A stretch of 64,000 bases of DNA, taken from positions 248,001 to 312,000 of the forward strand of contig NZ_JARXLA010000003.1 of assembly GCF_029872155.1 (NCBI RefSeq). Reading direction: 5' to 3'. Positions 1-64,000 of the stretch are shown piece after piece (positions within the stretch are counted from its first letter, which is position 1; each line of letters begins with the position of its first letter). A program made the position numbers and the translations under genes. The notes under the pieces were generated by a model, which worked only from the letters and a program-made list of their open reading frames with translations, did no database searches and was not told where the DNA came from. Source of the stretch: Hyphomicrobium sp. D-2. GTDB taxonomy: Bacteria; Pseudomonadota; Alphaproteobacteria; Rhizobiales; Hyphomicrobiaceae.

Positions 1-2
1 AC

Positions 3-560
3 GTCGATCTGGTTTCGACGTCCCGCCGTGTTGATGTGATCGGCGAGGGCTTTGACGTTGCGTTGCGCGTGCGCTTCCCGCCACTGGAGCAGAGCGACCT
101 CGTGATGCGTACGCTGAGCGAAAGTCCGCAACGGATGGTTGCCAGTCCGGAGCTGGTCAAGGGGATGGCGCTGCCGCTGGTGCCTGCGGATCTTGCAGCG
201 CTGCCTAGCCTCGATCTGGCTCCGGCGGTGGCGAAGCATGTGTGGGAGCTGATCGGCGCTGACGGTGCCTCTGTGCGCGTGACGCATCATCCACGGCTCA
301 TCACAGACGACATGGCTCAGCTTCTCGCAGCAGCCATCGCCGGGGTCGGAGTGGTGAAGCTGCCATCGATGGTGGCGGATGAGCACATCGCATCGGGCGC
401 GCTGGTCAACGTCACGCCGGGCTGGACGCCGCCCGGTGGCATTGTGCACGCGGTGTTTCCATCCCGTCGCGGACTGCTGCCATCGGTGCGCGGATTTATC
501 GATTTTCTGGCCGCAGAATACAGCGCGCTTAATCTGATCGACGCTTCGCGACATCAGTAG
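3..560 (+). CDS. LysR-family transcriptional regulator, C-terminal part (cut by window edge)
   Basis: The open frame runs in from the left edge with no start, so only about 185 residues of the effector-binding domain are present. The opening stretch RRVDVIGEGFDVALRV is the classic second-lobe signature of LysR regulators of the CrgA/DmlR-like group, and LLPSVRGFIDFLAAEY near the end is their usual C-terminal helix. The DNA-binding winged helix must lie upstream of the window. Family knowledge says it is a ligand-responsive transcription factor, usually acting on a divergent neighbour, which is not visible here. The effector is unknown. Confidence 0.85.
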   Translation, partial: VDLVSTSRRVDVIGEGFDVALRVRFPPLEQSDLVMRTLSESPQRMVASPELVKGMALPLVPADLAALPSLDLAPAVAKHVWELIGADGASVRVTHHPRLITDDMAQLLAAAIAGVGVVKLPSMVADEHIASGALVNVTPGWTPPGGIVHAVFPSRRGLLPSVRGFIDFLAAEYSALNLIDASRHQ

Positions 561-722
561 GTCGCCTACTTTACCGCGCGCTCGCAGCGATTGTTCATAC
601 ACTTTAGCTGAGTGCGGCGTTTTATAGGCATACCTGCCGCGCGAATGCGTCCTACATGGTGTGAGCAACAAGGGACGCGAACAAGTAATGCGCGAGTTGG
701 CTGACACACGAACGGATGCAGC

Positions 723-1523
723 ATGACGATGACCCAACGAGCCGATTTATCGGCTGACGATATTGCGCGTTTCGGTGAGGATCCCACTGCGTCGTTCGCT
801 GCGAACCTGCAGGACGTCAGATCTCGCATCGCCGCAGCTTGTCTTCGCAGCGGGCGGTCGCCGGACGATGTGCGGTTGCTGCCGGTCACCAAGACTGTGC
901 CGGTGCCGGTTCTGCGCTATGCCTTCGCAGCGGGAATCCGCGATTTCGGTGAAAACAAATTGCAGGAGGCGCGCGATAAAAACGCAGCTCTTGCCGATCT
1001 CGATATCCGCTGGAGCATCATCGGGCATCTTCAGACCAACAAGGTGAAGTACCTGGTGCGCTTCGCATCGGAATTCCATGCGCTCGATAGCTTCCGGCTG
1101 GCGGAAGAACTGAACCGACGTCTTGAAGCGCAGGAGCGCGATCTTGATGTGTTCGTGCAGGTCAACACATCGGGCGAGCCGAGCAAGTATGGGCTGCAAC
1201 CGGCGGACGTCATTCCGTTCGTCGAACGCTTGGCCGAGTTCCCTCGCCTGAAACCGCAGGGACTCATGACGCTCGCGATATTCAGTTCCGATGTCGAACG
1301 CGTTCGGACTTGCTTCCGGTTGCTGCGTGATCTGCGGGATCGCGCGGTGGCGGTTCACCCGGCATTGACGCAGCTCTCAATGGGGATGTCCGGAGATTTT
1401 GAGATCGCCATCGAGGAAGGCGCGAATGTTGTGCGTGTCGGCCGGGCCATCTTCGGCGCGCGGCCGACCAGCGATGCACACTATTGGCCCGGACTGATCT
1501 CACCCGAACCCGACCAGCAGTAG
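723..1523 (+). CDS. YggS/PLPBP-family pyridoxal-phosphate homeostasis protein
   Basis: At 266 residues it is slightly longer than the usual 220-235 because of an N-terminal extension of about 25. The fold-type III PLP barrel is recognisable from the cofactor lysine in LLPVTKTVP (residue about 58), then DFGENKLQEA, WSIIGHLQTNK, FVQVNTSGEPSKYG, GLMTLA, LSMGMSGDFEIAIEEGA and the phosphate-binding end VRVGRAIFG. Members bind PLP and buffer its supply to other enzymes rather than catalysing a known reaction. It is cytosolic. It stands alone between the LysR tail and the iron-signalling locus. The ATG at 723 has only a weak ribosome site, and a second in-frame ATG follows two codons later. Confidence 0.93.
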   Translation: MTMTQRADLSADDIARFGEDPTASFAANLQDVRSRIAAACLRSGRSPDDVRLLPVTKTVPVPVLRYAFAAGIRDFGENKLQEARDKNAALADLDIRWSIIGHLQTNKVKYLVRFASEFHALDSFRLAEELNRRLEAQERDLDVFVQVNTSGEPSKYGLQPADVIPFVERLAEFPRLKPQGLMTLAIFSSDVERVRTCFRLLRDLRDRAVAVHPALTQLSMGMSGDFEIAIEEGANVVRVGRAIFGARPTSDAHYWPGLISPEPDQQ

Positions 1524-1920
1524 ACGATAGAGCGGGACGCATAGCGCACGCTGTAGTTGCCTGTTGTCAAGCAAGGCAGTTGCTTTGCGGCAACGAGCGC
1601 TCGGTTTGTTGCGATCAATCGATCTGGCTCCGGCGGTATGCGATCAGCCGCGCTCGCAGCGGCAAGACCACTAAAACAAGGCATAATCATACTCTTGTAG
1701 TCATGTTATGTGGCCGCCCGCCCGGAACTGCATAGAAGCGCTCTAAATATTTATTGTTGCAGAGAAATTTTTGATGGGATTTGTGGAGATGCAAAGTGCG
1801 GCATCGGCGTTGCCTTCCCGCATTCAAGGCTGACGGCATCGATTGTTGGCCTGCTTTCCGCTATGCCGCGCCCCGGCTTGAAGGGGCTTTACCGTACCAT
1901 GTGAGGCGTGAGGTTGCTCT
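1524..1920. other. Intergenic region upstream of the ECF sigma gene
   Basis: About 400 bases without a convincing gene. The short frames here overlap each other in several phases and match nothing I recognise. The stretch 1680-1790 is AT-richer than its surroundings and is the natural place for the promoter of the sigma gene at 1921. I looked for Fur or Irr-type palindromes and for a copy of the motif found before fecR and the receptor, and found neither. Confidence 0.5.
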
Positions 1921-2439
1921 GTGGCTGACAATATCCATCGATGGCTCGGGGATCTGTTTCGGCACTATCACACCGAGGTCGTGCGTTATGCGGCCCGTCT
2001 CGTCGGTGACCGCGAAAACGGCGAGGAGGTCGTGCAAAGCGCTTACGTGCGTCTTGCAAGGCGCTCCGCCGAAGGCATCGTTGTCGAGCATCCGAGAGCC
2101 TACCTGTTTACGGCGGCGCGCAATGCTGCCGTCGATTTCACGGCGCGGCGTGCGGTGGAATGGACCTATCGCGTCGACGTTGAGGATCTGTCGCCGCTGG
2201 CGGTGACCGTTGATCCAACTGTGGCATTTGAATATCGCCAGCGCCTAGCCCGCCTTGCCGTGCTGCTCAACGAACTGCCCACCTCCTGCCGGACTGCTTT
2301 CGTCATGAACCGGATGGAGGGGCGCACGCACAAAGAGGTGGCGCAGGCGCTTGGCATATCCATCAGCATGGTCGAAAAGCACGTCACCCGTGCGCTGATT
2401 CATTGTCGCGATCTCATGCGCGACGCAGAAGAGAGCTGA
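1921..2439 (+). CDS. FecI-type ECF RNA polymerase sigma factor
   Basis: 172 residues, normal for an extracytoplasmic-function sigma factor. Region 2 is seen in FRHYHTEVVRYAARLVGD and EEVVQSAYVRL. Region 4 is the helix-turn-helix HKEVAQALGISISMVEKHV followed by TRALIHCRD, the pattern typical of the iron-related FecI group. The GTG start at 1921 has GAGG seven bases upstream. It is followed by a FecR-like anti-sigma gene and an STN-domain TonB receptor, the standard order of a cell-surface signalling system. There, ligand binding outside releases the sigma factor to transcribe the receptor gene. The iron or heme ligand is inferred from family and receptor type. Confidence 0.93.
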   Translation: MADNIHRWLGDLFRHYHTEVVRYAARLVGDRENGEEVVQSAYVRLARRSAEGIVVEHPRAYLFTAARNAAVDFTARRAVEWTYRVDVEDLSPLAVTVDPTVAFEYRQRLARLAVLLNELPTSCRTAFVMNRMEGRTHKEVAQALGISISMVEKHVTRALIHCRDLMRDAEES

Positions 2440-2472
2440 CCTGCAGGCCACCTGCATCGAAGGTTGCATTAC

Positions 2473-2497
2473 GGGTTTTGCGCCGTGGTCCCGTCTA
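2473..2497 (+). promoter_or_regulatory. Candidate FecI-type sigma promoter ahead of the anti-sigma gene
   Basis: GGGTT at 2473 is followed by CCCGTCTA at 2490, exactly 17 bases from block start to block start. The same two blocks with the same spacing recur at 3556-3580 before the receptor gene. The anti-sigma start lies 28 bases downstream. Two-block conservation before two genes controlled by a neighbouring ECF sigma is what a -35/-10 pair would look like. The assignment is inference. Confidence 0.55.
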
Positions 2498-2524
2498 TAT
2501 CACTGAGGACATGACAGACTGACC

Positions 2525-3523
2525 GTGCAACGTGATCCGCGGATGAGCCCCAAACCAACCTATCCATCCAAGGCACTTTCGAACGAAGCGCTGGAGTGGA
2601 TCGTTCGACTGAATTCTGGCGCGGCCCGAAAATCGGATCGCACGGCCTTTGCTACCTGGCGCGCACAGAGCGCCGAGCACGAGGCCGCCGCGGCCGAGGC
2701 CGAAGCCCTTTGGCGCGATGCCGACAATCTTCATGCCGATCCTGAAAGCGGTTTGATCAGGTTAGGCGGCCGCAAAAAGCCTCGGGTGTCCCGGCGTACG
2801 GTGCTCCGCGGGTTGGCCGGCGTGGGGGTCGGGGCCGTTGGCGCTTACTGGGCCAGCGGCGCCATGCGGCCGCTGATGGCCGACCATGCGACAGGGGTCG
2901 GCGAAGTCGGAACGGTCGATCTGCACGATGGCACGCGCGTGGTGCTGAATGCAATGTCGGCAATGAATGTCGATTATTCTCCGCAGTTGCGCCGCATCGC
3001 GCTGCTGCAAGGGCAAGCCTATTTCGAGGTCATGCGCGACACCGCCCGTCCATTCGAAGTTTCGGCGCGCGGCGCCACCGTGACCGCGCTCGGCACAGCC
3101 TTTGATGTCGACAGCCGCCTTGCATCCGATCGCGTCAGCGTCTTTGTCGCCCAGAACGCTGTGCGGGTGCAATCCACGTTCGAGCGTGCAACCGATAGTG
3201 TCATTCTGTCGGCCGGGCACAGGGTGCTCGTCTCCGGTGCAGGCCGCATCGGTGCCGCAGTCGCACAGGACCCCGCAGCAGCTCTGGCCTGGCGCACGGG
3301 GATGCTGATCGCCGAGGGTGAAACGTTGGAAGATGTGATCGCTGCTCTGCGCACCTATTCCAAAGGCTGGATCATCATCCAGGATGCCGATGTGCGCGAG
3401 CTGAAGGTCAACGCGGTTCTGGATCTCAGAACTCCTCAGCAATCGCTCGATGCGCTGGCGGCCGGCCTGCCGATCCGGGTGATGCGGTTGTCAAATCTCG
3501 TCACGGTTATTTCTGCCGCATAG
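2525..3523 (+). CDS. FecR-like anti-sigma factor / sigma regulator
   Basis: 332 residues. An N-terminal cytoplasmic DUF4880-like segment (about residues 16-60, with EALEWIVRLNSG and ATWRAQSAEHEAA) binds the sigma factor in this family. One membrane span follows (about 93-113, RGLAGVGVGAVGAYWASGAM). Next comes the periplasmic FecR domain (about 120-215, with VDLHDGTRVVLNAMSAM and GTAFDVDSR). A C-terminal STN-like segment (about 255-332, LEDVIAALRTYSKGWI) is where the receptor's signalling domain would dock. The GTG start fits the spacing to the promoter, but ATG at 2543 is an alternative. It relays receptor occupancy to the sigma factor encoded 85 bases upstream. Confidence 0.92.
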   Translation: MQRDPRMSPKPTYPSKALSNEALEWIVRLNSGAARKSDRTAFATWRAQSAEHEAAAAEAEALWRDADNLHADPESGLIRLGGRKKPRVSRRTVLRGLAGVGVGAVGAYWASGAMRPLMADHATGVGEVGTVDLHDGTRVVLNAMSAMNVDYSPQLRRIALLQGQAYFEVMRDTARPFEVSARGATVTALGTAFDVDSRLASDRVSVFVAQNAVRVQSTFERATDSVILSAGHRVLVSGAGRIGAAVAQDPAAALAWRTGMLIAEGETLEDVIAALRTYSKGWIIIQDADVRELKVNAVLDLRTPQQSLDALAAGLPIRVMRLSNLVTVISAA

Positions 3524-3555
3524 CGATCGTGAATTTTTCGGCGGATCTTTGTTGA

Positions 3556-3580
3556 GGGTTATCGTCAGGTTTCCCGTCTA
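3556..3580 (+). promoter_or_regulatory. Candidate FecI-type sigma promoter ahead of the TonB receptor
   Basis: GGGTT at 3556 and CCCGTCTA at 3573 repeat the pair at 2473-2497 with identical 17-base spacing. A further TGAGG follows at a comparable distance in both copies. The receptor ATG is 67 bases downstream, leaving room for a short leader. The role as promoter is inferred from the repetition and the adjacent ECF sigma gene. Confidence 0.6.
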
Positions 3581-3646
3581 AGCCAGTGAGGGAAGGCACG
3601 AGCCCACTGGCTAACTCCCTCGATGTGTATGCGTATGGGGGTTTGA

Positions 3647-6600
3647 ATGTCGTTTGCGTACCGGGGGCGCCAACCGCAGCATTTTGCGCGGATGGCGATG
3701 TTAAGCGTGTCGCTGCTGGCCTTGGCGCCCGCGCTGCAAGCACAGCAGCTATCTGCTGCACAGAGCAACACCATCAGTTTCAATATTCCAGCTCAGCCGC
3801 TGACATCGGCGCTTTCTGCGTTTGCGCGTCAGTCGGGCGTCAAGCTGGCTTATCCGGCATCGCTTACAGCGGGTAAGTCGGCGCCGGCGCTTTCTGGTCA
3901 ATACACGCGCGATGCGGCGCTGAGCCAACTGCTGAGCGGCAGCGGTTTGAGCTTCAGCTTCACCGCGGCGAACGTCGCGACGATCAGCGATCCTAACAGC
4001 GGCGCCGATGCCGGTGCGGCTGTCGATGGTGCGATTGCGCTGGATACTATCGATGTGTCGGGTGGTGGCATCGCGGGCACCTCCGTTTACACACCCTATG
4101 AAACCGCAGCACCGACCGCACACATTTCGGCTGAAAACATTGAACGCTTTCGCGGCGCAAGTCCGGCTGACATGTTCCGCGGAACACCCGGCGTAATGTC
4201 GGGCGAAGCGCGCAATGGCGGTGCAGGCATCGACGTCAATATCCGCGGCATGCAGGGCTTTGGCCGCGTTTCGACAACCGTCGATGGTGCAGAAAATTCG
4301 CTCACCATCTATCAGGGATATCAGGGACTATCGAACCGCTCGTTCGTCGATCCTGATCTGATCGGCGGCGTCGACATCACCAAGGGTTCTGACGCTTCAT
4401 CGTGGGGCAACGCCGGCTCCGTGGCCATGCGCACGATCAACGCCGACGACATCGTCAAGGATGGCAACACGTGGGGCGTGCGCGTCAAAGGCGGCTTTGG
4501 CACCAACACGTCCGGGCCGACCACCGGCAGTCGCGCTGGCTACCTGTTCAACAATCCGCTTAGCGAACTAAACGATCCCAATGCGCGCCCCGGAACCGCG
4601 ACGCCATCGGCGGCGGGCATGAACCGGCCGAATACATTCACGCCCACCAGCGGATCAGGCAGCATTGCTGCCGCATACAAAGGCGAGAATTTCGACGTCG
4701 TTGCGGGCTACGCCTATCGCGAGCAGGGCAATTATCACGCCGGCACTAAGGGCAACGATGCCAATCCGACCAACACCGGCGATCGGCCGTTCTGTTATCC
4801 GGATGGAACCTGCCCGTTTTTCTATCGCGACTTCATGGTCAACGGTGGACTGGCGAACTACCGCGCCGGCGAGGAAGTGCTGAACACGCAGTTGCGTACC
4901 GAGTCATGGCTGGCAAAAATGAATGCCAAGCTCTCCGATGAGCACACGCTGCAGCTTGGCTACACCGGATTCCGCAGTGAAGCAGGTGATCGGATGGCGT
5001 CTTCGCTTGGCAGCATTGGCACTCAGGCCGTTCAACAGAAGCAGACTGCAGGCACTGCCCTTGACACGTTCACTGCTCGCCATCAGTGGAATCCGGCCGA
5101 TAACGATCTGATCCAGCTGAACGCCAACGCGTATTGGAGCCACCTTGAACTGCGCAATCCGATGCGCCTCACCAACTATGCGTTCGTGCAGAAAGGGCTT
5201 GTCGCGCCAAACTTCCGCAGCGGCTCCGACACCGACATGTGGGGCGGCGATCTCACCAACCTGTCGAAATTCGATTTCGACTTCGGCAAGATTGATGTCA
5301 CCAACGGCTTTTCATATCGCGCCGAAGACACGCGCGGCAGCCGCAACAGCGAAGCGATGGACATCATCGGCGCGCGCGATGCCGTTCGCCACGAGGTCGC
5401 GGGCTTCACCAAGGTAGCATACACGCCGCTGGACTGGTTCACCGTGCACGGCGGCCTACGCTACTCGCATTTCTGGATGCAGGATCGTTTCGAGCCCTAT
5501 TCGGAGCGCGGCCAGATCGAGCGCGGCGAGATCAAAATGGGCTACCGAACCAATGATGGCGGGTTCAGCCCATCGGCCGGCGTAATCGTCAAGCCGATGG
5601 ACGGCGTCGAGCTGTACGCAAACTATTCGAGCACGCTGCGTTCGCCAAGCATCATCGAAGCCGGTTCGGCCTTCACCATGGTGGCGCAGAACGGTTTGGT
5701 GCCAGAACGCTCCAACAACTGGGAGCTCGGCGCCAACCTGCGTCGCGACGGCCTTTTGTCAACCGATGATCGCGGCATGGTCAAGCTCGGCTACTTCAAT
5801 TGGGATGTGCAGGATTATCTCGCGCGTAATCTCAGGATCATCGACAACAACAACGTGCTGCAGGTCGACAACATCGACCGGGCGAAATTCGAAGGCGTGG
5901 AATTTGCCGGACGCTACGAATACAAGGGTTTCTCAGCGGATCTCGCCGCGAACTATTTTCTTAACGTTGAATACTGCCGCACGGCTGATACCTGCGGCGC
6001 CGGCACGCTCTACGGCGATTACGCCACCAATCATGTGCAGCCGAAATACACCGTCGATCTGACCGTTGCCCAGAAGCTGTTCGAGGATACGCTGACGGTC
6101 GGCGGCCGCGCATCGTACATCGGTCCGCGCTCGATTGGTCATGGCGACGTCACCGCGGTCGGTGCATCGCAGTTCATCGCGCCGATAAAGTGGGAACCCT
6201 ATGTGCTGGTCGACCTGTTCTCGGAATACAAGCTGACCGACAGCCTGACGGCATCGCTGCGCGTCGAAAACCTGTTCGACAAATACTATATCGACCCGCT
6301 CAGCCTCGTCGCGCAGCCAGGCCCTGGCCGCACCTTCTATGCCAGCTTCACCAAGACATTCGGCGGTGACGATACGTTGCCTGAAGTGCCGTCGCTGTTC
6401 ACCCACGGCGAACCGGACTCCACTGGCCGTGTTGACTGGGGCGGTCTTTATGCGGGCTTCCACGCCGGCGCCGGTCTGGCGCACACGTGGGGCACGACGA
6501 CTCCAACCGATGGTTCGTCAAACGCCATCGCCGCAACCGAATCCGCCGACATGGACTTCGACAGCGGCATGTTCGGCCTGCAGGCGGGCTATAACTGGCA

Positions 6601-7279
6601 GCTTGGCAACGGTGTGGTGCTGGGTCTCGAAGCCGATTGGAGCAAGACCTACATGCAGGGCCGGCAGATGGCGCGCTCCACCGAAGGCACGCTCGCTACC
6701 GCAGGCTCGCTGCAGGCTCTGACAGCGTACGACATCGACTGGACCGTGAGCGTGCGCGGCCGCATTGGTTATGCCGTGAGCGACCGGCTCATGCTCTACG
6801 GCACCGGCGGTCTCAGCATGTTGCGCGAAACGCAAACGCGTCAGCAGTATCGCTCCACTAACTCTCCGGCATATCCATTGGGCAAGACGACGGAAGCGGT
6901 CGGCATTGAGACAGATACCAAGAACCGGTTCGGATTCACCGTCGGCGGCGGCGCGGAATATGCGGTCAGCGAGCACTGGTCGATCCGCGCGGATTACGGC
7001 TACACCCGCTTCGGTAGCAAGAGCTTTTCGTTTGAAAAGGCAGCAGCCGGTGCTGCGGCTCCCTCGGCAACACCTGGCGCCATCATTGGCTACATCAGGG
7101 ACGATCCTCGCTTCTCCGCCCGATGTGCGGCTGGAACACTGCCGCAATCGATCTGCGATGAGCCTATGCGCGCACCCACGATATACGACGACGGCACCGC
7201 AAATGAAGTGAACGGCCGGTCCGCGAACAATGCGCTCGACATGCACACGCTCAAGCTCGGCATCAACTACCGCTTTTAA
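3647..7279 (+). CDS. TonB-dependent heme/iron receptor with STN domain, fused to a C-terminal OMP beta-barrel
   Basis: 1210 residues, about 300 longer than a normal signalling receptor. A signal peptide ends near LAPALQAQ (about 33). An STN signalling domain spans about 44-100 (FNIPAQPLTSALSAFARQSG). The plug domain follows (about 140-270, with DMFRGTPGVMSGEARNGGAG, IRGMQGFGR and ITKGSDASSWGNAG), and the 22-strand barrel ends at FYASFTKTF (about 904). This is the hemoglobin/hemin-receptor branch, but the textbook FRAP and NPNL boxes appear as LRSPS and GLVPERSNNWELG. After a short linker, residues 930-1210 form a second domain of the Omp25/Omp31 type: WGGLYAGFHAGAGLAHTWG, FGLQAGYNWQLGNGVVLGLE, IGYAVSDRLMLYGTGGLS and the terminal LKLGINYRF. 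No stop or frame change separates them. GGGGG lies five bases before the ATG. Confidence 0.93.
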   Translation: MSFAYRGRQPQHFARMAMLSVSLLALAPALQAQQLSAAQSNTISFNIPAQPLTSALSAFARQSGVKLAYPASLTAGKSAPALSGQYTRDAALSQLLSGSGLSFSFTAANVATISDPNSGADAGAAVDGAIALDTIDVSGGGIAGTSVYTPYETAAPTAHISAENIERFRGASPADMFRGTPGVMSGEARNGGAGIDVNIRGMQGFGRVSTTVDGAENSLTIYQGYQGLSNRSFVDPDLIGGVDITKGSDASSWGNAGSVAMRTINADDIVKDGNTWGVRVKGGFGTNTSGPTTGSRAGYLFNNPLSELNDPNARPGTATPSAAGMNRPNTFTPTSGSGSIAAAYKGENFDVVAGYAYREQGNYHAGTKGNDANPTNTGDRPFCYPDGTCPFFYRDFMVNGGLANYRAGEEVLNTQLRTESWLAKMNAKLSDEHTLQLGYTGFRSEAGDRMASSLGSIGTQAVQQKQTAGTALDTFTARHQWNPADNDLIQLNANAYWSHLELRNPMRLTNYAFVQKGLVAPNFRSGSDTDMWGGDLTNLSKFDFDFGKIDVTNGFSYRAEDTRGSRNSEAMDIIGARDAVRHEVAGFTKVAYTPLDWFTVHGGLRYSHFWMQDRFEPYSERGQIERGEIKMGYRTNDGGFSPSAGVIVKPMDGVELYANYSSTLRSPSIIEAGSAFTMVAQNGLVPERSNNWELGANLRRDGLLSTDDRGMVKLGYFNWDVQDYLARNLRIIDNNNVLQVDNIDRAKFEGVEFAGRYEYKGFSADLAANYFLNVEYCRTADTCGAGTLYGDYATNHVQPKYTVDLTVAQKLFEDTLTVGGRASYIGPRSIGHGDVTAVGASQFIAPIKWEPYVLVDLFSEYKLTDSLTASLRVENLFDKYYIDPLSLVAQPGPGRTFYASFTKTFGGDDTLPEVPSLFTHGEPDSTGRVDWGGLYAGFHAGAGLAHTWGTTTPTDGSSNAIAATESADMDFDSGMFGLQAGYNWQLGNGVVLGLEADWSKTYMQGRQMARSTEGTLATAGSLQALTAYDIDWTVSVRGRIGYAVSDRLMLYGTGGLSMLRETQTRQQYRSTNSPAYPLGKTTEAVGIETDTKNRFGFTVGGGAEYAVSEHWSIRADYGYTRFGSKSFSFEKAAAGAAAPSATPGAIIGYIRDDPRFSARCAAGTLPQSICDEPMRAPTIYDDGTANEVNGRSANNALDMHTLKLGINYRF

Positions 7280-7306
7280 TTGAAGCGTTCAGCCGAACAA
7301 CCAACT

Positions 7307-7340
7307 CGCCGCGATGAATTCCTTCTGGATCATCGCGGCG
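7307..7340. terminator. Hairpin between convergent receptor and histidine kinase genes
   Basis: A perfect 11-base stem, CGCCGCGATGA at 7307-7317 and its complement at 7330-7340, closes a 12-base loop. It sits 28 bases past the receptor stop and 70 bases past the convergent kinase stop. There is no clear T run, so intrinsic termination is plausible but not certain. Confidence 0.5.
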
Positions 7341-7409
7341 GTGGCGTGAAGTATCGGAGATGCCACGCGCGACGTCCGTTTTGATCGCGTGAGTTTGGTT
7401 CGCCAGGAT

Positions 7410-8807
7410 TTACGATGTGAGTTCATTATCAGCCGATGCGGTGCCGTCGTCGTTGAACGCTACCAGATGCAGAGTGAACTGAGCGCCGCCGCCGCTGCGA
7501 CTGTCAACTGTTACCGAACCTTGATGGATTTCGGCAATGCGCTTGACGATGGACAGGCCTAGTCCAGCGCCGCCGGTTCGATAGGGATCGCGGACGCCAA
7601 AGCGCTGAAAGATTGTATCGCGCTGGGAGACCGGTACCCCATCACCTCGATCAAGTACGGTGACGGTAGCGTCCGAGCCGACAATCAGTTCAACGGTAGA
7701 GCCGGCCGGCGTATGCCGAAGTGCGTTCTCAGAAAGGTTGCGCACGGCGCGGCGCAGAAGTTCTGCGTTGCCGCGAACCCATACCGGCGTGCCGGAAGCT
7801 TCGAGAGCAACGCTTTTGTCCTGCGCCAGCGCCAGCGGGGCAATGTGGGCAGCAACGTCGGCGCACACCTCATAAATATCGGCGCGGTCGCTGGCGTGCA
7901 CGAGAATGTTGTCCGATTCGGCAAGATCGAGCAGCTGCCCGATCACGCGGCTCATGACATCGACATCGCGGAACAATTCATCCGTCGGCAGCAGGTCGGC
8001 ACGGGTTTCAAGGCGCGCGCGTAGTACGGCCAAAGGTGTACGCAACTCGTGCGCCGTGTCGGCAATGAACTCGCGCTGATGGGCGAAGCCATTTTCGATG
8101 CGATCAAGCGCCTGATTGATGCTGGTGACCAGCGGCAGAATTTCGTTTGGAACATCGTGGACGGGCAGTCGAACTTCCAGACGATTGGGCGAAATACGTG
8201 CGGCTTTTGTCGAGGCGCGCAACAGGGGCTGCATCGAATTGCGAACGATGAGAATGTCGGCCGTGGCTAACAGCAACAGTACCGGAATGGCCGTCCAACC
8301 AACCCGCTGCAGAAACTCTGCGACGACGTCATCCAAAACGACATCCCGATGGTGGAGATCCTCACCAACCTGAATCCAAAGGTTTTCGTCGCCAATGTTC
8401 TTGAGAATGCTGACGCCGGCAATCTCCTTGTCACCTATCTTTGCTACCTGATATCCGCTGGGAATGGTGTTGCCGGACGTGGAGACAAAAAGACCTTGTG
8501 CGTACGCTGTAGGAGACAGCAGCGGCGCGCCGCGTTCGTCCAGAACAGCGTATGCATAGCGCCCATAGTCGTCTGAGAATATCGCCTTCAGATTTTGCGG
8601 CAGTTCGAGGTTGAGTTTGCCATCGGGATTGCGGCGCAGGTTAGATGCCAGCCATTCGGCCTGATCGCGCATCGCCTGTTCATGAATCGTATGCACGGCT
8701 ACGTTCATGAAATAGAACAGCACCAGCGGAATGATGGTGGCGGTGATAAGAATGGTGATGACATGCAGCGAAGTCATCCGTGCCGTTAGCGAACGGAAAG
8801 TCGGCAC
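7410..8807 (-). CDS. Sensor histidine kinase (OmpR/QseC-like class)
   Basis: 465 residues. The first membrane span is near residues 15-38 (VITILITATIIPLVLFYFMN). A periplasmic sensor loop of about 130 residues follows, then a second span (about 168-188, AIPVLLLLATADILIV) and a HAMP linker (RNSMQPLLRA). The phosphoacceptor histidine is in ADTAHELRTPLAVLR (about 253). The ATP-binding domain shows NLSENALRHTPAG, VLDRGDGVP and GGAGLGLSIVKRIAEIHQG. It begins with GTG at 8807, sharing one base with the stop of the response regulator, so the two are translationally coupled. The pair is divergent from the RND efflux operon, suggesting metal or envelope stress sensing. The signal is not readable from the sequence. 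Confidence 0.93.
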   Translation of the reverse strand: MPTFRSLTARMTSLHVITILITATIIPLVLFYFMNVAVHTIHEQAMRDQAEWLASNLRRNPDGKLNLELPQNLKAIFSDDYGRYAYAVLDERGAPLLSPTAYAQGLFVSTSGNTIPSGYQVAKIGDKEIAGVSILKNIGDENLWIQVGEDLHHRDVVLDDVVAEFLQRVGWTAIPVLLLLATADILIVRNSMQPLLRASTKAARISPNRLEVRLPVHDVPNEILPLVTSINQALDRIENGFAHQREFIADTAHELRTPLAVLRARLETRADLLPTDELFRDVDVMSRVIGQLLDLAESDNILVHASDRADIYEVCADVAAHIAPLALAQDKSVALEASGTPVWVRGNAELLRRAVRNLSENALRHTPAGSTVELIVGSDATVTVLDRGDGVPVSQRDTIFQRFGVRDPYRTGGAGLGLSIVKRIAEIHQGSVTVDSRSGGGAQFTLHLVAFNDDGTASADNELTS

Positions 8808-9478
8808 TACTCAGTTTCCTTCATCACATAGCCAACGCCGCGCATGGTTGCGATTTTTACGCTCGCGCCAGCTGCCGCAAGCTGTTTGCGCAATCGGTGC
8901 ACGTAAACCTCGGCGGCGTTTGAAGTCACTTCACCCAGACCAAAGAGATGGTCTTCCACGGCCTTCCTGGAGACGACATTGCCCTTGCGGCGCATGAGAA
9001 GCTCAAGCACCGTGGTCTCCCGCACTGAGAGAAGCACGGGTTGGTCGTTGATGCTTGCCTGACGCGTTTGCGTGTCAAATGTCAGGTCGCCGAGCTGGAG
9101 TTGGGCGCCAAGAAGATTGCCCGGACGACGCAGCAAGGCTTCAATGCGGGCGACTAGCTCTGCAAATGCGAACGGCTTTACCAAATAGTCGTCAGCCCCT
9201 GCGCGTAGCCCCGCCACTCTGTCGTCGACGCCGTCGCGCGCGGTCAGGATAAGCACAGGCGTCGGATTGCCCGCCTGCCGCAATGTGGCGAGAACGCAGG
9301 AACCGTCTTTGTCAGGTAGGCCGAGATCCAGGATAATGGCTGCGTAACTATTGGATGACGCGGCCGCAAGTGCCTGGTCGGCGCGGGTGACGGCATCGAC
9401 GGTAAACCCGGCGGTGCGCAGGCCGTTGGAGATGAGCTCAGAGAGTTGCTCGTTGTCTTCGACGATCAGCAGCCGCAT
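8807..9478 (-). CDS. OmpR/PhoB-family response regulator (partner of the adjacent kinase)
   Basis: 223 residues, starting at MRLLIVEDNEQLSELI. The frame stays open about 135 codons further upstream, but that part is unrelated sequence. The receiver domain has the acidic pocket ED (9-10), the phosphoacceptor aspartate in AAIILDLGLPDKDG (about 51) and the lysine in GADDYLVKPFAF (about 101). The C-terminal winged helix is seen in LSVRETTVLELLMRRKG, AEVYVHRLRKQL and IATMRGVGYVM. The 217-base gap to the divergent adaptor gene at 9696 would hold its binding sites. It is clearly paralogous to the regulator at 15282, which suggests one was copied from the other. Confidence 0.94.
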   Translation of the reverse strand: MRLLIVEDNEQLSELISNGLRTAGFTVDAVTRADQALAAASSNSYAAIILDLGLPDKDGSCVLATLRQAGNPTPVLILTARDGVDDRVAGLRAGADDYLVKPFAFAELVARIEALLRRPGNLLGAQLQLGDLTFDTQTRQASINDQPVLLSVRETTVLELLMRRKGNVVSRKAVEDHLFGLGEVTSNAAEVYVHRLRKQLAAAGASVKIATMRGVGYVMKETE

Positions 9479-9695
9479 CGCATCTGAATATCCTGTATCG
9501 GGCGCGTTTAAAGCGCGGCGGGCCGCAAAAGACAACCGATGGGTGCTGTAATTTTCGCGTAAGGTTTCCGGCTCGCTGTGCGGATTGTGGCTCTTTGGCT
9601 GCTGCTGCTCGTGGGTTTTGCGCGTTGTAAGTATTTTGTCAGGTCCACGTTTGATCGTGTGCCCTGTTACCGATAGTTGGTCGGGAGGGGACACG

Positions 9696-10796
9696 ATGAA
9701 CTTAGTGCGCATGTGCGCCATTGCACTGTCGGGAGCCGCTGTATGCGGCTTGCTTGCAGGATGCACTGAGGCGGATAGTCGTGCCGCGCCCATCGCCTCC
9801 GAACGGCCTCCTGCGCTGCAGGTCCGGGATGCGCTGACAATTGAATCCGTTGCGCCGCGCACCGGAGAGTTGGGCGATGCCATTCCCGCACGCGTTGCGT
9901 TCCGGCTTCAGGCGTTAGCTTCGGTGAGCGTTCCCGTGCAGGCGCGGGTCGTCGCTGTGCACGTCAGCCCCGGTGATGTGGTTCAGGAAAACGCTCCGTT
10001 GATGACGCTCAAAGGCGCAGAAGTTGCCGCGACGCGAACAGCGCTCGCGCAGGCTGCGGCTCGGGCTGCGGCGGCTGAGGATATGCTGGCCAGACAAACT
10101 GAAATGCTCAAGCGTGGCGTTGGGCTGGAGGTCGAAAGATTTGGCGCTGAAATCGCTGCGCGCGAGGCGGCTGCTGAACTCGATCGGGCGCAGCGGGCGG
10201 CTGATCAGCTCGGTGAAGGTTCAAACGATGAATTTAAGTTGCGGGCGCCGACGGGCGGTGTGGTGACGCATGTGCGTGCAAGAATCGGTGCGATGTCATC
10301 GCCGGATGGCGAAGCGCTGGTCGACATTGGCAACCCTGATAAGCTGTTCGTCATCGCGGATGTGGCGGAGCACGAGCTTGCAGCCATAACGGTGGGGCAG
10401 CCGGCGAAGGTCGCAATCCGATCCATCGGCGCAACATACGATGCAATCGTTGAACGGATCGGGCGCACGGTCGACGCAGATCAGCGGCGTGTGCCGGTTT
10501 ACATCGGCCTCAGTGGCACGACCAAGCCTTTGTCGCCGGGCATGCTTGTAGATGTGCGCATGCAAACCGATGCAACTGCGCAGCTTTCGCTTCCGGTCGA
10601 AGCGGTGCTTATCAAGGATGGTGATCGATACATCGTTTACGTCGAAAACGAAGCAGGTGTGCTTCAGGCAAGATCGATAACCATAGGGGCTTCGCGCAAC
10701 GGCCGCGTGGCTGTTACCGATGGTTTGCGTTTCGGCGAGAAGGTCGTCGTCAAAGGCGCGTTGCTGCTTGATAGCAGCTCTGAGCAGCTGCTCTGA
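9696..10796 (+). CDS. RND efflux periplasmic adaptor subunit (lipoprotein)
   Basis: 366 residues from ATG 9696, preceded by GGGAGGGG. Earlier in-frame starts lack a ribosome site and would bury the signal. The N-terminus has a lipobox, GLLAGC, so the mature protein should be anchored by its cysteine. Features of HlyD/CusB-type membrane fusion proteins follow: a barrel-sandwich half (SVPVQARVVAVHVSPGDVV), an alpha hairpin rich in Ala/Glu/Arg (about 110-175), the return strand APTGGVVTHVRARIGAM, and beta-barrel and membrane-proximal parts (VAEHELAAITVGQPAKV, LSPGMLVDVRMQTD). It bridges the inner-membrane pump encoded nine bases downstream and the TolC-like channel. No His/Met-rich metal-capture segment is visible. 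Confidence 0.93.
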   Translation: MNLVRMCAIALSGAAVCGLLAGCTEADSRAAPIASERPPALQVRDALTIESVAPRTGELGDAIPARVAFRLQALASVSVPVQARVVAVHVSPGDVVQENAPLMTLKGAEVAATRTALAQAAARAAAAEDMLARQTEMLKRGVGLEVERFGAEIAAREAAAELDRAQRAADQLGEGSNDEFKLRAPTGGVVTHVRARIGAMSSPDGEALVDIGNPDKLFVIADVAEHELAAITVGQPAKVAIRSIGATYDAIVERIGRTVDADQRRVPVYIGLSGTTKPLSPGMLVDVRMQTDATAQLSLPVEAVLIKDGDRYIVYVENEAGVLQARSITIGASRNGRVAVTDGLRFGEKVVVKGALLLDSSSEQLL

Positions 10797-10805
10797 CGTA
10801 CAATC

Positions 10806-13800
10806 ATGTTTGAACGCATCATTGATCAGTGCGTAAAGGGTCGCATTACGATTGTGATCCTGGCAGCACTCGTTGCGCTGTTCGGCCTGCATGCCTATCG
10901 CAACACTTCGATTGAAGCTTATCCCGATGTCACCAACGCGCAGGTTCAGGTCATCACCCAGATGCCCGGCTATGCTGCCGAGGAAATCGAGCGGCAGGTG
11001 ACGGTGCCACTGGAGCGGGCCCTTAACGGCACGCCCGGCATGACGCTGATGCGCAGTGAGAACCTGTTCGGGTTGTCGCTGGTGACATTGGTTTTCGAGG
11101 ATGGCGCCGATCCGTTTCTCAGTCGCATCATTGTGGCGCAACGCATGTCCGGGGCCGATCTGCCGGATGGCATCACGCCTGCATTGGCGCCGGATGCTAC
11201 GCCGCTCGGCAAGATTTACCGCTTTCGATTGCTCAGCCCGGTGCACGATCTTTACCAGCTTCGTTCGGAGATGGAGTGGACCGTCACGCGAGTGTTGCGT
11301 CAGGTCCATGGCGTTGCGGACGTTGTGCCTTTCGGTGGGTTTCTGAAAGAGATCCACGTTGAAGCCGATCCCTCCAAGCTTTACGCGGCTGGTTTGTCGA
11401 TCAGCGATCTTGAGGATGCGATCAGCAAGGCGAACATCAATGTCGGCGGCGGATTCCTGCAGCAGGGCGATCAGGATCTTACAATACGCGGGCTCGGCAA
11501 CCTGAGGACCGCTGAGGATCTGAAAAACGTTCCGCTACGTGCAAAGGACAGCACTGCGCTCACGCTCGGTGACGTTGCCATTGTCAAGCAGGCCGCCTCG
11601 CCACGCCGCGGATCGGTGGCGTGGAACGACCAGCGGGAGGTTGTCGAAGGCCTGGTGCTGATGCGCCGCGGCGAGAACCCCTCGATTGTTCTTGAAGGGA
11701 TTCACCAGCAGGTAAAAGCCCTCAACGAAAGCATTCTGCCGCGCGGCATGTACATCGATGTTGCGCTCGACCGCAGCATCCTGGTCGATCATACGCTGTC
11801 GACAGTGCATGACAACCTGCTGCACGGCTTCTTTCTTATTGCTGGCGTTGTGTGGCTGTTCCTGCGCAGCGTAACGGGAGCTGCAATCGTTTCGGTGGTG
11901 ATTCCGCTCTCTCTGCTGGTGGCGTTTATAGGCCTCTACGCGGCGGGTATGCCCGCTAATCTCATATCCATGGGCGCGATAGATTTCGGCATTCTGGTCG
12001 ATGGTGCTGTCGTTCTGGTCGAGAATGTCATGCACGCGATCCATACCCACCGGCCACAGAAGCGTCGCGACATTCTGCAGTTGATTGTGAAGAGCGCCGT
12101 GGAAGTCGGGCGGCCGACGTTCTACGCGATGCTGATCATCATTGCGGCTCTTCTGCCCATCTTCACATTGGAATCGGTTGAGGGCCGTCTGTTCCGGCCG
12201 CTGGCACAAACATATGCGTTCGCGTTGACTGGAGCGCTGGTGTTTTCGTTGACGCTTGTGCCCGCCCTGTGTGCCTTTGCGTTCCGTTCTTCGGCTGGCA
12301 TTCCGCAGGAACCCGGTTGGATGGTCCGGCTGCGTAATGGCTATCGCGCGGCGCTGAGCGGGCTTCTAAAAAGTCGTGCCACCGTTGCTGTGTTCGCGCT
12401 GGCGTTGCTCGTTGTAGGCGGACTGGCTGCGCAGCGTCTGGGTACGGAATTTCTGCCAGAACTCGATGAAGGCGATATCGGTATCTTCATTGAAATGCCC
12501 GCCAGTATATCGATGGGCAAAAGCCAGTCGATCCTGGCCGATATCCATCAGCGCATTACGGCGGTTCCCGAGGTTCACGACATCCACAGCGAGCACGGTC
12601 GTCCTGAAGACGGCACCGATAACGAAAGCGTCAATATGGTGAAGTCCGTTGTGCGTTTGAAGCCGGAGTCGGAATGGCGTTCTGGCATGGTGAAGCCACA
12701 GGTCATTCAGGAATTGCGCGCCGTGCTGGCGCCTGTTCTCGGGGTGCGTTTCAACTTTACGCAGCCGATCAAGGACAGTGTGGAAGAGGCAGTCGCCGGT
12801 GTACGCGGCAAAGTGGTTCTGAAACTGTTCGGCGAAGATCTGCAGTTGATGCGCAGCACGTTGCCGGAAGCGCGGGCAGCGATTGAAGGTGTGCCCGGTG
12901 TCACCGAGCTTGATCTGTATCGTGACGCGTTCATTCCGCAACTGCAGATAGCGCTTGATCGACAGGCGCTGGCCCGTGCCGGTGTGGCGATGGAGGATGC
13001 AACCCGAACTATCGAAACGGCTCTGGCGGGCCGTGTCGCCACGCAACTGTGGGAGGGTGAGCGTCCGGTGCCGGTACGACTGATTTTCCCGAACTCAAAC
13101 CGCAGCGACGTAGAGAAAATTTCCAGTCTCTCCATCACGACACCGCAGGGCGGCCGCGTGCCACTGCGCGAGCTCGCCGACATATCGGTCGCCAATGGCG
13201 CCGCTTCCATCGTGCGCGAGGGCAATGTTCGCTTCCTGGCGTTGAAGTTCAACGTTGAAGACCGCGACATGGGCTCCGTGGTCAAGGATGCGATGGCTAA
13301 GGTCGCGGAGAACGTCACCGCGCCGAGCGGACATTATTTCGTCTGGGGCGGCGAGTTTGAAAATCAGACACGTGCGACCGAGCGACTGAAAACAGTGGTG
13401 CCAATCGCGCTGCTGCTGGTGTTCGGACTTCTGTACGCGGCCATGCGCAGCTGGCTGTGTGCAACGGTAGTTATTGTGATGATGCCGTTTGCGATGACGG
13501 GCGGTGTTTTCCTGTTGCTGCTTACGGGCGTGAACCTTTCCGTCAGTGCCGCGGTTGGCTTCATCGCTCTGCTCGGGCAGGTCTCGCTGATGGGCGTGCT
13601 CGTGCTGTCCGCCATTGAGGCGCTGCGCGATGCAGGCCACGATATGCACAGCGCGGTTCTGAATGGCACAGTCAACCGTATGCGCCAGGTGTTGATGGCA
13701 TCTGTGCTGGCGCTGTTGGGCCTGCTGCCGATGGCGGTTTCCACCGGTGTCGGCAGCGAGACGCAGCGCCCGTTTGCGCTTGTCATCGTCGGAGGGATGT

Positions 13801-13895
13801 TGACGACACTTCTCGTGTCGCTGTTCGTGCTGCCGGTTATTTACAGTTTGGTGGCGCGGGAAAAAAACAAGAAGACCCAGGAGGCGCTGGCATGA
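10806..13895 (+). CDS. Heavy-metal efflux RND transporter (CzcA-like, HME family)
   Basis: 1029 residues, full length. It has the usual duplicated plan: TM1 at the N-terminus (GRITIVILAALVALFGLHAY), a large periplasmic loop, TM2-6, TM7, a second periplasmic loop and TM8-12. The proton-relay motif in TM4 reads DFGILVDGAVVLVEN, with Asp393, Asp399 and Glu406. This has the same spacing as the D-D-E triad described for CzcA (402/408/415), which places it in the divalent-cation HME group and not with CusA or multidrug pumps. The early NTSIEAYPDVTNAQVQV block is also HME-typical. It exports a metal cation across the envelope; which metal cannot be told. It is flanked by its adaptor and overlaps tolC-like by four bases. 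Confidence 0.94.
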   Translation: MFERIIDQCVKGRITIVILAALVALFGLHAYRNTSIEAYPDVTNAQVQVITQMPGYAAEEIERQVTVPLERALNGTPGMTLMRSENLFGLSLVTLVFEDGADPFLSRIIVAQRMSGADLPDGITPALAPDATPLGKIYRFRLLSPVHDLYQLRSEMEWTVTRVLRQVHGVADVVPFGGFLKEIHVEADPSKLYAAGLSISDLEDAISKANINVGGGFLQQGDQDLTIRGLGNLRTAEDLKNVPLRAKDSTALTLGDVAIVKQAASPRRGSVAWNDQREVVEGLVLMRRGENPSIVLEGIHQQVKALNESILPRGMYIDVALDRSILVDHTLSTVHDNLLHGFFLIAGVVWLFLRSVTGAAIVSVVIPLSLLVAFIGLYAAGMPANLISMGAIDFGILVDGAVVLVENVMHAIHTHRPQKRRDILQLIVKSAVEVGRPTFYAMLIIIAALLPIFTLESVEGRLFRPLAQTYAFALTGALVFSLTLVPALCAFAFRSSAGIPQEPGWMVRLRNGYRAALSGLLKSRATVAVFALALLVVGGLAAQRLGTEFLPELDEGDIGIFIEMPASISMGKSQSILADIHQRITAVPEVHDIHSEHGRPEDGTDNESVNMVKSVVRLKPESEWRSGMVKPQVIQELRAVLAPVLGVRFNFTQPIKDSVEEAVAGVRGKVVLKLFGEDLQLMRSTLPEARAAIEGVPGVTELDLYRDAFIPQLQIALDRQALARAGVAMEDATRTIETALAGRVATQLWEGERPVPVRLIFPNSNRSDVEKISSLSITTPQGGRVPLRELADISVANGAASIVREGNVRFLALKFNVEDRDMGSVVKDAMAKVAENVTAPSGHYFVWGGEFENQTRATERLKTVVPIALLLVFGLLYAAMRSWLCATVVIVMMPFAMTGGVFLLLLTGVNLSVSAAVGFIALLGQVSLMGVLVLSAIEALRDAGHDMHSAVLNGTVNRMRQVLMASVLALLGLLPMAVSTGVGSETQRPFALVIVGGMLTTLLVSLFVLPVIYSLVAREKNKKTQEALA

Positions 13896-15136
13896 GGCGA
13901 CTTTCCATGATCGCCGCACTGCTGGCATTTGCTGCTCCGGCTTTGGCGCAATCCCTGCCCGACAAGATCATCTTCGATGATGTGATCGACTTCGCATTTC
14001 AATCCAATCTGCGCACCGAGCTGGATTGGCAGGATGTTGCCGTCGCACGGGCGGATCGGACGACAGCGGGTGCATGGCCTAATCCGACGGTAACGTACGG
14101 GGGGGCGTATCAGCCGGGTCCGCTGACCAACTTCGATGGCCATAAAGCGCATGAGGTGGGGGTGGAGTTTCCGCTGCTGATCGGTGGGCAGCGCCGCGCG
14201 CGCATTGAAGCCGCCGAGCAGGGGCTGCGCGCGACCGAGGCCCGCGTCAAAGCGGCGGCGACCGAGCGGGCTGTAGAAGCAGGCGCCGCTTACATCGAGC
14301 TGCTTGTCGCCCAGGAAAAACTGCGACTGCTTGAGGAACGCCAAAAAGAGATTGCACGCCTGCGCAAGCTTGTCGAAGGACGGCGATCGTCCGGTATGGC
14401 GAGTGACTACGATCTTGAGCGCATAGAAGTGGAAGGCGCTATCTGGCTTTCCGAGGTTGGGGAGGCGAAGGCCGATCTTGCGGGCAAGCGGGCGCAACTT
14501 GCGGCCATATTTGGCGTCGAGAACTGGAGACCGCGCGGAGCGGGAAAGCTGCGCCCCTGGCGCCTCAGCGCGCTGAACGGATATGACGACTATAGCGTCG
14601 AACATCCCACCATCAGCGCTGCTCGCGGGGATGTCAGCCATGCGCAGGCTTCGCTGGAAACGGCGCGCCGCGAGCGGTTTCCGGAGGTATCCGTGAGCAC
14701 GGGACGGTTCTGGACCGAAAGCCCATATGGCGCCACTACGAACATCGGTGTTTCGCTTGAGATACCGATTTTCGATCGCCGCGAAGGCGCGGTTGAAAAG
14801 GCTGAAGCTGAAGTGCGCACGGCCTATCTGAAGCTGCGCGTTGCCAATGCGCAGGTGCATGCGGATCTGGTCAAGTATGCTTCGCAGGTTCGTGAAAGAA
14901 CCGCGGCATTTGAGAACTTCCGCTCGAATGTGAACCCGCGTCTGGCCAAGTTGAAGCGCATGTCCGAGGATGCTTACAAACTATCCGGCGGCACCATCGC
15001 CGATCTGCTGGATGCAACCCGCACTCGCGTGGAAAGCACGGTAAACGGCGTTGAACTGACCGGTAGCCTCATGGACGCACAGCTGCGTTTTCAAGCGGCT
15101 CGGGGTGACATTGCTGCACTTTTGACGGAGCGCTGA
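13892..15136 (+). CDS. TolC-family outer membrane efflux protein
   Basis: 414 residues. Its ATG lies inside the last codons of the pump gene (ATGA overlap), so the two are coupled. A signal peptide, MIAALLAFAAPALAQ, is followed by the duplicated alpha-helical repeats of outer-membrane factors: ARADRTTAGAWPNPTVTYGG near residue 50, and the second half with ARRERFPEVSVSTGRF and GVSLEIPIFDRREGAVEKA. It forms the outer-membrane exit duct of the RND system encoded just upstream. Its length is within the CzcC range. Confidence 0.93.
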   Translation: MRRLSMIAALLAFAAPALAQSLPDKIIFDDVIDFAFQSNLRTELDWQDVAVARADRTTAGAWPNPTVTYGGAYQPGPLTNFDGHKAHEVGVEFPLLIGGQRRARIEAAEQGLRATEARVKAAATERAVEAGAAYIELLVAQEKLRLLEERQKEIARLRKLVEGRRSSGMASDYDLERIEVEGAIWLSEVGEAKADLAGKRAQLAAIFGVENWRPRGAGKLRPWRLSALNGYDDYSVEHPTISAARGDVSHAQASLETARRERFPEVSVSTGRFWTESPYGATTNIGVSLEIPIFDRREGAVEKAEAEVRTAYLKLRVANAQVHADLVKYASQVRERTAAFENFRSNVNPRLAKLKRMSEDAYKLSGGTIADLLDATRTRVESTVNGVELTGSLMDAQLRFQAARGDIAALLTER

Positions 15137-15281
15137 CGCAGCGTGACAGGTAAGCTGTGCTCAAGGCGAGCTGCGGTAAAAGCGGATTCGTATAGGCGTC
15201 CTGCCTGCCGCACTCAGAGCGCAGCGGCGGCGCTTAGGTCGCTTATCTGGTTTTGACGCTAGGTCGCGAAAGGCATCCGGA

Positions 15282-15965
15282 ATGCGCGTGCTGGTGGTTG
15301 AGGACAACAGCGAGCTGGCAGGGCTGCTGGCTTCGGGCTTGCGGCAGGCCGGATACGAGGCCGACATTCTCGGGTCCCTGGCTGAAACCGAGCTGGCGCT
15401 TAAAACCGTCGACTATGCAGCTTTGATACTCGACCTTGGACTTCCCGATGGCGACGGCGTGAACCTGCTGAAGGCGCTGCGGATGTCGCACAACGCTCTG
15501 CCTGTCCTCGTTCTAACGGCTCGAAGCGGCGTTGAGGACAAGGTCAAAGGTTTCAAGAGCGGCGCTGATGATTATCTGACAAAGCCATTTGCATTCCATG
15601 AGCTGGTTGCGCGCCTTGAAGCGCTTCTGCGTCGGCCGGGAGAACGGCATCGGCGCGCGCTCAAGCTGGGCAATGTGGAATACAACGCCGAAACGCGAGA
15701 GCTGTGTGTCGCGGGTGAGACTAGGGGTATTGCTGGGCGCGAAAGCGTTGTGTTGGAGCTGTTGCTTCGGCGCGCAGGCAGTGTGGTGCCGAAGCAGCTC
15801 ATCGAAGACGAGATCTATGCGCTTGCCGGGGCTGTTGGCTCAAACGCTGTTGAGGTTTACGTTCACAGGCTGCGAAAAACCCTCACCGATGCAGGTGCCG
15901 ACGTTTCAATAAAAACCGTACGCGGTCTCGGCTACCTAATCGGCAAGTGGGACAGTCGTTCTTGA
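15282..15965 (+). CDS. OmpR/PhoB-family response regulator, orphan
   Basis: 227 residues: receiver with ED at 8-9, phosphoacceptor aspartate in AALILDLGLPDGDG, and GADDYLTKPFAFHELVARLE. The winged helix has AVEVYVHRLRKTLTDAGA and VRGLGYLIGKW. It is strikingly similar to the regulator at 8807-9478, sharing PFAF-ELVAR-EALLRRPG and S-NA-EVYVHRLRK, so the two are paralogues. No kinase gene follows: downstream is a 400-base gap and the autotransporter. It is 145 bases after the efflux operon and may be read with it. It could share the kinase at 7410 or use a distant one. Confidence 0.93.
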   Translation: MRVLVVEDNSELAGLLASGLRQAGYEADILGSLAETELALKTVDYAALILDLGLPDGDGVNLLKALRMSHNALPVLVLTARSGVEDKVKGFKSGADDYLTKPFAFHELVARLEALLRRPGERHRRALKLGNVEYNAETRELCVAGETRGIAGRESVVLELLLRRAGSVVPKQLIEDEIYALAGAVGSNAVEVYVHRLRKTLTDAGADVSIKTVRGLGYLIGKWDSRS

Positions 15966-16363
15966 AATTGCCGGGGCATGGCTTGGCGCTTCCTGGCGCG
16001 CCAGGCCCCAGCCATCACGTAGCTGCACACCGCAATGCGTGTGAAAAGCTCAATCATATAGACGATATCGTTTGGCGATATAATGTTAATCCGTCAGTGG
16101 ACCGTGTTTAATTTGCGACGCTAGTGAGCACATCTCGCTGGCGCTTACTGAACGTCCCTCCCTGATCTGCGCGAATCGTTGATGCTGAGCCGTGCGCAGA
16201 CGAATAAAGGCCGCTTCATGATGCGCCGTAACACTTATTCAAAAAGTTGTTTCCGTATCGCGCCCAGCTAGCGCGGCGAAGCCGTCGCTCACAAACACGA
16301 CGGCCAAAAAAATCAAATTCAAGCTGAATACAACGCATGCTGATGTTTCAAGAGGATCTTGAT
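15966..16363 (+). other. Intergenic region before the autotransporter, with a perfect palindrome
   Basis: About 400 bases with no gene. A perfect 14-base palindrome (CCTGGCGCGCCAGG, 15992-16005) lies 27 bases past the response-regulator stop inside GC-rich sequence. It may act as a transcription stop or a protein site. The part from about 16060 on is AT-richer (for example TTTGGCGATATAATG at 16072-16086) and should contain the autotransporter promoter. No confident -35/-10 pair can be named. Confidence 0.4.
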
Positions 16364-18505
16364 ATGGCGCGGCCATACCATGCGCGTTGTTGCGCGATTT
16401 TGATGCTCACTTTGTTTGCCGTATTGCAGGCTTCCGATGCACAAGCGCAGCGAGTAGTGGCCAATGGCATCGCTCTCACTGCCACAGGCAATTATAACAC
16501 GTCGGCGAATTACGACGCCGGAATTGCGCTGTGGGCGTTGAATGGCGGTTCTATCGTGACTACCGGCGCCATAACGGTGACGACGTCCGGTATCAACGGG
16601 CACGGCGCGGAGGCCGAGTTGAATGGAACCATCACGATCAACCAGCCCGGCTCCACGATTACGACATCGGGGAGTGGTGGCTACGGTCTTGTTACGGATG
16701 GAGGGCAAATATTTGCGGACTCGCTGGCGATCCGCATTGAGGGCACAGGTTCTTTCGGTGCCATAGCCTCCGGTACGGGCTCTTTCATCTCGTTGACCAA
16801 TACGGAAATCACTACGACGAACGGTAGTGAAGGCATCCGCGCTGTCGCCGGGGGCGAGATCACAGTCGAAAACGTGATAATCCACACTGCGGGTGCGAGC
16901 GCCTACGGTATTGTTGGCAATGACGGACGGGTTACGATCGGCACTGGCGTCGAGGTCTACACGCAGGGGGCGGGCGCCATTGGATTGTTTGCACTTGGCG
17001 GCCAGCTAGAGACGCAAGCGGTAACGGTCAACACTGAGGGGACTGGGGCTTATGGCGTCATGGCGAACTTCTCAGGTGGGCTTGTCTCCCTTGGAGACGG
17101 ATCGTCAATAACGACGCAGTCCGATAATGCGCATGGCCTCTATGCGATCCAGCGCGGCGAGATCAACACCGGGGCCGTGTCTGTCACCACGAACGGCAAT
17201 AGCGCACATGGCGCCTATTCGAACGGCGTCGGCTCGCTCGTCACGATCGACGCCGGCTCCACCATCGAAACGTTGGGAGCCACCGCGCACGGTTTGTTCG
17301 CGGGGGACACTGGGGCAGTCAGCGCCTCAGGCGCGAGTGTCACCACTGCTGGCGGCGGCTCGCACGGCCTGTATGCACTCAGCGGCGGGCAGGTCACCGC
17401 GGGAGGCGTCAGCGTATCGACAGGAGGCGACTCCTCGTATGGCGCTTTGGCCTCTGGAGCCATCTCACTTGTCTCGATCGGTAGCGGATCGCAAATCACT
17501 ACCGCAGGCGTGGGCGCAATAGGGCTTTCGGCGCAGGATGGCGGTGAGATCAATGCTCAGAACGCAACCGTCACGACGTCGGGCGCTAATGCCGCTGCGA
17601 TTGGTATCAACGGCGGATCATCGATCTCGATATCGAACAGTACCGTGACCGCATTGGGAAGCGGCTCGGCTGGCGTTTCGTCTGTCTCAGGAAACAACGG
17701 CGTCACGATAACCGGCAGTTCTGTGAACGCGGCAGATGGTGCCGGCTTCGACATTGCGGACGGCCAGCTTAGTGCGACACTAACAAACGCAACCGTCTCT
17801 GGTGGTGACGAACTCTTGAATGTGAGCAGCACCGGCGTGCTGGATATCTATGCAGCCAGATCAACGCTTACGGGTCGCACTGTAACGGCGGCCGGTGGCA
17901 CAGCACAGTTGAACCTGCTGGGTGCCTCGGTGTGGAACATAACTGGCGATTCAAATCTTACGCTGTTGATCAATCAGGCCGGCAGCCTGGCGCAATTCAC
18001 CCCGCCCGGTTCGAGTGCGGGACCGTTCAAGACGCTGACGGTGAACGACTACCTTGGCCTTGGCGGCACGCTTGGTATCAACACCCATCTTGGCGCCGAT
18101 GGATCGCCTTCCGATAGGCTTATCATTGACGGTGGCAACGGGCTCGGATCATCATTACTCAGTGTCAACAATGTCGGTGGTGGAGGTGACCTGACAACAC
18201 TTGACGGCATTCTTGTCGTCGACACGATCAACAGTGCAACAGCTCCAGGCCTGTTCACACTCGCCGCGCCGGTTATCGCTGGCCCGTACGAATACTCGCT
18301 CTATCGCGGCGGTGAAAATGGCGCCAACCCTGACAACTGGTATCTGCGCTCCGATCTGGATTGTGCACTGATCCGTCTGCAGCGGTTTGTAACGGTGGCG
18401 GCGGCGATGATGCATCCCCGACTGGCGGCAGGAAACGTCGCTCTACGCCGCTGTTCCGGCGATGACGCTGCTGTATGGCCGCTTGATGCTCGACACGCTG
18501 CATGA
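16364..18505 (+). CDS. Autotransporter passenger domain, frame broken before the barrel
   Basis: 713 residues from ATG 16364, which has AGAGGA seven bases upstream; an ATG 27 bases earlier lacks this. A signal peptide (LMLTLFAVLQASDAQAQ) leads into about 400 residues of degenerate repeats rich in Gly/Thr/Ser/Ala, such as GAHGLYAL-type turns and VTTSG strands, the usual signature of a beta-helix passenger. A pertactin-like junction region (about 520-680) ends with SLYRGGENGANPDNWYLRS. After LDC at about 18364 the frame reads improbable sequence. The expected continuation, DPSAAVCNGGGGDDAS and then IPDWRQETSLYAAVPAM, lies in the other two forward frames. As sequenced, the passenger therefore stops without its barrel. 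Role if intact: surface-exposed or secreted protein, target unknown. Confidence 0.85.
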   Translation: MARPYHARCCAILMLTLFAVLQASDAQAQRVVANGIALTATGNYNTSANYDAGIALWALNGGSIVTTGAITVTTSGINGHGAEAELNGTITINQPGSTITTSGSGGYGLVTDGGQIFADSLAIRIEGTGSFGAIASGTGSFISLTNTEITTTNGSEGIRAVAGGEITVENVIIHTAGASAYGIVGNDGRVTIGTGVEVYTQGAGAIGLFALGGQLETQAVTVNTEGTGAYGVMANFSGGLVSLGDGSSITTQSDNAHGLYAIQRGEINTGAVSVTTNGNSAHGAYSNGVGSLVTIDAGSTIETLGATAHGLFAGDTGAVSASGASVTTAGGGSHGLYALSGGQVTAGGVSVSTGGDSSYGALASGAISLVSIGSGSQITTAGVGAIGLSAQDGGEINAQNATVTTSGANAAAIGINGGSSISISNSTVTALGSGSAGVSSVSGNNGVTITGSSVNAADGAGFDIADGQLSATLTNATVSGGDELLNVSSTGVLDIYAARSTLTGRTVTAAGGTAQLNLLGASVWNITGDSNLTLLINQAGSLAQFTPPGSSAGPFKTLTVNDYLGLGGTLGINTHLGADGSPSDRLIIDGGNGLGSSLLSVNNVGGGGDLTTLDGILVVDTINSATAPGLFTLAAPVIAGPYEYSLYRGGENGANPDNWYLRSDLDCALIRLQRFVTVAAAMMHPRLAAGNVALRRCSGDDAAVWPLDARHAA

Positions 18506-19406
18506 GCGTCGCGGTACAGCCGTCAGCGCCTACGCAGAAGGCGCACCGAACGCAGCCTGGGCGCGTGTCATCGGTCAGCATGGTGATCGGGATGGCGGTA
18601 AGGGCGGCATCTACGGCGCCGGCCCGAAATACGACTATGACTTCTGGGCCTTCCAGGGCGGCATGGACCTCTACCGCGACGGCGATGTCGGAACATCACG
18701 CAATCACGCCGGTGCGTTCTTCGCTATCGGCCATGGCTCCGGCGATGTTCAGCACATCGGCGATGGCAAAGCGGGTGAGAACAGCTTCATGGCCTACAGC
18801 TGGGGCGCCTACTGGACCCACTACACGCCAGAAAATGCTTACGTCGACGCGCTGCTGTTAGGATCGTGGTACGATATTGATGCCAAGTCCAACCGCATCC
18901 CGAAGATGAAAACAGATGGCGGCGCGTTCGGAGCGTCTCTGGAAGGTGGCTATCCGGTTTACTCCGGTCCCGGCGGCTTCAGCATCGAACCGCAGGCGCA
19001 GCTCGCCTATCAGACAGTCAACCTCAACAACGGATCGGATGTCGCCGCGCAGGTGCACTTCGACAATGTCAACTCGCTGGTGGGCCGTGTGGGTGTGCGC
19101 TTCGCGCAGGACTTCGGCACACCGACCTGGCTGACGGGTGAACCATCTACCTTCACCGCCTGGGTGCGGCCGAACTTCTGGTACGAGTTCCTCGGCGATC
19201 CGAAGACGAAGTTTTCATCCGCCACCGGTTTCATCCCGTTCGCGGCCGACATGGGCGGCACGACGTTCGAGATCAACACCGGCTTCAGCACCGACATTGG
19301 CGATGGCACCGCGATCTATGCCAATGCATCGTACCTCGTCGGCATCGGCGAACACGCCGACGGCAACGCCTACGACGGCAAGCTCGGCGTCAAGGTTGCG
19401 TGGTGA
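18462..19406 (+). CDS. Autotransporter beta-barrel (translocator) domain, separated by frameshift
   Basis: 314 residues from the first ATG, but the conserved sequence begins about 12 codons earlier (IPDWRQETSLYAAVPAM), directly after an in-frame TGA. That shows the ATG is internal to a once longer gene. The C-terminal barrel is typical: MTLLYGRLMLDTLHERRG linker helix, WARVIGQHGD, YDYDFWAFQGGMDLYRDG, YVDALLLGSWYD, AFGASLEGGYPV, RVGVRFAQDF and the terminal GKLGVKVAW ending in an aromatic residue. It inserts in the outer membrane and exports the passenger. Without correction of the frame it has no signal peptide and could not function. The paralogue at 63901 ends almost identically. Confidence 0.85.
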   Translation: MTLLYGRLMLDTLHERRGTAVSAYAEGAPNAAWARVIGQHGDRDGGKGGIYGAGPKYDYDFWAFQGGMDLYRDGDVGTSRNHAGAFFAIGHGSGDVQHIGDGKAGENSFMAYSWGAYWTHYTPENAYVDALLLGSWYDIDAKSNRIPKMKTDGGAFGASLEGGYPVYSGPGGFSIEPQAQLAYQTVNLNNGSDVAAQVHFDNVNSLVGRVGVRFAQDFGTPTWLTGEPSTFTAWVRPNFWYEFLGDPKTKFSSATGFIPFAADMGGTTFEINTGFSTDIGDGTAIYANASYLVGIGEHADGNAYDGKLGVKVAW

Positions 19407-19665
19407 TCGGCCAGCGATTGCGTAAGCAACGAGATCGCCAATAAGCGGCGGCGGGCCTGTGCGTTAATGGCGGGGAGACAGGGATCTACGCCAGCGTGTA
19501 GCGGTTTACGCACCGGGGCGGCGACAGGTGCCGTGGTAATGATGTGGGTGTGGTCCAGCCTAACGGGTAGCTTTGCCCCGTTGGAGAAACTCCGCAGAGC
19601 ACCTTGGCGCCAGAGCGATTTCGCTAATGTATTGTTTTATAGCGCTAATTTTTGCGCTGAAACGT

Positions 19666-19740
19666 TGGCTGGGGCGCCAGGATCTGAACCTGGGAATGGC
19701 GGAATCAAAATCCACTGCCTTACCACTTGGCTACGTCCCA
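19666..19740 (-). tRNA. tRNA-Gln (anticodon TTG)
   Basis: 75 bases including encoded CCA. Cloverleaf on the minus strand: acceptor TGGGACG/CGCCCCA, D-arm GCC/GGC, anticodon stem GTGGA/TCCGC with loop TTTTGAT (anticodon TTG), T-stem CCAGG/CCTGG with loop TTCAGAT, discriminator G. The fifth acceptor pair is an A-C mismatch, where most tRNA-Gln genes have G-C. Confidence 0.92.
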
Positions 19741-20004
19741 TCATCGGCCGGCCGATTTGCCGCTAAAACGGACAAAGCAGACCAGCCGACAGCCCCATAT
19801 AGTCGGTGGTGAATGGGCCGGCAATCCCGTTTCAGCCGGCTTAGACGCCGCATCCCCATCCCCTTTGCGCTGGTGGGAAAAAGAAATGACATTAGGGGCG
19901 CCGGGCGGCTTGCGGCCCCGCAGATCGGGAGCTATAAAGCCGCCCTCGCCGCTGCTTCCACAAGGAGCGCGGCGATTGTCCCTAAGGGGACTTGATAGGT
20001 CGGG

Positions 20005-20082
20005 CGGAGCGTAGCGCAGCCACGGTAGCGCACTTGCTTCGGGAGCAAGGGGTCGGGAGTTCGAATCTCCCCGCTCCGACCA
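20005..20082 (+). tRNA. tRNA-Pro (anticodon CGG)
   Basis: 78 bases with encoded CCA. Acceptor CGGAGCG/CGCTCCG is perfect. The anticodon stem CTTGC/GCAAG holds loop TTCGGGA, giving anticodon CGG. The T-arm is GGGAG-TTCGAAT-CTCCC. Discriminator A. No integrase gene or direct-repeat partner of the 3' end lies nearby. Confidence 0.95.
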
Positions 20083-20310
20083 ATCAAATCAATAAGTTAT
20101 CTGTTCTGGCGTTGGCGATCGCCCCAGAACCGGGCCCGACAATCACAAACAAAAATCAATGTTCGGGTCTTTCTGCGGCAGCGGGCGAGCGGCACTACGC
20201 AAACTTGCTCAGCATTTGCATATTTGACATGCGCGGGGCAACGAACTGGCGTTCTGGAGCCATCCAGCAAGTGTGCGCTGAAGCCTGCGGCCCGGGAGAG
20301 GGGCCACGTA

Positions 20311-20754
20311 TTATTGGGCGTTGTGGGGGTGAATTCCGGCCGTTTCGATGCCGTAGTTGGCTTCGCAGCCCTTCTGTTCCAGGCTTGCGTTCACCGCCGC
20401 CGCTTCGGCCTTGGCTTCATTATACTGGGCAAGAGCCGGCACACCCTGATCCGTTGAGCCCGTCAGGCGTGCCCACGCGCTCACAACGGTTTGGGGCAGT
20501 TCCTGCATCTGCTGCATTGCTTTGGCGGGAAGTTCGTTGAGCTGGGTCTGCAGGCTAACCCTGCGTTCGGTCAGCTCGCGGCAACCCAACCCCTGATCTT
20601 GGGCACTCAAAACATATGAGCCATCTGTCTGATAGCCAGCCCGGGGTGCTCCGCTGAGGTCATGCATGGCAGCGCATCCGGCACCGCCAATGGTCAGCGC
20701 ACCGACCACGCACAGCTTGCCCACAGTTCGGATGAAGAGCCACGGCATTGGCAT
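20311..20754 (-). CDS. Small predicted lipoprotein of unknown function
   Basis: 147 residues from ATG 20754, which has GGGGGA ten bases upstream. A GTG at 20772 in the same frame is the alternative. The N-terminus has a positively charged start, a hydrophobic core and a lipobox ending GGAGC, so the mature protein should be lipid-anchored. The rest is hydrophilic and probably helical, with segments ELTERRVSLQTQLNELPAK and AEAAAVNASLEQKG, and two further cysteines. I do not recognise a family. It is isolated between tRNA-Pro and the APS kinase gene and points the same way as the latter, but 150 bases separate them. Confidence 0.6.
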   Translation of the reverse strand: MPMPWLFIRTVGKLCVVGALTIGGAGCAAMHDLSGAPRAGYQTDGSYVLSAQDQGLGCRELTERRVSLQTQLNELPAKAMQQMQELPQTVVSAWARLTGSTDQGVPALAQYNEAKAEAAAVNASLEQKGCEANYGIETAGIHPHNAQ

Positions 20755-20907
20755 CAAATTCAGATCCCCCACACAGGAGGAAATTTATGCACGCTGCGCC
20801 GCAAAAACTATTGGTAGTCCGAATAATCCTATGAACGTTGCCAGCCAGCAACGCCGAGCCATCCGACAGATGTTGTAGTTCTGCGGAGGTTCAAGCTGAG
20901 ATTGCGG

Positions 20908-22332
20908 TCAATCGCGCGCTGCAATCATTCCGCGGGCAGCAAGCAGGGAAATGACTTTTTGGGCGAGTTCATCTGCCGGCGCAGTGGCGGTTTCGAGAAT
21001 GAGGTCCGGATTTTCCGGCGCTTCATAGGGTGAATCGATACCGGTGAAGTTTGGCAACTTGCCGGCGCGGCACTTGGCATAGAGCCCTTTGGGGTCGCGC
21101 TGCTCACACACAGCCAGCGGGGCGGTCACGTGGATTTCGATGAATTCGCCGTCATCAAGCAGACCGCGCACCGCTGCGCGTTCAGCCCGAAATGGTGAGA
21201 TGAACGAGCACAGCACAATCAAGCCGGCGTCGACAAACAGGCGCGCCACTTCTCCGACGCGACGGATGTTTTCAACCCGATCGGCGGCGGTGAAGCCGAG
21301 ATCCTTGTTGAGGCCGTGGCGGACATTGTCTCCGTCGAGCAGATAGGTGTGGCGGCCGTTCGCGGCCAGGGCGCTTTCCACCAGATTGGCGATGGTGGAT
21401 TTGCCTGCGCCGGAGATGCCTGTGAACCAGACGATGCAGGGCCGCTGCGCCTTCATGGACGACCGTAGCGGCTTGGCGACGCTCAGTTCCTGCCAATGGA
21501 CATTCTGCCCACGGCGAAGCGCGAAATCGACCGTGCCAGCGGCCACCGGCTCGTCTGTCTGTTCGCCCCAGATTTCAAAGCGCGCCGCGCCGAGCGAGTC
21601 GGGCGCCAGACGAATTGCGGGATGGGTTGCAACGGTGCAAACGCCGATCTCGCCATGGCTGAGGGTGCGTGCGGGCAGCCGCTGAAGTGTTTCGGTGTCG
21701 AGCCGGTGCTTGATCGCCGTGATCGTCGCCGGTTGCTCAAGCGATCCAATCCGCAAGCGGTATTCGCGACCGGGCAGCAATTCCTCACGCGAGGTCAGGC
21801 AGGCAACATGAGCAGCGAAGTGCTCGCTCGGCGGCGAGGGATCGAGCTGCGATGTATGCAGCGGCGATGGCCGGGGGAGCGTGACGAGATAGTTTGCCAG
21901 CGCCTGATCGCGACGTAAAATATGCGCCCCGGAAACGGCAGCCGCCTTATCTGAAGCGTTATCGATCGGAATGATGGCCGCTGAAACGAAATTCAGCCGC
22001 CGCATCATCGTGTCGAACCCACGCGTCAGGGTATCAAACGCGTTCGGCTGCAGATCATCGGATGAACTGCGTAAAACCGCGAGCACAAGATGCGACACGC
22101 CGGCTGCGTGCGCGAGCATTGCGATTTTGCGCACTTCCGCTGTCAGGCCAACGCGGGTGGTGGTGACAATGATCAGGGCATCTGAGGCGAACGGGGCCAC
22201 CAGATGCGCGCCTGCGCTTTCGATCTGGATGGTCAGCCGCAGCGTCGCTTCGCCATCGACATTGGCGGCATCAAGAACGCCAACCGCTAACGACCGACGT
22301 TCGATTGTCAGCGCAGATCTATCGCTGTGCAT
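20908..22332 (-). CDS. cysC: APS kinase (CysC) fused to a vestigial, GTPase-less CysN
   Basis: 474 residues. The C-terminal 180 are a complete adenylylsulfate kinase: P-loop GISGAGKST (about 306), [34 protein letters not shown] and [15 protein letters not shown]. It converts APS to PAPS in the cytosol. The upstream half is CysN-like. Residues about 182-295 match the third CysN domain ([34 protein letters not shown]) and the CysN-CysC joint. Residues 1-145 align loosely with the CysN G domain ([32 protein letters not shown]), but the P-loop, DTPGH and NKMD motifs are gone. The second domain is also missing, so the protein is some 150-170 residues shorter than CysNC. No cysD is nearby. Retained PAPS synthesis is likely; sulfurylase activity is not. 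Confidence 0.9.
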
Positions 22333-22510
22333 CCGGTCACGATCCGTTGCGAGTGACGCTAATGGCGTCCAACAGTATCAGGAATCGTAAAAAGTATTCA
22401 TGCCAGATGGGATAGTGCTTCAATTTGCAGCCGAATGCACGCAGCTCGCTGCCTGCGGCATTGGTTTTCCATAGCCGCCGAACTTTTCTGCATCAGCGCT
22501 CAGGCTGAGG

Positions 22511-23143
22511 TTATTTCGCGGCCTGCTGAGGGAACACGTAGATATCGAGGATGGCCTGCGCCAGTGCGTGATGCGCTAATTCGACAAAGCCATACTGTGT
22601 CGAATTCACATAGAAATTTACGTCACCCCGGTTGCGCAGCAGGTTGTCGGGCTGGAAGCCGCTCAGCGTGGCAATGGTCATGCCCTTGGCGCGCGCTGTT
22701 TGCACGGATTTCAAAATGTTGACCGACTGACCCGAGCTGGAGATCGCGATCAGCATATCGCCGGGCTGGCCCTGGATCTTGAGCTGCTCGGAATAGACGT
22801 TGGCGTAGCCGAAATCGTTGCTCATCGCGGTGATGGCGGCGGGATCGTTGAGCGAAAGGGCGCGGATGCCGCCGTTCTTCACAAACTCGATCGCCAGATG
22901 ACTGGCCACCGCGGCGCTGCCGCCGTTGCCGATCAGGATCAGCTTGTTGCCGGCGTCCTGCGTTTTGCGCGCGGTCTCGGCAACCCATTCGAAACCGCGC
23001 TGCAGCTCGATAGGCTTGCCTTCGGCGTCACTGACGCGCATCGATGACAGGACTTGGCTGAGTTCTTCGAAATAGGCGGAAACTGGATTGGATGGGGTTG
23101 CCTCGGCGACGCCTTTCAACACTCTCATTGCCTCCAGGTTCAT
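22511..23143 (-). CDS. SIS-domain sugar-phosphate isomerase, GmhA-like
   Basis: 210 residues with one SIS domain: the phosphosugar-binding LILIGNGGSAAVASHLAIEF, the ALSLNDPAAITAMSNDFGY segment, GDMLIAISSSGQSVNILKSV, and a C-terminal ELAHHALAQAILD helix with the histidines expected in sedoheptulose-7-phosphate isomerase relatives. GmhA makes the precursor of LPS or S-layer heptose, and DiaA-like members regulate replication instead. The sequence fits the isomerase side better, but a specific substrate is not certain. It lies upstream of the APS kinase fusion on the same strand with a 178-base gap. Together they hint at a surface-sugar modification locus. Confidence 0.82.
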   Translation of the reverse strand: MNLEAMRVLKGVAEATPSNPVSAYFEELSQVLSSMRVSDAEGKPIELQRGFEWVAETARKTQDAGNKLILIGNGGSAAVASHLAIEFVKNGGIRALSLNDPAAITAMSNDFGYANVYSEQLKIQGQPGDMLIAISSSGQSVNILKSVQTARAKGMTIATLSGFQPDNLLRNRGDVNFYVNSTQYGFVELAHHALAQAILDIYVFPQQAAK

Positions 23144-23475
23144 GCGATCGGCGGTCAGATCGGGTCAGCCGCCTACAGATCATATTTGCTGCACGGGCCG
23201 CTGGCGAGCAGCGGTTGCTGCCGCAGGGGTGGCAGGATTCGAAAGCCCGTGCATCTTGCGCCGGACAATCCTAGCAAATTGCGGCCAACATGTGCGTCGT
23301 GCCTTAGTGCAAGCGTTAGATGCCCGCAAATACTTGCAAAAGTGCGCCAGAGGCACACCCGCTCGGGGTGCTTCTAGCAGAAATCGGGCGGTGGCGCGAC
23401 AGGCGGCATTGCGCCGCAATAACCGGTGGGCTTTCGTTTGCGGAAGTTGGCCAGCGGGTTGGCTGGCCGGTCACA
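23144..23475. other. Intergenic region without recognisable elements
   Basis: 332 bases between the SIS gene start and the stop of the next minus-strand gene. It should contain the SIS gene promoter. The reading frames here are short and overlap one another on both strands. I see no hairpin of note, repeat or RNA gene. Confidence 0.4.
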
Positions 23476-23940
23476 TCAGCGATGGTAGGGCAGGAAGCGG
23501 CGCTCGCGAATTTCGGTGCCATCATCCTCGATCGGCGGCGCGGCATGCAGGGTATCGCGACCATCAAACCAGACTTCACCATTGGCCAGTGCGACCAGCG
23601 TCTCGGTTGAGCGCTGCAATCCGGTCAGGCGACTGATGCGCTGGCGTTGCACCACCTGTCCTTCGGCCACCGCTTCGGCAAGCGGCAGGAACCAGTCGAA
23701 GGAATCGATCGGCCTGCCTTCATAAGTCTCGCCCGCGATGAAAATATCGTAGTGCTGGTCCGAGTGCAGGATCAGTTCCAGCGGGCAGGCGCTTGGCGTG
23801 ATCGGGGTGATGGCCAGGCGCCAGTAATCGCCCGAAGACGTTTCTTCCACGCGTGCGGTGCTTGCGACGGTGGGCGCCCAGTAGCGCAGCGCCGTGATCG
23901 TTGCCTGAAGCCGTGTGCGAAAGACGTCGTCGGGGAGCAT
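23476..23940 (-). CDS. Conserved-looking protein of unknown function
   Basis: 154 residues, soluble and acidic, with no signal peptide or membrane span. It begins MLPDDVFRTRLQATITALRY and contains beta-rich stretches (LELILHSDQHYDIFIAGETY, LVALANGEVWFDG) plus several tryptophans. Codon use and length support a real gene, and the antisense frames are poorer. I cannot name a family. It sits between a GST gene and the SIS gene, all on the minus strand, with no shared theme evident. Confidence 0.65.
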   Translation of the reverse strand: MLPDDVFRTRLQATITALRYWAPTVASTARVEETSSGDYWRLAITPITPSACPLELILHSDQHYDIFIAGETYEGRPIDSFDWFLPLAEAVAEGQVVQRQRISRLTGLQRSTETLVALANGEVWFDGRDTLHAAPPIEDDGTEIRERRFLPYHR

Positions 23941-24013
23941 CTTCTGATCGCTGGCTGATGGACGATGCGACTACGATGCTGCTTCGTGGCGATTATTCAA
24001 AGCGGAAAGTCGG

Positions 24014-24655
24014 TCAGCCGGTTATCTGCCGTGCATAGTCGGCTTCGATTGCGATTTGCCGTTGCAGAGCCGGGCGTTCTTCAAGCCGTTTGGCGTAAGC
24101 GACAAACTCGGGCAGCTCTGGAATGATCTTGAAACCCATGCCGAAGCGCAGGGTAGAGCCGACAACAACATCTGCCGTCGTAAAACGTTCACCCAGCAGG
24201 TACGGAGATGCGTTGCCAACCGCGCCGCGCAGCGTTTCGATGACGAGATCGTAGCTGCCCCAGCCGGTCATGCCGCGTGGGGTTGGCGGGCGGTCGCCGG
24301 CTTTGTCGATCATTGCCGGTTCTATGCAGCTCGGCCCGTAAAACAGCCATTTGAGGTATGGGCCGCGTAGCGGATCGCCAATTGCGGGGGCCAGTCCTGC
24401 GTGTGGGAATGCGTCGGCCAGATAGCAGCAGATCGCTGCGGTTTCGGTGACGACGGCGCCGTTGTGGGCAATGGCCGGAACCTTGCCCATGGGATTGACC
24501 GCCAGATATTCCGGCGAATGCTGTGCGCCCGCTTTCAGATTTATCAGCTCGATATCGTACGGCGCGCCAAGCTCTTCCAGCATCCACAGCACGGTGCTCG
24601 ATCGGCTGCCGGGCGAATAGTAGAATTTCACGCTCTGACGGTGTGTTTCTGTCAT
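24014..24655 (-). CDS. Glutathione S-transferase family protein
   Basis: 213 residues. The N-terminal thioredoxin-like domain starts VKFYYSPGSRSSTVLWMLEE and includes the cis-proline segment NPMGKVPAI and the glutathione gamma-glutamyl site VVTETAAICCYLAD. The C-terminal helical domain has PYLLGERFTTADVVVGSTLR, with the N-capping Thr-x-x-Asp motif of GSTs. The cytosolic enzyme conjugates or reduces using glutathione, but the substrate is unknown. It follows yejF on the same strand after 58 bases and could be read from the same transcript, although a functional link is not evident. Confidence 0.92.
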   Translation of the reverse strand: MTETHRQSVKFYYSPGSRSSTVLWMLEELGAPYDIELINLKAGAQHSPEYLAVNPMGKVPAIAHNGAVVTETAAICCYLADAFPHAGLAPAIGDPLRGPYLKWLFYGPSCIEPAMIDKAGDRPPTPRGMTGWGSYDLVIETLRGAVGNASPYLLGERFTTADVVVGSTLRFGMGFKIIPELPEFVAYAKRLEERPALQRQIAIEADYARQITG

Positions 24656-24713
24656 CGCCGCGATCCCTCACATGTAATGGCGGAGCGCCGCCCCGGATGC
24701 CGATGCACGAGCA

Positions 24714-26348
24714 TCAACCGGCGAGCGCGCCCTCGTGTTCCACCTTCAGGTCGAACGCGGCGGCAAGCAGCGCCTTGGTGTAGTCCTCGCGCGGGTGCGC
24801 AAATACATTGGCAGCCGGGCCTTCCTCTACAACCTTGCCGTTGCGCATTACGATCACGTAGTTGCACAACGCGCGCACAACCTTCAGGTCGTGGCTGATG
24901 AACAGATAGGAAAGGTCGCGCTGTTTTTGCAGGTCGCGCAGCAGATCGACGATCTGCGCTTGCACCGACATGTCGAGCGCGCTCGTCGGTTCATCCAGCA
25001 TGACAAACTTCGGCTGCAGCACCATCGCGCGGGCGATGGCGATGCGCTGACGTTGTCCGCCGGAGAACTCATGCGGGTAGCGGTCCTGCGCTTCCGGATC
25101 GAGGCCCACTTCCTGCAGCGCCTTGGAAACGCGTGCGCGCCGTTCGTCGTAGGTCAGCTCGGGGTTCTGGATCAGCAGGCCTTCCTCGATGATCTGCCCG
25201 ACTGAAAGACGCGGCGACAGCGATCCGTAGGGATCCTGGAAAACAATCTGCATTTCCTTGCGCAGGGGACGCATCTCGGCGGTGGTCAGGCCGTCGATGC
25301 GGTTGCCCATATAGACGATCGGTCCTTCCGACGAGATCAGCCGCAGAATGGCAAGGCCGAGCGTCGTCTTGCCGGAACCGGACTCACCCACGACGCCCAG
25401 CGTCTGGCCCTTGCGCAGTTTCAGCGACAGCCCGTCGACGGCTTTCACGTAATCCACCGTACGCCGCAGCAGCCCCGCCTTGATCGGGAACCAGACTTTC
25501 AGATCGTCGGTCTCGACCACCACCGGCGCGGTTTCATCCGCGGGCGGCGGCAGTCCCTTCGGCTCGGCGGCCAGTAGCTGCTTGGTATAGGCGTGGTGCG
25601 GATCGGTGAAGATGCGCTCGGTCGGGCCTTCCTCGACGATGTTGCCGCGACGCATGATGTAAACGCGCTCGGCCATTTTGCGCACGATGCCCAGATCGTG
25701 CGTGATGAGCAGCATGGCCATGCCCATCTCGCGCTGCAGATCGCGCAACAGCTCCAGAATTTGCGCCTGAATGGTCACGTCGAGCGCGGTTGTCGGCTCG
25801 TCGGCGATCAGCAGGTCGGGTTCGTTGGCAAGCGCCATGGCGATCATCACGCGCTGACGCTGCCCGCCGGAAAGCTGATGCGGATAGGCATCAAGACGCT
25901 TCTCGGGATCGCGGATGCCGACCTTCTGCAGCAGCTCAATCACGCGTGCGCGCACGGCGACGTCGTTCATGCGCCGATGCACGCGCAGCACTTCGCCCAC
26001 CTGCCGCTGGATGGTGTGCAGCGGGTTGAGCGACGTCATCGGCTCCTGAAAGATCATCGAGATGCGATCGCCGCGCACGCTTTGCAGCTGCGACGGCTTT
26101 AGCTTCAGGAGATCACGGCCCTCGAACCAGATCTCGCCCGAAGGATGCGACGCAGCCGGATACGGCAGCAGGCGCAGGATCGAGAGCGCCGACACGGTCT
26201 TGCCCGAGCCGGACTCACCGACCAGCGCGACCGTCTCGCCTTTGCCGATACGGAAGCTCACCTTATCGGCGGCGATCACCTTGCCGCCGTTGAAGGCGAC
26301 CGAAAGATCCCTGACATCGAGCAACGCACGGGAAGGTTTGTCCGACAT
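24714..26348 (-). CDS. yejF: Oligopeptide/microcin C ABC transporter ATPase, two fused domains
   Basis: 544 residues from ATG 26348; the frame is open further upstream, but that part overlaps the permease gene. It has two complete ATPase units. The first (about 8-255) has Walker A GESGSGKT, signature LSGGQRQRV and Walker B LLIADEPTTALD. The second (about 285-535) has GESGSGKTTLG, FSGGQRQRIAIARA and FVMLDEPTSALD. DppD- and DppF-like halves joined in one chain are the YejF arrangement. It powers import through YejB/YejE. It is last of five genes in the order yejA, yejA, yejB, yejE, yejF on the minus strand, eight bases after yejE. Confidence 0.95.
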   Translation of the reverse strand: MSDKPSRALLDVRDLSVAFNGGKVIAADKVSFRIGKGETVALVGESGSGKTVSALSILRLLPYPAASHPSGEIWFEGRDLLKLKPSQLQSVRGDRISMIFQEPMTSLNPLHTIQRQVGEVLRVHRRMNDVAVRARVIELLQKVGIRDPEKRLDAYPHQLSGGQRQRVMIAMALANEPDLLIADEPTTALDVTIQAQILELLRDLQREMGMAMLLITHDLGIVRKMAERVYIMRRGNIVEEGPTERIFTDPHHAYTKQLLAAEPKGLPPPADETAPVVVETDDLKVWFPIKAGLLRRTVDYVKAVDGLSLKLRKGQTLGVVGESGSGKTTLGLAILRLISSEGPIVYMGNRIDGLTTAEMRPLRKEMQIVFQDPYGSLSPRLSVGQIIEEGLLIQNPELTYDERRARVSKALQEVGLDPEAQDRYPHEFSGGQRQRIAIARAMVLQPKFVMLDEPTSALDMSVQAQIVDLLRDLQKQRDLSYLFISHDLKVVRALCNYVIVMRNGKVVEEGPAANVFAHPREDYTKALLAAAFDLKVEHEGALAG

Positions 26349-26356
26349 TGCCAGCC

Positions 26357-27580
26357 TCACCGGAAAGTCTTGCGGGGGTCGAGTGCGTCGCGCACCGCCT
26401 CGCCGATGAAGATCAGCAGCGACAGCATGATCGCTACGGTGAAGAAGCCGGTGAGACCCAGCCAAGGCGCTTCAAGATGGCGCTTGCCCTGCAACAGCAA
26501 CTCGCCCAGCGACGGTGAACCCGGCGGCAGGCCGAGGCCGAGGAAGTCGAGAGCGGTCAGTGCCGCGATGCTGCCCGAGAGCTGGAACGGCAGGAAGGTG
26601 AGCGTTGCTACCATCGCGTTTGGCAGCAGGTGCTTCACCATGATCTTGCGATGGGAAAGCCCGAGCGCGCGCGCCGCGTTCACATATTCGAAGTTGCGCG
26701 CCCGCAGGAATTCGGCGCGCACAACGCCCACGAGATTCACCCACTCGAACAGCAGCAGCACGCCCAGCAGCGTCCAGAAGCCGGGGATCAGCACCGACGA
26801 GATGATGATCAGCACGAACAGCGACGGGATCGACGACCATATCTCCAGGAAGCGCTGGAAGATGAGATCGGTCTTGCCGCCGAAGTAACCCTGTATCGCG
26901 CCGGCCGTCACGCCGACCGTGGCCGACAGCAGCGCCAGGATAAGGCCGAACAGCACCGATATTCGGAAGCCGTAGATCACGCGCGCGACGACATCGCGGC
27001 CCTGATTGTCGAGGCCGAGCCAGTTGGTGTTGCCGAGCGCGTTGAAGCGCGCGAGCTGTTCTGCGGGCGCGTCACACAGCGGTGCGCTTGACGCCCACGG
27101 TGGTGGCGCGGGATAGCCGAGACACAATCCGTCCGGGGCTTTGCGTCCGGGGTAGTCCTTGTTGATCGTGTCGTAGGAATAGCGGATCGGCGGCCACAGC
27201 ACCCAGCCGTTGCTCTTGATCTCGTCGAGGATCACCGGATCTTTGTAGTCGGTGATGGCGAGGAAGCCGCCGAATTTGGATTCAGGATAGTTGAACAGCA
27301 CCGGCGACAGGATTTCGCCCTTGTAGCTGATCAGCAGCGGACGATCGTTGGCGATGAACTCCGCGAACAGCGACACCAGGAACAGCGCCAGAAAAATTCG
27401 CAGGCTCCAGAAACCGCGCCGGTTGGCCTTGAAGTTGGCCCAGCGGCGCTGGTTGATCGGGCTCAGCTTGTCGCCGGAAGGCAGGCGGCGCGAAATCCAT
27501 TCCGGTAGGCGCTTGTGCTCTTCGCGGGGCGGCGGCTGCGACTGCGGCAGTGGCGTTTCGAGGGCGCGCAGGTCGGTCAT
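26357..27580 (-). CDS. yejE: ABC transporter permease YejE
   Basis: 407 residues from ATG 27580, which has a strong AGGAGG eight bases upstream and lies four bases after the yejB stop. A cytoplasmic N-terminus carries the dipeptide-permease entry motif (INQRRWANFKANRRGFWSLR). One span follows, then a periplasmic insert of about 130 residues (with PPIRYSYDTINKDYPG) that is characteristic of YejE. The five-span permease core comes next, with the coupling loop EFLRARNFEYVNAARALGLS. It pairs with YejB to form the channel for peptides such as microcin C-type compounds in the family. Confidence 0.95.
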   Translation of the reverse strand: MTDLRALETPLPQSQPPPREEHKRLPEWISRRLPSGDKLSPINQRRWANFKANRRGFWSLRIFLALFLVSLFAEFIANDRPLLISYKGEILSPVLFNYPESKFGGFLAITDYKDPVILDEIKSNGWVLWPPIRYSYDTINKDYPGRKAPDGLCLGYPAPPPWASSAPLCDAPAEQLARFNALGNTNWLGLDNQGRDVVARVIYGFRISVLFGLILALLSATVGVTAGAIQGYFGGKTDLIFQRFLEIWSSIPSLFVLIIISSVLIPGFWTLLGVLLLFEWVNLVGVVRAEFLRARNFEYVNAARALGLSHRKIMVKHLLPNAMVATLTFLPFQLSGSIAALTALDFLGLGLPPGSPSLGELLLQGKRHLEAPWLGLTGFFTVAIMLSLLIFIGEAVRDALDPRKTFR

Positions 27581-27584
27581 CGGC

Positions 27585-28703
27585 TCAGACCTCCTGGCTT
27601 TCGAAGTCGATCCGTGGATCGACTGTCGTGTAGACGAAGTCGGCAACGATGTTCAGCAGCAGGCCGACCAGCGAGAAAATCCACAGCGTGGCGAAGATCA
27701 CCGGATAATCGCGCTTCTCGATGGATTCAAATGACAGCAAGCCGATGCCATCCAGAGAGAATATGGTTTCGATCAGCAGCGATCCGGCGAAGAACGCGCC
27801 GATGAATGCGCCGGGGAAACCGGCGATGATCAGCAGCATCGCGTTGCGGAACACGTGGCCGTACAGCACCTGATTTTCCGACAGGCCCTTGGCGCGCGCG
27901 GTCGTCACATACTGCTTGCGGATCTCGTCCAAAAACGAGTTTTTGGTCAGGAACGTCATCGTCGTGAACGCGGTCAGCGACATGGCGATCAGCGGTAGGG
28001 TCAGGTGCCAGAAATAATCGGTGATGCGGCCGAAGAACGAAAGCTGCTCCCAGTTGTCCGATGTCAGCCCGCGCGATGGGAAGATCTGCAGGAACGATGA
28101 ACCCGCGAACAGGATGAGCAGCAACACGGCGAACAGGAAGCCCGGAATGGCATAGGCGACCACCAGCACGGTACTGGTCCAGGCGTCGAATGGCTCGCCG
28201 TCCTTCATCGCCTTGCGGATGCCGAGCGGGATGGAGATCAGATAGCTGATCAGCATCATCCACAGACCCAGCGATATCGAAACCGGCAGCTTCTCCTTGA
28301 TGAGCTGCAACACGGAAACGTCGCGGAAGTAACTCTTGCCGAAATCGAAGGTGAGGTAGCTCTTCATCATGATGAAGAAGCGCTCGTAGGCCGGTTTGTC
28401 GAAGCCGAACTGCTTCTCAAGGCTCTTGATGAATTCCGGATCGAGGCCCTGCGCACCGCGATATTTCGAGGTGTTGGAATCCACCGAGCCTTGGCCAAGC
28501 TGTGCCTGACTGCCACTGGAGAGCGTATCGGAGCCGCCGCCGCCGATCCGCGAGACGATGGAGGAGTCGCGCCCCTGCAGCTGGGCGATGATCCGTTCAA
28601 CCGGACCACCCGGCGCAAACTGGATGATCGTGAAGCTGATCAGCATGATCCCGAACAGTGTCGGAATGATCAGCAACAGGCGTTTCAGGAGATATGCTGC
28701 CAT
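27585..28703 (-). CDS. yejB: ABC transporter permease YejB
   Basis: 372 residues. It opens with MAAYLLKRLLLIIPTLFGIM, the invariant first span of DppB-like permeases. It then has FAPGGPVERIIAQLQG, a periplasmic segment of about 70 residues (GSDTLSSGSQAQ), and the core with coupling loop NSFLDEIRKQYVTTARAKGL. The extra periplasmic segment distinguishes YejB from DppB. The start is 17 bases downstream of the yejA stop, so it is cotranscribed. Confidence 0.95.
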   Translation of the reverse strand: MAAYLLKRLLLIIPTLFGIMLISFTIIQFAPGGPVERIIAQLQGRDSSIVSRIGGGGSDTLSSGSQAQLGQGSVDSNTSKYRGAQGLDPEFIKSLEKQFGFDKPAYERFFIMMKSYLTFDFGKSYFRDVSVLQLIKEKLPVSISLGLWMMLISYLISIPLGIRKAMKDGEPFDAWTSTVLVVAYAIPGFLFAVLLLILFAGSSFLQIFPSRGLTSDNWEQLSFFGRITDYFWHLTLPLIAMSLTAFTTMTFLTKNSFLDEIRKQYVTTARAKGLSENQVLYGHVFRNAMLLIIAGFPGAFIGAFFAGSLLIETIFSLDGIGLLSFESIEKRDYPVIFATLWIFSLVGLLLNIVADFVYTTVDPRIDFESQEV

Positions 28704-28719
28704 CGGGCTCCGCTCGGGC

Positions 28720-30561
28720 TTACGGTCTTTTCAGTTTGGCGGCCTTGTCGGCGTCGAACCACCACGTGTCGATTACGCCGTCGTCATACTTCGGCTTCAC
28801 AGCGGGACGCCCGTACATATCCCAGAAAGCGACATTATGTGACGCCTTGTACCACTGCGGAACCCAATAATTTCCGGCCCGCAACACACGGTCCAGCGCA
28901 CGCGCCGCAACGGTGAGTTCTTCGCGCGATTTTGCTTCCACCATCCTGTCGATCAATGCATCAACAACAGGATCGGCGATGCCGGGCAGATTGAAGCTGC
29001 CGTCGATCTTGGCAGCATCTGACCCCCAGTAGGTTTTTACCTCGATGCCCGGTGTCAGCCGCAGCGCGTAGCGCTGGATCGCGAGATCGAAGTCGAACGA
29101 CTTGATGCGCCGTTCATACTGTGCGGGATCGACACGGCGCAGCGATGCGTTGACGCCGATGCGCTTCAGGTTCTCGATGTACGGAATGATGATACGGTCG
29201 AAGCCTTCCTCGAAGGAAAGGATTTCCACGTTTAGCGGTTTGCCGCCCTGGCCATAGCCGGCCTCGGCCAGCAGCTGATGCGCCTTGCGCAGGTTATCGC
29301 GATTGCGGCCCGATCCATCGGTCACCGGCGGCACATAGGGCTCGCTGAACACTTCCGGCGGCAGCTTATCTTTGAATGGCTCAAGCAACGCTAGCTCCGC
29401 AGCGCTGGGCAGGCCGGATGCCTTCAGCTCCGAATTTTCAAAGAAGCTTTGCGTGCGTGAGTAGAGATCAAAGAACAGGTTCTTGTTCGACCATTCGAAG
29501 TCGAACGCAAGATCCAGTGCTTCGCGCACGCGCTTGTCCTTGAACTGGTCCTTGCGCGTGTTGATGAAGAAGCCCTGCGCGCCAGATGGGCGGCCGTCCG
29601 GCATGATGAGCCGCTGCAGCCGGCCTTCCTTCACCGCCGGAATGTCATATGCGGTCGCCCAGTCGATCGAGGTGAACTCCTCGCGATAGTCGAACGTGCC
29701 CGACTTCAGGCCTTCCAGCTCCAGCGTGCGATCGCGGAAATATTCGTAGCGGACCTCATCGAAGTTGAAGCGCCCGCGATTGACCGCAAGATCCTTGGCC
29801 CAGTAATCCGGCCGTCGCTTGTAGGCAACAAACGTGCCGGGCTTGAAGTTGCCGATCTCGTACGGCCCCGAGCCCACGGGCTTTTCCAGCGACGACTGAT
29901 CGAACGGATGCTTGGTGTAAAACGCCTTCGACAGGATCGGCAGCCCCGCAACCGTCAGCGGCAGATCGCGGATCAGGTTGCCTTTGAATTCGTAGCGCAC
30001 CGTGTGCGGATCGATCGCCTCGGCCTTCACCACATCGCGCAACGATAGCGAATAATTGGGGTGGCCCTTTTCCTTCAGCACTTCGAGCGAGAACACCACG
30101 TCGTCGGCGGTTAACGGCGTGCCGTCAGAGAATTTCGCTTCGGGGCGCAGCTTGAAAACGACGGAGCGGCCGTCTTCGGCAACGTCGGCGCTTTCAGCCA
30201 CCAGACCATAGGCGGCGTCGGGCTCGTCCATCGCCCGCGTCATCAGGCTGTCGAACAGATACTCAAGGCCCTGCGCAGAGTCGCCCTTCAGGATAAAGGC
30301 GTTGAAGCTGTCGAATGTCTTTGTGCCGCCGGTGCCGGTGGAGGAAAAGCGTCCGCCCTTTGGCGCGTCCGGGTTGGCATATTCAAAGTGCTTGAAGTCC
30401 GGTCCGTATTTCAGCTCGCCGAACGTGGAAAGGCCGTGCCTAGGTTCGGCGCTGAGCGGAGCGGCGACGAATGACATCGCCGCTCCTGCAAGTGCTAAAG
30501 CCGCTGCAAAGTTCCGGCGTCGGCTTGGCCCGTGCCGCTGGGCTGAGAACGAATGCAGCAT
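28720..30561 (-). CDS. yejA: YejA-type periplasmic solute-binding protein (second copy in operon)
   Basis: 613 residues from ATG 30561, six bases after the stop of the first yejA; earlier in-frame starts overlap that gene. The signal peptide begins MLHSFSAQRHGPSRRRNF followed by a hydrophobic Ala-rich core and ends about PLSA. The RRRNF stretch resembles a twin-arginine motif, so Tat export is possible. The cluster-C SBP_bac_5 fold is seen in HFEYANPDAPKGGRFSSTG, FSDGTPLTADDVVFSLE, PVGSGPYEIG, RVREALDLAFDFEW and YWGSDAAKIDG. It delivers peptide substrates to YejBEF. It is a paralogue of the gene immediately upstream and lacks that protein's linker and cysteine-containing insert. Confidence 0.94.
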   Translation of the reverse strand: MLHSFSAQRHGPSRRRNFAAALALAGAAMSFVAAPLSAEPRHGLSTFGELKYGPDFKHFEYANPDAPKGGRFSSTGTGGTKTFDSFNAFILKGDSAQGLEYLFDSLMTRAMDEPDAAYGLVAESADVAEDGRSVVFKLRPEAKFSDGTPLTADDVVFSLEVLKEKGHPNYSLSLRDVVKAEAIDPHTVRYEFKGNLIRDLPLTVAGLPILSKAFYTKHPFDQSSLEKPVGSGPYEIGNFKPGTFVAYKRRPDYWAKDLAVNRGRFNFDEVRYEYFRDRTLELEGLKSGTFDYREEFTSIDWATAYDIPAVKEGRLQRLIMPDGRPSGAQGFFINTRKDQFKDKRVREALDLAFDFEWSNKNLFFDLYSRTQSFFENSELKASGLPSAAELALLEPFKDKLPPEVFSEPYVPPVTDGSGRNRDNLRKAHQLLAEAGYGQGGKPLNVEILSFEEGFDRIIIPYIENLKRIGVNASLRRVDPAQYERRIKSFDFDLAIQRYALRLTPGIEVKTYWGSDAAKIDGSFNLPGIADPVVDALIDRMVEAKSREELTVAARALDRVLRAGNYWVPQWYKASHNVAFWDMYGRPAVKPKYDDGVIDTWWFDADKAAKLKRP

Positions 30562-30566
30562 GATGA

Positions 30567-32741
30567 TCAGCGTCCCTGCACAGCGTTGAGAGCTTTCTGC
30601 TTGTCGGCGTCCATCCACCAGACGCGCGACAGCGACGACGTTTGCGAGGGCAGCTTGTCAGGGCGGCCGAAGATGTCCCAGTAGGCGATCCGCTCATAGG
30701 GATAATGCCACTGCGGCACGACGTAGTGGTTCCACAGCAGCACGCGATCGAGTGCGTGGGTGGCTGCAACCAGCTCTTCGCGTGTCGTGGCGAACACGAC
30801 CTTGTCGATCAGCTTGTCGATGGCGGGATTGCGGATGCCGGCCGTATTGGTGGAACCCTCGCGGTCGGCGGCGGCTGAGCCCCAGAAATCGCGCTGCTCG
30901 TTGCCGGGCGATTCCGACTGCGCGAAGTTGTCGATGATGACGTCGTAATCGCGTGAGTCTTCACGGCGCTTGTACTGGGCGCTGTCGACCATGCGGATCG
31001 ATGCATTGATGCCGAGCTTCTTCAGATCCTGCACATACGGCAGCACGATTTTCTGGAAGTCGGGCGACTGGACCAGGAACTCTGCGTTCAGCGTCTCGCC
31101 CTTGTCGTTACGCAGATGGTTCGTGGTGTTGGCCGACGAAAGACCGACGCTGCGCATGATCGAGCAGAACGTGCCGCATTCGCCGTCGTCCACTTCAACT
31201 TCCTGCAGCTTCCAGCCTGCTTCCTGCAGCAGTTTGGAGGCTTCGCGCATGTTGTTGCGGAAGTCTTCCGGCGTCTTGTTCACCGGGTTCTTCCATTCGG
31301 TGGTGAAGACCTCCGGCGGAACTTCGTCTTTCACTTCCTGCAGGATTTCCAACTCGCGCCCTTCCGGCAGCCCCTTTGCAGCCAGCTCGGAATTGTCGAA
31401 GAAGCTGCCCACGCGCACATAGGAATCGTAGAACAGCTTCTTGTTGGCCTCTTCAAAGTTGAAGGCGAGATTGAAGGCCTGGCGCACGCGCGGGTCCTGG
31501 AACTGCTTGCGGCGCTGGTTGAACACGAACGACTGCATCGGCGCGACGCGACGCACCGGAATGGCTTCCTTCTTCACCTGACCGTTGCGGATCGCGGGGA
31601 AGTCATAACCGGTGGCCCACTGGCTCGCGGTCGTCTCCTGCCAGTAGTCGATCTTGCCCGATTTGAATTCCTCAAAGCCCGGCGTGCGGTCGAGGAAGTA
31701 CGTCAGCTTGAACTCGTCAAAGTTCCATTGGCCCTTGGCGACTGGCAGATCCTGCGCCCAATAATCTTTCACGCGCTCGAAGGTGATGCCGCGGCCGGGG
31801 TCGAAGCTCTTGATGCGATAGGGTCCAGAGCCCACCGGCATTTCTAGCGTCGATTTGGTGATGTCGCGCTTCTCGCCGTCTGGGCCTGCCGCCTCCCAGA
31901 ATGCCTTCGGTACAACGTTGAGCTGACCGAGAATAAGCGGCAATTCGCGGTTGCCGGTGACGTCGAAGGTGAAGGTCACCTCGTTGTCGCCGGTCTTCTC
32001 TGCCTTGACGACGTTCTTGTAATAGAACGCCGAGCGCGGATGGGCCGCCTTCTGGCCTTCGAACGAGAAGATCACGTCTTCGGGCGTAACCGGCGTGCCG
32101 TCATGGAAGCGCGCTTTGGGATTGATGCCGAAGGTGACGGACGAGAAATCCGGCGGATAGGAAACCCATTCTGCGATCAGCCCGTATTCGGTCGAAGGCT
32201 CGTCCGGGCTGCTCGACATCAGCGAGTCGTAGATCAGTCCGAGGCCACCGGCCGGATCGCCCTTCACCGAGAACGGGTTGAGGCTGTCGAACGAACCTTG
32301 AGCGAAGGCGCGCAGGGTGCCGCCCTTCGGTGCATCCGGGTTGACCCAATCGAAATGGCTGAAGCCTTCTGGGAAGGCCGGATCGCCCATCAGCGAAAGT
32401 GCATGGTGGCGCGGGTGCTGTTCAACAGCGGCGGCTGGAGCTTCTGCGGCCGGTGCTTCCGGCGCGGTCGGCTGTGCTTCCTGTTGTGCGGCTTCCGCAG
32501 GTGCAGCAGTCTGGCCATCAGGTGTAGCCGGTGCTTCCGCTGCTGCGGGAGGAGGGCTGGCCGGTTCCGATGCTTCGTTGGCTGGCGGCGCTGCGGTGGG
32601 GGCGGCAGGATCTGCAACCGGCACGGGTTGCTCTGCCTGTACCGAAGGCGATGCCGGCTCCTGGGCAAAGGTGGCGGTGGCCATCGTCAGGCAAAGAAGA
32701 GCTGCGAGGCAGGCGGCGGGGGCGTCAAGACGCAGGTGCAC
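30567..32741 (-). CDS. yejA: YejA-type periplasmic solute-binding protein (first copy), with Ala/Pro/Glu linker
   Basis: 724 residues if started at GTG 32741, which has AAGGGA nine bases upstream; GTG 32765 in the same frame has no ribosome site. A signal peptide (ACLAALLCLTMATATFAQ) is followed by about 80 residues made almost only of Ala, Pro, Glu and Gln, which should keep the binding domain away from the membrane or murein. The binding domain begins HFDWVNPDAPKGGTLRAFAQ. It has FHDGTPVTPEDVIFSFEG, PVGSGPYRIKSFD and RVRQAFNLAFNFEEAN, and ends WWMDADKQKALNAV. Relative to the second copy it has an insert of some 30 residues with two cysteines (DDGECGTFCSIM) that may form a disulfide. It is the first gene of the operon. 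Confidence 0.93.
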   Translation of the reverse strand: MHLRLDAPAACLAALLCLTMATATFAQEPASPSVQAEQPVPVADPAAPTAAPPANEASEPASPPPAAAEAPATPDGQTAAPAEAAQQEAQPTAPEAPAAEAPAAAVEQHPRHHALSLMGDPAFPEGFSHFDWVNPDAPKGGTLRAFAQGSFDSLNPFSVKGDPAGGLGLIYDSLMSSSPDEPSTEYGLIAEWVSYPPDFSSVTFGINPKARFHDGTPVTPEDVIFSFEGQKAAHPRSAFYYKNVVKAEKTGDNEVTFTFDVTGNRELPLILGQLNVVPKAFWEAAGPDGEKRDITKSTLEMPVGSGPYRIKSFDPGRGITFERVKDYWAQDLPVAKGQWNFDEFKLTYFLDRTPGFEEFKSGKIDYWQETTASQWATGYDFPAIRNGQVKKEAIPVRRVAPMQSFVFNQRRKQFQDPRVRQAFNLAFNFEEANKKLFYDSYVRVGSFFDNSELAAKGLPEGRELEILQEVKDEVPPEVFTTEWKNPVNKTPEDFRNNMREASKLLQEAGWKLQEVEVDDGECGTFCSIMRSVGLSSANTTNHLRNDKGETLNAEFLVQSPDFQKIVLPYVQDLKKLGINASIRMVDSAQYKRREDSRDYDVIIDNFAQSESPGNEQRDFWGSAAADREGSTNTAGIRNPAIDKLIDKVVFATTREELVAATHALDRVLLWNHYVVPQWHYPYERIAYWDIFGRPDKLPSQTSSLSRVWWMDADKQKALNAVQGR

Positions 32742-33093
32742 CAGGTGAATTCCCTTGATGATCACGACGAGAGCTGGAAGACGCCGCTGCGCGGAAAACC
32801 GACGGCAGGGCGCCGCAAAAGAACAACAGATATGCCAACAGGCGCCAGAGTCGCAAAATACGGCGGCGGGGGCGAGTTAACTTGCTGTCATTTTTAGCCT
32901 CATGGACAGCTTAACCGCCACCGTTTGATGCCAGTTAACTGTTTGCGGCCCCTTGGCTGAGCAGCATCGAGGCCACGACGGCGTGGCCGTGCAGATACGA
33001 AAACGGCCCCGCTGGAGAGCGGAGCCGCAATTGTCGTTGATGGGTGGGCCGTGCGATGCAGACGCGCTGCGCTCCGCTCCGCCGCCCATGCAA
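32742..33093. other. Intergenic region: yej operon promoter side and cytochrome terminator hairpins
   Basis: 350 bases upstream of the yej operon and downstream of the cytochrome c gene, both on the minus strand. Two hairpins are visible: GGCCACG/CGTGGCC at 32971-32988 and the larger one at 33001-33027. The stretch 32760-32900 should hold the yej promoter. No gene-sized frame is convincing. Confidence 0.5.
33001..33027 (-). terminator. Rho-independent terminator of the cytochrome c gene
   Basis: The stem CGGC-CCGCT pairs with AGCGG-GCCG around a four-base loop, with one C/A internal mismatch. Read on the minus strand it is followed directly by TTTTCG, and it lies 67 bases past the cytochrome stop at 33094. 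Confidence 0.65.
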
Positions 33094-33642
33094 CTACTTG
33101 TTGCTGTTGAGGTAAGCGATCAGATCGGCCAACTCGGTAGAGTCCTTGATGCCGGGGAACATCATCTTCGTGCCCGGCACGAATTCCTTGGGGTTGTGCA
33201 GGAACGAGGCGAGATCAGCCATCGACCAGTCGCCACCCTTGGCCTTCATGGCGTCGGAATAGGCAAATCCTGCGTGCGAACCCTTGCCCCGGCCGACAAG
33301 CCCGCCAAGATTGGGCCCGACCTTATTGGCGCCGCCCGCTTCCGCGGTGTGGCATGCGCTGCACTTCTTGAATACCTTGGCGCCGGCATCGACGCTGGCG
33401 CTTTCTGCGGCCTGAGCAACCGCGGCCGGATCAAATGCGGCTGGCGCTTCTGTCGCCGGAGCAGCACCACCACCGCCCGCCGCAGGACCATCGGCGCTCG
33501 GCATCGGCAACACGTAGCCCGGCGCCTGCGGCGTGCTGTGGTGCTGGCCGATTTCGATGGCTACGCGGGAGGCGACGATCACCAGAAGGGCGCAGATAAA
33601 AGCGCCGGCGATCTTCGAAAGTTCGAAAGTATCAACTTGCAT
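33094..33642 (-). CDS. Membrane-anchored class I cytochrome c (CycM-like)
   Basis: 182 residues. An uncleaved N-terminal anchor ([20 protein letters not shown]) is followed by an Ala/Pro/Gly-rich tether (about 40-80). The heme domain has attachment motif CSACH (about 98), [10 protein letters not shown] and the methionine axial ligand in [10 protein letters not shown]. This layout matches the CycM/c552 type, which passes electrons from the bc1 complex to terminal oxidases in the periplasm. It is divergent from kdsB, with about 170 bases between the starts. Confidence 0.93.
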
Positions 33643-33811
33643 TGTTCGCTCCGCGGCCGCTTTCGGCTCGCTGCCGAAGCGTGTGCGCGACTATAGAAAC
33701 TCCACATCGGCTTGCAACCGCAGTGGGCGTCGTTCTATGTGCATCGCGCCGGGACCAATTGCCTCGCCCGGTCCCCTTCGGCCATTGTTCTTTGGGTACA
33801 TAAGCCGTCCC

Positions 33812-34618
33812 ATGGGCAGCCTAACCCGATCAGGTGTTCCATTGCCTAATACGCCGTCCAGCAGCCCCTCGGGCACCCCGGCCAATACACTTATCGTCAT
33901 TCCGGCCCGTATGCAGGCCACCCGGCTGCCGGGCAAACCGATGCTGGATATCGCCGGGGCGCCCATGATCGTGCAGGTCTGGCGCCGGGCCATGGCGGCC
34001 AACGCGGGGCGCGTGGTGGTGGCCACCGACGCCGACGAAATCCTGCAGGCGGTGCAGGCGGCGGGCGGAGAAGCCGTGATGACCCGAACCGATCACGCCT
34101 CCGGATCGGACCGCATCTATGAGGCGGTGGAAAGCATCGATCCTGCTGGCCGCATCGACACCATCGTCAACCTGCAGGGGGATCTGCCGACGCTGGAGCC
34201 GCATCTGATCTCGGCTTGCGTGGCGCCGCTGACCAATGCTTCGGTCGACATCGCTACGCTGGCGGCTGAGATTACCGAGGCCGAAGAACGCACCAATCCT
34301 AATGTGGTGAAGGTGGTCGGCTCGCCCGTCGATGCATCCGCCACGCACCTGCGCGCCCTCTATTTTACACGCGCCATCGCCCCCCATGGCGAGGGCCCGC
34401 TGTACCATCACATCGGCATTTACGCCTATCGCCGCCCGGCCCTGTCGCGCTTCGTGTCGCTGCAACCTTCGCCGCTCGAACAGCGCGAAAAGCTGGAGCA
34501 GTTGCGGGCGCTGGAAGCCGGCATGCGCATCGATGTGACCGTCGTTGACACTGTTCCGCTCGGTGTCGATACTCCGGCCGACCTCGAGCGGGCGCGCCGC
34601 CTCCTGGGGGCCGTCTGA
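33812..34618 (+). CDS. kdsB: 3-deoxy-manno-octulosonate cytidylyltransferase
   Basis: 268 residues from ATG 33812; the frame is open upstream, but that part is antisense to the cytochrome gene and has no conserved content. Nucleotidyltransferase motifs are present: [57 protein letters not shown] and [16 protein letters not shown], with [13 protein letters not shown] at the end. It activates Kdo as CMP-Kdo for the inner core of LPS. The N-terminal 20 residues are a family-atypical Ser/Pro-rich extension, so the true start could be slightly further in. It is followed by pheA after 75 bases. Confidence 0.95.
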
Positions 34619-34693
34619 ACCCTCCGCGAGCCGAAGTCTGACGGTTTTTTCAAACCGCAGGCATCTGTTTGCCGCCAAAGCATCCCAGCGATC

Positions 34694-35638
34694 ATGTCCC
34701 AATCAACGAGCGGTGCACCTGCGGGTGCAAAATCTTCTGCCAGCGTGCCGGCCTCCGGACGTATTGCCTATCAGGGCGAGCCGGGCGCGAACTCGCATCT
34801 GGCCTGCCGCGAGGCGTTTCCAGATATGGAAGCCGTTGCGTGCCCGACGTTCGAGGATGCGCTGCTGGCGGTGAAGAATGGTGAGGCGCGCCTGGCCATG
34901 ATCCCGATCGAGAACTCGGTCGCCGGGCGTGTCGCCGATATCCATCACCTGTTGCCGCAGGCCGAGCTTTATATCGTTGGCGAACACTTCCTGCGCGTGC
35001 GCCATCAGCTGATGGCCATTCCCGGCGCCAGCCTGCAGTCGGTGAAAAAGGTGCTGTCGCACACGCAGGCGCTGGGCCAATGCCGCCGCAAGCTGATCGA
35101 ACTCGGCCTGAAGCCGGTACCGGAAGCCGACACCGCTGGTTCGGCACGCATCGTCAGCGAGATGAAGGATGCCAGTCTGGCGGCGATTGCCTCGACGCTG
35201 GCTGCTGAGATCTACGGCCTCGACATCCTGATGAACGATGTTGAGGACGAAATGCACAACACGACGCGCTTCGTCGTGCTGGCCTCCGAAGCCGATGATG
35301 CGTTGCCGGAGGACGGCCCTGTCATCACCACGTTCATCTTCCGCGTGCGCAACGTTCCCGCCGCGCTCTACAAGGCGCTCGGCGGTTTCGCCACCAACGG
35401 CGTTAACATGACAAAACTGGAGAGCTATCAGCTTGAAGGCACGTTCAACGCCACGATGTTCTACGCCGACATTGAAGGCCATCCATCCGACCGCATGGTT
35501 CGCCTTGCGCTGGAAGAGCTTTCATTCTTCTCGTCGGAAAAGCGCGTGCTCGGCACATATCTGGCAAGCCCTTATCGAGCAGAGGCTGCACGCATGGCGG
35601 CTGAAGGCTTGATCCCAGTGCGCAAGACACTGCGCTGA
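34694..35638 (+). CDS. pheA: Prephenate dehydratase
   Basis: 314 residues. The catalytic PDT domain has IAYQGEPGANSHLACREAFP, IPIENSVAGRVADIHHLL, VLSHTQALGQCRRKL, DTAGSARIVSE and the catalytic threonine motif NTTRFVVLA (about 190). The C-terminal ACT domain (about 208-290) has VRNVPAALYKALGGFATNGV and the Phe-binding position LESYQLEG, which replaces the ESRP of enterobacterial enzymes as is usual in alphaproteobacteria. It converts prephenate to phenylpyruvate, with feedback by phenylalanine. There is no chorismate mutase domain. The first 22 residues are a flexible Ser/Ala extension. A strong hairpin follows two bases after the stop codon. Confidence 0.96.
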   Translation: MSQSTSGAPAGAKSSASVPASGRIAYQGEPGANSHLACREAFPDMEAVACPTFEDALLAVKNGEARLAMIPIENSVAGRVADIHHLLPQAELYIVGEHFLRVRHQLMAIPGASLQSVKKVLSHTQALGQCRRKLIELGLKPVPEADTAGSARIVSEMKDASLAAIASTLAAEIYGLDILMNDVEDEMHNTTRFVVLASEADDALPEDGPVITTFIFRVRNVPAALYKALGGFATNGVNMTKLESYQLEGTFNATMFYADIEGHPSDRMVRLALEELSFFSSEKRVLGTYLASPYRAEAARMAAEGLIPVRKTLR

Positions 35639-35639
35639 C

Positions 35640-35672
35640 GAGCACTTGCATTTCTGCAGGATGCAAGTGCTC
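35640..35672 (+). terminator. Terminator hairpin after pheA
   Basis: A perfect 12-base stem, GAGCACTTGCAT at 35640-35651 with its complement at 35661-35672, closes a nine-base loop. It starts two bases after the pheA stop. The following TTGCATAAATT is AT-rich but not a pure T run. Confidence 0.65.
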
Positions 35673-35891
35673 TTGCATAAATTGGGCTTGAGCAATTTGC
35701 CTGTGGCAAGAATTGTCGCGTCGACCGCGAAGAAAACATCCAACGCATATCTTGTGGTGTATTACGCGCCGTCATGACCTATTGGTGCGACAACTTTGTT
35801 GTGGAGCGCGACATTCCGACGAAGCGACCGTTAAGCCTTCGACAGTTAGCATTTCAGCCAACGTCACTCGCCGCACCGCGATGGAGGGACT

Positions 35892-36449
35892 TTGGCGCAT
35901 ACGACAGAAGAGCTTGTCGCAAGGTTGCCGGACGAACGCGCCGACGGTATCGCTGCGCCCGGTAGCAGATCGGGCCTGCAGCTTCCATCAACGCTGACAT
36001 CGCCGTGGGCGTGGTTCGTAGTGTGCTGTGGCTTCAGCTTTCTGTTCAACAACCAGTTGGTGTTCGACTCCAAATATGCTGAGCTCGCTGCCCATGCCGT
36101 CATCGGCGCATGCGCGGTTCTCGCCGGCAGATTTCTCGCCCGCCAATGCGCCGAGCTGTTGACGCGCTTTGCGCCCGGTTCGCGCAGCACAAATGGCTAC
36201 GCAAACGGTGTCGCCGTTGCTGTCGCTGTTTTGGCTGCGGGTGTTGGTGCTGCGATTGGCTTTGAAGCGGCGACGCTTTACACGCGGGAAATGCTGAGCG
36301 CTGGGGCCAACCGCACGGCGGCGCTGGAACGCCAGCGCGAGTGGCTGGACGAGAAGACCAGAACCAACCTCATTCGCCCCGACCAGCCCTATCGTTTGGG
36401 GCTGCCCAGCTTCCTTTATATCAGCCTGCCCATTACGGCCCGGCACTGA
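35892..36449 (+). CDS. Two-span membrane protein of unknown function
   Basis: 185 residues from a TTG start preceded by GGAGGGA. Hydrophobic stretches lie at about 38-53 (PWAWFVVCCGFSFLFNN), about 65-83 (AAHAVIGACAVLAGRFLA) and about 107-128 (GVAVAVAVLAAGVGAAIGFE). A hydrophilic C-terminal part follows, with ERQREWLDEKTRTNLIRPDQ. No family is recognised. Its start could also lie further in, because TTG starts are uncommon. It is convergent with the flavodoxin gene and 250 bases from pheA, so context gives no hint. Confidence 0.6.
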   Translation: MAHTTEELVARLPDERADGIAAPGSRSGLQLPSTLTSPWAWFVVCCGFSFLFNNQLVFDSKYAELAAHAVIGACAVLAGRFLARQCAELLTRFAPGSRSTNGYANGVAVAVAVLAAGVGAAIGFEAATLYTREMLSAGANRTAALERQREWLDEKTRTNLIRPDQPYRLGLPSFLYISLPITARH

Positions 36450-36533
36450 TAACGCGGGCCAGATTTCTGCATGGCGCGCGCATCGCGACGTCACGCTAAG
36501 TCGTGAACGTCGCTGCGTAGCCGTTCAACGCTT

Positions 36534-36983
36534 TCAGGCGGCTGCCTTGACCAGAATATCCTTCAGCCACGGCAGCGCGGCATCCTGCGGGAAGTCCTCC
36601 GACGAAGCGTCGTGAATGCCGCGCTCGCCAATCTGCTGCGCATTGCAGGCCAGCATTCCAGTCAACAGCGTCTGCGATCCGTTAGCGAACGTCGGCCCGA
36701 ATGAGCGGTCGCCAAGACCGAAAATAGCAAAGCGCACCGAGCTGAGATCCGGCTTCTCGCGCTCCAGCGTATCCAGGAACGGCTGCGCATTGTCGGGCAA
36801 TTGCCCGCTACCGTAAGTGGCGCTCACCAGAATATAGAGCGTATCGGCATCAAACTCGCCGGGCTCGACTTCATCCAGCGACGAGATCTGGCAGTCGTGG
36901 GCATCGCCCAGATCGTCCTTGAGACTGTCGCAGAGCATCTCGGCCGTACCGCTGACCGTGCCGTAGAGAAAATGAATATTCAT
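36534..36983 (-). CDS. Flavodoxin-domain protein, MioC-like
   Basis: 149 residues, one flavodoxin fold. The FMN phosphate loop is YGTVSGTAE (about 7-15), the first flavin-stacking loop is VSATYGSGQLPDNAQPF, and the second is IFGLGDRSFGPTFANG. This pattern (T-x-S-G-T-A, then TYGSG-L-DN) is that of short-chain MioC and of the flavodoxin part of sulfite/P450 reductases. It is a soluble one- or two-electron carrier and the partner is unknown. It stands alone, with a 245-base gap to nspC upstream. Confidence 0.9.
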   Translation of the reverse strand: MNIHFLYGTVSGTAEMLCDSLKDDLGDAHDCQISSLDEVEPGEFDADTLYILVSATYGSGQLPDNAQPFLDTLEREKPDLSSVRFAIFGLGDRSFGPTFANGSQTLLTGMLACNAQQIGERGIHDASSEDFPQDAALPWLKDILVKAAA

Positions 36984-37229
36984 GGCTTTATTCGGCTATT
37001 CTGGTGAGGCTTGGATGGAACGCACGGCGGCGTGTTGTCGGGCAGATTGCCCGCTGCCGTGCAGGTGAGGGGTTAATCCGGTGCCCGGATCAATATCCCA
37101 AGCGACAAAATTCAACAATACGGCAGGGGGCAGCCCCGGCGGTCACATTAGCGCGACATCGCTTTTCTTATGAATCGCGATGCCGCTTTAGCTTTTCAAT
37201 GAGACCTGCCACTGCCGGATTGACGAAAG

Positions 37230-38375
37230 TCAGCTGCCGAGCTGCTGGCGGTAGTCCTCATAGCCGAACGAGCGCACGACGCGATATGTGCCGTCCTCGT
37301 CGAGGATGGCGAGGTCCGGCCGAGGCGTACCATTGAAGGTCGTGTTCTTCACGAATGAATACTGCATCATGTCGGTGAAGACGATGCGGCTGCCCACCTG
37401 TAATGGCTCGGGGAACGAGTATTCGCCGATCACGTCGCCGGTCATGCAGGTCTTGCCGCCCAGCACATAGTCATGCGCGTACTCACCGGGCTTGCCGGCG
37501 CCGATGATGTCGGGCGTGTACGGCACTTCCAGCACGTCGGGCATGTGGCAGCTCGCCGATGTGTCGAGGATGGCGAGGTTCTTCTCGTTCCAGTGCAGGC
37601 CGATGACGGTGGCAACGAGATAGCCGGTGTTGACTACGATGCCGCCGCCAGGCTCAAGGAACACCTCGACGTTGAACTGCTCGCGGAACGCCTTGACGGC
37701 GGCGATCAGCTTGTCGAGGTCATAGCCCGGCTTGTTGATGAAATGCCCGCCGCCGAAGTTCACCGCCTTCACCTTGCGGATGTAGGGCGCGAACTCACGC
37801 GCGATGTGCTCGATCAATCCGACCGAACCATCGGCTAGGCTTTCGCACAGCGTGTGGGCGTGGAAGATGTCGATCTCGTCCCACGGCAGCTTGTCGATGT
37901 CGGCGCGGGTGGTGCCGAAGCGAGAGCACGGCGCGCACGGATCATACAGCGCACCGCCCAGCGTCGCGTTGGAATAGCCGGGGTTGATGCGCACGCCGAT
38001 CTTTGCACCCGCCGCCTTGGCGATGGGACCGAACTGCGCGATCTGCTCGGGCGAATTGAAATAGATGTGATGGGCGTGCGCAATCAGGCGCTCGACCTCA
38101 CCCGGGGCGTAGGCCGGCGCATAGACGTGTACGTCCTTGCCGAAGTCCTCAAAGCCCATGCGGGCTTCATATTCGCCGCTGGCCGTTGAGCCATCGAACG
38201 CGTCGCGCATCAGCGGGAAGGCGTCGGGCATCGCCCACGCCTTGGTGGCGAGCAGCACCCTGGCGCCGGATTCCCGCTTCAGCCGCACAACCGTTTCAAG
38301 GTTGCGCTTCAGCGCCGCGACGTCGAGCACATAGGCGGGCGTGGCCATCGAGGTGGGCAGGTTGGGCGTCGTCAT
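37230..38375 (-). CDS. nspC: Carboxynorspermidine decarboxylase
   Basis: 381 residues, alanine-racemase-fold PLP enzyme. The Schiff-base lysine is in VLLATKAWAM (about 46). Other landmarks are DGSTASGEYEARMG, KIGVRINPGYSN, IDIFHAHTLCE, VNFGGGHFINKPGYD, the phosphate-binding FLEPGGGIVVNTGYLVATVI, and the acid DTSASCHMPDVLE with its CMTGDVIGEY partner across the dimer. These match NspC, not diaminopimelate decarboxylase. It decarboxylates carboxynorspermidine or carboxyspermidine in the alternative polyamine route. The dehydrogenase that makes its substrate is encoded at 40059-41276, two genes upstream on the same strand. Confidence 0.95.
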   Translation of the reverse strand: MTTPNLPTSMATPAYVLDVAALKRNLETVVRLKRESGARVLLATKAWAMPDAFPLMRDAFDGSTASGEYEARMGFEDFGKDVHVYAPAYAPGEVERLIAHAHHIYFNSPEQIAQFGPIAKAAGAKIGVRINPGYSNATLGGALYDPCAPCSRFGTTRADIDKLPWDEIDIFHAHTLCESLADGSVGLIEHIAREFAPYIRKVKAVNFGGGHFINKPGYDLDKLIAAVKAFREQFNVEVFLEPGGGIVVNTGYLVATVIGLHWNEKNLAILDTSASCHMPDVLEVPYTPDIIGAGKPGEYAHDYVLGGKTCMTGDVIGEYSFPEPLQVGSRIVFTDMMQYSFVKNTTFNGTPRPDLAILDEDGTYRVVRSFGYEDYRQQLGS

Positions 38376-38471
38376 TGGCAGTCCTTGCAGCGTTCACCCG
38401 GTCGTCGGGTGCCCGTATATGGCATTGCGGAAGGTTGGTTGAAAGTGGCGGAAGTTGCGGCGGTTGCGCCG

Positions 38472-39890
38472 TTAGCGCACTCTGCCGGGGTTGCCTGTTC
38501 CCTGAAATCGGCTGATGTGGTCGCAGACGGTTTTGATAACCCGTTCGTCGCGCATGTAGGCGTTGTGATAGAGCGCATCGCTCAGGTGTTTCCACATCGT
38601 GTCGGGATCAGCGAGGCCCCCTTCGACCGCGTCCGTGGCGAGCACTGAAGCGTACAGTTTGCGCGCGGCGACAAAGATCGCGTCGTCGTCAATGCCACCC
38701 AGGTTGATGGCTTCGATCCGCGCCTCATTGAGTTCCTTCACGTAGGGTGGAAACTGGCTGACGCCCTTGAGCGCAAAGGCGGCATCGCCACCATACGCCG
38801 CGCCGACGACACCTCCGTGAATGGCGGCGGTCAGGGTTTTCGCCCATGCCCACGCGCCGCCGAGACGAGCGATCAGCCAGACTGCGCCGTAGATCGCGAG
38901 GTAAACAATCGGCACGAGCAGCAGGAATGTCAGGTCAGCCGCTGCGCCGAGGCCGAAGTTGCCGGCCTTCACCTTTTCGAACACCGGAGTGAAAAAGTAG
39001 CTGGCGGTTGCAGTGAAGAACGCGAGCGTGCCGACAACCCCGGCAAGCCGCGCGAACGCCGTGAGTGAGCGCCTGGCAGCGGCAACGGTGACGTATTGCG
39101 GCGAGATCGCCGCCGCGGTTTCCAAGAGCCGCATCGCTTCATCGCGCGGGCTGTGGATCACCAGCCATTGCCCGGGTTTGATGCCCCGGGCGCACCGATA
39201 GCGCGCGCGCCGACGCCACAGCAGGGTGCGCAGACCGCGCTGCGCGCTCCAGATGGACAGCAACAGCAGGCCGCCGAAGAAAACGATGGTCTCGAACCAT
39301 TTGGTGCCGCCGCCGCCAAGGATCGTAATCAGATACCAGAGCATGATCGGCGCGATGATGATGCCCATCGCGGCCTGAAACAGCGCGATCAGCCACGGCA
39401 CCGTTTTGAGTTTGCGGGTGAAGAACGGCGTGCCGAACGTCACAACACCGCCACGCAGCGCGGAGGGCGGCAGCAGGGCGAGGGCTTCAGCGGTGACGTT
39501 GCCGCCGTGGCTGTGGGCGATGATGGAATAGGACGTGCCGGATTTTTCCAGCTTGCGCAGCGTCTTCGCCAGCTCGGCGGCGGCGCGCAGGCGGTCGAAA
39601 TCGGAGTTCTGCCCACTCCAGTGCACCGGCAGGACTTCAATGTTGGTGAGGCCGCATCGGGTCAACGCGGCGGCGATCTGGGTTGCAAACGGCGAACCCG
39701 TCTGCCACCAGCGCTCGCCGTTATCGTCCGGGTGCTGGCTGTTGGTGCCGTGTACGGTGACAATGACGTGACGCGGTGAAGTGTCTGAGGCCGGGTTGGG
39801 CTGCGTGGCGATCGCGCCGTCGGCATTGGGATGCCCGGTACCATTGGAGAGCGATGGCACAGTTTCCAGCGGCGCGGCCTCGACGGTCAT
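38472..39890 (-). CDS. Alpha/beta-hydrolase with membrane-spanning insert, function unknown
   Basis: 472 residues from ATG 39890, preceded by GGGGGAG. The hydrolase start is clear: IVTVHGTNSQHPDDNGERWW (oxyanion region) and the nucleophile elbow IIAHSHGGNVTAEAL, followed by GGVVTFGTPFF. About 25 residues later come two spans (about 160-210, LFQAAMGIIIAPIMLWYLIT and VFFGGLLLLSIW), then a cytoplasmic block with VIHSPRDEAMRLLETA. Two more spans follow (about 285-305 and 320-345), with a soluble C-terminal 120 residues. HSPRDEA may carry the catalytic acid. The histidine of the triad is not obvious. It lies between the two carboxynorspermidine genes on the same strand, 97 bases before nspC. Confidence 0.75.
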   Translation of the reverse strand: MTVEAAPLETVPSLSNGTGHPNADGAIATQPNPASDTSPRHVIVTVHGTNSQHPDDNGERWWQTGSPFATQIAAALTRCGLTNIEVLPVHWSGQNSDFDRLRAAAELAKTLRKLEKSGTSYSIIAHSHGGNVTAEALALLPPSALRGGVVTFGTPFFTRKLKTVPWLIALFQAAMGIIIAPIMLWYLITILGGGGTKWFETIVFFGGLLLLSIWSAQRGLRTLLWRRRARYRCARGIKPGQWLVIHSPRDEAMRLLETAAAISPQYVTVAAARRSLTAFARLAGVVGTLAFFTATASYFFTPVFEKVKAGNFGLGAAADLTFLLLVPIVYLAIYGAVWLIARLGGAWAWAKTLTAAIHGGVVGAAYGGDAAFALKGVSQFPPYVKELNEARIEAINLGGIDDDAIFVAARKLYASVLATDAVEGGLADPDTMWKHLSDALYHNAYMRDERVIKTVCDHISRFQGTGNPGRVR

Positions 39891-40058
39891 GGTCTCCCCC
39901 GGTTGTCTACCCGCTGTGTCTGGCCCGCTGTTCAGGCGCCGCCTACCATACACTCGGCGGCGTCTAGACTATGACGTGCAAAAGGGCGGCTTGCGCCACC
40001 CTTTCGCTGAAGTCGTTGAGGTTCACTTGGCGCTGGAGGAGATGCGCGGGAACCCCGA

Positions 40059-41276
40059 TTAGGTCTCGACTGCGAACAGCTCGGCCTGCTCGTCCGTCTC
40101 CAGTTCACGCACGTGCCACGGCAGGCCCTGCTTGCCGATCTCGTCCATGAACGGCTTCGGCGGAAGCTGCTCGACGTTGTAAACGCCGCCCGGCTTCTTC
40201 CATGAGCCGTCGAACAGCATCATCGCGCCGACGACCGGCGGCACGCCCGTGGTGTACGACACCGCCTGCGCGCCGGTTTCCTTGAACGCATGCTCATGGT
40301 GGCAGACGTTATAGATCATGGCGCGCTTGGGCTTGCCGTCCTTGGTGCCGGTGAAGATGCAACCGATGGACGTGCGGCCGGTGTAGCCCTCGCCAAGCGA
40401 CGACGGCGGCGGCAGCAGCTCCTTCAGGAACTCCATCGGGATCACCGGGTTGCCCTTGTACATAACCGGGTCGATACGCGTCATGCCCACATTCTGCAGC
40501 ACTTCCAGGTGCTTGATGTAGTTGTCGGAGAAGGTCATCCAGAAGCGGATCTGCTTCAGGCCCTTGATGTTCTCGACGAGGCTCTCTTCTTCCTCGTGAT
40601 AGATCAGGTAGCTCTTGCGCGGGCCGACTTCCGGGTAATCGATCATGGCCGAGATCGACAGCGGATCGATGTCGATCCACTCGCCGTTCTTCCAGTATTT
40701 GCCGCGCTGCGTCACCTCGCGGAGATTGATCTCCGGATTAAAGTTGGTGGCAAACGCCTTGCCGTGGCTGCCATCGTTGCAGTCGATGATGTCGATCGTC
40801 TCGATGGTGTCGAACAGGAATTCCTGCGCGTAGGCGCAATAGATGTTCGACTGGCCGGGGTCGAAGCCGCAGCCGAGGATCGCCATGATGCCTTTGTCGG
40901 CAAAACGGTCCTGGTACTTCCACTGCCAGGAGTATTCGAACTTGGCGACGTCGCGCGGCTCGTAGTTGGCCGTGTCCATGTAATGCACGCCCGCTTCCAG
41001 GCACGCGTCCATGATCGGCAGGTCCTGATAGGGCAGGGCCATGTTGATGACGAGATCGGGCTTGACGCGGTTGATCAGCGCCACCGTCTCGGCAACGTTG
41101 TCGGCGTCAACCTGGCTGATCTCGATAGGCGTCACACAGCGCTTGGCCACCGCTTCGCAGCTCGCCAGGCGGCGCGAGGCCAGATGGATGCGCTTGAACA
41201 CGTCACGGTTCATCGCGCACTTCTGCGCGGTGACAGAGCCAGCGGCACCGGCGCCAATGATGAGGACACCTTCCAA
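40059..41276 (-). CDS. Carboxynorspermidine dehydrogenase (saccharopine dehydrogenase family)
   Basis: 405 residues. The N-terminal Rossmann motif is VLIIGAGAAGSVTAQKCA, then DLVINMALPYQDLPIMDACL, YMDTANYEPRDVAKFEYSWQ and LGCGFDPGQSNIYCAYAQ, as in carboxynorspermidine synthases. It couples a diamine with aspartate semialdehyde using NAD(P)H, and NspC then decarboxylates the product. The ATG nearest the Shine-Dalgarno is out of frame. AGGAG at 41284-41288 is seven bases ahead of TTG 41276, which supports the rare TTG start. About 140-200 bases upstream there is a nested hairpin. Confidence 0.93.
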   Translation of the reverse strand: MEGVLIIGAGAAGSVTAQKCAMNRDVFKRIHLASRRLASCEAVAKRCVTPIEISQVDADNVAETVALINRVKPDLVINMALPYQDLPIMDACLEAGVHYMDTANYEPRDVAKFEYSWQWKYQDRFADKGIMAILGCGFDPGQSNIYCAYAQEFLFDTIETIDIIDCNDGSHGKAFATNFNPEINLREVTQRGKYWKNGEWIDIDPLSISAMIDYPEVGPRKSYLIYHEEEESLVENIKGLKQIRFWMTFSDNYIKHLEVLQNVGMTRIDPVMYKGNPVIPMEFLKELLPPPSSLGEGYTGRTSIGCIFTGTKDGKPKRAMIYNVCHHEHAFKETGAQAVSYTTGVPPVVGAMMLFDGSWKKPGGVYNVEQLPPKPFMDEIGKQGLPWHVRELETDEQAELFAVET

Positions 41277-41607
41277 ATCGCATCTCCTGAAGCAAAGGAT
41301 GAACGTCTCGAACGTCTATAACCCGCCGATGACTGGATGCGAGCGGGACAGTGCAATTAGTGCAGACGTTGCCAGAGCACAATAGCCGGTAACGTCCGAT
41401 GTTTTGTGACAGTTTCAATGCTTCTGCCGGGAGGCGGGGAGACCGCCAACCGACTTGGCTAACCCACGGCAGAAGCGTAGGAAAATCTGGCCGACCACGG
41501 GGCAGGCTAGCCTATCGTGCCGGGGAGGCGCCAAAGCTCAGCTTAATCGCCGTGTTGGTATTTGATTTTTCGGGGGAGGCAGCTTCGGGGCAAATCCCGA
41601 TATTGGC
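41277..41607 (-). other. Upstream region of carboxynorspermidine dehydrogenase
   Basis: 331 bases between the Nudix gene stop and the dehydrogenase start, both on the minus strand. It carries the nested inverted repeat at 41420-41476 and presumably the dehydrogenase promoter. No coding sequence is supported. Confidence 0.5.
41420..41476 (-). repeat. Nested inverted repeat ahead of carboxynorspermidine dehydrogenase
   Basis: Outer arms GCTTCTGCCG (41420-41429) and its exact complement (41467-41476) enclose an inner hairpin, GGCGG (41433-41437) with CCGCC (41443-41447). If transcribed it would fold into a bulged stem with a side hairpin. It could be the stop of the Nudix transcript, a leader RNA of the dehydrogenase, or a DNA site. 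Confidence 0.55.
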
Positions 41608-42075
41608 TCACCAGTGGGCAGACCGGGGCGCGCCGGCGAAGATCTCAGCCAGGCGGCGCGCGGTGCCATCGGAGATGTCGGCGGGCAGATCGTCCGGCGC
41701 AAACAGGCCATGCTCGGCGATTTCGTGGTTGGGGTCGGGAATACGATCTCGGCGCCAGTTCCGCACGATGTACAGCGCGACATGATCGTTGGGAAACACC
41801 GCGGCGTTTGAATATATGCCGAACAGCTCCGGCTCGGCGGTGATTTCCGCGCCGGTTTCTTCGCGCAGTTCCCGTGTCAGAGCAGTGGCGATTGTCTCGC
41901 CGTGCTCGACGCCGCCACCAGGAAAGCGCCAGCCCTGAACGTACGTGTGGCGGATCAGAACGACGCGGCCCTGCGGATCGATCAGCACGCCTTGAGCGCC
42001 AAGGGTCATCCCTCGGGTCAGCCGCCAATAGCGCTGCAGCAGTTTCTTGAGCACGTACTTTGCGGCACCGTTCAA
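41608..42075 (-). CDS. Nudix hydrolase
   Basis: 155 residues. The Nudix box is complete: GGGVEHGETIATALTRELRE followed by ETGAEI, with the metal-binding REXXEE glutamates. It is preceded by GVLIDPQGRVVLIRHTYVQG and WRFPGGG. It hydrolyses a nucleoside diphosphate linked to some moiety, but the substrate is not predictable. The start is ATG with a Lys/Leu/Arg-rich helix. It is divergent from the metallophosphoesterase gene, with 185 bases between them. Confidence 0.93.
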   Translation of the reverse strand: MNGAAKYVLKKLLQRYWRLTRGMTLGAQGVLIDPQGRVVLIRHTYVQGWRFPGGGVEHGETIATALTRELREETGAEITAEPELFGIYSNAAVFPNDHVALYIVRNWRRDRIPDPNHEIAEHGLFAPDDLPADISDGTARRLAEIFAGAPRSAHW

Positions 42076-42260
42076 ACGGCGATCTCCTTAGGAGCGGGTT
42101 TCCGACCGGTTATTTATGTATCGCGTGTTAAAAACCGACCAACAGCATGCTAACCGGTGCTTCGCCACGATGCCATGGATGCCAGATGCGTTTTGGCTGC
42201 CATAAATGCCAGCCGCCACCGTCGCGACTGCGGGACCGAACTTTCAAGGACCAACAACGA

Positions 42261-43244
42261 ATGGATGATGCAATCACATTAGCCCACCTGTCCGATGCGC
42301 ATATTGCGCCGGTTCCGGCTATTGGTTTGCGGCATCTCAATCTCAAACGCGGCCTGGGCTACCTGAACTGGCGGCGCAATCGTCAGGGAACGCATCGGCG
42401 CGATGCTCTGGATGCCATCGTTGCGGACATGCAGGCACAGAACCCCGATCACATTACCATCACCGGCGATCTGATAAATCTCGGGCTGCCGGGGGAATAC
42501 GCTGCCGCCCATGGCTGGCTGCAATCTGTCGGGACGCCGGAGCAGGTGACGCTGGTTCCCGGCAACCACGACATCTACACGACATTGCGCAATGACGCTG
42601 GTGTTGCGCGCTGGGCCGACTACATGGCGCCGGACGCCTGGGGCAGCGCCTTCGCGCCGGACGTTGCGCAATGCGATCGCGTCACTCACCGGATATCGGG
42701 CGAGGGCGCGCCACCGCTACTGTTTCCGTTCGTGCGGCGCGTCGGTCCCGTGGCGTTGATTGGCCTGAACTCAGCGGTTGAAACACCACCGTTCGTTGCT
42801 GCCGGTGAGCTTGGTGGCCGTCAGCGCGAGGCGCTTGAAACTCTTCTGCCGAAGCTTGGCGCTGAAGGATTGATCCGTGTTGTGTTGATCCATCATCCGC
42901 CGCTGTCCCAGCTCGCGCCGACGCGCAGAGGGCTGCGGGATGCGCCGGAGCTGTCGCGGATACTCGCACGTCACGGCGCTGAGCTTGTGCTGCATGGTCA
43001 TAATCATGTCGACAGCGAGGTTCTGTTGCCGAGTTTCGAACCGGAACTGGGCGGTGTGCCTGTGCTGGGCGTGGGTTCGTCATCAATGGCACGTGCGCAC
43101 AAAAATGAGCCGCCGGGCCGTTACAACCTTTTGCGCATCGGACGCGATGAAGGCGGACGCGCGCGCATCGCGTATACGACGCGCGGTCTGAATGATGGCG
43201 GCCGTGTCGTTCCGATTGCTCATCGGGAGATTGCGTCCGGTTAG
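42261..43244 (+). CDS. Calcineurin-like metallophosphoesterase
   Basis: 327 residues from ATG 42261, which has AAGGA ten bases upstream; the frame is open earlier without conserved sequence. All five metal-binding blocks are present in order: LAHLSDAHI, ITGDLINLG, VPGNHDIY, VVLIHHPPLS and VLHGHNHVDSE. The layout resembles cAMP phosphodiesterase and 3',5'-nuclease-like members of the family. It is cytosolic. The substrate is unknown. No operon partner is close: the next gene begins 270 bases on. Confidence 0.92.
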   Translation: MDDAITLAHLSDAHIAPVPAIGLRHLNLKRGLGYLNWRRNRQGTHRRDALDAIVADMQAQNPDHITITGDLINLGLPGEYAAAHGWLQSVGTPEQVTLVPGNHDIYTTLRNDAGVARWADYMAPDAWGSAFAPDVAQCDRVTHRISGEGAPPLLFPFVRRVGPVALIGLNSAVETPPFVAAGELGGRQREALETLLPKLGAEGLIRVVLIHHPPLSQLAPTRRGLRDAPELSRILARHGAELVLHGHNHVDSEVLLPSFEPELGGVPVLGVGSSSMARAHKNEPPGRYNLLRIGRDEGGRARIAYTTRGLNDGGRVVPIAHREIASG

Positions 43245-43514
43245 GCGCGCACACGCGCGCGTCAGGCAGGCCGCAATGGCCTGCGTGCGCAGTTGTCGCA
43301 CGCGTCAATTTCGCAGTGAAGATGGTCGCAGATTGCACAATGACTGCGCAAATGCGCTGCGAAGATGCCACCGCACACTAACTGTATTGCGCTACGGCCA
43401 CGCATACATGGCCAGCTACGTTCAAACATGCGTTCTCAGTTTAATGCCGGTCGTGACACTATATAGGGCTAGAGATTAGCGCTGAGTTTTGTGTGCACGA
43501 ATGGATGGGCAAGG

Positions 43515-44651
43515 GTGACAGAAGTGCGGCGGCTATTCCGGCGGAACGTTCGGCTGAACCTTGCCTTGCAGGGTGGCGGTGCGCATGGCGCGTTCACCTG
43601 GGGCGTGCTCGACCGGCTTCTGGAAGATGACGAGCTCGAAATAAGCTGGGTGAGTGCGACGAGCGCTGGCGCCGTCAATGCGGTTGCAACTGCTGCCGGG
43701 TTGGCGGACGGGGGCAAGGCTGCCGCGCGCGCAAAGCTGCGCGAGATATGGGAAGCGGTGCAGCAGGCGGGCGTGCCAGACCTGATGCGCCTCAACCCAT
43801 TTCTCTATGGTCTGACACGCGCGCCCCAACTCGCGCAGATGGCGAGTATGTGGTCGCCGTATGAGTTCAATCCGCTGGGTTTCGATCCGCTGCGCCGTCT
43901 GCTGTCGGAGCGCATCAATTTCGAACTGCTGCGCAAGCAATCGCCCATTGAGCTTCTCATTGCTGCAACGGAAGTTTCTTCTGGGCGCGCGCGTCTGTTC
44001 CGCCGCCAGGAAATGAGTGTCGATGTGGTGCTGGCCTCGGCGTGTCTGCCGATGGTGCATCATGCGGTTGAGATCGATGGCGTCGCCTATTGGGATGGCG
44101 GTTTCTCGGCCAATCCCGATTTGAAGACACTGGCGATCGACAGTCCGGTGGAAGACACGCTGATCGTGCAGCTCAATGCCACGGATCGTCTGGATCTGCC
44201 GACGGGGATGCGCGATATCTCGCTGCATGCCTATCGGCTGGCGTTCGATGCGCCGCTGATCCGCGAAGTGGAGTTGATCGAGGCCGTGCGCGAATGTTGG
44301 CACGGACGTCTGGGCGGTCCGCGTGGCCGGCTCAGCAAACTGGCAACGCATCGTTTTCATTTGATTGATGCAGGCCAGTACACCAGCGCGCTAAGCCCCG
44401 AAAGCACCATGAAGCCGGATCGGGAGATGCTTTCCCATCTGTTCGAGGCAGGAAAAACCGAGGCCGACCGGTGGCTTCAGACCAATCGCAACAGCATTGG
44501 TCGGCGGTCCAGCGTCGATCTGAAAGAGCATTTTCTGAACCCGAACGGTCGTTCGGAAAACGGTGTCTTCGCGAATGGAGGCAGCGCGGACGAACGGCCA
44601 TCCGTTAACGCGAACGGTAAAGCTGCACGCGATATTCCTGAAGGAATATAA
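43515..44651 (+). CDS. Patatin-like phospholipase
   Basis: 378 residues from GTG 43515 (GGATGGG just upstream); GTG 43491 is the alternative. The oxyanion loop is NLALQGGGAHGAFTWGVLD. The nucleophile serine lies in SATSAGAVNAVA, where the usual first glycine of G-x-S-x-G is alanine. The dyad aspartate is in YWDGGFSANPD. The enzyme would cleave acyl chains from phospholipids or storage polymer. The C-terminal 50 residues are hydrophilic and repeat Asn-Gly (NPNGRSENGVFANGG), probably disordered. No signal peptide or membrane span is seen. Confidence 0.92.
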   Translation: MTEVRRLFRRNVRLNLALQGGGAHGAFTWGVLDRLLEDDELEISWVSATSAGAVNAVATAAGLADGGKAAARAKLREIWEAVQQAGVPDLMRLNPFLYGLTRAPQLAQMASMWSPYEFNPLGFDPLRRLLSERINFELLRKQSPIELLIAATEVSSGRARLFRRQEMSVDVVLASACLPMVHHAVEIDGVAYWDGGFSANPDLKTLAIDSPVEDTLIVQLNATDRLDLPTGMRDISLHAYRLAFDAPLIREVELIEAVRECWHGRLGGPRGRLSKLATHRFHLIDAGQYTSALSPESTMKPDREMLSHLFEAGKTEADRWLQTNRNSIGRRSSVDLKEHFLNPNGRSENGVFANGGSADERPSVNANGKAARDIPEGI

Positions 44652-44716
44652 CGCTCGACGGGTATGCTCCAGTTTCACTATCATGCCGCCGACGTAGGCA
44701 TTGGAGCCCGATCAAG

Positions 44717-45577
44717 ATGAGCGTTTTTGAATCGAATCCGGCATTGAATTTCTGTGGCGCCCTGCTGCGTCCCGCGCTGGCGTCGCTGCTCGCATTCGTG
44801 AGCGTTTCGACAGCAGCTATTGCGCGCGATGACAAAGCCGCTTCATCGCCAAGTGCCGAAACCCAGCAGCAGGTGGTGCCTACGGTCGCTGCGGCAGCCA
44901 GTCTGCGTTATGCGCTGGAAGAGATCGCAGCACGATACACAAAGGCCACAGGCAAGCATGTCAAATTGACATTTGGCGCCACCGGCAACCTCGTGCACCA
45001 GATCGAGGCGGGGGCTCCTTTCCAGGTGCTGTTCGCCGCCGATGACAAGAGTGTCAAAAAACTCGCTGCAGCTGGCAACACGGATGGCGAGCCGGTCGTG
45101 TTTGCGCGGGGCGAGTTGAGCGTTGCGGCGACGAAGGCTTCACCGGTCGCGATCGACAGCGAGTTGAAGGGGCTGCGTGAGGCACTGGCCGCCGGTAAGG
45201 TGAAAAGCATCGCCATCGCCAATCCGGAAACAGCGCCCTATGGCCGTGCCGGTCGCGAGGCGCTTGAGGCTGCCGGCCTGTTGAAGGAGGCCGATCCGCT
45301 GATTGTTACCGGTGAGAACATCGGCCAGACAGCGACGTTCGTTTCCACTGGCGCGGCAGACGTCGGCTTCATCGCCCGTTCGCTGGCGGTGTCGAAGGAG
45401 CTTGCCCCGCTGATCAATTCAGCGTCGGTAAACCCGGATTGGTATAAGCCAATCAATCACGGTATGGCGGTTGTGAAGGGCGCTTCGCCCGACGCAAAGG
45501 CTTTCGCCGACTTCGTTCGCGGACCCGAGGGGCGCGAAGTTCTGGAGGCGAATGGCTTCGGCGTGCCCAAGTCATAA
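44717..45577 (+). CDS. modA: Molybdate ABC transporter substrate-binding protein
   Basis: 286 residues, with a long export signal (PALASLLAFVSVSTAAIARD, cleavage about 37). The mature part matches ModA: TVAAAASLRYALEEIAARYT, LTFGATGNLVHQIEAGAPF, VLFAADDKSVKKL, AIANPETAPYGRAGREALE, VTGENIGQTATFVSTGAADV and GREVLEANGFGVP. The serine and alanine positions of the first loop and the ATGN segment correspond to oxyanion-binding backbone sites. It captures molybdate in the periplasm. First of modABC, 29 bases before modB. Confidence 0.94.
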   Translation: MSVFESNPALNFCGALLRPALASLLAFVSVSTAAIARDDKAASSPSAETQQQVVPTVAAAASLRYALEEIAARYTKATGKHVKLTFGATGNLVHQIEAGAPFQVLFAADDKSVKKLAAAGNTDGEPVVFARGELSVAATKASPVAIDSELKGLREALAAGKVKSIAIANPETAPYGRAGREALEAAGLLKEADPLIVTGENIGQTATFVSTGAADVGFIARSLAVSKELAPLINSASVNPDWYKPINHGMAVVKGASPDAKAFADFVRGPEGREVLEANGFGVPKS

Positions 45578-45606
45578 CGTGACGTAACGCGCGCAAGAGA
45601 CCCGCG

Positions 45607-46284
45607 ATGGATTGGCAAGCCTTCAGTTTGACGCTGCAACTGGCGGCATGGACGGTGCTGTTTCTGTTGCCGTGCGCCATGCTGATCGCGCGGGCGCTCG
45701 CCTGGAGGCGAGTGCCGATGAAAAGCGGCATCGAGGCGCTCATCATGTTGCCGCTGGTGCTGCCGCCGACGGTGCTGGGTTTCTATCTGCTGGTGGCGTT
45801 CTCGCCGCAGTCGGCAATCGGCGGCACGATCAAATCGATTTTCGGCAGCGCGCCGGTATTCTCGTTCACCGGGATTCTCATCGCATCGCTGATTGTCAAT
45901 TTGCCGTTCGCCGTGCAGCCGATCCAGCGCGCGTTTGAAAGCATCCCGCGTAATGTGCGCGAAGCCGCGTTCGTCAGCGGGCTGTCACCATGGCAGACGA
46001 TGCGCCGTATTGAACTGCCGCTGGCATGGCCGGGCATCGTTTCGGCCATTGCGCTTACATTTGCCCATACGCTCGGCGAGTTCGGCGTGATCCTGCTCAT
46101 CGGCGGCAGTATTCCGGGAGAAACCCGTGTGCTGTCGATTGCGATTTATGATCGCGTGCAGGCGTTCGATATCGCGGGCGCGGGCGTCATGTCGGCGGCG
46201 CTGCTGGGCTTTTCATTGTTGTCGATTGCAATCGTGCACACACTTGCGCGTCGCAGGGGAACGGGTGCGCATGGTTTCCAGTGA
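45607..46284 (+). CDS. modB: Molybdate ABC transporter permease
   Basis: 225 residues, five to six spans. The binding-protein-dependent permease signature is VREAAFVSGLSPWQTMRRIE, followed by LPLAWPGIVSAIALTFAHTL and GEFGVILLIGGSIPGETRVL, which is diagnostic of ModB. It overlaps modC by 14 bases, giving translational coupling. Confidence 0.95.
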   Translation: MDWQAFSLTLQLAAWTVLFLLPCAMLIARALAWRRVPMKSGIEALIMLPLVLPPTVLGFYLLVAFSPQSAIGGTIKSIFGSAPVFSFTGILIASLIVNLPFAVQPIQRAFESIPRNVREAAFVSGLSPWQTMRRIELPLAWPGIVSAIALTFAHTLGEFGVILLIGGSIPGETRVLSIAIYDRVQAFDIAGAGVMSAALLGFSLLSIAIVHTLARRRGTGAHGFQ

Positions 46285-47362
46285 CGACGGTGCTGCGGCG
46301 CTATCTATCGAGTGTCGGCAGGATGCACCGATCCCGCTGGATGTATCGATTTCCACGCGAGCAGGAGAATTGCTGGCGCTGATCGGACCATCGGGCAGCG
46401 GCAAGACCACCGTGCTGCGCTCGGTTGCTGGATTGTACAAACCGCGGCACGGCCGCATCCGCGTTGGCGGCGAAAGCTGGCTCGATACCGACAATAAAAT
46501 CGATATGAGCCCGCAGCAGCGTCGTGTCGGATTGGTGTTCCAGGATTACGCACTGTTTCCGCATCTGTCGGCGGTGGACAATGTGGCGCTCGCTATGCTC
46601 GACACCGATAAGGTGACGCGCCAACGGCGTGCGGAGGAACTGCTCGCCCGTGTGCATCTCAACGGGCTTGCTCACCGCAGGCCGTCGCAACTGTCTGGTG
46701 GCGAGCGCCAGCGCGTCGCACTTGCCCGGGCTTTGGCGCGCGACCCCAAGGTGCTGCTGCTCGATGAGCCATTTTCGGCCGTCGACCGTATGACGCGGGA
46801 GCCGTTGAAACAGGAACTCGCCAGTCTGCACCGCGCGCTCGATATTCCCATCGTTCTGGTTACGCATGACATTGAGGAAGCGCAAGCGCTGGCAGATCGC
46901 ATTTGCGTTCTGAACAAAGGCAACGTGATGCAGATTGGCGCGCCGGATGATCTGCGCTTGCGTCCGCGCACGGTTGGCGTCGCCCGGTTAATGGGCCAGG
47001 ACAACATAGCCACAGCCGAAGTGTTGGATGCAACACACATCCGCTGCGGTAGCCATGTTTTGAAGGTCAGATTGGTTGACGGTCACACGGCTGGCGAGAA
47101 AGTCACGGTGTTGTTTCCCGTCGACTGCATTTCCGTCATTGATGCAGACGCAGAACATGCATCGCTTGCAAACAGCCTGCGCGGGCACATCGTCGAAATT
47201 TTTGCATCCGGCGATTTCAAGACATTGCTGATGGATTTTGACGGCGTTGCTTTGCGATTGAAGGTAACGGCGCGGGAAGCGGCGCAGCGCCATCTGGCTG
47301 TCGATGCCAAGATTACCGTCACGCTAGATCCTGAAGGCATTCATCTGATGCGCGTCGAATAA
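46271..47362 (+). CDS. modC: Molybdate ABC transporter ATP-binding protein
   Basis: 363 residues from ATG 46271, inside the end of modB; earlier in-frame starts are antisense-like sequence over modB. The ATPase has Walker A GPSGSGKTT, Q-loop VFQDYALFPHLS, signature LSGGERQRVALARAL, Walker B LLLDEPFSAVD and switch VTHDIEEA. The C-terminal 120 residues form a TOBE/molybdate-binding region (GHIVEIFASGDFKTLLMDFD, VDAKITVTLDPEGIHLM), which in this family can sense molybdate and shut down uptake. No ModE-type regulator gene is present nearby. Confidence 0.95.
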   Translation: MVSSDDGAAALSIECRQDAPIPLDVSISTRAGELLALIGPSGSGKTTVLRSVAGLYKPRHGRIRVGGESWLDTDNKIDMSPQQRRVGLVFQDYALFPHLSAVDNVALAMLDTDKVTRQRRAEELLARVHLNGLAHRRPSQLSGGERQRVALARALARDPKVLLLDEPFSAVDRMTREPLKQELASLHRALDIPIVLVTHDIEEAQALADRICVLNKGNVMQIGAPDDLRLRPRTVGVARLMGQDNIATAEVLDATHIRCGSHVLKVRLVDGHTAGEKVTVLFPVDCISVIDADAEHASLANSLRGHIVEIFASGDFKTLLMDFDGVALRLKVTAREAAQRHLAVDAKITVTLDPEGIHLMRVE

Positions 47363-47387
47363 TCCCTGTTCAACTGCAGCGGAGTGC

Positions 47388-48461
47388 TCAGTGCGGTTTA
47401 TATCGCGCGATGAAATCCGCGATGGCCGCGCCAACTTCGGACGCAATGGGCAAGCCGGGATCGCCATAGCTTGCCATGTTAGCTGCTTTATCATCAGCCG
47501 GCACGCGCTTCAGTACGTGATTGACGTTGTCGAGCAGCACCAGCTGCGCTGCGGCGTTCGCCCCCTTCAATCGTTCGGCATCTTGGACGTCGGTTTGCAG
47601 ATCGGCGCGGCCCTGCACGATCAGGACCGGCTTCCGATAGTTAGCGATCAGCGCGGCGGGATCGCGCGTCAGCGCATCAATCAAAAATCCCTGCACAGCA
47701 GGGTGGAACAGCGACAGCAGGGCGGGATCGAGCTTGGCAGCGTCAACGCGTCGGCCAGCTTCTAGCTGCGAGATCGCATCCAATGCCTGCGGCAGAAGTG
47801 GCGCGTTGGCCGGATTGGCCTTGAGCTGAGCGCGTAGCACATCGCCCAACTTCCTGCCTGGTGCTGAAACCAGCATCAGCCCGCAAATATCGCTATCAGA
47901 TACTTTTGCAGTGGCGTCATACGAGGCGAGTGCGACCAAGCCGCCTTCGCTGTGCCCCAGCACCCAGACGCACGGCGCGCCCGTGTGCGCGATGATGCTT
48001 TGCACCCATGTACGCACGTCATCGGCATAGTCGCCTATGGTGACGGCGTTGGGATCGCTGATCGCCTGCGCACTGCCGAACATGCCACGCTTGTCGATAC
48101 GCACCGATGCGATACCGCGCGCAGCCAGATCTTCCGCCAGCAAACGATACGGCGCTGCCTTGACGCCAAGTGGATTGTTGCCATCCCGATCCGTTGGCCC
48201 GGAGCCGGGTACGATGAGCACAACGGGTGCTAACGCGCGTGCGTCCGCCGCGAGCGACGCAGCCGGTGGCGGAATTACAAGCGTGCCCTGAAGTGGTCCA
48301 TTCGGGCCAGGCGCTTCCATGCTTTCGCTTTTAAATTGCGGGGCGCTCGACGCCGGTGCTTGCGCCGATGCATTTTGCGTCATCGTCATCAACACCATCG
48401 CTCCTATCGCGATCACAATCGTGCGCAGAGCAGTCGGGCGGAACCAGCGGCGGATATGCAT
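47388..48461 (-). CDS. Secreted alpha/beta hydrolase
   Basis: 357 residues from ATG 48461; the frame is open far upstream, but that part lies over the HTH gene. A signal peptide (TIVIAIGAMVLMTMTQNASA) is followed by the hydrolase fold: VVLIVPGSGPTDRDGNN, YRLLAEDLAARGIASVRIDK, the nucleophile elbow VLGHSEGGLVALA, the acid in VQGRADLQTDVQD and the histidine in LLDNVNHVLKRVP. All three triad members are thus visible. The pattern is the YfhR/BAAT-like esterase group, substrate unknown. It starts nine bases after the stop of the HTH gene, so the two are one transcription unit. It is convergent with modC, 25 bases apart. Confidence 0.9.
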   Translation of the reverse strand: MHIRRWFRPTALRTIVIAIGAMVLMTMTQNASAQAPASSAPQFKSESMEAPGPNGPLQGTLVIPPPAASLAADARALAPVVLIVPGSGPTDRDGNNPLGVKAAPYRLLAEDLAARGIASVRIDKRGMFGSAQAISDPNAVTIGDYADDVRTWVQSIIAHTGAPCVWVLGHSEGGLVALASYDATAKVSDSDICGLMLVSAPGRKLGDVLRAQLKANPANAPLLPQALDAISQLEAGRRVDAAKLDPALLSLFHPAVQGFLIDALTRDPAALIANYRKPVLIVQGRADLQTDVQDAERLKGANAAAQLVLLDNVNHVLKRVPADDKAANMASYGDPGLPIASEVGAAIADFIARYKPH

Positions 48462-48469
48462 GCCCGCGC

Positions 48470-49246
48470 TCACGTCATCAGCCGCGCGTAGCCCTCGGAA
48501 ATGGTCTCGTCCAGCATCTTGCGATATTCTTCGTAGAACGGACTTTCGGGTGTGATGTTGCCAAGGTCGCTGTCGAAGTTTTCGCGCTTGGCATAGACGA
48601 TCGGCGTCGCCACCGGCACCAGCAGCGCACCCTGCTTGTGAATGGTGGTGATGATGCCGCGCATTTCGCCGAAGCGGTCCACCTGCGAAACGACGATCAT
48701 GCGCATCGCGCCCTTGGTGAGCGACACCAGGTGGATGAACATCGACGACGACGGGATATAAAGCCGGCCGCGATGGGAGTAGGGCGCGTCGGGGCGGTCG
48801 GTTTCCTGGAACAGCAGGCTGGGCCAATCCGGATCCCAAACGATGTCGGTGCGATATGCGATGATGAGATCCGGGCGCGAAAAGGCGCTGCGCAACGTCA
48901 GGTAGCTGCCGATGTAGTGGTCCACCGCGGCGCGCGTATAGGCGCCCATGTACAGCGGCGCGACCACGCCGCCGCCTTCGCCCAGCAACTCGGGTGGCGT
49001 ATTGGGAGAATTGCCGCCACCGTTCCAAGCGTGCTTGAGTTGGTCGAAATCCAACCCCAGCACCATGCACACATCGAACAGCGTCTGATCGCGCACCGAG
49101 CGGCCGCCCAGCAGGTTCTGGATCGTCTTTTCATGGCAGTCGGATGCGTCGGCAAGTTCAGCCTGCGTCAGCTTTTTTTCGATCATGGCGGTTTTGATCT
49201 GATTGATCGCCCCGTCACGCGCCGACCTTGAAACTGAAGCCTTCAT
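48470..49246 (-). CDS. XRE-type helix-turn-helix protein with uncharacterised C-terminal domain
   Basis: 258 residues from ATG 49246 (AGGGG upstream); GTG 49255 is also possible. Residues about 15-68 form a Cro/CI-like helix-turn-helix: INQIKTAMIEKKLTQAELAD then DCHEKTIQNLLGGRSV. The remaining 170 residues are a mixed alpha/beta domain with YMGAYTRAAVDHYIGSYLTL, DLIIAYRTDIVWDPDWPSL, GRLYIPSSSMFIHLVSLTKG and MRMIVVSQVDRFGEMRGIIT. I do not recognise this domain; it looks like a sensor or small-ligand domain. It is followed closely by a secreted hydrolase gene, so it may regulate its own two-gene operon. Confidence 0.85.
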   Translation of the reverse strand: MKASVSRSARDGAINQIKTAMIEKKLTQAELADASDCHEKTIQNLLGGRSVRDQTLFDVCMVLGLDFDQLKHAWNGGGNSPNTPPELLGEGGGVVAPLYMGAYTRAAVDHYIGSYLTLRSAFSRPDLIIAYRTDIVWDPDWPSLLFQETDRPDAPYSHRGRLYIPSSSMFIHLVSLTKGAMRMIVVSQVDRFGEMRGIITTIHKQGALLVPVATPIVYAKRENFDSDLGNITPESPFYEEYRKMLDETISEGYARLMT

Positions 49247-49463
49247 GGCTGCCACTGCCCCTGACTAGACGCCATCGCGAACGCAACTTTCCGGAATTTA
49301 CCGGTAATTGTCCCTGGTGGGCAAACGGAACCATGCGTCAAAAGCGTTTCCTGATTGTTGGGGGTTGGTCGCCTCGTCTTTCCAGCGGGGTGGGGGCACA
49401 GTCACTGCGATTTTGATAGCGCTTCGCAGGGGTGAAGCGCCGGGTGGATAGGGAGTTCGCGCC

Positions 49464-49652
49464 ATGAAGGCCCCGAATGAATTTTTCAGCGATCACAATG
49501 CCATTGCCAGCCCGTTCGCATCGATATTCGTTGCGCTGGGCGGTGCGGTTGTGGTGGCGGGCGCCATGCTCGTCGTCGGTTTTAGCGACGATCTCAGGCT
49601 TGCAAGCTACGTTCCCGACTTTGCAGTGCTGCAGAGCATGATCATCGGTTGA
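49464..49652 (+). CDS. 62-residue single-span membrane protein
   Basis: ATG 49464 has AGGGAG eight bases upstream. One hydrophobic helix spans about 18-38 (ASIFVALGGAVVVAGAMLVV), flanked by a polar N-terminus and a short C-terminal tail (DDLRLASYVPDFAVLQSMII). The frame ends 60 bases before a strong bidirectional terminator, which supports a transcript here. No family is recognised. Confidence 0.55.
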   Translation: MKAPNEFFSDHNAIASPFASIFVALGGAVVVAGAMLVVGFSDDLRLASYVPDFAVLQSMIIG

Positions 49653-49713
49653 TCCAACTGCGGGACCTGCACTGCGGAGCAACGCGTCGACGCTGCTCCG
49701 GACTCTCCCATAG

Positions 49714-49750
49714 AAAAAGGCGGCTACCCGGCGATGGGCGCCGCGCTTTT
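49714..49750. terminator. Bidirectional terminator between convergent genes
   Basis: AAAAA at 49714-49718 precedes a stem GCGGC-CCC / GGG-GCCGC (49720-49744) with a six-base loop and a small TA/C internal bulge. It is followed by GCTTTT. U-tract-like runs on both sides suit the convergent 62-residue gene and rlpA. Confidence 0.75.
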
Positions 49751-49779
49751 CTGTGAAAGCCGATGGGCTTTAAAAACGC

Positions 49780-50307
49780 TTAGCCGCCGTGCCGTTCGAG
49801 GCGCTCGATCACCACTGGCACAAGGCCGTCGCGGCGCATGCCGAGCACGTTGGCGGCTCCGGTCGAGACGTCGATGATGCGGCCGGGCGTATTCGGGCCA
49901 CGGTCATTGATGGTGACGATGACCGACTTGCCGTTGCGCTTGTTGGTGACACGCACCTTGGTGCCGAACGGGTATGTCATATGCGCGGCGGTCATCTTGT
50001 TGGGGTCGAAGCGCTGGCCGGACGCCGTGCGCGGGCGGCGCTTGCCATAGCCGTAGTATGAGGCGATGCCCTGCCGGCGTGCGATGACGCGCGGAGCAGG
50101 TTCGGCGTCGGCTGCACCTGCGTTTGCGGCGGCAGACGCTGCGCCCTTGGAGTCAGCTTCAGACTTCGCTTTGGCGCCGATGTTGGGCGGTGAAAGAGGG
50201 GCCGATTTTTTGCTGGCCTCAGCGCTGTTGTCGGCGGCGATTGCAGCCGCAGTACCCAACAGGGCGAAACCGGCGGCGCTCAGCGCGGCAATCATGATGG
50301 TCCGCAT
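49780..50307 (-). CDS. rlpA: RlpA-like septal ring / lytic transglycosylase protein
   Basis: 175 residues. A signal peptide (MIAALSAAGFALLGTAAAIA) is followed by an Ala/Lys-rich linker carrying the motif LSPPNIGAK (about 40). The double-psi beta-barrel covers about 78-170: [40 protein letters not shown] and [20 protein letters not shown], with the conserved Ala-His and Asn-Asp-Arg-Gly-Pro. There is no lipobox and no SPOR domain, so it is the short rhizobial form. RlpA proteins act on peptidoglycan at division sites. It is a paralogue of the next gene at 50484. Confidence 0.9.
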   Translation of the reverse strand: MRTIMIAALSAAGFALLGTAAAIAADNSAEASKKSAPLSPPNIGAKAKSEADSKGAASAAANAGAADAEPAPRVIARRQGIASYYGYGKRRPRTASGQRFDPNKMTAAHMTYPFGTKVRVTNKRNGKSVIVTINDRGPNTPGRIIDVSTGAANVLGMRRDGLVPVVIERLERHGG

Positions 50308-50381
50308 GCGATTACTCCTCTGTGCGGGTCGTTTGCAGCGACGACGTTCTGAGATTCATTCGCGTCGGCGGCGCAAGCAAT

Positions 50382-50418
50382 AAAGGCCGCTTCACGTTGA
50401 TGCCAATGCGAAGCGGCC
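50382..50418 (-). terminator. Terminator after the longer rlpA gene
   Basis: GGCCGCTTC (50385-50393) pairs perfectly with GAAGCGGCC (50410-50418) across a 16-base loop. On the minus strand it is followed by TTTATTG. It lies 65 bases past the stop at 50484. Confidence 0.7.
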
Positions 50419-50483
50419 ATTGGTGATCGGGTTATGTGTGTCGCCATTCAAACAAATGCGGCGACACACAGCCGGTCAGCGGA

Positions 50484-51215
50484 TCAGCGCGTGAGGCGCT
50501 CGACCACAACCGGAGCAACGCCCGAAGCGCGCATGCCGATGACACCGGCAGCAGCGTTAGACAGGTCGATGATGCGGCCCTTGATGAACGGACCGCGGTC
50601 ATTGATCGTCACGACGACGGACTTGCCGTTGCGCTTGTTGGTGACGCGCACCTTGGTGCCGAATGGCAGCGAGCGGTGTGCGGCCGTCATGGCGTTGGGG
50701 TTGAAGCGCACGCCCGATGCAGTCATCTGCGGCTGCCAATAATAGGAAGCCATACCTGCCTGGCTGCCGACTACGCGGTGCGTAGACTTGGTCGTGTCAA
50801 CCTTTGCGGTGTTTGCCTTTGTGGTGTCGGGCTTCGCGTCAGCCTTCGGCTTGACGCCGATGTTCGGCGGCGACAACGGATGCTGCTTTGTCTTGGCCTG
50901 CTGCTGCGGCTTCTTCACGGTTGCAGACTTGGCCTTGGCGGTCTCGTTCGAAGCGGCGACCTTGCGCTCGGGCTTGGCGACATTCGCGGCCTGCTGCTTT
51001 GCGCTGTTGCTCTTGGAGTGCTGGCGCGACGCGTGCTTCTTATGCTTGGCGGTGCGCTTATGGGCCTTCTGGCCAGAGAATTTGGAGACGGTGGCTTCGC
51101 CGCAAGCAAAGGCCGGGCTCATGCAGGACCACGGCACGTTAGCGGCGGCTGCAGGCGTCAGTGCGGTCAGGCCAAAGCCAACAACCGTCAGCGCGGAAAG
51201 AACAAACGTCCGCAT
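50484..51215 (-). CDS. rlpA: RlpA-like protein with long Lys/Ala-rich linker
   Basis: 243 residues from ATG 51215 (GAGGGAG six bases upstream). A signal peptide ([21 protein letters not shown]) leads to a short cysteine pair ([13 protein letters not shown]). About 85 residues very rich in Lys, Ala, Gln and Ser follow ([20 protein letters not shown]), which should be disordered and strongly basic. Then come the motif [11 protein letters not shown] and the double-psi barrel ([56 protein letters not shown]). The barrel is very similar to that of the shorter paralogue. The basic linker may bind anionic wall polymer or membrane. It has its own terminator, so it is a separate unit from the neighbour. 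Confidence 0.9.
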
Positions 51216-51711
51216 TCGATACTCCCTCAAAGGGCGGCAGTACTCGAGACGATGCGCAACAATGCGAAACCGCATGTCCAGCACTCGCGAGATACGCGAA
51301 ATGCCTGGGCGCATGATGTCGACGCGCGCTTCACCAGCGCTGCCGCCGCGTCCGGAGCCGAACACCAGAACCTGTTCGCGCCGCCATAGACGTTATTGGG
51401 GATTGCCCCCGTTCTGGCGCGCGGAATGGGCCACCTCTAATTGTGGCGGTCAATGCATCAATTTACGATGCGTTTACGTAACAATTGAAGAAGTGACGCA
51501 AGAGTAATGGGTTAGGGATCGCGTTCATCTGTTGGTCCGCGACCGCACGCCGCACTGAGGTGCGGCTGCAGCGCGTAAACCCAACATCGGCGCACGGTAT
51601 CAGTGTTATGCTCCGCACCGTATTTGTCACGCGATGGAGCAAGTGCTTCGGACGCGATGCGTATGCGCAGCGTTGCCGGGCAGCGGTAACGGAAAAGGCT
51701 TGAGGCGCCCG

Positions 51712-53046
51712 ATGAAGATATCCAGTGGCGGCTCAGACGGCATGCAACCGCTGATAAGTGACGGCCCAGCACCCAATCATATCGCGATGCGAGATCTTGC
51801 CATGACGTTCGGCAAGGTCGGCGTGCTGTCGTTCGGCGGGCCGGCGGCGCAGATCGCGCTGATGCATCAGGTGCTGGTGGAGCAGCGGCGCTGGCTGGAT
51901 GAGCGACGCTTTCTGGGTGCGCTGAGTTTCTGCATGTTGCTGCCGGGGCCTGAGGCCATGCAGCTTGCAACCTATGCCGGCTGGCGTCTGCGCGGTGTGG
52001 CGGGCGGATTGATCGCCGGGCTTTTGTTTGTGCTTCCCGGCGCGGCTCTCGTGCTGGCTTTAGCCGTTCTCTACGGATTTTACAGCACCGCCCCGGCCAT
52101 CGCGACGCTGTTCGCCGGGTTGAAAGCTGCGGTGCTGGCCATCGTGCTGCAAGCGCTGATCCGCATCGCACAGCGCGCGATGGAAGGGACGATGGATTGG
52201 CTCGCCGCCATTGCGGGCTTCGTCGCCATCTACTTTTTCGATCTGCCGTTTCCACTCGTCATCGTGTTGGCCGGCCTTGCGGGCTTTCTGTTTCGTCCGG
52301 TGTCATCGCACAATCCTGTCAGCGAACGGCCCGCGCCGGTTGCGTTGAGTTCCACCCTGAAAACGCTTGCTGTCTGGTTGGCGGTGTGGATCGCGCCACT
52401 GCTGGTTGTCGTTGCGATCTTTGGCGGCAGCCACGTGCTGGCACAGCTTGCGCTGTTCTTCTCGCGGCTTGCTGTGGTGACATTCGGTGGCGCCTACGCC
52501 GTGCTTGCCTACATGGCACAGGAAGCGGTGAGCGGTTACGGCTGGCTGAGCGCGGGTGAAATGCTCGATGGCCTGGCGCTGGCAGAAACAACCAACGGCC
52601 CGCTGATCCTCGTCACGGAGTTTGTCGGCTACATCGCTGCGTTCAAGCAGGGCGGTGTGTGGCTGGGCGTCCTGGGTGCCACGGTGGCGCTGTGGGCGAC
52701 ATTTGCGCCGTGCTTTCTGTGGATCTTTGTCGGCGCGCCATACATCGACATTCTCACGCATTCGCCACGCCTGTCGGCCGCGCTGCGGACAATTACGGCG
52801 GCCGTTGTTGGTGTCATCGCAAACCTGTCGGTCTGGTTCGCCATGCATGTTCTGTTCAAGACGATCGACGAGCGGCATGTGGGGCCGCTGCGCCTTTATG
52901 TTCCGGACATCGCAACTGTCGACTGGCTTGCGCTCGCGCTGACAGTGCTCGGCCTTGCTAGTGTCTTCGTGCTGCGGCTTGGCATCGTTGCCACGCTATC
53001 GCTGTGCGCTGCGGCTTCATTTGTCTGGTTGCAACTGATCGCGTGA
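51712..53046 (+). CDS. chrA: Chromate efflux transporter
   Basis: 444 residues from ATG 51712; ATG 51634 in the same frame would add 26 residues of low-quality sequence. It is a long-chain ChrA with two homologous halves. The first CHR half begins AMTFGKVGVLSFGGPAAQIA and continues FCMLLPGPEAMQLATYAGWR. The second begins FFSRLAVVTFGGAYAVLAYM and has LDGLALAETTNGPLILVTEF. Each half has about five or six spans. It exports chromate from the cytoplasm, driven by the proton gradient in characterised members. No ChrB regulator lies nearby. Convergent with corA. Confidence 0.94.
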   Translation: MKISSGGSDGMQPLISDGPAPNHIAMRDLAMTFGKVGVLSFGGPAAQIALMHQVLVEQRRWLDERRFLGALSFCMLLPGPEAMQLATYAGWRLRGVAGGLIAGLLFVLPGAALVLALAVLYGFYSTAPAIATLFAGLKAAVLAIVLQALIRIAQRAMEGTMDWLAAIAGFVAIYFFDLPFPLVIVLAGLAGFLFRPVSSHNPVSERPAPVALSSTLKTLAVWLAVWIAPLLVVVAIFGGSHVLAQLALFFSRLAVVTFGGAYAVLAYMAQEAVSGYGWLSAGEMLDGLALAETTNGPLILVTEFVGYIAAFKQGGVWLGVLGATVALWATFAPCFLWIFVGAPYIDILTHSPRLSAALRTITAAVVGVIANLSVWFAMHVLFKTIDERHVGPLRLYVPDIATVDWLALALTVLGLASVFVLRLGIVATLSLCAAASFVWLQLIA

Positions 53047-53089
53047 TGTTTCCGCGTTGCGCGAGCGCATCGCTGCGCCGTTTGCAACG

Positions 53090-54061
53090 CTAGATCCAGC
53101 CCTTGCGCCGGAAATAGATGATGGGGCCAAGCGCGGCCAGCACCATCAGGCCCAACGCCCAGGGGTAGCCATAGGTCCATTCCAGCTCCGGCATGTGCTT
53201 GAAGTTCATGCCATAGACCGATGCGACCAACGTCGGCGGCAGCAGGATCACGGCCATCACCGAGAACAGCTTGATGATCTGGTTCTGCTCGTTCGAGATC
53301 ATGCCCAGCGTCGCATCGAGAATGAACGAAATGCGCTGGGACAGAAACTTGGTGTGATCGAGCAGCGAGTTGATGTCGCGCAACGCGGCTTTGATGCGCT
53401 GGCGGATGCGAGGATCATCGCCACGATCCTGTGCCGCCTGGGTGAAATAAAGCAGCAGGCGACTTAGCGATGAAGCGCTGTCCTCGGCGCGGGCAGTGAT
53501 ATCGCCGGCCTTGCCGATGCGCTTGAGCACAACATCCAGTCGGCGGTTGCGGGTCTGCATGCCACCGCGCAGATCGAACACGGATTGCGCAAGCCGCTCC
53601 ACTTCATCCTGAATGCGCTCGATCAGATCGGCCATGCGATGAATGATGGCGTCGATCAGACCGGTCATGATCGAAGAACCGTTGCCACATGGAGCGTCGC
53701 CCTTTTCCACGCGCTGGCGATAGATCGGAAACGCGCGCGGTTCAGCATAGCGCACGGTAACGAGACGGTCGCCCGACAGAATAAACGTCACCGGCGTTGT
53801 CTTCGGCATCGGTGATTCAACAGCGTAGACGATCGAAGCGGTCATGAAGTAAGCGCCGCGCTCAAAATAGAAGCGGTTTGACGGCTCAATCTCGCGCATC
53901 TCGGCGCGCGAAGGGATGTCGACGCCAAGTGCTTCTTCGGCGAAGCGATCTTCATCCGATGTCGGCTGCAGCAGATCGATCCAGACACTGTTGCCACTGA
54001 GCGGTGTGCCCGGCTCCAGCGTTGAAAGGTTTTTGCCGTCGGTGTCGTAGATCGTCATCAT
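53090..54061 (-). CDS. corA: CorA-type magnesium/cobalt transporter
   Basis: 323 residues. A cytoplasmic funnel domain (about 1-255) carries RVEKGDAPCGNGSSIMTGLI, ALRDINSLLDHTKFLSQRIS and FILDATLGMISNEQNQIIKL. Two C-terminal spans flank the selectivity motif YGMNF. The protein ends FRRKGWI, the usual basic tail. It takes up Mg2+ and related divalent cations as a pentamer. The N-terminus is short (MMTIYDTDGKNL), as normal. Confidence 0.95.
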   Translation of the reverse strand: MMTIYDTDGKNLSTLEPGTPLSGNSVWIDLLQPTSDEDRFAEEALGVDIPSRAEMREIEPSNRFYFERGAYFMTASIVYAVESPMPKTTPVTFILSGDRLVTVRYAEPRAFPIYRQRVEKGDAPCGNGSSIMTGLIDAIIHRMADLIERIQDEVERLAQSVFDLRGGMQTRNRRLDVVLKRIGKAGDITARAEDSASSLSRLLLYFTQAAQDRGDDPRIRQRIKAALRDINSLLDHTKFLSQRISFILDATLGMISNEQNQIIKLFSVMAVILLPPTLVASVYGMNFKHMPELEWTYGYPWALGLMVLAALGPIIYFRRKGWI

Positions 54062-54249
54062 GTCAATCAGCGCTCCAGCGCAAGCCGACGCGTTTCAAAA
54101 GGCATCGTTGATTTTTGCAAGCTTCGTACGCCGCCGCAGCAGAGGAAGCAACCGGTGGAGGCCGCGCGGCTGTCCGTGAGATGGTGTCAGGATTTCAGCG
54201 TCATCAGCCGATTGTGCGTGTTTGACGTTGGCTTGGAACGGATCGGTGT

Positions 54250-54504
54250 TCAGCCAACCAGCTTCGGGTCTTCGCGATCGTGGGCGTGGCCGATGGCATT
54301 CAGAAGGCGCCGATCGAGATGGCTCGCATCCAAGATCACCTTGTCGTCGTGCACGCTTCGAATGGCCGAGTTGGGGACACTGAACTCGCCACCGTTCTCG
54401 ACGTAAATCACGATGTGGCCATCAGCAATGGCGCGGACAGCTCCGATGCCTTCACGGCCTTCGGCAAGAAACGCCATGAAGCCGATTTCGATTGGCTCGT
54501 TCAT
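54250..54504 (-). CDS. Small PRC-barrel/DUF2171-like protein
   Basis: 84 residues from ATG 54504, with GAGGAGAAA directly upstream. The sequence alternates short beta strands (GIGAVRAIADGHIVIYVENG, FSVPNSAIRSVHDDKVIL) followed by a charged helix (ASHLDRRLLNAIGHAHD). This is the pattern of small PRC-barrel or DUF2171 proteins. The family call is by pattern only. It is probably soluble. Next to corA but with its own ribosome site and a gap of about 190 bases. Confidence 0.7.
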   Translation of the reverse strand: MNEPIEIGFMAFLAEGREGIGAVRAIADGHIVIYVENGGEFSVPNSAIRSVHDDKVILDASHLDRRLLNAIGHAHDREDPKLVG

Positions 54505-54773
54505 GCTTTCTCCTCGGGGCGTGCGTTCGCCCATACACAATCGTGCGGCCTCATTCCGGTGACGCGGTGGCGCCATTTCCGGTGCGAAATCCGGCTTCCG
54601 ATACCGTTATCCGATCATCGGCACAGGAATGATCATGCGCCGCAGCCCTTAAGCGTGCGTTGCCGAGTACGCAGATGCAAGCCGGGCGTTTGGGTCAGGA
54701 ATCGCGACGCTAATGCCAAAATGTGACAGATATTTAGGTGGTGACGGGAGCGGCGGCGGGGCGCGCCACACAG

Positions 54774-54807
54774 AAAATGGCCCGGGGCCATTAGGCACCC
54801 GGGCCAT
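54774..54807 (-). terminator. Terminator after methylmalonyl-CoA mutase
   Basis: ATGGCCCGGG (54777-54786) pairs perfectly with 54798-54807 across an 11-base loop. On the minus strand the stem is followed by TTTTCTG. A second hairpin, TCGGTCGC/GCGACCGA at 54840-54860, lies between it and the mutase stop. Confidence 0.75.
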
Positions 54808-54884
54808 GAAACAGATAGCGGTGAAACATAGCCCAAGGGCTCGGTCGCAAAGGCGACCGAAGCTAGCCTTGGCCCGGCGTGGGA

Positions 54885-57056
54885 CTACTCGGCAGCGGCC
54901 TGGCTGGTGTGGCCAAGCTTGACGTTGAGCTTGTTGATCAGATCAGCCGCAGCCTCGGGAATGTTGGTACCGGGGCCAAACACGGCTTCAGCGCCGGCTT
55001 CAAAAAGAGCCGGATAGTCTGCTGGCGGAATAACGCCGCCGACCACAACCATGATGTCTTCGCGGCCTTCCTTGCCCAAGGCTTCCTTGAGGTCTGGAAC
55101 CAGCGTGAGATGGCCGGCAGCCAGCGACGACACGCCGATGATGTGAACGTCGTTCTCAACCGCCTGACGCGCGGCTTCATCCGGCGTGGCGAACAGCGGG
55201 CCGATATCGACGTCGAAGCCAAGGTCGGCGAACGCGGAGGCAATAACCTTCTGGCCGCGGTCGTGTCCGTCCTGCCCCATCTTGGCGATCAGGATACGAG
55301 GGCGACGGCCCTCGTTCTTGTCGAACGCCTCGACGAGCTGCTGAACCTTGTTGACGTTCTCGTTCATGGCTCCAGCCTCTGACCTGTAGACACCCGAAAT
55401 GGCGCGGATTTCGGCGCGGTGACGGCCGAACACCTTTTCCATCGCGTCTGAAATTTCGCCGACGCTGGCTTTCGCACGCGCTGCCTTCACCGCCAGATCG
55501 AGCAGGTTGGCGTCGCCAGCCGCGCCTTCCGTGAGGGCGGTGAGAGCTGCCTGAACTTCCTGCTCGTTGCGCTCAGCGCGCAGGCGCTCAAGCTTGGCGA
55601 TCTGCTGTTCGCGCACAGCCTTGTTGTCGACCTTCAGGATTTCGATCTCGGCTTCGTCCGTCACGCGATACTTGTTGACGCCGACGATGGTCTGCTTGCC
55701 GCTGTCGATGCGCGCCTGCGTCCGGGCCGCAGCTTCCTCGATGCGCATCTTCGGAATGCCGGCTGCGATGGCCTTGGCCATGCCGCCCAGCTCTTCCACT
55801 TCCTCGATGTGGGCAAGGGCCTTGCGCGCCAGCTCGTACGTGAGCCGCTCGACGTAATAGCTGCCGCCCCATGGGTCGATGACACGGCAGGTGCCGGTTT
55901 CCTGTTGCAGCAGAAGCTGCGTGTTGCGGGCGATACGGGCGGAGAAGTCCGTCGGCAGGGCGATGGCTTCATCGAGCGCGTTGGTGTGCAGCGACTGCGT
56001 GTGGCCTTGGGTGGCGGCCATGGCTTCGATACAGGTGCGGGTAACGTTGTTGAACACGTCCTGCGCGGTCAGCGACCAGCCGGAGGTCTGGCTGCGCGTG
56101 CGCAGCGAAAGTGATTTCGCGCTCTTGGGCTTGAATTCTTCCTTGATGAGCTTCGCCCATAGCAGACGCGCAGCGCGCATCTTGGCGATCTCCATGTAGA
56201 AGTTCATGCCGATGGCCCAGAAGAACGACAGACGCGGCGCGAAGGCGTCGATGTCGAGGCCAGCGGCAACACCGGCGCGGGCATATTCGATGCCATCGGC
56301 CAGCGTGTAGCCGAGTTCCAGGTCGGCGGTCGCACCCGCTTCCTGCATGTGATAGCCGGAAATCGAAATCGAGTTGAACTTCGGCATGTATTTCGAGGTG
56401 TAGCCGAAGATGTCTGACACGATGCGCATCGAAGGTGCGGGCGGATAAATGTAGGTATTCCGCACCATGAATTCTTTGAGGATGTCGTTCTGAATCGTGC
56501 CGGCGAGCTTTTCTGGCGGCACGCCCTGCTCTTCACCGGCAACGATGAAGAGCGCCAGAATAGGCAGCACGGCGCCATTCATCGTCATCGAAACAGACAT
56601 CTGCTCCAGCGGGATGCCGGAGAACAGCGTCCGCATGTCGTAAATGCTGTCGATGGCGACGCCCGCCATGCCGACGTCGCCGCGCACGCGCGGATGGTCG
56701 CTGTCGTAGCCACGGTGGGTGGCAAGGTCGAACGCAACGGACAGGCCCTTCTGGCCAGCGCGGATGTTGCGGCGATAGAAGGCGTTGGAATCCTCAGCGG
56801 TCGAGAAGCCGGCGTACTGGCGCACCGTCCACGGCTGCAGCGCATACATGGCCGGATAGGGCCCGCGCAGGAACGGTTCCACGCCCGGGAGGGTATCCAG
56901 AAAATCGAGATTGGCGGTGTCGGCGGCCGTATAGACGGGCTTGATGGGAATGCCTTCGGGTGCCTCCCAGGCAACGGTTGTGCTGGCCATTGCCGGTCCG
57001 GAGCTGGTCGCGCCGCTGCTGAGGGCAATTTTGGTAAAGTCGGGAAGCCCAGTCAT
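54885..57056 (-). CDS. scpA: Methylmalonyl-CoA mutase
   Basis: 723 residues from ATG 57056, full length for the single-chain type. The substrate barrel shows [60 protein letters not shown] and [17 protein letters not shown]. The C-terminal cobalamin domain (about 590-720) has the base-off histidine in [15 protein letters not shown], then [11 protein letters not shown] and [15 protein letters not shown]. It interconverts succinyl-CoA and (R)-methylmalonyl-CoA with adenosylcobalamin, in propionate use or the ethylmalonyl-CoA route. The MeaB/ArgK chaperone gene is not in the window. A frame-consistent extension upstream has no conserved sequence. Confidence 0.96.
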
Positions 57057-57536
57057 TCCTTCGCCTTCGTCTCTCGCTGTGATGGTCCGCGCAGGAAACG
57101 GTTGCGTGGCCGCCACTATCCTATTGTATTGACGCAATTATTCTTGTGTCTTCGCGTCAAAAAAAGCCGGATTCAAGCCCGGTGAACCGTATCATAGCAG
57201 GTTACGAGCCGTTTGCGCCGGGGTATGGCGTCACCTGTCAGCACGACAGGCCGGACCGCTGCGACGCCCGGGAGTTTCCCCACCGCTTGAATGTGCTCGA
57301 TTTCCCGCAAGAGGCCAATAGCTTGAGCGCCGGTCCGCGCCAAGTCTTTCCCGATGATTTCATGGGGGTGGCCGCGAACTGTCGCGGCAGGCGGCCGGTT
57401 TTGGAGCAAATGGAAGCGCACATGCAATCCACTGACTTAGGGCGGAGAGGGTGCAGCTTTCGATCTTTTATCGTCCTTGCCCGCCCCGTCCGGGAAGTTG
57501 CGGCCAGAGACCCAGAGGCCGCCGCCTGAGCAGGTT
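57057..57536 (-). other. Upstream region of methylmalonyl-CoA mutase
   Basis: 480 bases with no supportable gene; the frames on both strands are low-complexity or overlap. A palindromic pair TTGACGC (57129-57135) and GCGTCAA (57154-57160) lies about 75 bases upstream of the mutase start in an AT-rich patch. It could be an operator. A TACAAT on the minus strand at about 57124-57129 could serve as a -10, though I cannot match a -35. Confidence 0.4.
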
Positions 57537-58028
57537 TTAAGCTCTCCCTGAGGCCGTTCGCGGAGCTGAACCGACTTGGCCCTGCTGGCTCTGTTCTCGG
57601 GCGACGGCTTCGATGCTATCGGCATAGTCCGACAGAACCTTGAGATCGTGCGTCTGCTCCAGGGCGCATATTTTGCCATCGGCTGCCCGCCATGCATGCT
57701 GGAATTGCGTCTCCAGCTCCTTGCCGGTCTTCTTGTGCCGAAACTTCACGTGCGCCACCGATGAGATCATGTCTCCATTGAGCGCAATGTCGTGGGGTTC
57801 GAAACGGAGAATGTCGAATTCGCCCATGGAAGCATGAGCAAGCAGGGCGACTTCCGCGCGGCTTCGCGGGCGGATCTCGTCGTCTGTGTCAGTCGGCAAC
57901 AGGACGCGAAGTTTGAAGTCGTCGCTCAACAGATTGACGATCTCAGCGAGCTGCTTTTCCCGAAAGCAGCGACAGATGTCATGAACCAGCGATGCATTAT
58001 CAATGGCGCTATCAGCGGTCATATGCAT
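57537..58028 (-). CDS. SnoaL/NTF2-like domain protein
   Basis: 163 residues. The cone-shaped NTF2 fold is suggested by the helix pair VHDICRCFREKQLAEIVNLL, then LSDDFKLRVLLPTD, the strand series FDILRFEPHDIALNGDMISS, VAHVKFRHKKTGKELETQFQ and HAWRAADGKICALEQTHDL. Many such proteins are small-molecule enzymes or ligand binders, and no substrate can be named. The last 25 residues are Gln/Ser/Ala-rich and probably disordered. ATG 58022 is an alternative start two codons in. Confidence 0.8.
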   Translation of the reverse strand: MHMTADSAIDNASLVHDICRCFREKQLAEIVNLLSDDFKLRVLLPTDTDDEIRPRSRAEVALLAHASMGEFDILRFEPHDIALNGDMISSVAHVKFRHKKTGKELETQFQHAWRAADGKICALEQTHDLKVLSDYADSIEAVAREQSQQGQVGSAPRTASGRA

Positions 58029-58348
58029 TCAGCACTCAAAGCCAGTTCACATGGGGTCCCAAACCCCACGTCAACCAGCAGTGCTGCCTCATTTCTTTGT
58101 TGTCGCGAGGGGCGCGCCGACGAAAATCAGGCGCAACTACACCCCAGATCAATCAGTATGCGGCGATTTGTGCAACATTCGCTGCCTGACATCCAGCAAA
58201 AAACATCCTGCATCTGACGGTACTATTGTCGAGGTCATCTAAGTCCTCGGAATACTGTCCAAAACACGAAACGCTGGCTGGTCTTGCACGCCTATTGTAT
58301 CGACGTAGGGGCTAGAGACACGTTGGTTTGTCTGGCGCATTCGGGGAA

Positions 58349-58975
58349 ATGGGATCGGTGCGGGACCTTGTCGAACGATCGAAGGCGGTCGCCACAAATA
58401 CTCTGGGTGAGTTGCGCCGCAACTGGCGGCTGCTGATGGCAGCCGTTCTGGCGGTTGGCGCCGTTTTGCTGGCGATCGATGTCAGTGATCGGCAGGGACG
58501 CATGGACATTCCTCAGGGCTATGCTGTGCGCATGGTCTGCGAGCCCGATCCCGAGTCACATCTGTGGAATGGTGGATGTGAGCGTATAGCGGCTGATATT
58601 TCTCGCAGCGACAAACCTTCGATTGTTGAGCTTTATCAGGCGTTCGTGACTGTGCATCACACGCAGATCCCATCACCGGAGCTGGAGCGCCAGTTCCGCA
58701 GTGATCCGTGCGAGCAGGGGTTCGATCTCGATACGCAACTCAAGGGCACGCGCTATGTTTTCGTGCCGCTGCGGCCGCATTTCAGTGGGGCGTGCTCACG
58801 GGCGCAAGTAGAGACCATTATGGCTATGCTGGATGATCGCGATCGCGCGCTGCTCGCCATCGAACGGGAAGGCTTGAGCCACGCTGCGCTTTATGCCGGG
58901 GCGTTGGCAAACCTGACCGAACCGCTGGTCATTCTTGGCGCTGCGGCGGTCGTCGCTGCCCTCTTTATACTCTAG
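58349..58975 (+). CDS. Membrane protein of unknown function with periplasmic domain
   Basis: 208 residues from ATG 58349; TTG 58328 and GTG 58358 are possible starts. An N-terminal basic helix (VRDLVERSKAVATNTLGELR) precedes a span at about 29-47 (LLMAAVLAVGAVLLAIDVS). A periplasmic domain of 130 residues follows with three cysteines (VCEPDPES, NGGCERIA, DPCEQGFD), then GACSRAQVETI. A second span closes the protein (PLVILGAAAVVAALFIL). I recognise no family. The cysteines would be in the oxidising compartment and could form disulfides. Confidence 0.6.
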   Translation: MGSVRDLVERSKAVATNTLGELRRNWRLLMAAVLAVGAVLLAIDVSDRQGRMDIPQGYAVRMVCEPDPESHLWNGGCERIAADISRSDKPSIVELYQAFVTVHHTQIPSPELERQFRSDPCEQGFDLDTQLKGTRYVFVPLRPHFSGACSRAQVETIMAMLDDRDRALLAIEREGLSHAALYAGALANLTEPLVILGAAAVVAALFIL

Positions 58976-59039
58976 CGCCATACTCTAGCGCCTTTCAGCG
59001 TTTTGCTGAATCGCGGAAAGTCTCCAGATATTTGTTGTC

Positions 59040-59083
59040 GTGCTTCTTATCGGAAAAACCGGTTTCCACTTTTCCGGAAGCAC
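59040..59083. repeat. Rhizobial-type intergenic palindromic element
   Basis: Arms GTGCTTC (59040-59046) and GAAGCAC (59077-59083) enclose a second pair CGGAAAA (59051-59057) and TTTTCCG (59070-59076) around an ACCGGTTTCCAC loop. The core resembles short palindromic repeats scattered between genes in many Hyphomicrobiales genomes. Just upstream the string TACTCTAGCGCC occurs twice in tandem (58981-58992 and one copy before it). It is the only copy of the palindrome I found in the window. Confidence 0.55.
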
Positions 59084-59233
59084 TCTAGTGCAACGGGACG
59101 AACTGAGTGGGCAGCGGATCGAGGCGACCATTCAACGCGCTCCAGATGCAATTTTGTGCGGCAGTGAGGCCGCCAGGGCATTGTCGCTGTTCGCAGGAAT
59201 CGCCTAGCCTCTGACGACGTTTAGGAGTGCCCC

Positions 59234-59527
59234 ATGCAACTGAAGCCAGCAATCGCTGCTCTTGGATTGGCCATCGTGGCCGGTCTCACCATGCCCGCAC
59301 CCGCCGACGCCGGTTGGTTCCATCGGGATCAGGATCCGGACGCGCCGGATCGTTATCCCTATGTGTTTGATCCACCGCGCTATTATCCCTATTACAACTC
59401 CGGACAGTGGCGCCCGGCATCTGAGATGCGCAAGCCGCGCCCTTACTACAACCAGCCGGCTTATTATCCGGCCTGGGGTTATCCGGTTGGTTGCCAGCAA
59501 GACTGCGAATCCGCACCGCTGAAGTAA
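59234..59527 (+). CDS. Small secreted Tyr/Pro-rich protein
   Basis: 97 residues, ATG preceded by AGGAG. A signal peptide (AIAALGLAIVAGLTMPAPADA) yields a mature chain of about 70 residues very rich in Tyr, Pro and Trp (YPYVFDPPRYYPYYNSGQW, PAYYPAWGYPVGCQQDC). Two cysteines close together near the end could form a disulfide. No family is known to me. It may associate with the envelope surface. It ends before a strong bidirectional terminator. Confidence 0.7.
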   Translation: MQLKPAIAALGLAIVAGLTMPAPADAGWFHRDQDPDAPDRYPYVFDPPRYYPYYNSGQWRPASEMRKPRPYYNQPAYYPAWGYPVGCQQDCESAPLK

Positions 59528-59643
59528 TTGGCCTTCCGGTCTGACGCCTTTTCGGCAGGGCTGATGAGCTGTGCGCGAGGATTGCGCATGGTGCAGGATG
59601 CTTTTGGCTGGCTGTGCAGGTCAGCGCCGTTTCCATCAGATAC

Positions 59644-59684
59644 AAAAAGACGCCGGGCGATTTCATTATCGCACCGGCGTCTTT
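59644..59684. terminator. Strong bidirectional terminator
   Basis: A 16-pair stem: AAAGACGCCGG (59646-59656) with its complement (59674-59684), and GCGAT (59657-59661) with ATCGC (59668-59672). It has a six-base loop and one bulged A. A and T runs flank it on either side. It lies between the convergent secreted-protein gene and the FKBP gene. Confidence 0.85.
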
Positions 59685-59740
59685 CATTGTGATGGGCAGG
59701 GCGGTGGGGCCGAGTGCCCGACGCAACCCGCCCGTCTAAG

Positions 59741-60196
59741 TCACTTTACGTCGAGCAGCTCGACGTCGAAGATCAGCGTCGCATTTGGCGGTATGACGCC
59801 GCCGGCGCCGCGCGCGCCGTAGCCGAGATTCGGCGGGATGATGAGTGTGCGCTTGCCGCCGACCTTCATGCCCTGAACGCCTTCATCCCAACCTTCGATG
59901 ACGCGACCCTGGCCGAGCGGGAACTGGAATGGATCGCCGCGATCGACGGACGAGTCGAATTTCTTGCCCTTTTCGCCGTTCTCATAGAGCCAGCCGGTGT
60001 AATGCATCACGCAGGTGTTGCCGGGCTTTGCCTCAGCGCCTGTGCCCACCACAGTATCGGTGATGGTGAGGCCGGAAGGTGTCGTCATGCTTGATCCTTG
60101 TGCGAGTGCGGGGGTGGAAAGGGCGCTGCCGAAAGCGCCGAGCGAAACCATGAGCGCGAGTGCAGCGAGGGCACCCCTGCGCGTGAAACCTGACAT
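59741..60196 (-). CDS. Periplasmic FKBP-type peptidyl-prolyl isomerase
   Basis: 151 residues, ATG with GGGAGGA upstream. A signal sequence ([20 protein letters not shown]) has a twin arginine that may direct Tat export. The FKBP domain covers about 42-151: [77 protein letters not shown] and [11 protein letters not shown]. The residues of the proline pocket (Tyr, Phe, Asp, Val-Ile-x-Gly-Trp, Tyr, Phe) are all present. It assists folding in the periplasm. A related gene lies at 63232. Confidence 0.94.
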
Positions 60197-60403
60197 CCGT
60201 TCCTCCCTGGAGGGTGATTTTTATCGTCGCCCGTTGTCTAAACACGTTTGGCTCGGTGCAGCCAGCGGGTGGGCACATACAGCGTTACAAAAAACTTGGC
60301 GCCACCGATCACCTTGCTGACAACTATGGCAATAGTGGTGCTTGAGGTGTTCACTCAGGCGCCAGCTGGGCCAAGCCAGGACAGTCGCAAGCCTGGCGCA
60401 TGC

Positions 60404-60808
60404 ATGGATGCGCAACTGACTATGTATAAGCTGCAGGACAGGCAGTTTTGGAACGGATGCCGGAAGGAAATCCGATCTTCCCTGTTCGAACGCACTATCG
60501 TCCATGGCGCAGACACGGAAGTTGAGTTGCTAGGCGATGCGGATGTTGACTTTATGCAGACGGTGAAATCGCACCATCAGGATGCCATCGGCATGGCCAG
60601 CTTCATCACAGCGACAACCCGTAAGGCGCAGGCGGGTGAAGCAGTTATTGCACTACAGACGGAAAATGAAATGTGGGGCTTGAGCAGTCGACCAGACGCA
60701 AGCCATGTAGCTCCGAGCGACGGCGATATGGGGAGGACATCATGGTTGTGCGTGGCCTGTGTGCGGCTGTTCTGCTGTCCCTCTTTTGCGGCGGCGTGCA
60801 TGCGATGA
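60404..60808 (+). pseudogene. DUF305-like remnant
   Basis: The frame from ATG 60404 contains GDADVDFMQTVKSHHQDAIG (about 60532-60590) and, after about 25 residues, LQTENEMWGL. This matches the DUF305 pattern D-x-D-F-M, HH-x-x-A-I-x-MA and the final Q-x-x-E-x-x-M. Instead of ending soon after that, the frame runs 40 residues further, into sequence that belongs to the next gene in another phase. The domain has also lost the usual Met-x-x-His in the first half of its motif. It looks like a decayed or frameshifted member. Upstream residues carry no export signal in this frame. Intact DUF305 proteins are periplasmic and often sit with copper genes. Confidence 0.45.
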
Positions 60809-61176
60809 TGGCGCCGGAATATTACCGCGCCGCGCGCCAGGAGGCGCCGTTTCATGTGCAGGTCGCTATCGAAAAGATGACGCCGCCGGAAACGGCGCTT
60901 GGCCGATGTCTGGTGACCGGCAAGGTCGTTGAAACCTTCAAGGATGAAGCGGGGCGTTTGCCGCTTGGTACAGCGCTCAGCTTCGGCGTTGCGTGTTACC
61001 GCGCGAACGCTCAGGTTCCGGTCGGGGCTGCAATCTGGACGCCGCTGGAAGCACTGATGATTGCGCGCTTCATCGAGGTTTATCTCGTCGAGCGTGATGA
61101 TGGTTTCGACGTTGCATTATGGAATACGCGCATCATCGATGCGCCTTCGGCCAAGCCGCAGTTCAACGCTGATTAG
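60742..61176 (+). CDS. Secreted protein of unknown function
   Basis: 144 residues from ATG 60742, with GGGGAGG six bases upstream. A signal peptide (GLCAAVLLSLFCGGVHA) is followed by a mature domain of about 120 residues with beta-rich character: YYRAARQEAPFHVQVAIEKM, GRCLVTGKVVETFKDEAG, LPLGTALSFGVACYR and FIEVYLVERDDGFDVALWN. The pattern resembles small OB-like or beta-sandwich periplasmic proteins, but I cannot name the family. Two cysteines (Cys-Leu-Val and Ala-Cys-Tyr) could pair. The earlier part of the frame overlaps the DUF305-like remnant. Confidence 0.7.
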   Translation: MVVRGLCAAVLLSLFCGGVHAMMAPEYYRAARQEAPFHVQVAIEKMTPPETALGRCLVTGKVVETFKDEAGRLPLGTALSFGVACYRANAQVPVGAAIWTPLEALMIARFIEVYLVERDDGFDVALWNTRIIDAPSAKPQFNAD

Positions 61177-61198
61177 CGCGGCCGCTGTCCAGGCCTTC

Positions 61199-61792
61199 CT
61201 ACCTGCCGCTGATATAATCATCGATTGCCGTCTGGTCGGATAGCAACAGGCTGCATCCTTGCAGCCAATCAACAAGCATCAGCGCTGATGCTGGCGACAG
61301 TGCTGCGATCGCGGCAAGTATGCGGTACCGCGCCTCGTGTTCCGATGTATCGAGCGATAGTGTAAGTGCGTCGACGTACTGGCTGCTGCGATCGGGCGTA
61401 ATGATAATCGCGGCGCCCTGCCCAAATCCGAATGCCATCAGTCGTGGTACCCGTTGCGCAGATGAGAACGTCCCGGTGGCAACGCCGTCGAGCTGTGGCA
61501 ACAGCTCTGAGAATGTGGCGGCGACGTCGGTGACCACGATCTTCAGGTTGCTGAGTTGCTCCGGTGCCGGATCGCGCACGGCAAGCTCACTCCACCCCGC
61601 GCCCATCGGCAGCGCGCTTCGTTCCGCCTGCTCCGCGATGCGGGCGATCTCGCGGTTGCACCACTCCGCGCACGAAGCAGGCAGCACCTCGATCTGCCCC
61701 CAGTCATCCTCGTGGATGAAAAGCATTGCAGGGGCTTCAGTCTTGCTCCGCCGAGGCAGCAATTGCAGCAGCAGGGTCTTTAGTCGTCGCAT
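61199..61792 (-). CDS. Protein of unknown function
   Basis: 197 residues from ATG 61792 (AGGGC upstream); an in-frame start 54 bases earlier lacks a ribosome site. A basic N-terminal helix (MRRLKTLLLQLLPRRSK) is followed by a soluble alpha/beta domain with LFIHEDDWGQIEVLPASCAE, MGAGWSELAVRDPAPEQL and LMAFGFGQGAAIIITPDRSS. A C-terminal helical segment follows (YRILAAIAALSPASALMLVD). The latter half resembles a short regulatory alpha/beta unit. No family is recognised. It is convergent with the secreted protein gene, 22 bases apart. Confidence 0.6.
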   Translation of the reverse strand: MRRLKTLLLQLLPRRSKTEAPAMLFIHEDDWGQIEVLPASCAEWCNREIARIAEQAERSALPMGAGWSELAVRDPAPEQLSNLKIVVTDVAATFSELLPQLDGVATGTFSSAQRVPRLMAFGFGQGAAIIITPDRSSQYVDALTLSLDTSEHEARYRILAAIAALSPASALMLVDWLQGCSLLLSDQTAIDDYISGR

Positions 61793-61987
61793 TGTTTGCC
61801 CTCTGCATGTCCATTTTGCCGCGGTTTGCGGTCCTGCGTGGCGCATCTAGGTCACACCGCAGTGCGAAATGTCAGTGTCGAGATATGCGAGACGACACGT
61901 CGCTTCGGTTGACCGTTATCCTACCCTGCATAGCGATTATGCAGCCACAACTGAAGAAATGGCTGAAGCGCCGGGGGGACATTTTTG

Positions 61988-63040
61988 ATGGGGATGGTGG
62001 CATCGCCAGAAATTCGATGCAGCACGGCAGCGCGTGTACGCTGCTTTGTTCCGCGTACATGGTTGGTGCTGGCGGCGATAGCTGCGCTGGTGCTGACACC
62101 TGCACTAGCGCCTTCCCACGCAAACGCGGAGCCACGCTGCGCCGGCATCGATTACAACGCGAAGGTCATGGAGATCATCCGCGCACTGCCGACAGGCGGT
62201 GGATACAGTCGCGGAAATTCGTTCGTTTCGCCCAAATTCCAGACCCACAACATCGGCGGCGGCAATTGGGAGCTGCGGGTGTATGACGGTTTCCCGTCTC
62301 ACTGCACGAGTGCGACGTATGCCCTGTTCGGCCATCTCGTTGCGCTACTCCATAACGGCGGCAAGATCTCCCTGACTGCTGATCAGTTGCGTTGGCTTGA
62401 GGTGAGTTGGCGCACACCGGACGGAGCGGCGCTGGTCGACGGTCAGGATCCCTGGTGGATATTCAATGCCAATGGCGCGGGTGCCGCGGCGCTCATCAAG
62501 CACACGGGCATTGGCGTCAGTTTTCGTGACGACAAGCTGGCGGAAGCCCGGGCCGGCGACTTCCTGAAAATATTCTGGAACGGCAACGTCGGCGCATCGG
62601 AGCAGGGCCATCAGGTGGTGTACACTGGGCGGCGTCAGGTGGGCGGCGGTGAAATGATCTGTTTCTGGGGCAGCCAGAAGCAGGGGACGCGCAAACGCAA
62701 CGGACGCCGCCAGCCGCTGTATTTTCCTGCGCGCGAAGGTGGCAAGGTGCACAACGGTTACGGCGAGGTGTGTCGACCGCGGGGCGATATCAAGCACATG
62801 GTGTTTTCGCGCATTACCTGCATGGAGCAGTTGTCCGCAGGCCTTGCTGACATGCGCGCGCGCGCCGATGAGAATGGCGAGGGGCCTCTGCGGATGCTGC
62901 GGCCGTTCGAGGACACCTACCTGATGTCGCTGCGCAAGAAATCATCGGACCATACGACGCTCGACAGCGCCTATGACATCAGGCCCGATGCATCAAGCCT
63001 TGCAAGTGTTGGCTCGTTGCCAAACGAACCGACGCAGTAA
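61988..63040 (+). CDS. Secreted protein with candidate Cys/His (NlpC/P60- or CHAP-like) catalytic pair
   Basis: 350 residues from ATG 61988 (GGGGGGA eight bases upstream). A signal peptide (LVLAAIAALVLTPALAPSHA) is followed by a domain of about 190 residues. A cysteine begins a helix in DGFPSHCTSATYALFGHLVA (about 106). The later segments GDFLKIFWNGNVG and EQGHQVVYTGRRQ (about 215) place a Gly-Asp and a Gly-His in the order used by papain-like cell-wall peptidases, and GGEMICFWGSQ follows. The C-terminal 110 residues carry KHMVFSRITCMEQL and are hydrophilic. This order suggests an NlpC/P60 or CHAP fold, which I cannot confirm by eye. It is exported, so peptidoglycan is a plausible substrate. 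Confidence 0.7.
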   Translation: MGMVASPEIRCSTAARVRCFVPRTWLVLAAIAALVLTPALAPSHANAEPRCAGIDYNAKVMEIIRALPTGGGYSRGNSFVSPKFQTHNIGGGNWELRVYDGFPSHCTSATYALFGHLVALLHNGGKISLTADQLRWLEVSWRTPDGAALVDGQDPWWIFNANGAGAAALIKHTGIGVSFRDDKLAEARAGDFLKIFWNGNVGASEQGHQVVYTGRRQVGGGEMICFWGSQKQGTRKRNGRRQPLYFPAREGGKVHNGYGEVCRPRGDIKHMVFSRITCMEQLSAGLADMRARADENGEGPLRMLRPFEDTYLMSLRKKSSDHTTLDSAYDIRPDASSLASVGSLPNEPTQ

Positions 63041-63149
63041 GGCACCACCGTTGGCCGTGAAGGCTGCTGCTTCACAGAGCTTCCCCACCTGAATGTGCAG
63101 GATGCGTCAGTTTCTGATGTGTCTCCCTGCAGGGGTAATCACAACAGGG

Positions 63150-63216
63150 CAAGCGCACTGAAGAACGCGCCACGTAACTGTATACTGTACAGACGCACGC
63201 CATTCTTCAGTGCTTG
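63150..63216. terminator. Long-armed inverted repeat between convergent genes
   Basis: GCACTGAAGAA (63155-63165) and its exact complement (63203-63213) are separated by 37 bases. Beyond the arms, CAAG and CTTG also pair if two bases are skipped. It lies between the secreted protein stop (63040) and the convergent FKBP stop (63232). Without a T run, its role as terminator is tentative. Confidence 0.4.
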
Positions 63217-63231
63217 TGGCCTTCGTACTCG

Positions 63232-63669
63232 TCAGTCCTTTACGTCGATGACTTCGAGATCAAAAATCACCGGCGAATTTGGCGGTACATCCTTGCCGAA
63301 GCCCTTTTCGCCGTAGCCGAGCTCCGCCGGGATCAGCAGCGTGCGCCGTCCGCCAACCTTCATGCCAACGATGCCTTCGTCCCATGCGGGCATTACCTCG
63401 CCCTTGCCAACGGTGAAGGTGAACGGCTTGCCTTCGCGCGATGTATCGACTTGCCGACCCTTGGTGTTCTTGATGTAGAGCCAGCCCGTGTAGTGCACTT
63501 CGACGGTTTTGCCGGCCTGTACTTCCTTGCCGGTGCCAACTTCGACGTCAGCAATACCCAATCCGGAGTCCGTGGTGGTCAGCACAAACGCGCTTGCCGC
63601 CGCCAGCGGAATGGAGATCAGCGCGAGCGTAGCGAAGGCCGCGGAACGTAGGCGCGGAGCGAGTGGCAT
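63232..63669 (-). CDS. Periplasmic FKBP-type peptidyl-prolyl isomerase, second copy
   Basis: 145 residues, ATG with GGGAGGAA upstream. A signal peptide (AAFATLALISIPLAAASAF) leads to the FKBP domain: VEVHYTGWLYIKNTKGRQVD, FTFTVGKGEVMPAWDEGIVG, MKVGGRRTLLIPAELGYGEK and VIFDLEVIDVKD. Compared with the protein at 59741 the pocket has Met-Pro-Ala-Trp in place of Val-Ile-x-Gly-Trp, so catalytic efficiency or ligand preference may differ. It is a folding helper of exported proteins, 3.5 kb from its paralogue on the same strand. Confidence 0.93.
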   Translation of the reverse strand: MPLAPRLRSAAFATLALISIPLAAASAFVLTTTDSGLGIADVEVGTGKEVQAGKTVEVHYTGWLYIKNTKGRQVDTSREGKPFTFTVGKGEVMPAWDEGIVGMKVGGRRTLLIPAELGYGEKGFGKDVPPNSPVIFDLEVIDVKD

Positions 63670-63900
63670 TCAGTTCCTCCCGGATTTCTTTGTCGGTTGG
63701 CGCCGACTATAGGGAGTTCGGTGACGCCGATGCAACGCTTACGGCTCCGGGCCGGCTCCGCTGATGCAATCGTGATGCAATGTGAGAAATAGTGTTGTTA
63801 CCCGAGCGAAGGGCGTGAAGCACTGGCCTGCCGCCGTCGCTCATTTTTGTGGGCCTGAAGATGTTGGCCGGTTCGGACGCCCGAGTTGCTAGCCTCTACA

Positions 63901-64000
63901 TCACCACGCAACCTTGACGCCGAGTTTGCCGTCGTAGGCGTTGCCGTCGGCGTTTTCGCTGATGCCGACAAGATATGACGCGTTGGCGTAGATCGCAGCG
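63901..64000 (-). CDS. Autotransporter barrel, last 32 residues (cut by window edge)
   Basis: Read on the minus strand the window edge encodes AAIYANASYLVGISENADGN followed by AYDGKLGVKVAW and TGA. This differs from the end of the autotransporter at 18462-19406 at only three of its 32 residues. The final tryptophan is the outer-membrane assembly signal. The rest of the gene lies beyond the window. Confidence 0.85.
   Translation of the reverse strand, partial: AAIYANASYLVGISENADGNAYDGKLGVKVAW

Follow-up and report, generated by a model that had tools for sequence, protein, structure and literature searches.

We consider it reasonably probable that a gene of Hyphomicrobium sp. D-2, here designated cysN'-cysC, encodes a working APS kinase that descends from a CysNC fusion, has lost its partner gene cysD, and carries what is left of its CysN half as a pseudoGTPase platform acting in cis, with the product PAPS most likely going to sulfation. 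The gene was analyzed within a contiguous stretch of 64,000 nucleotides (the window), and its features and adjoining genes are listed in Table 1.

The reading frame starts with ATG and contains 474 codons with no internal stop, in agreement with the clean open frame described in the initial annotation. In Pfam searches with E-values up to 1, APS_kinase (PF01583) matched residues 297-446 with 229.9 bits (cut-off 21.1) and GTP-eEF1A_C matched residues 171-240 with 40.5 bits (cut-off 27); weaker P-loop families also matched the kinase part, and neither a GTP_EFTU nor a domain II model matched the 474-aa protein. The score with the APS kinase model TIGR00455 was 247.7 bits (cut-off 138.7), and the kinase motifs GISGAGKST and DGDNVRHG are present. 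By these family cut-offs and intact motifs, the window protein is classed as an APS kinase and would be expected to have kinase activity. It scored 59.7 bits with the three-domain CysN model TIGR02034 (cut-off 336.1) and 376.5 bits with the CysNC/NodQ model NF004035 (cut-off 715), falling below both. Domain III is joined directly to the G-domain remnant because domain II is missing; the alignment with full CysNC bears out the earlier statement that the second CysN domain is absent. The third domain and the CysN-CysC joint had been called well conserved, and at the joint L272, R273, R274, N277, and W280 are indeed invariant in 8/8 aligned short forms.

Table 1. Features of the cysN'-cysC gene and its two neighbors, in window coordinates.
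Feature	Position	Strand	Basis
cysN'-cysC, predicted 474-aa APS kinase with degenerate CysN N-terminal part	20908..22332	-	ORF, Pfam, NCBIfam; 6/8 genus genomes
Predicted pseudoGTPase remnant, residues 35-152, about the second half of the CysN G domain	21877..22230	-	hhalign 99.7%, E 2.3e-26
CysN domain III, residues 166-273, EF1A_C-like barrel	21514..21837	-	PF22594 40.5 bits
APS kinase catalytic domain, residues 297-446	20995..21444	-	PF01583 1.7e-68; TIGR00455
Kinase P-loop GISGAGKST, residues 305-313	21394..21420	-	Sequence, alignment
SIS-domain protein, upstream gene, GmhA-like	22511..23143	-	SIS_2 54.2 bits
153-aa protein, lipoprotein-like N-terminus (by eye), downstream gene	20311..20772	-	Synteny

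Profile comparison confirmed, at the level of sequence, that the first ~165 residues are derived from CysN. A profile of the N-terminal part of 11 short forms was compared by hhalign with the G domains of 33 CysN sequences, namely those of the 92 full rows in which a simple motif rule found the G-domain end. The two matched with a probability of 99.7 and an E-value of 2.3e-26 over 119 columns, from near DTPGH through to where the CysN G domain ends, and the controls gave probabilities of 2.7 (reversed profile) and 0.0-0.3 (five column shuffles). The N-terminal parts of the window protein and its closest relative (G039) reached 86.2 on their own, and the subsets (these two; the six genus members; G085; G186; G195 with G159) ranged from 86 to 99. 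The possibility that the N-terminal part is unrelated to CysN, which the initial annotation had named as fatal to its reading, was ruled out by this comparison, with 99.7 for the match and at most 2.7 for the reversed and shuffled controls.

In the alignment with full CysNC, the window protein has lost the P-loop (GSVDDGKSTL) and the stretch from switch I to DTPGH, it reads LRSS in place of NKMD, and it has nothing of domain II. It accordingly lacks the first half of the G domain, and the motifs that we take to be G1 (P-loop), G3 (DTPGH), and G4 (NKMD) are all three lost from its CysN half. An intact nucleotide site in the N-terminal part, the other finding said to speak against a vestigial CysN, was not seen in this motif alignment. 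The G domain had been described as only faintly recognizable; the loss of P-loop, DTPGH, and NKMD stands, but the remnant can be recognized as the second half of a G domain. Assignment as a pseudoGTPase is thus based on G-domain homology and motif loss, by profile and alignment, and the nucleotide-free state is a prediction from sequence.

Some relatives show states in between. G034 reads AAGADKSTL at the position of GSVDDGKSTL and NMHD at that of NKMD, and it has WYAGPTLLAHLD in place of the WYDGPTLLEHLE present in the full-length protein of the genus; a decayed P-loop-like segment of this kind, such as GADKSTL of G034, persists in some relatives. The idea that the missing CysN parts are hidden in another frame was examined by tblastn of CysNC residues 1-330 against the 12 short-form loci (E up to 1) and rejected. 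Matches occurred at 10/12 loci, with none in G036 (L144) and G186 (L195), and neither the P-loop-to-switch part nor domain II was seen beside the short genes, except for a part of domain II in G265. An extra match at L197 4-714 looks by eye like another translation GTPase.

An AlphaFold2 model of the window protein was built from 45 sequences (mean pLDDT 73.9); the first ~40 residues seem to be misplaced in the input alignment. Domain III and the kinase were mostly confident, with kinase pLDDT mostly above 84 and dips near residues 331-350 and at the C end; confidence was moderate for residues 50-125 and below 50 for residues 1-48 and 126-163. Foldseek with this model retrieved APS kinases first and CysN (1zun_B) at rank 37. 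VIA-align superposed model residues 41-270 on residues 112-434 of 1zun_B with Z 17.6 and an rmsd of 2.9 over 201 residues. The half G domain and domain III are therefore modeled together in the CysN arrangement, a matter of consistency and no proof, because the input alignment contained CysN relatives and the training data probably contained CysN structures.

A match was found in 53/103 genomes of the family, and the kinase is present in 8/8 genomes of the genus. Six of the latter carry the short form of 469-490 aa (G000, G039, G034, G033, G036, G038), and the other two (G035, G037) carry a full 630-aa CysNC behind cysD. Outside the genus, short forms were found in G085 (two copies), G195, G159, and G186, and a further one of 442 aa in G265 (L197 5527-6855) has lost most of the G domain, while its kinase, its domain III, and part of domain II remain. 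Shortened forms occur in at least four other genera of the order, and 11/12 short forms, across four genera, retain a similar core made up of domain III and the latter half of the G domain. Of 397 genomes searched in the order, 323 had a match, as did 214 of the 385 searched in the class; the number of short forms among the matches listed is a lower bound, and seven CysNC fragments at contig edges (L010, L013, L042, L046, L047, L152, L196) were excluded from it. The short form is a small recurring class and no private accident of one genome: it is present in 6/8 genomes of the genus and in four other genera.

Several related loci may be recorded here. Frames of 368-589 aa with a kinase domain in G757, G589, G848, G593, G842, G443, G458, and G447 are possible short forms or contig ends. 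The two copies of G085 (L146, L147) are 39% identical to the window protein, and each lies near a NusG-like gene (by eye). The short form of G265 lies near genes resembling sugar-nucleotide genes. Stand-alone CysC proteins of 213-276 aa occur in 12 family genomes (L214-L225; genera g10, g14) on long branches, with no cysD upstream in the stretches read.

The short and full forms differ in their linkage to cysD. Of 121 full CysNC rows, 74 had 900 or more bases of upstream flank, and cysD lies directly upstream in 74/74 (60 passed the distance rule, and in 14 the cysD frame overlaps an over-long first-start ORF), whereas it was found upstream of 0/11 short forms checked. Because the rows are related, they do not represent as many independent events. 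The short form L147 was left out of the count since its upstream flank is too short; the rest of its 12-kb stretch showed no cysD frame. No cysD was found upstream of the window gene or in its flanks, as had been noted before, and the search for intact cysND elsewhere, then proposed, was successful: the window genome has an intact cysH-cysD-cysN set on contig 2, apart from the contig of the short form. Sat (PF01747) had no match in this genome.

CysD and a full CysN elsewhere in the genome were found in G000, G033, G034, G038, G039, and G085, none of which had a Sat match, and Sat was found in G195, G159, G186, and G265, where neither CysD nor a full CysN was detected. Another source of APS is therefore present in 10/11 short-form genomes, cysHDN in six and Sat in four. 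In the remaining one, G036 (L144; assembly 96% complete), no CysD, CysH-type PAPS_reduct, full CysN, or Sat was found. Three of the four Sat genomes (G195, G159, G186) keep the G remnant, and G265 keeps only its last stretch. Since no CysD was found in the Sat genomes and the remnant is kept in 3/4, a role through CysD is unlikely there.

How often the short form arose was addressed with trees. The first tree sampled 22 of the 77 named full rows. In a quick tree that included the stand-alone CysC, 11/12 short forms fell in a poorly resolved region outside the main full-length group, a placement that carries a long-branch warning. A more careful tree was made from domain III and the kinase after removal of the 12 stand-alone CysC and 21 full rows; L038, at a contig edge, stayed among the full rows for the trees. 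In it the 12 short forms fell in about five places, and among the bootstraps 0/200 had one change and 4-5 changes were typical, with the starred branches forcing only 2. An AU test on one short-form clade gave p values of 0.12 (12 rows) and 0.365 (11 rows), so that a single clade was not rejected. By BLAST, each of 11/11 remnants had a full CysN as its best match once its own lineage was set aside, which leans toward separate origins, and we tentatively lean to the view that the short form arose more than once. In the careful tree the six genus members stand, with weak support (81/46), beside the clade that contains the G035 and G037 full CysNC, making decay of a CysNC in place within the genus plausible.

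Selection on the remnant was estimated with a home-made Nei-Gojobori count on six short-form pairs, taking residues 1-163 as the pseudo-G part. Between the window protein and G039, there are 39 synonymous and 8 non-synonymous changes in this part, for a dN/dS of 0.061, compared with 0.022 for domain III and 0.042 for the kinase. The values for pseudo-G part, domain III, and kinase were 0.25, 0.095, and 0.154 for G033-G034; 0.37, 0.18, and 0.07 for G036-G038; and 0.25, 0.13, and 0.055 for the two G085 copies. G034-G036 gave 0.37 for residues 1-163, and the pair of the window protein with G034 was saturated there; in the wider pairs most synonymous distances approach or exceed 1, which makes their ratios rough. 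For comparison, the intact G domain of full CysNC (G035-G037) gave 0.26 on few changes (18 and 15). On these codon counts the dead G domain is clearly constrained, with dN/dS of 0.06-0.37 consistent with purifying selection. Selection of this kind on the dead half suggests a possible helper for the working kinase half. A structural or regulatory role had been proposed for the remnant; the dN/dS range of 0.061-0.37 and the occurrence in 6/8 genus genomes favor it, and from them we infer the role itself.

We propose that the ancestor was an ordinary CysNC fusion working with CysD. The partner cysD would have been lost while APS was supplied by another enzyme, namely the CysDN of cysHDN in the window genome and Sat in four genomes. 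Given this loss and the other APS source, the GTP site and domain II would have been free to go, an order of events that we infer. The present protein would catalyze APS + ATP -> PAPS, and its N-terminal half would be a retired ATP-sulfurylase GTPase. The part of the G domain that packs on domain III, its second half, has been kept under purifying selection, most likely as a nucleotide-free pseudoGTPase platform in cis that holds the kinase dimer or lid active and soluble. The retained pseudoGTPase accessory thus probably acts in cis on the fused kinase.

One alternative is that the remnant has no job and is slowly eroding, held back only insofar as a misfolded N-terminal part would damage the kinase to which it is fused. 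Its changing faster than the kinase in 4/4 close pairs fits such erosion, as do the different amounts of the CysN part lost in different lineages and the stand-alone CysC of related genera, which do without a remnant. However, between the window protein and G039 the dN/dS of the remnant over 163 codons is close to that of the kinase, and a similar core has persisted in nearly all short forms of four genera, though a simple deletion would be easy. We regard this explanation as unlikely. Outright decay of the gene, or an assembly error, might be suspected from the loss of domains in one half of the protein; given that the frame is open in the separately assembled genomes of six genus species, with conserved kinase residues and signs of purifying selection, it is extremely improbable.

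A further reading, to which we give little credence, is that the remnant and domain III bind a separate ATP sulfurylase (CysDN or Sat), which hands its APS to the kinase. It would account for the retention of domain III and, in the model, of the G-to-domain III arrangement, and an APS source is at hand in 10/11 short-form genomes. The equilibrium of APS formation is described as unfavorable, which would make a hand-off useful (PMC13213808). However, six genomes have CysDN as the source and four have Sat, which is unrelated to it, and a conserved docking surface would need to fit two different partners.

The window gene is flanked, by eye, by a set of genes for a Yej-type peptide transporter on one side and an autotransporter on the other. 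The SIS gene is upstream of the short form in 6/6 genus genomes that have it, with relatives 73-99.5% identical. The SIS protein scored 93.8 with TIGR00441 (cut-off 209.45) and fell well below every listed phosphoheptose isomerase cut-off. The initial annotation took this gene as a sugar isomerase in support of glycan sulfation; its position is conserved, but with these scores it would be only a candidate for such an activity. Homologues of the 153-aa protein, which had no Pfam match at E 0.001, are on the same side in 5/5 other short-form genomes of the genus.

Two overlapping frames on the plus strand, 16337-18505 and 18462-19406, resemble by eye an autotransporter passenger (722 aa) and barrel (314 aa), and this putative autotransporter (16337-19406) seems split by a frame change near 18500; in G039, only the last 251 bases align. 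Genes for tRNA-Gln (ttg; 19666-19740, minus strand) and tRNA-Pro (cgg; 20005-20082, plus strand) lie at lower coordinates than the SIS-cysN'C set.

In G033, G036, G038, G195, and G159, the short form lies among sugar-nucleotide-like genes, judged mostly from gene starts by eye and for some confirmed by family models. Judged from gene starts, the short forms of G033, G036, and G038 and the full cysD-cysNC of G035 have similar neighbors, namely a sugar epimerase of the NAD-dependent type and, in part, an aldolase together with a gene resembling Kbl (Pfam or NCBIfam for some). Short and full forms therefore occupy related neighborhoods. In the window genome and in G039, the stretches read showed no such epimerase, aldolase, or Kbl-like neighbors. 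The short forms of G195 and G159 adjoin and follow CysQ (PAP phosphatase; above the cut-off of TIGR01331).

The CysH of the window genome passed the APS reductase model TIGR02055 (247.0, cut-off 235.3) and failed the PAPS reductase model TIGR02057 (133.5, cut-off 254.2); it also scored above NF002537, which is named phosphoadenylyl-sulfate reductase (251.7, cut-off 154). It carries CC and CxxC pairs, which we take to be a mark of APS reductases. Judging from these scores, PAPS is probably not needed for cysteine in the window genome. Sulfotransfer_3 had one match in each of the 8/8 genus genomes. The sulfotransferase search proposed in the initial annotation found one in the window genome among the two families searched, on another contig than cysN'-cysC. 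Because CysH fits the APS reductase class and 8/8 genomes have a Sulfotransfer_3 match, PAPS would most likely be used for sulfation rather than cysteine synthesis, and sulfation of a surface molecule is plausible. The case for the earlier idea of glycan sulfation is circumstantial: the sugar-nucleotide-like neighbors in five relatives and CysQ in two are favorable, but the neighbors in the window differ and the sulfotransferase lies elsewhere.

The window protein resembles CysNC/NodQ (NF004035) in the domain order of its remaining parts, in the joint, and in homology along the remnant, domain III, and the kinase. It differs in that the GTP motifs, domain II, and an adjoining cysD are missing, half of the G domain is left, and its length is 474 aa compared with 630 aa in the full CysNC of the same genus. 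Stand-alone CysC (213-276 aa, 12 examples) belongs to the same kinase family and has no CysN-derived part. The APS kinases of Thiobacillus denitrificans (3cr8) and Entamoeba histolytica (EhAPSK) likewise have a dead ATP sulfurylase module at the N-terminus; theirs is of the Sat type, unrelated to CysN, whereas that of the window protein would be a pseudoGTPase of the EF1A lineage. The Sat-fold domain PF01747 had no match in the window protein.

EhAPSK offers the best precedent for an accessory acting in cis: according to one study (PMC13213808), the enzyme without its inactive Sat-like domain has a kcat lowered by ~100-fold and aggregates, with a caution by the authors on the construct, and the single mutants E90A and Y133A show a 21- to 60-fold drop. 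The same study states that the inactive Sat-like domain of the T. denitrificans enzyme is thought to stabilize a hexamer, and that APS kinase has been suggested as the rate-limiting step of PAPS synthesis (PMC13213808). The Penicillium ATP sulfurylase (1i2d, 1m8p) also has an inactive fusion half, which is there described as regulating the other half (PMC13213808); it is a mirror image, with a dead kinase and a working sulfurylase, whereas the kinase motifs of the window protein are intact. In titles and abstract openings of the open-licence literature, we found no degenerate CysN on CysC, which is weak evidence of absence.

Two earlier studies portray CysN as a translation GTPase of the EF1A type that was recruited into sulfur metabolism (PMC1780047, PMC4342817). 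The short form would be a further step after that recruitment, in which the GTPase was switched off and whittled down, with its core kept by selection in another enzyme. Since there are relatives at several stages of loss, and full CysNC in the same genus, the question of why fusions keep dead halves becomes testable here, as does the convergence of unrelated dead sulfurylase modules (Sat-type and CysN-type) on helping APS kinase. More tentatively, in several alphaproteobacterial lineages, perhaps independently, a nucleotide-free pseudoGTPase may have become a fixed, built-in kinase activator that replaces GTP-driven control of sulfate activation. Entamoeba and Thiobacillus APS kinases, with their dead Sat domain, would then have a convergent counterpart of the CysN type.
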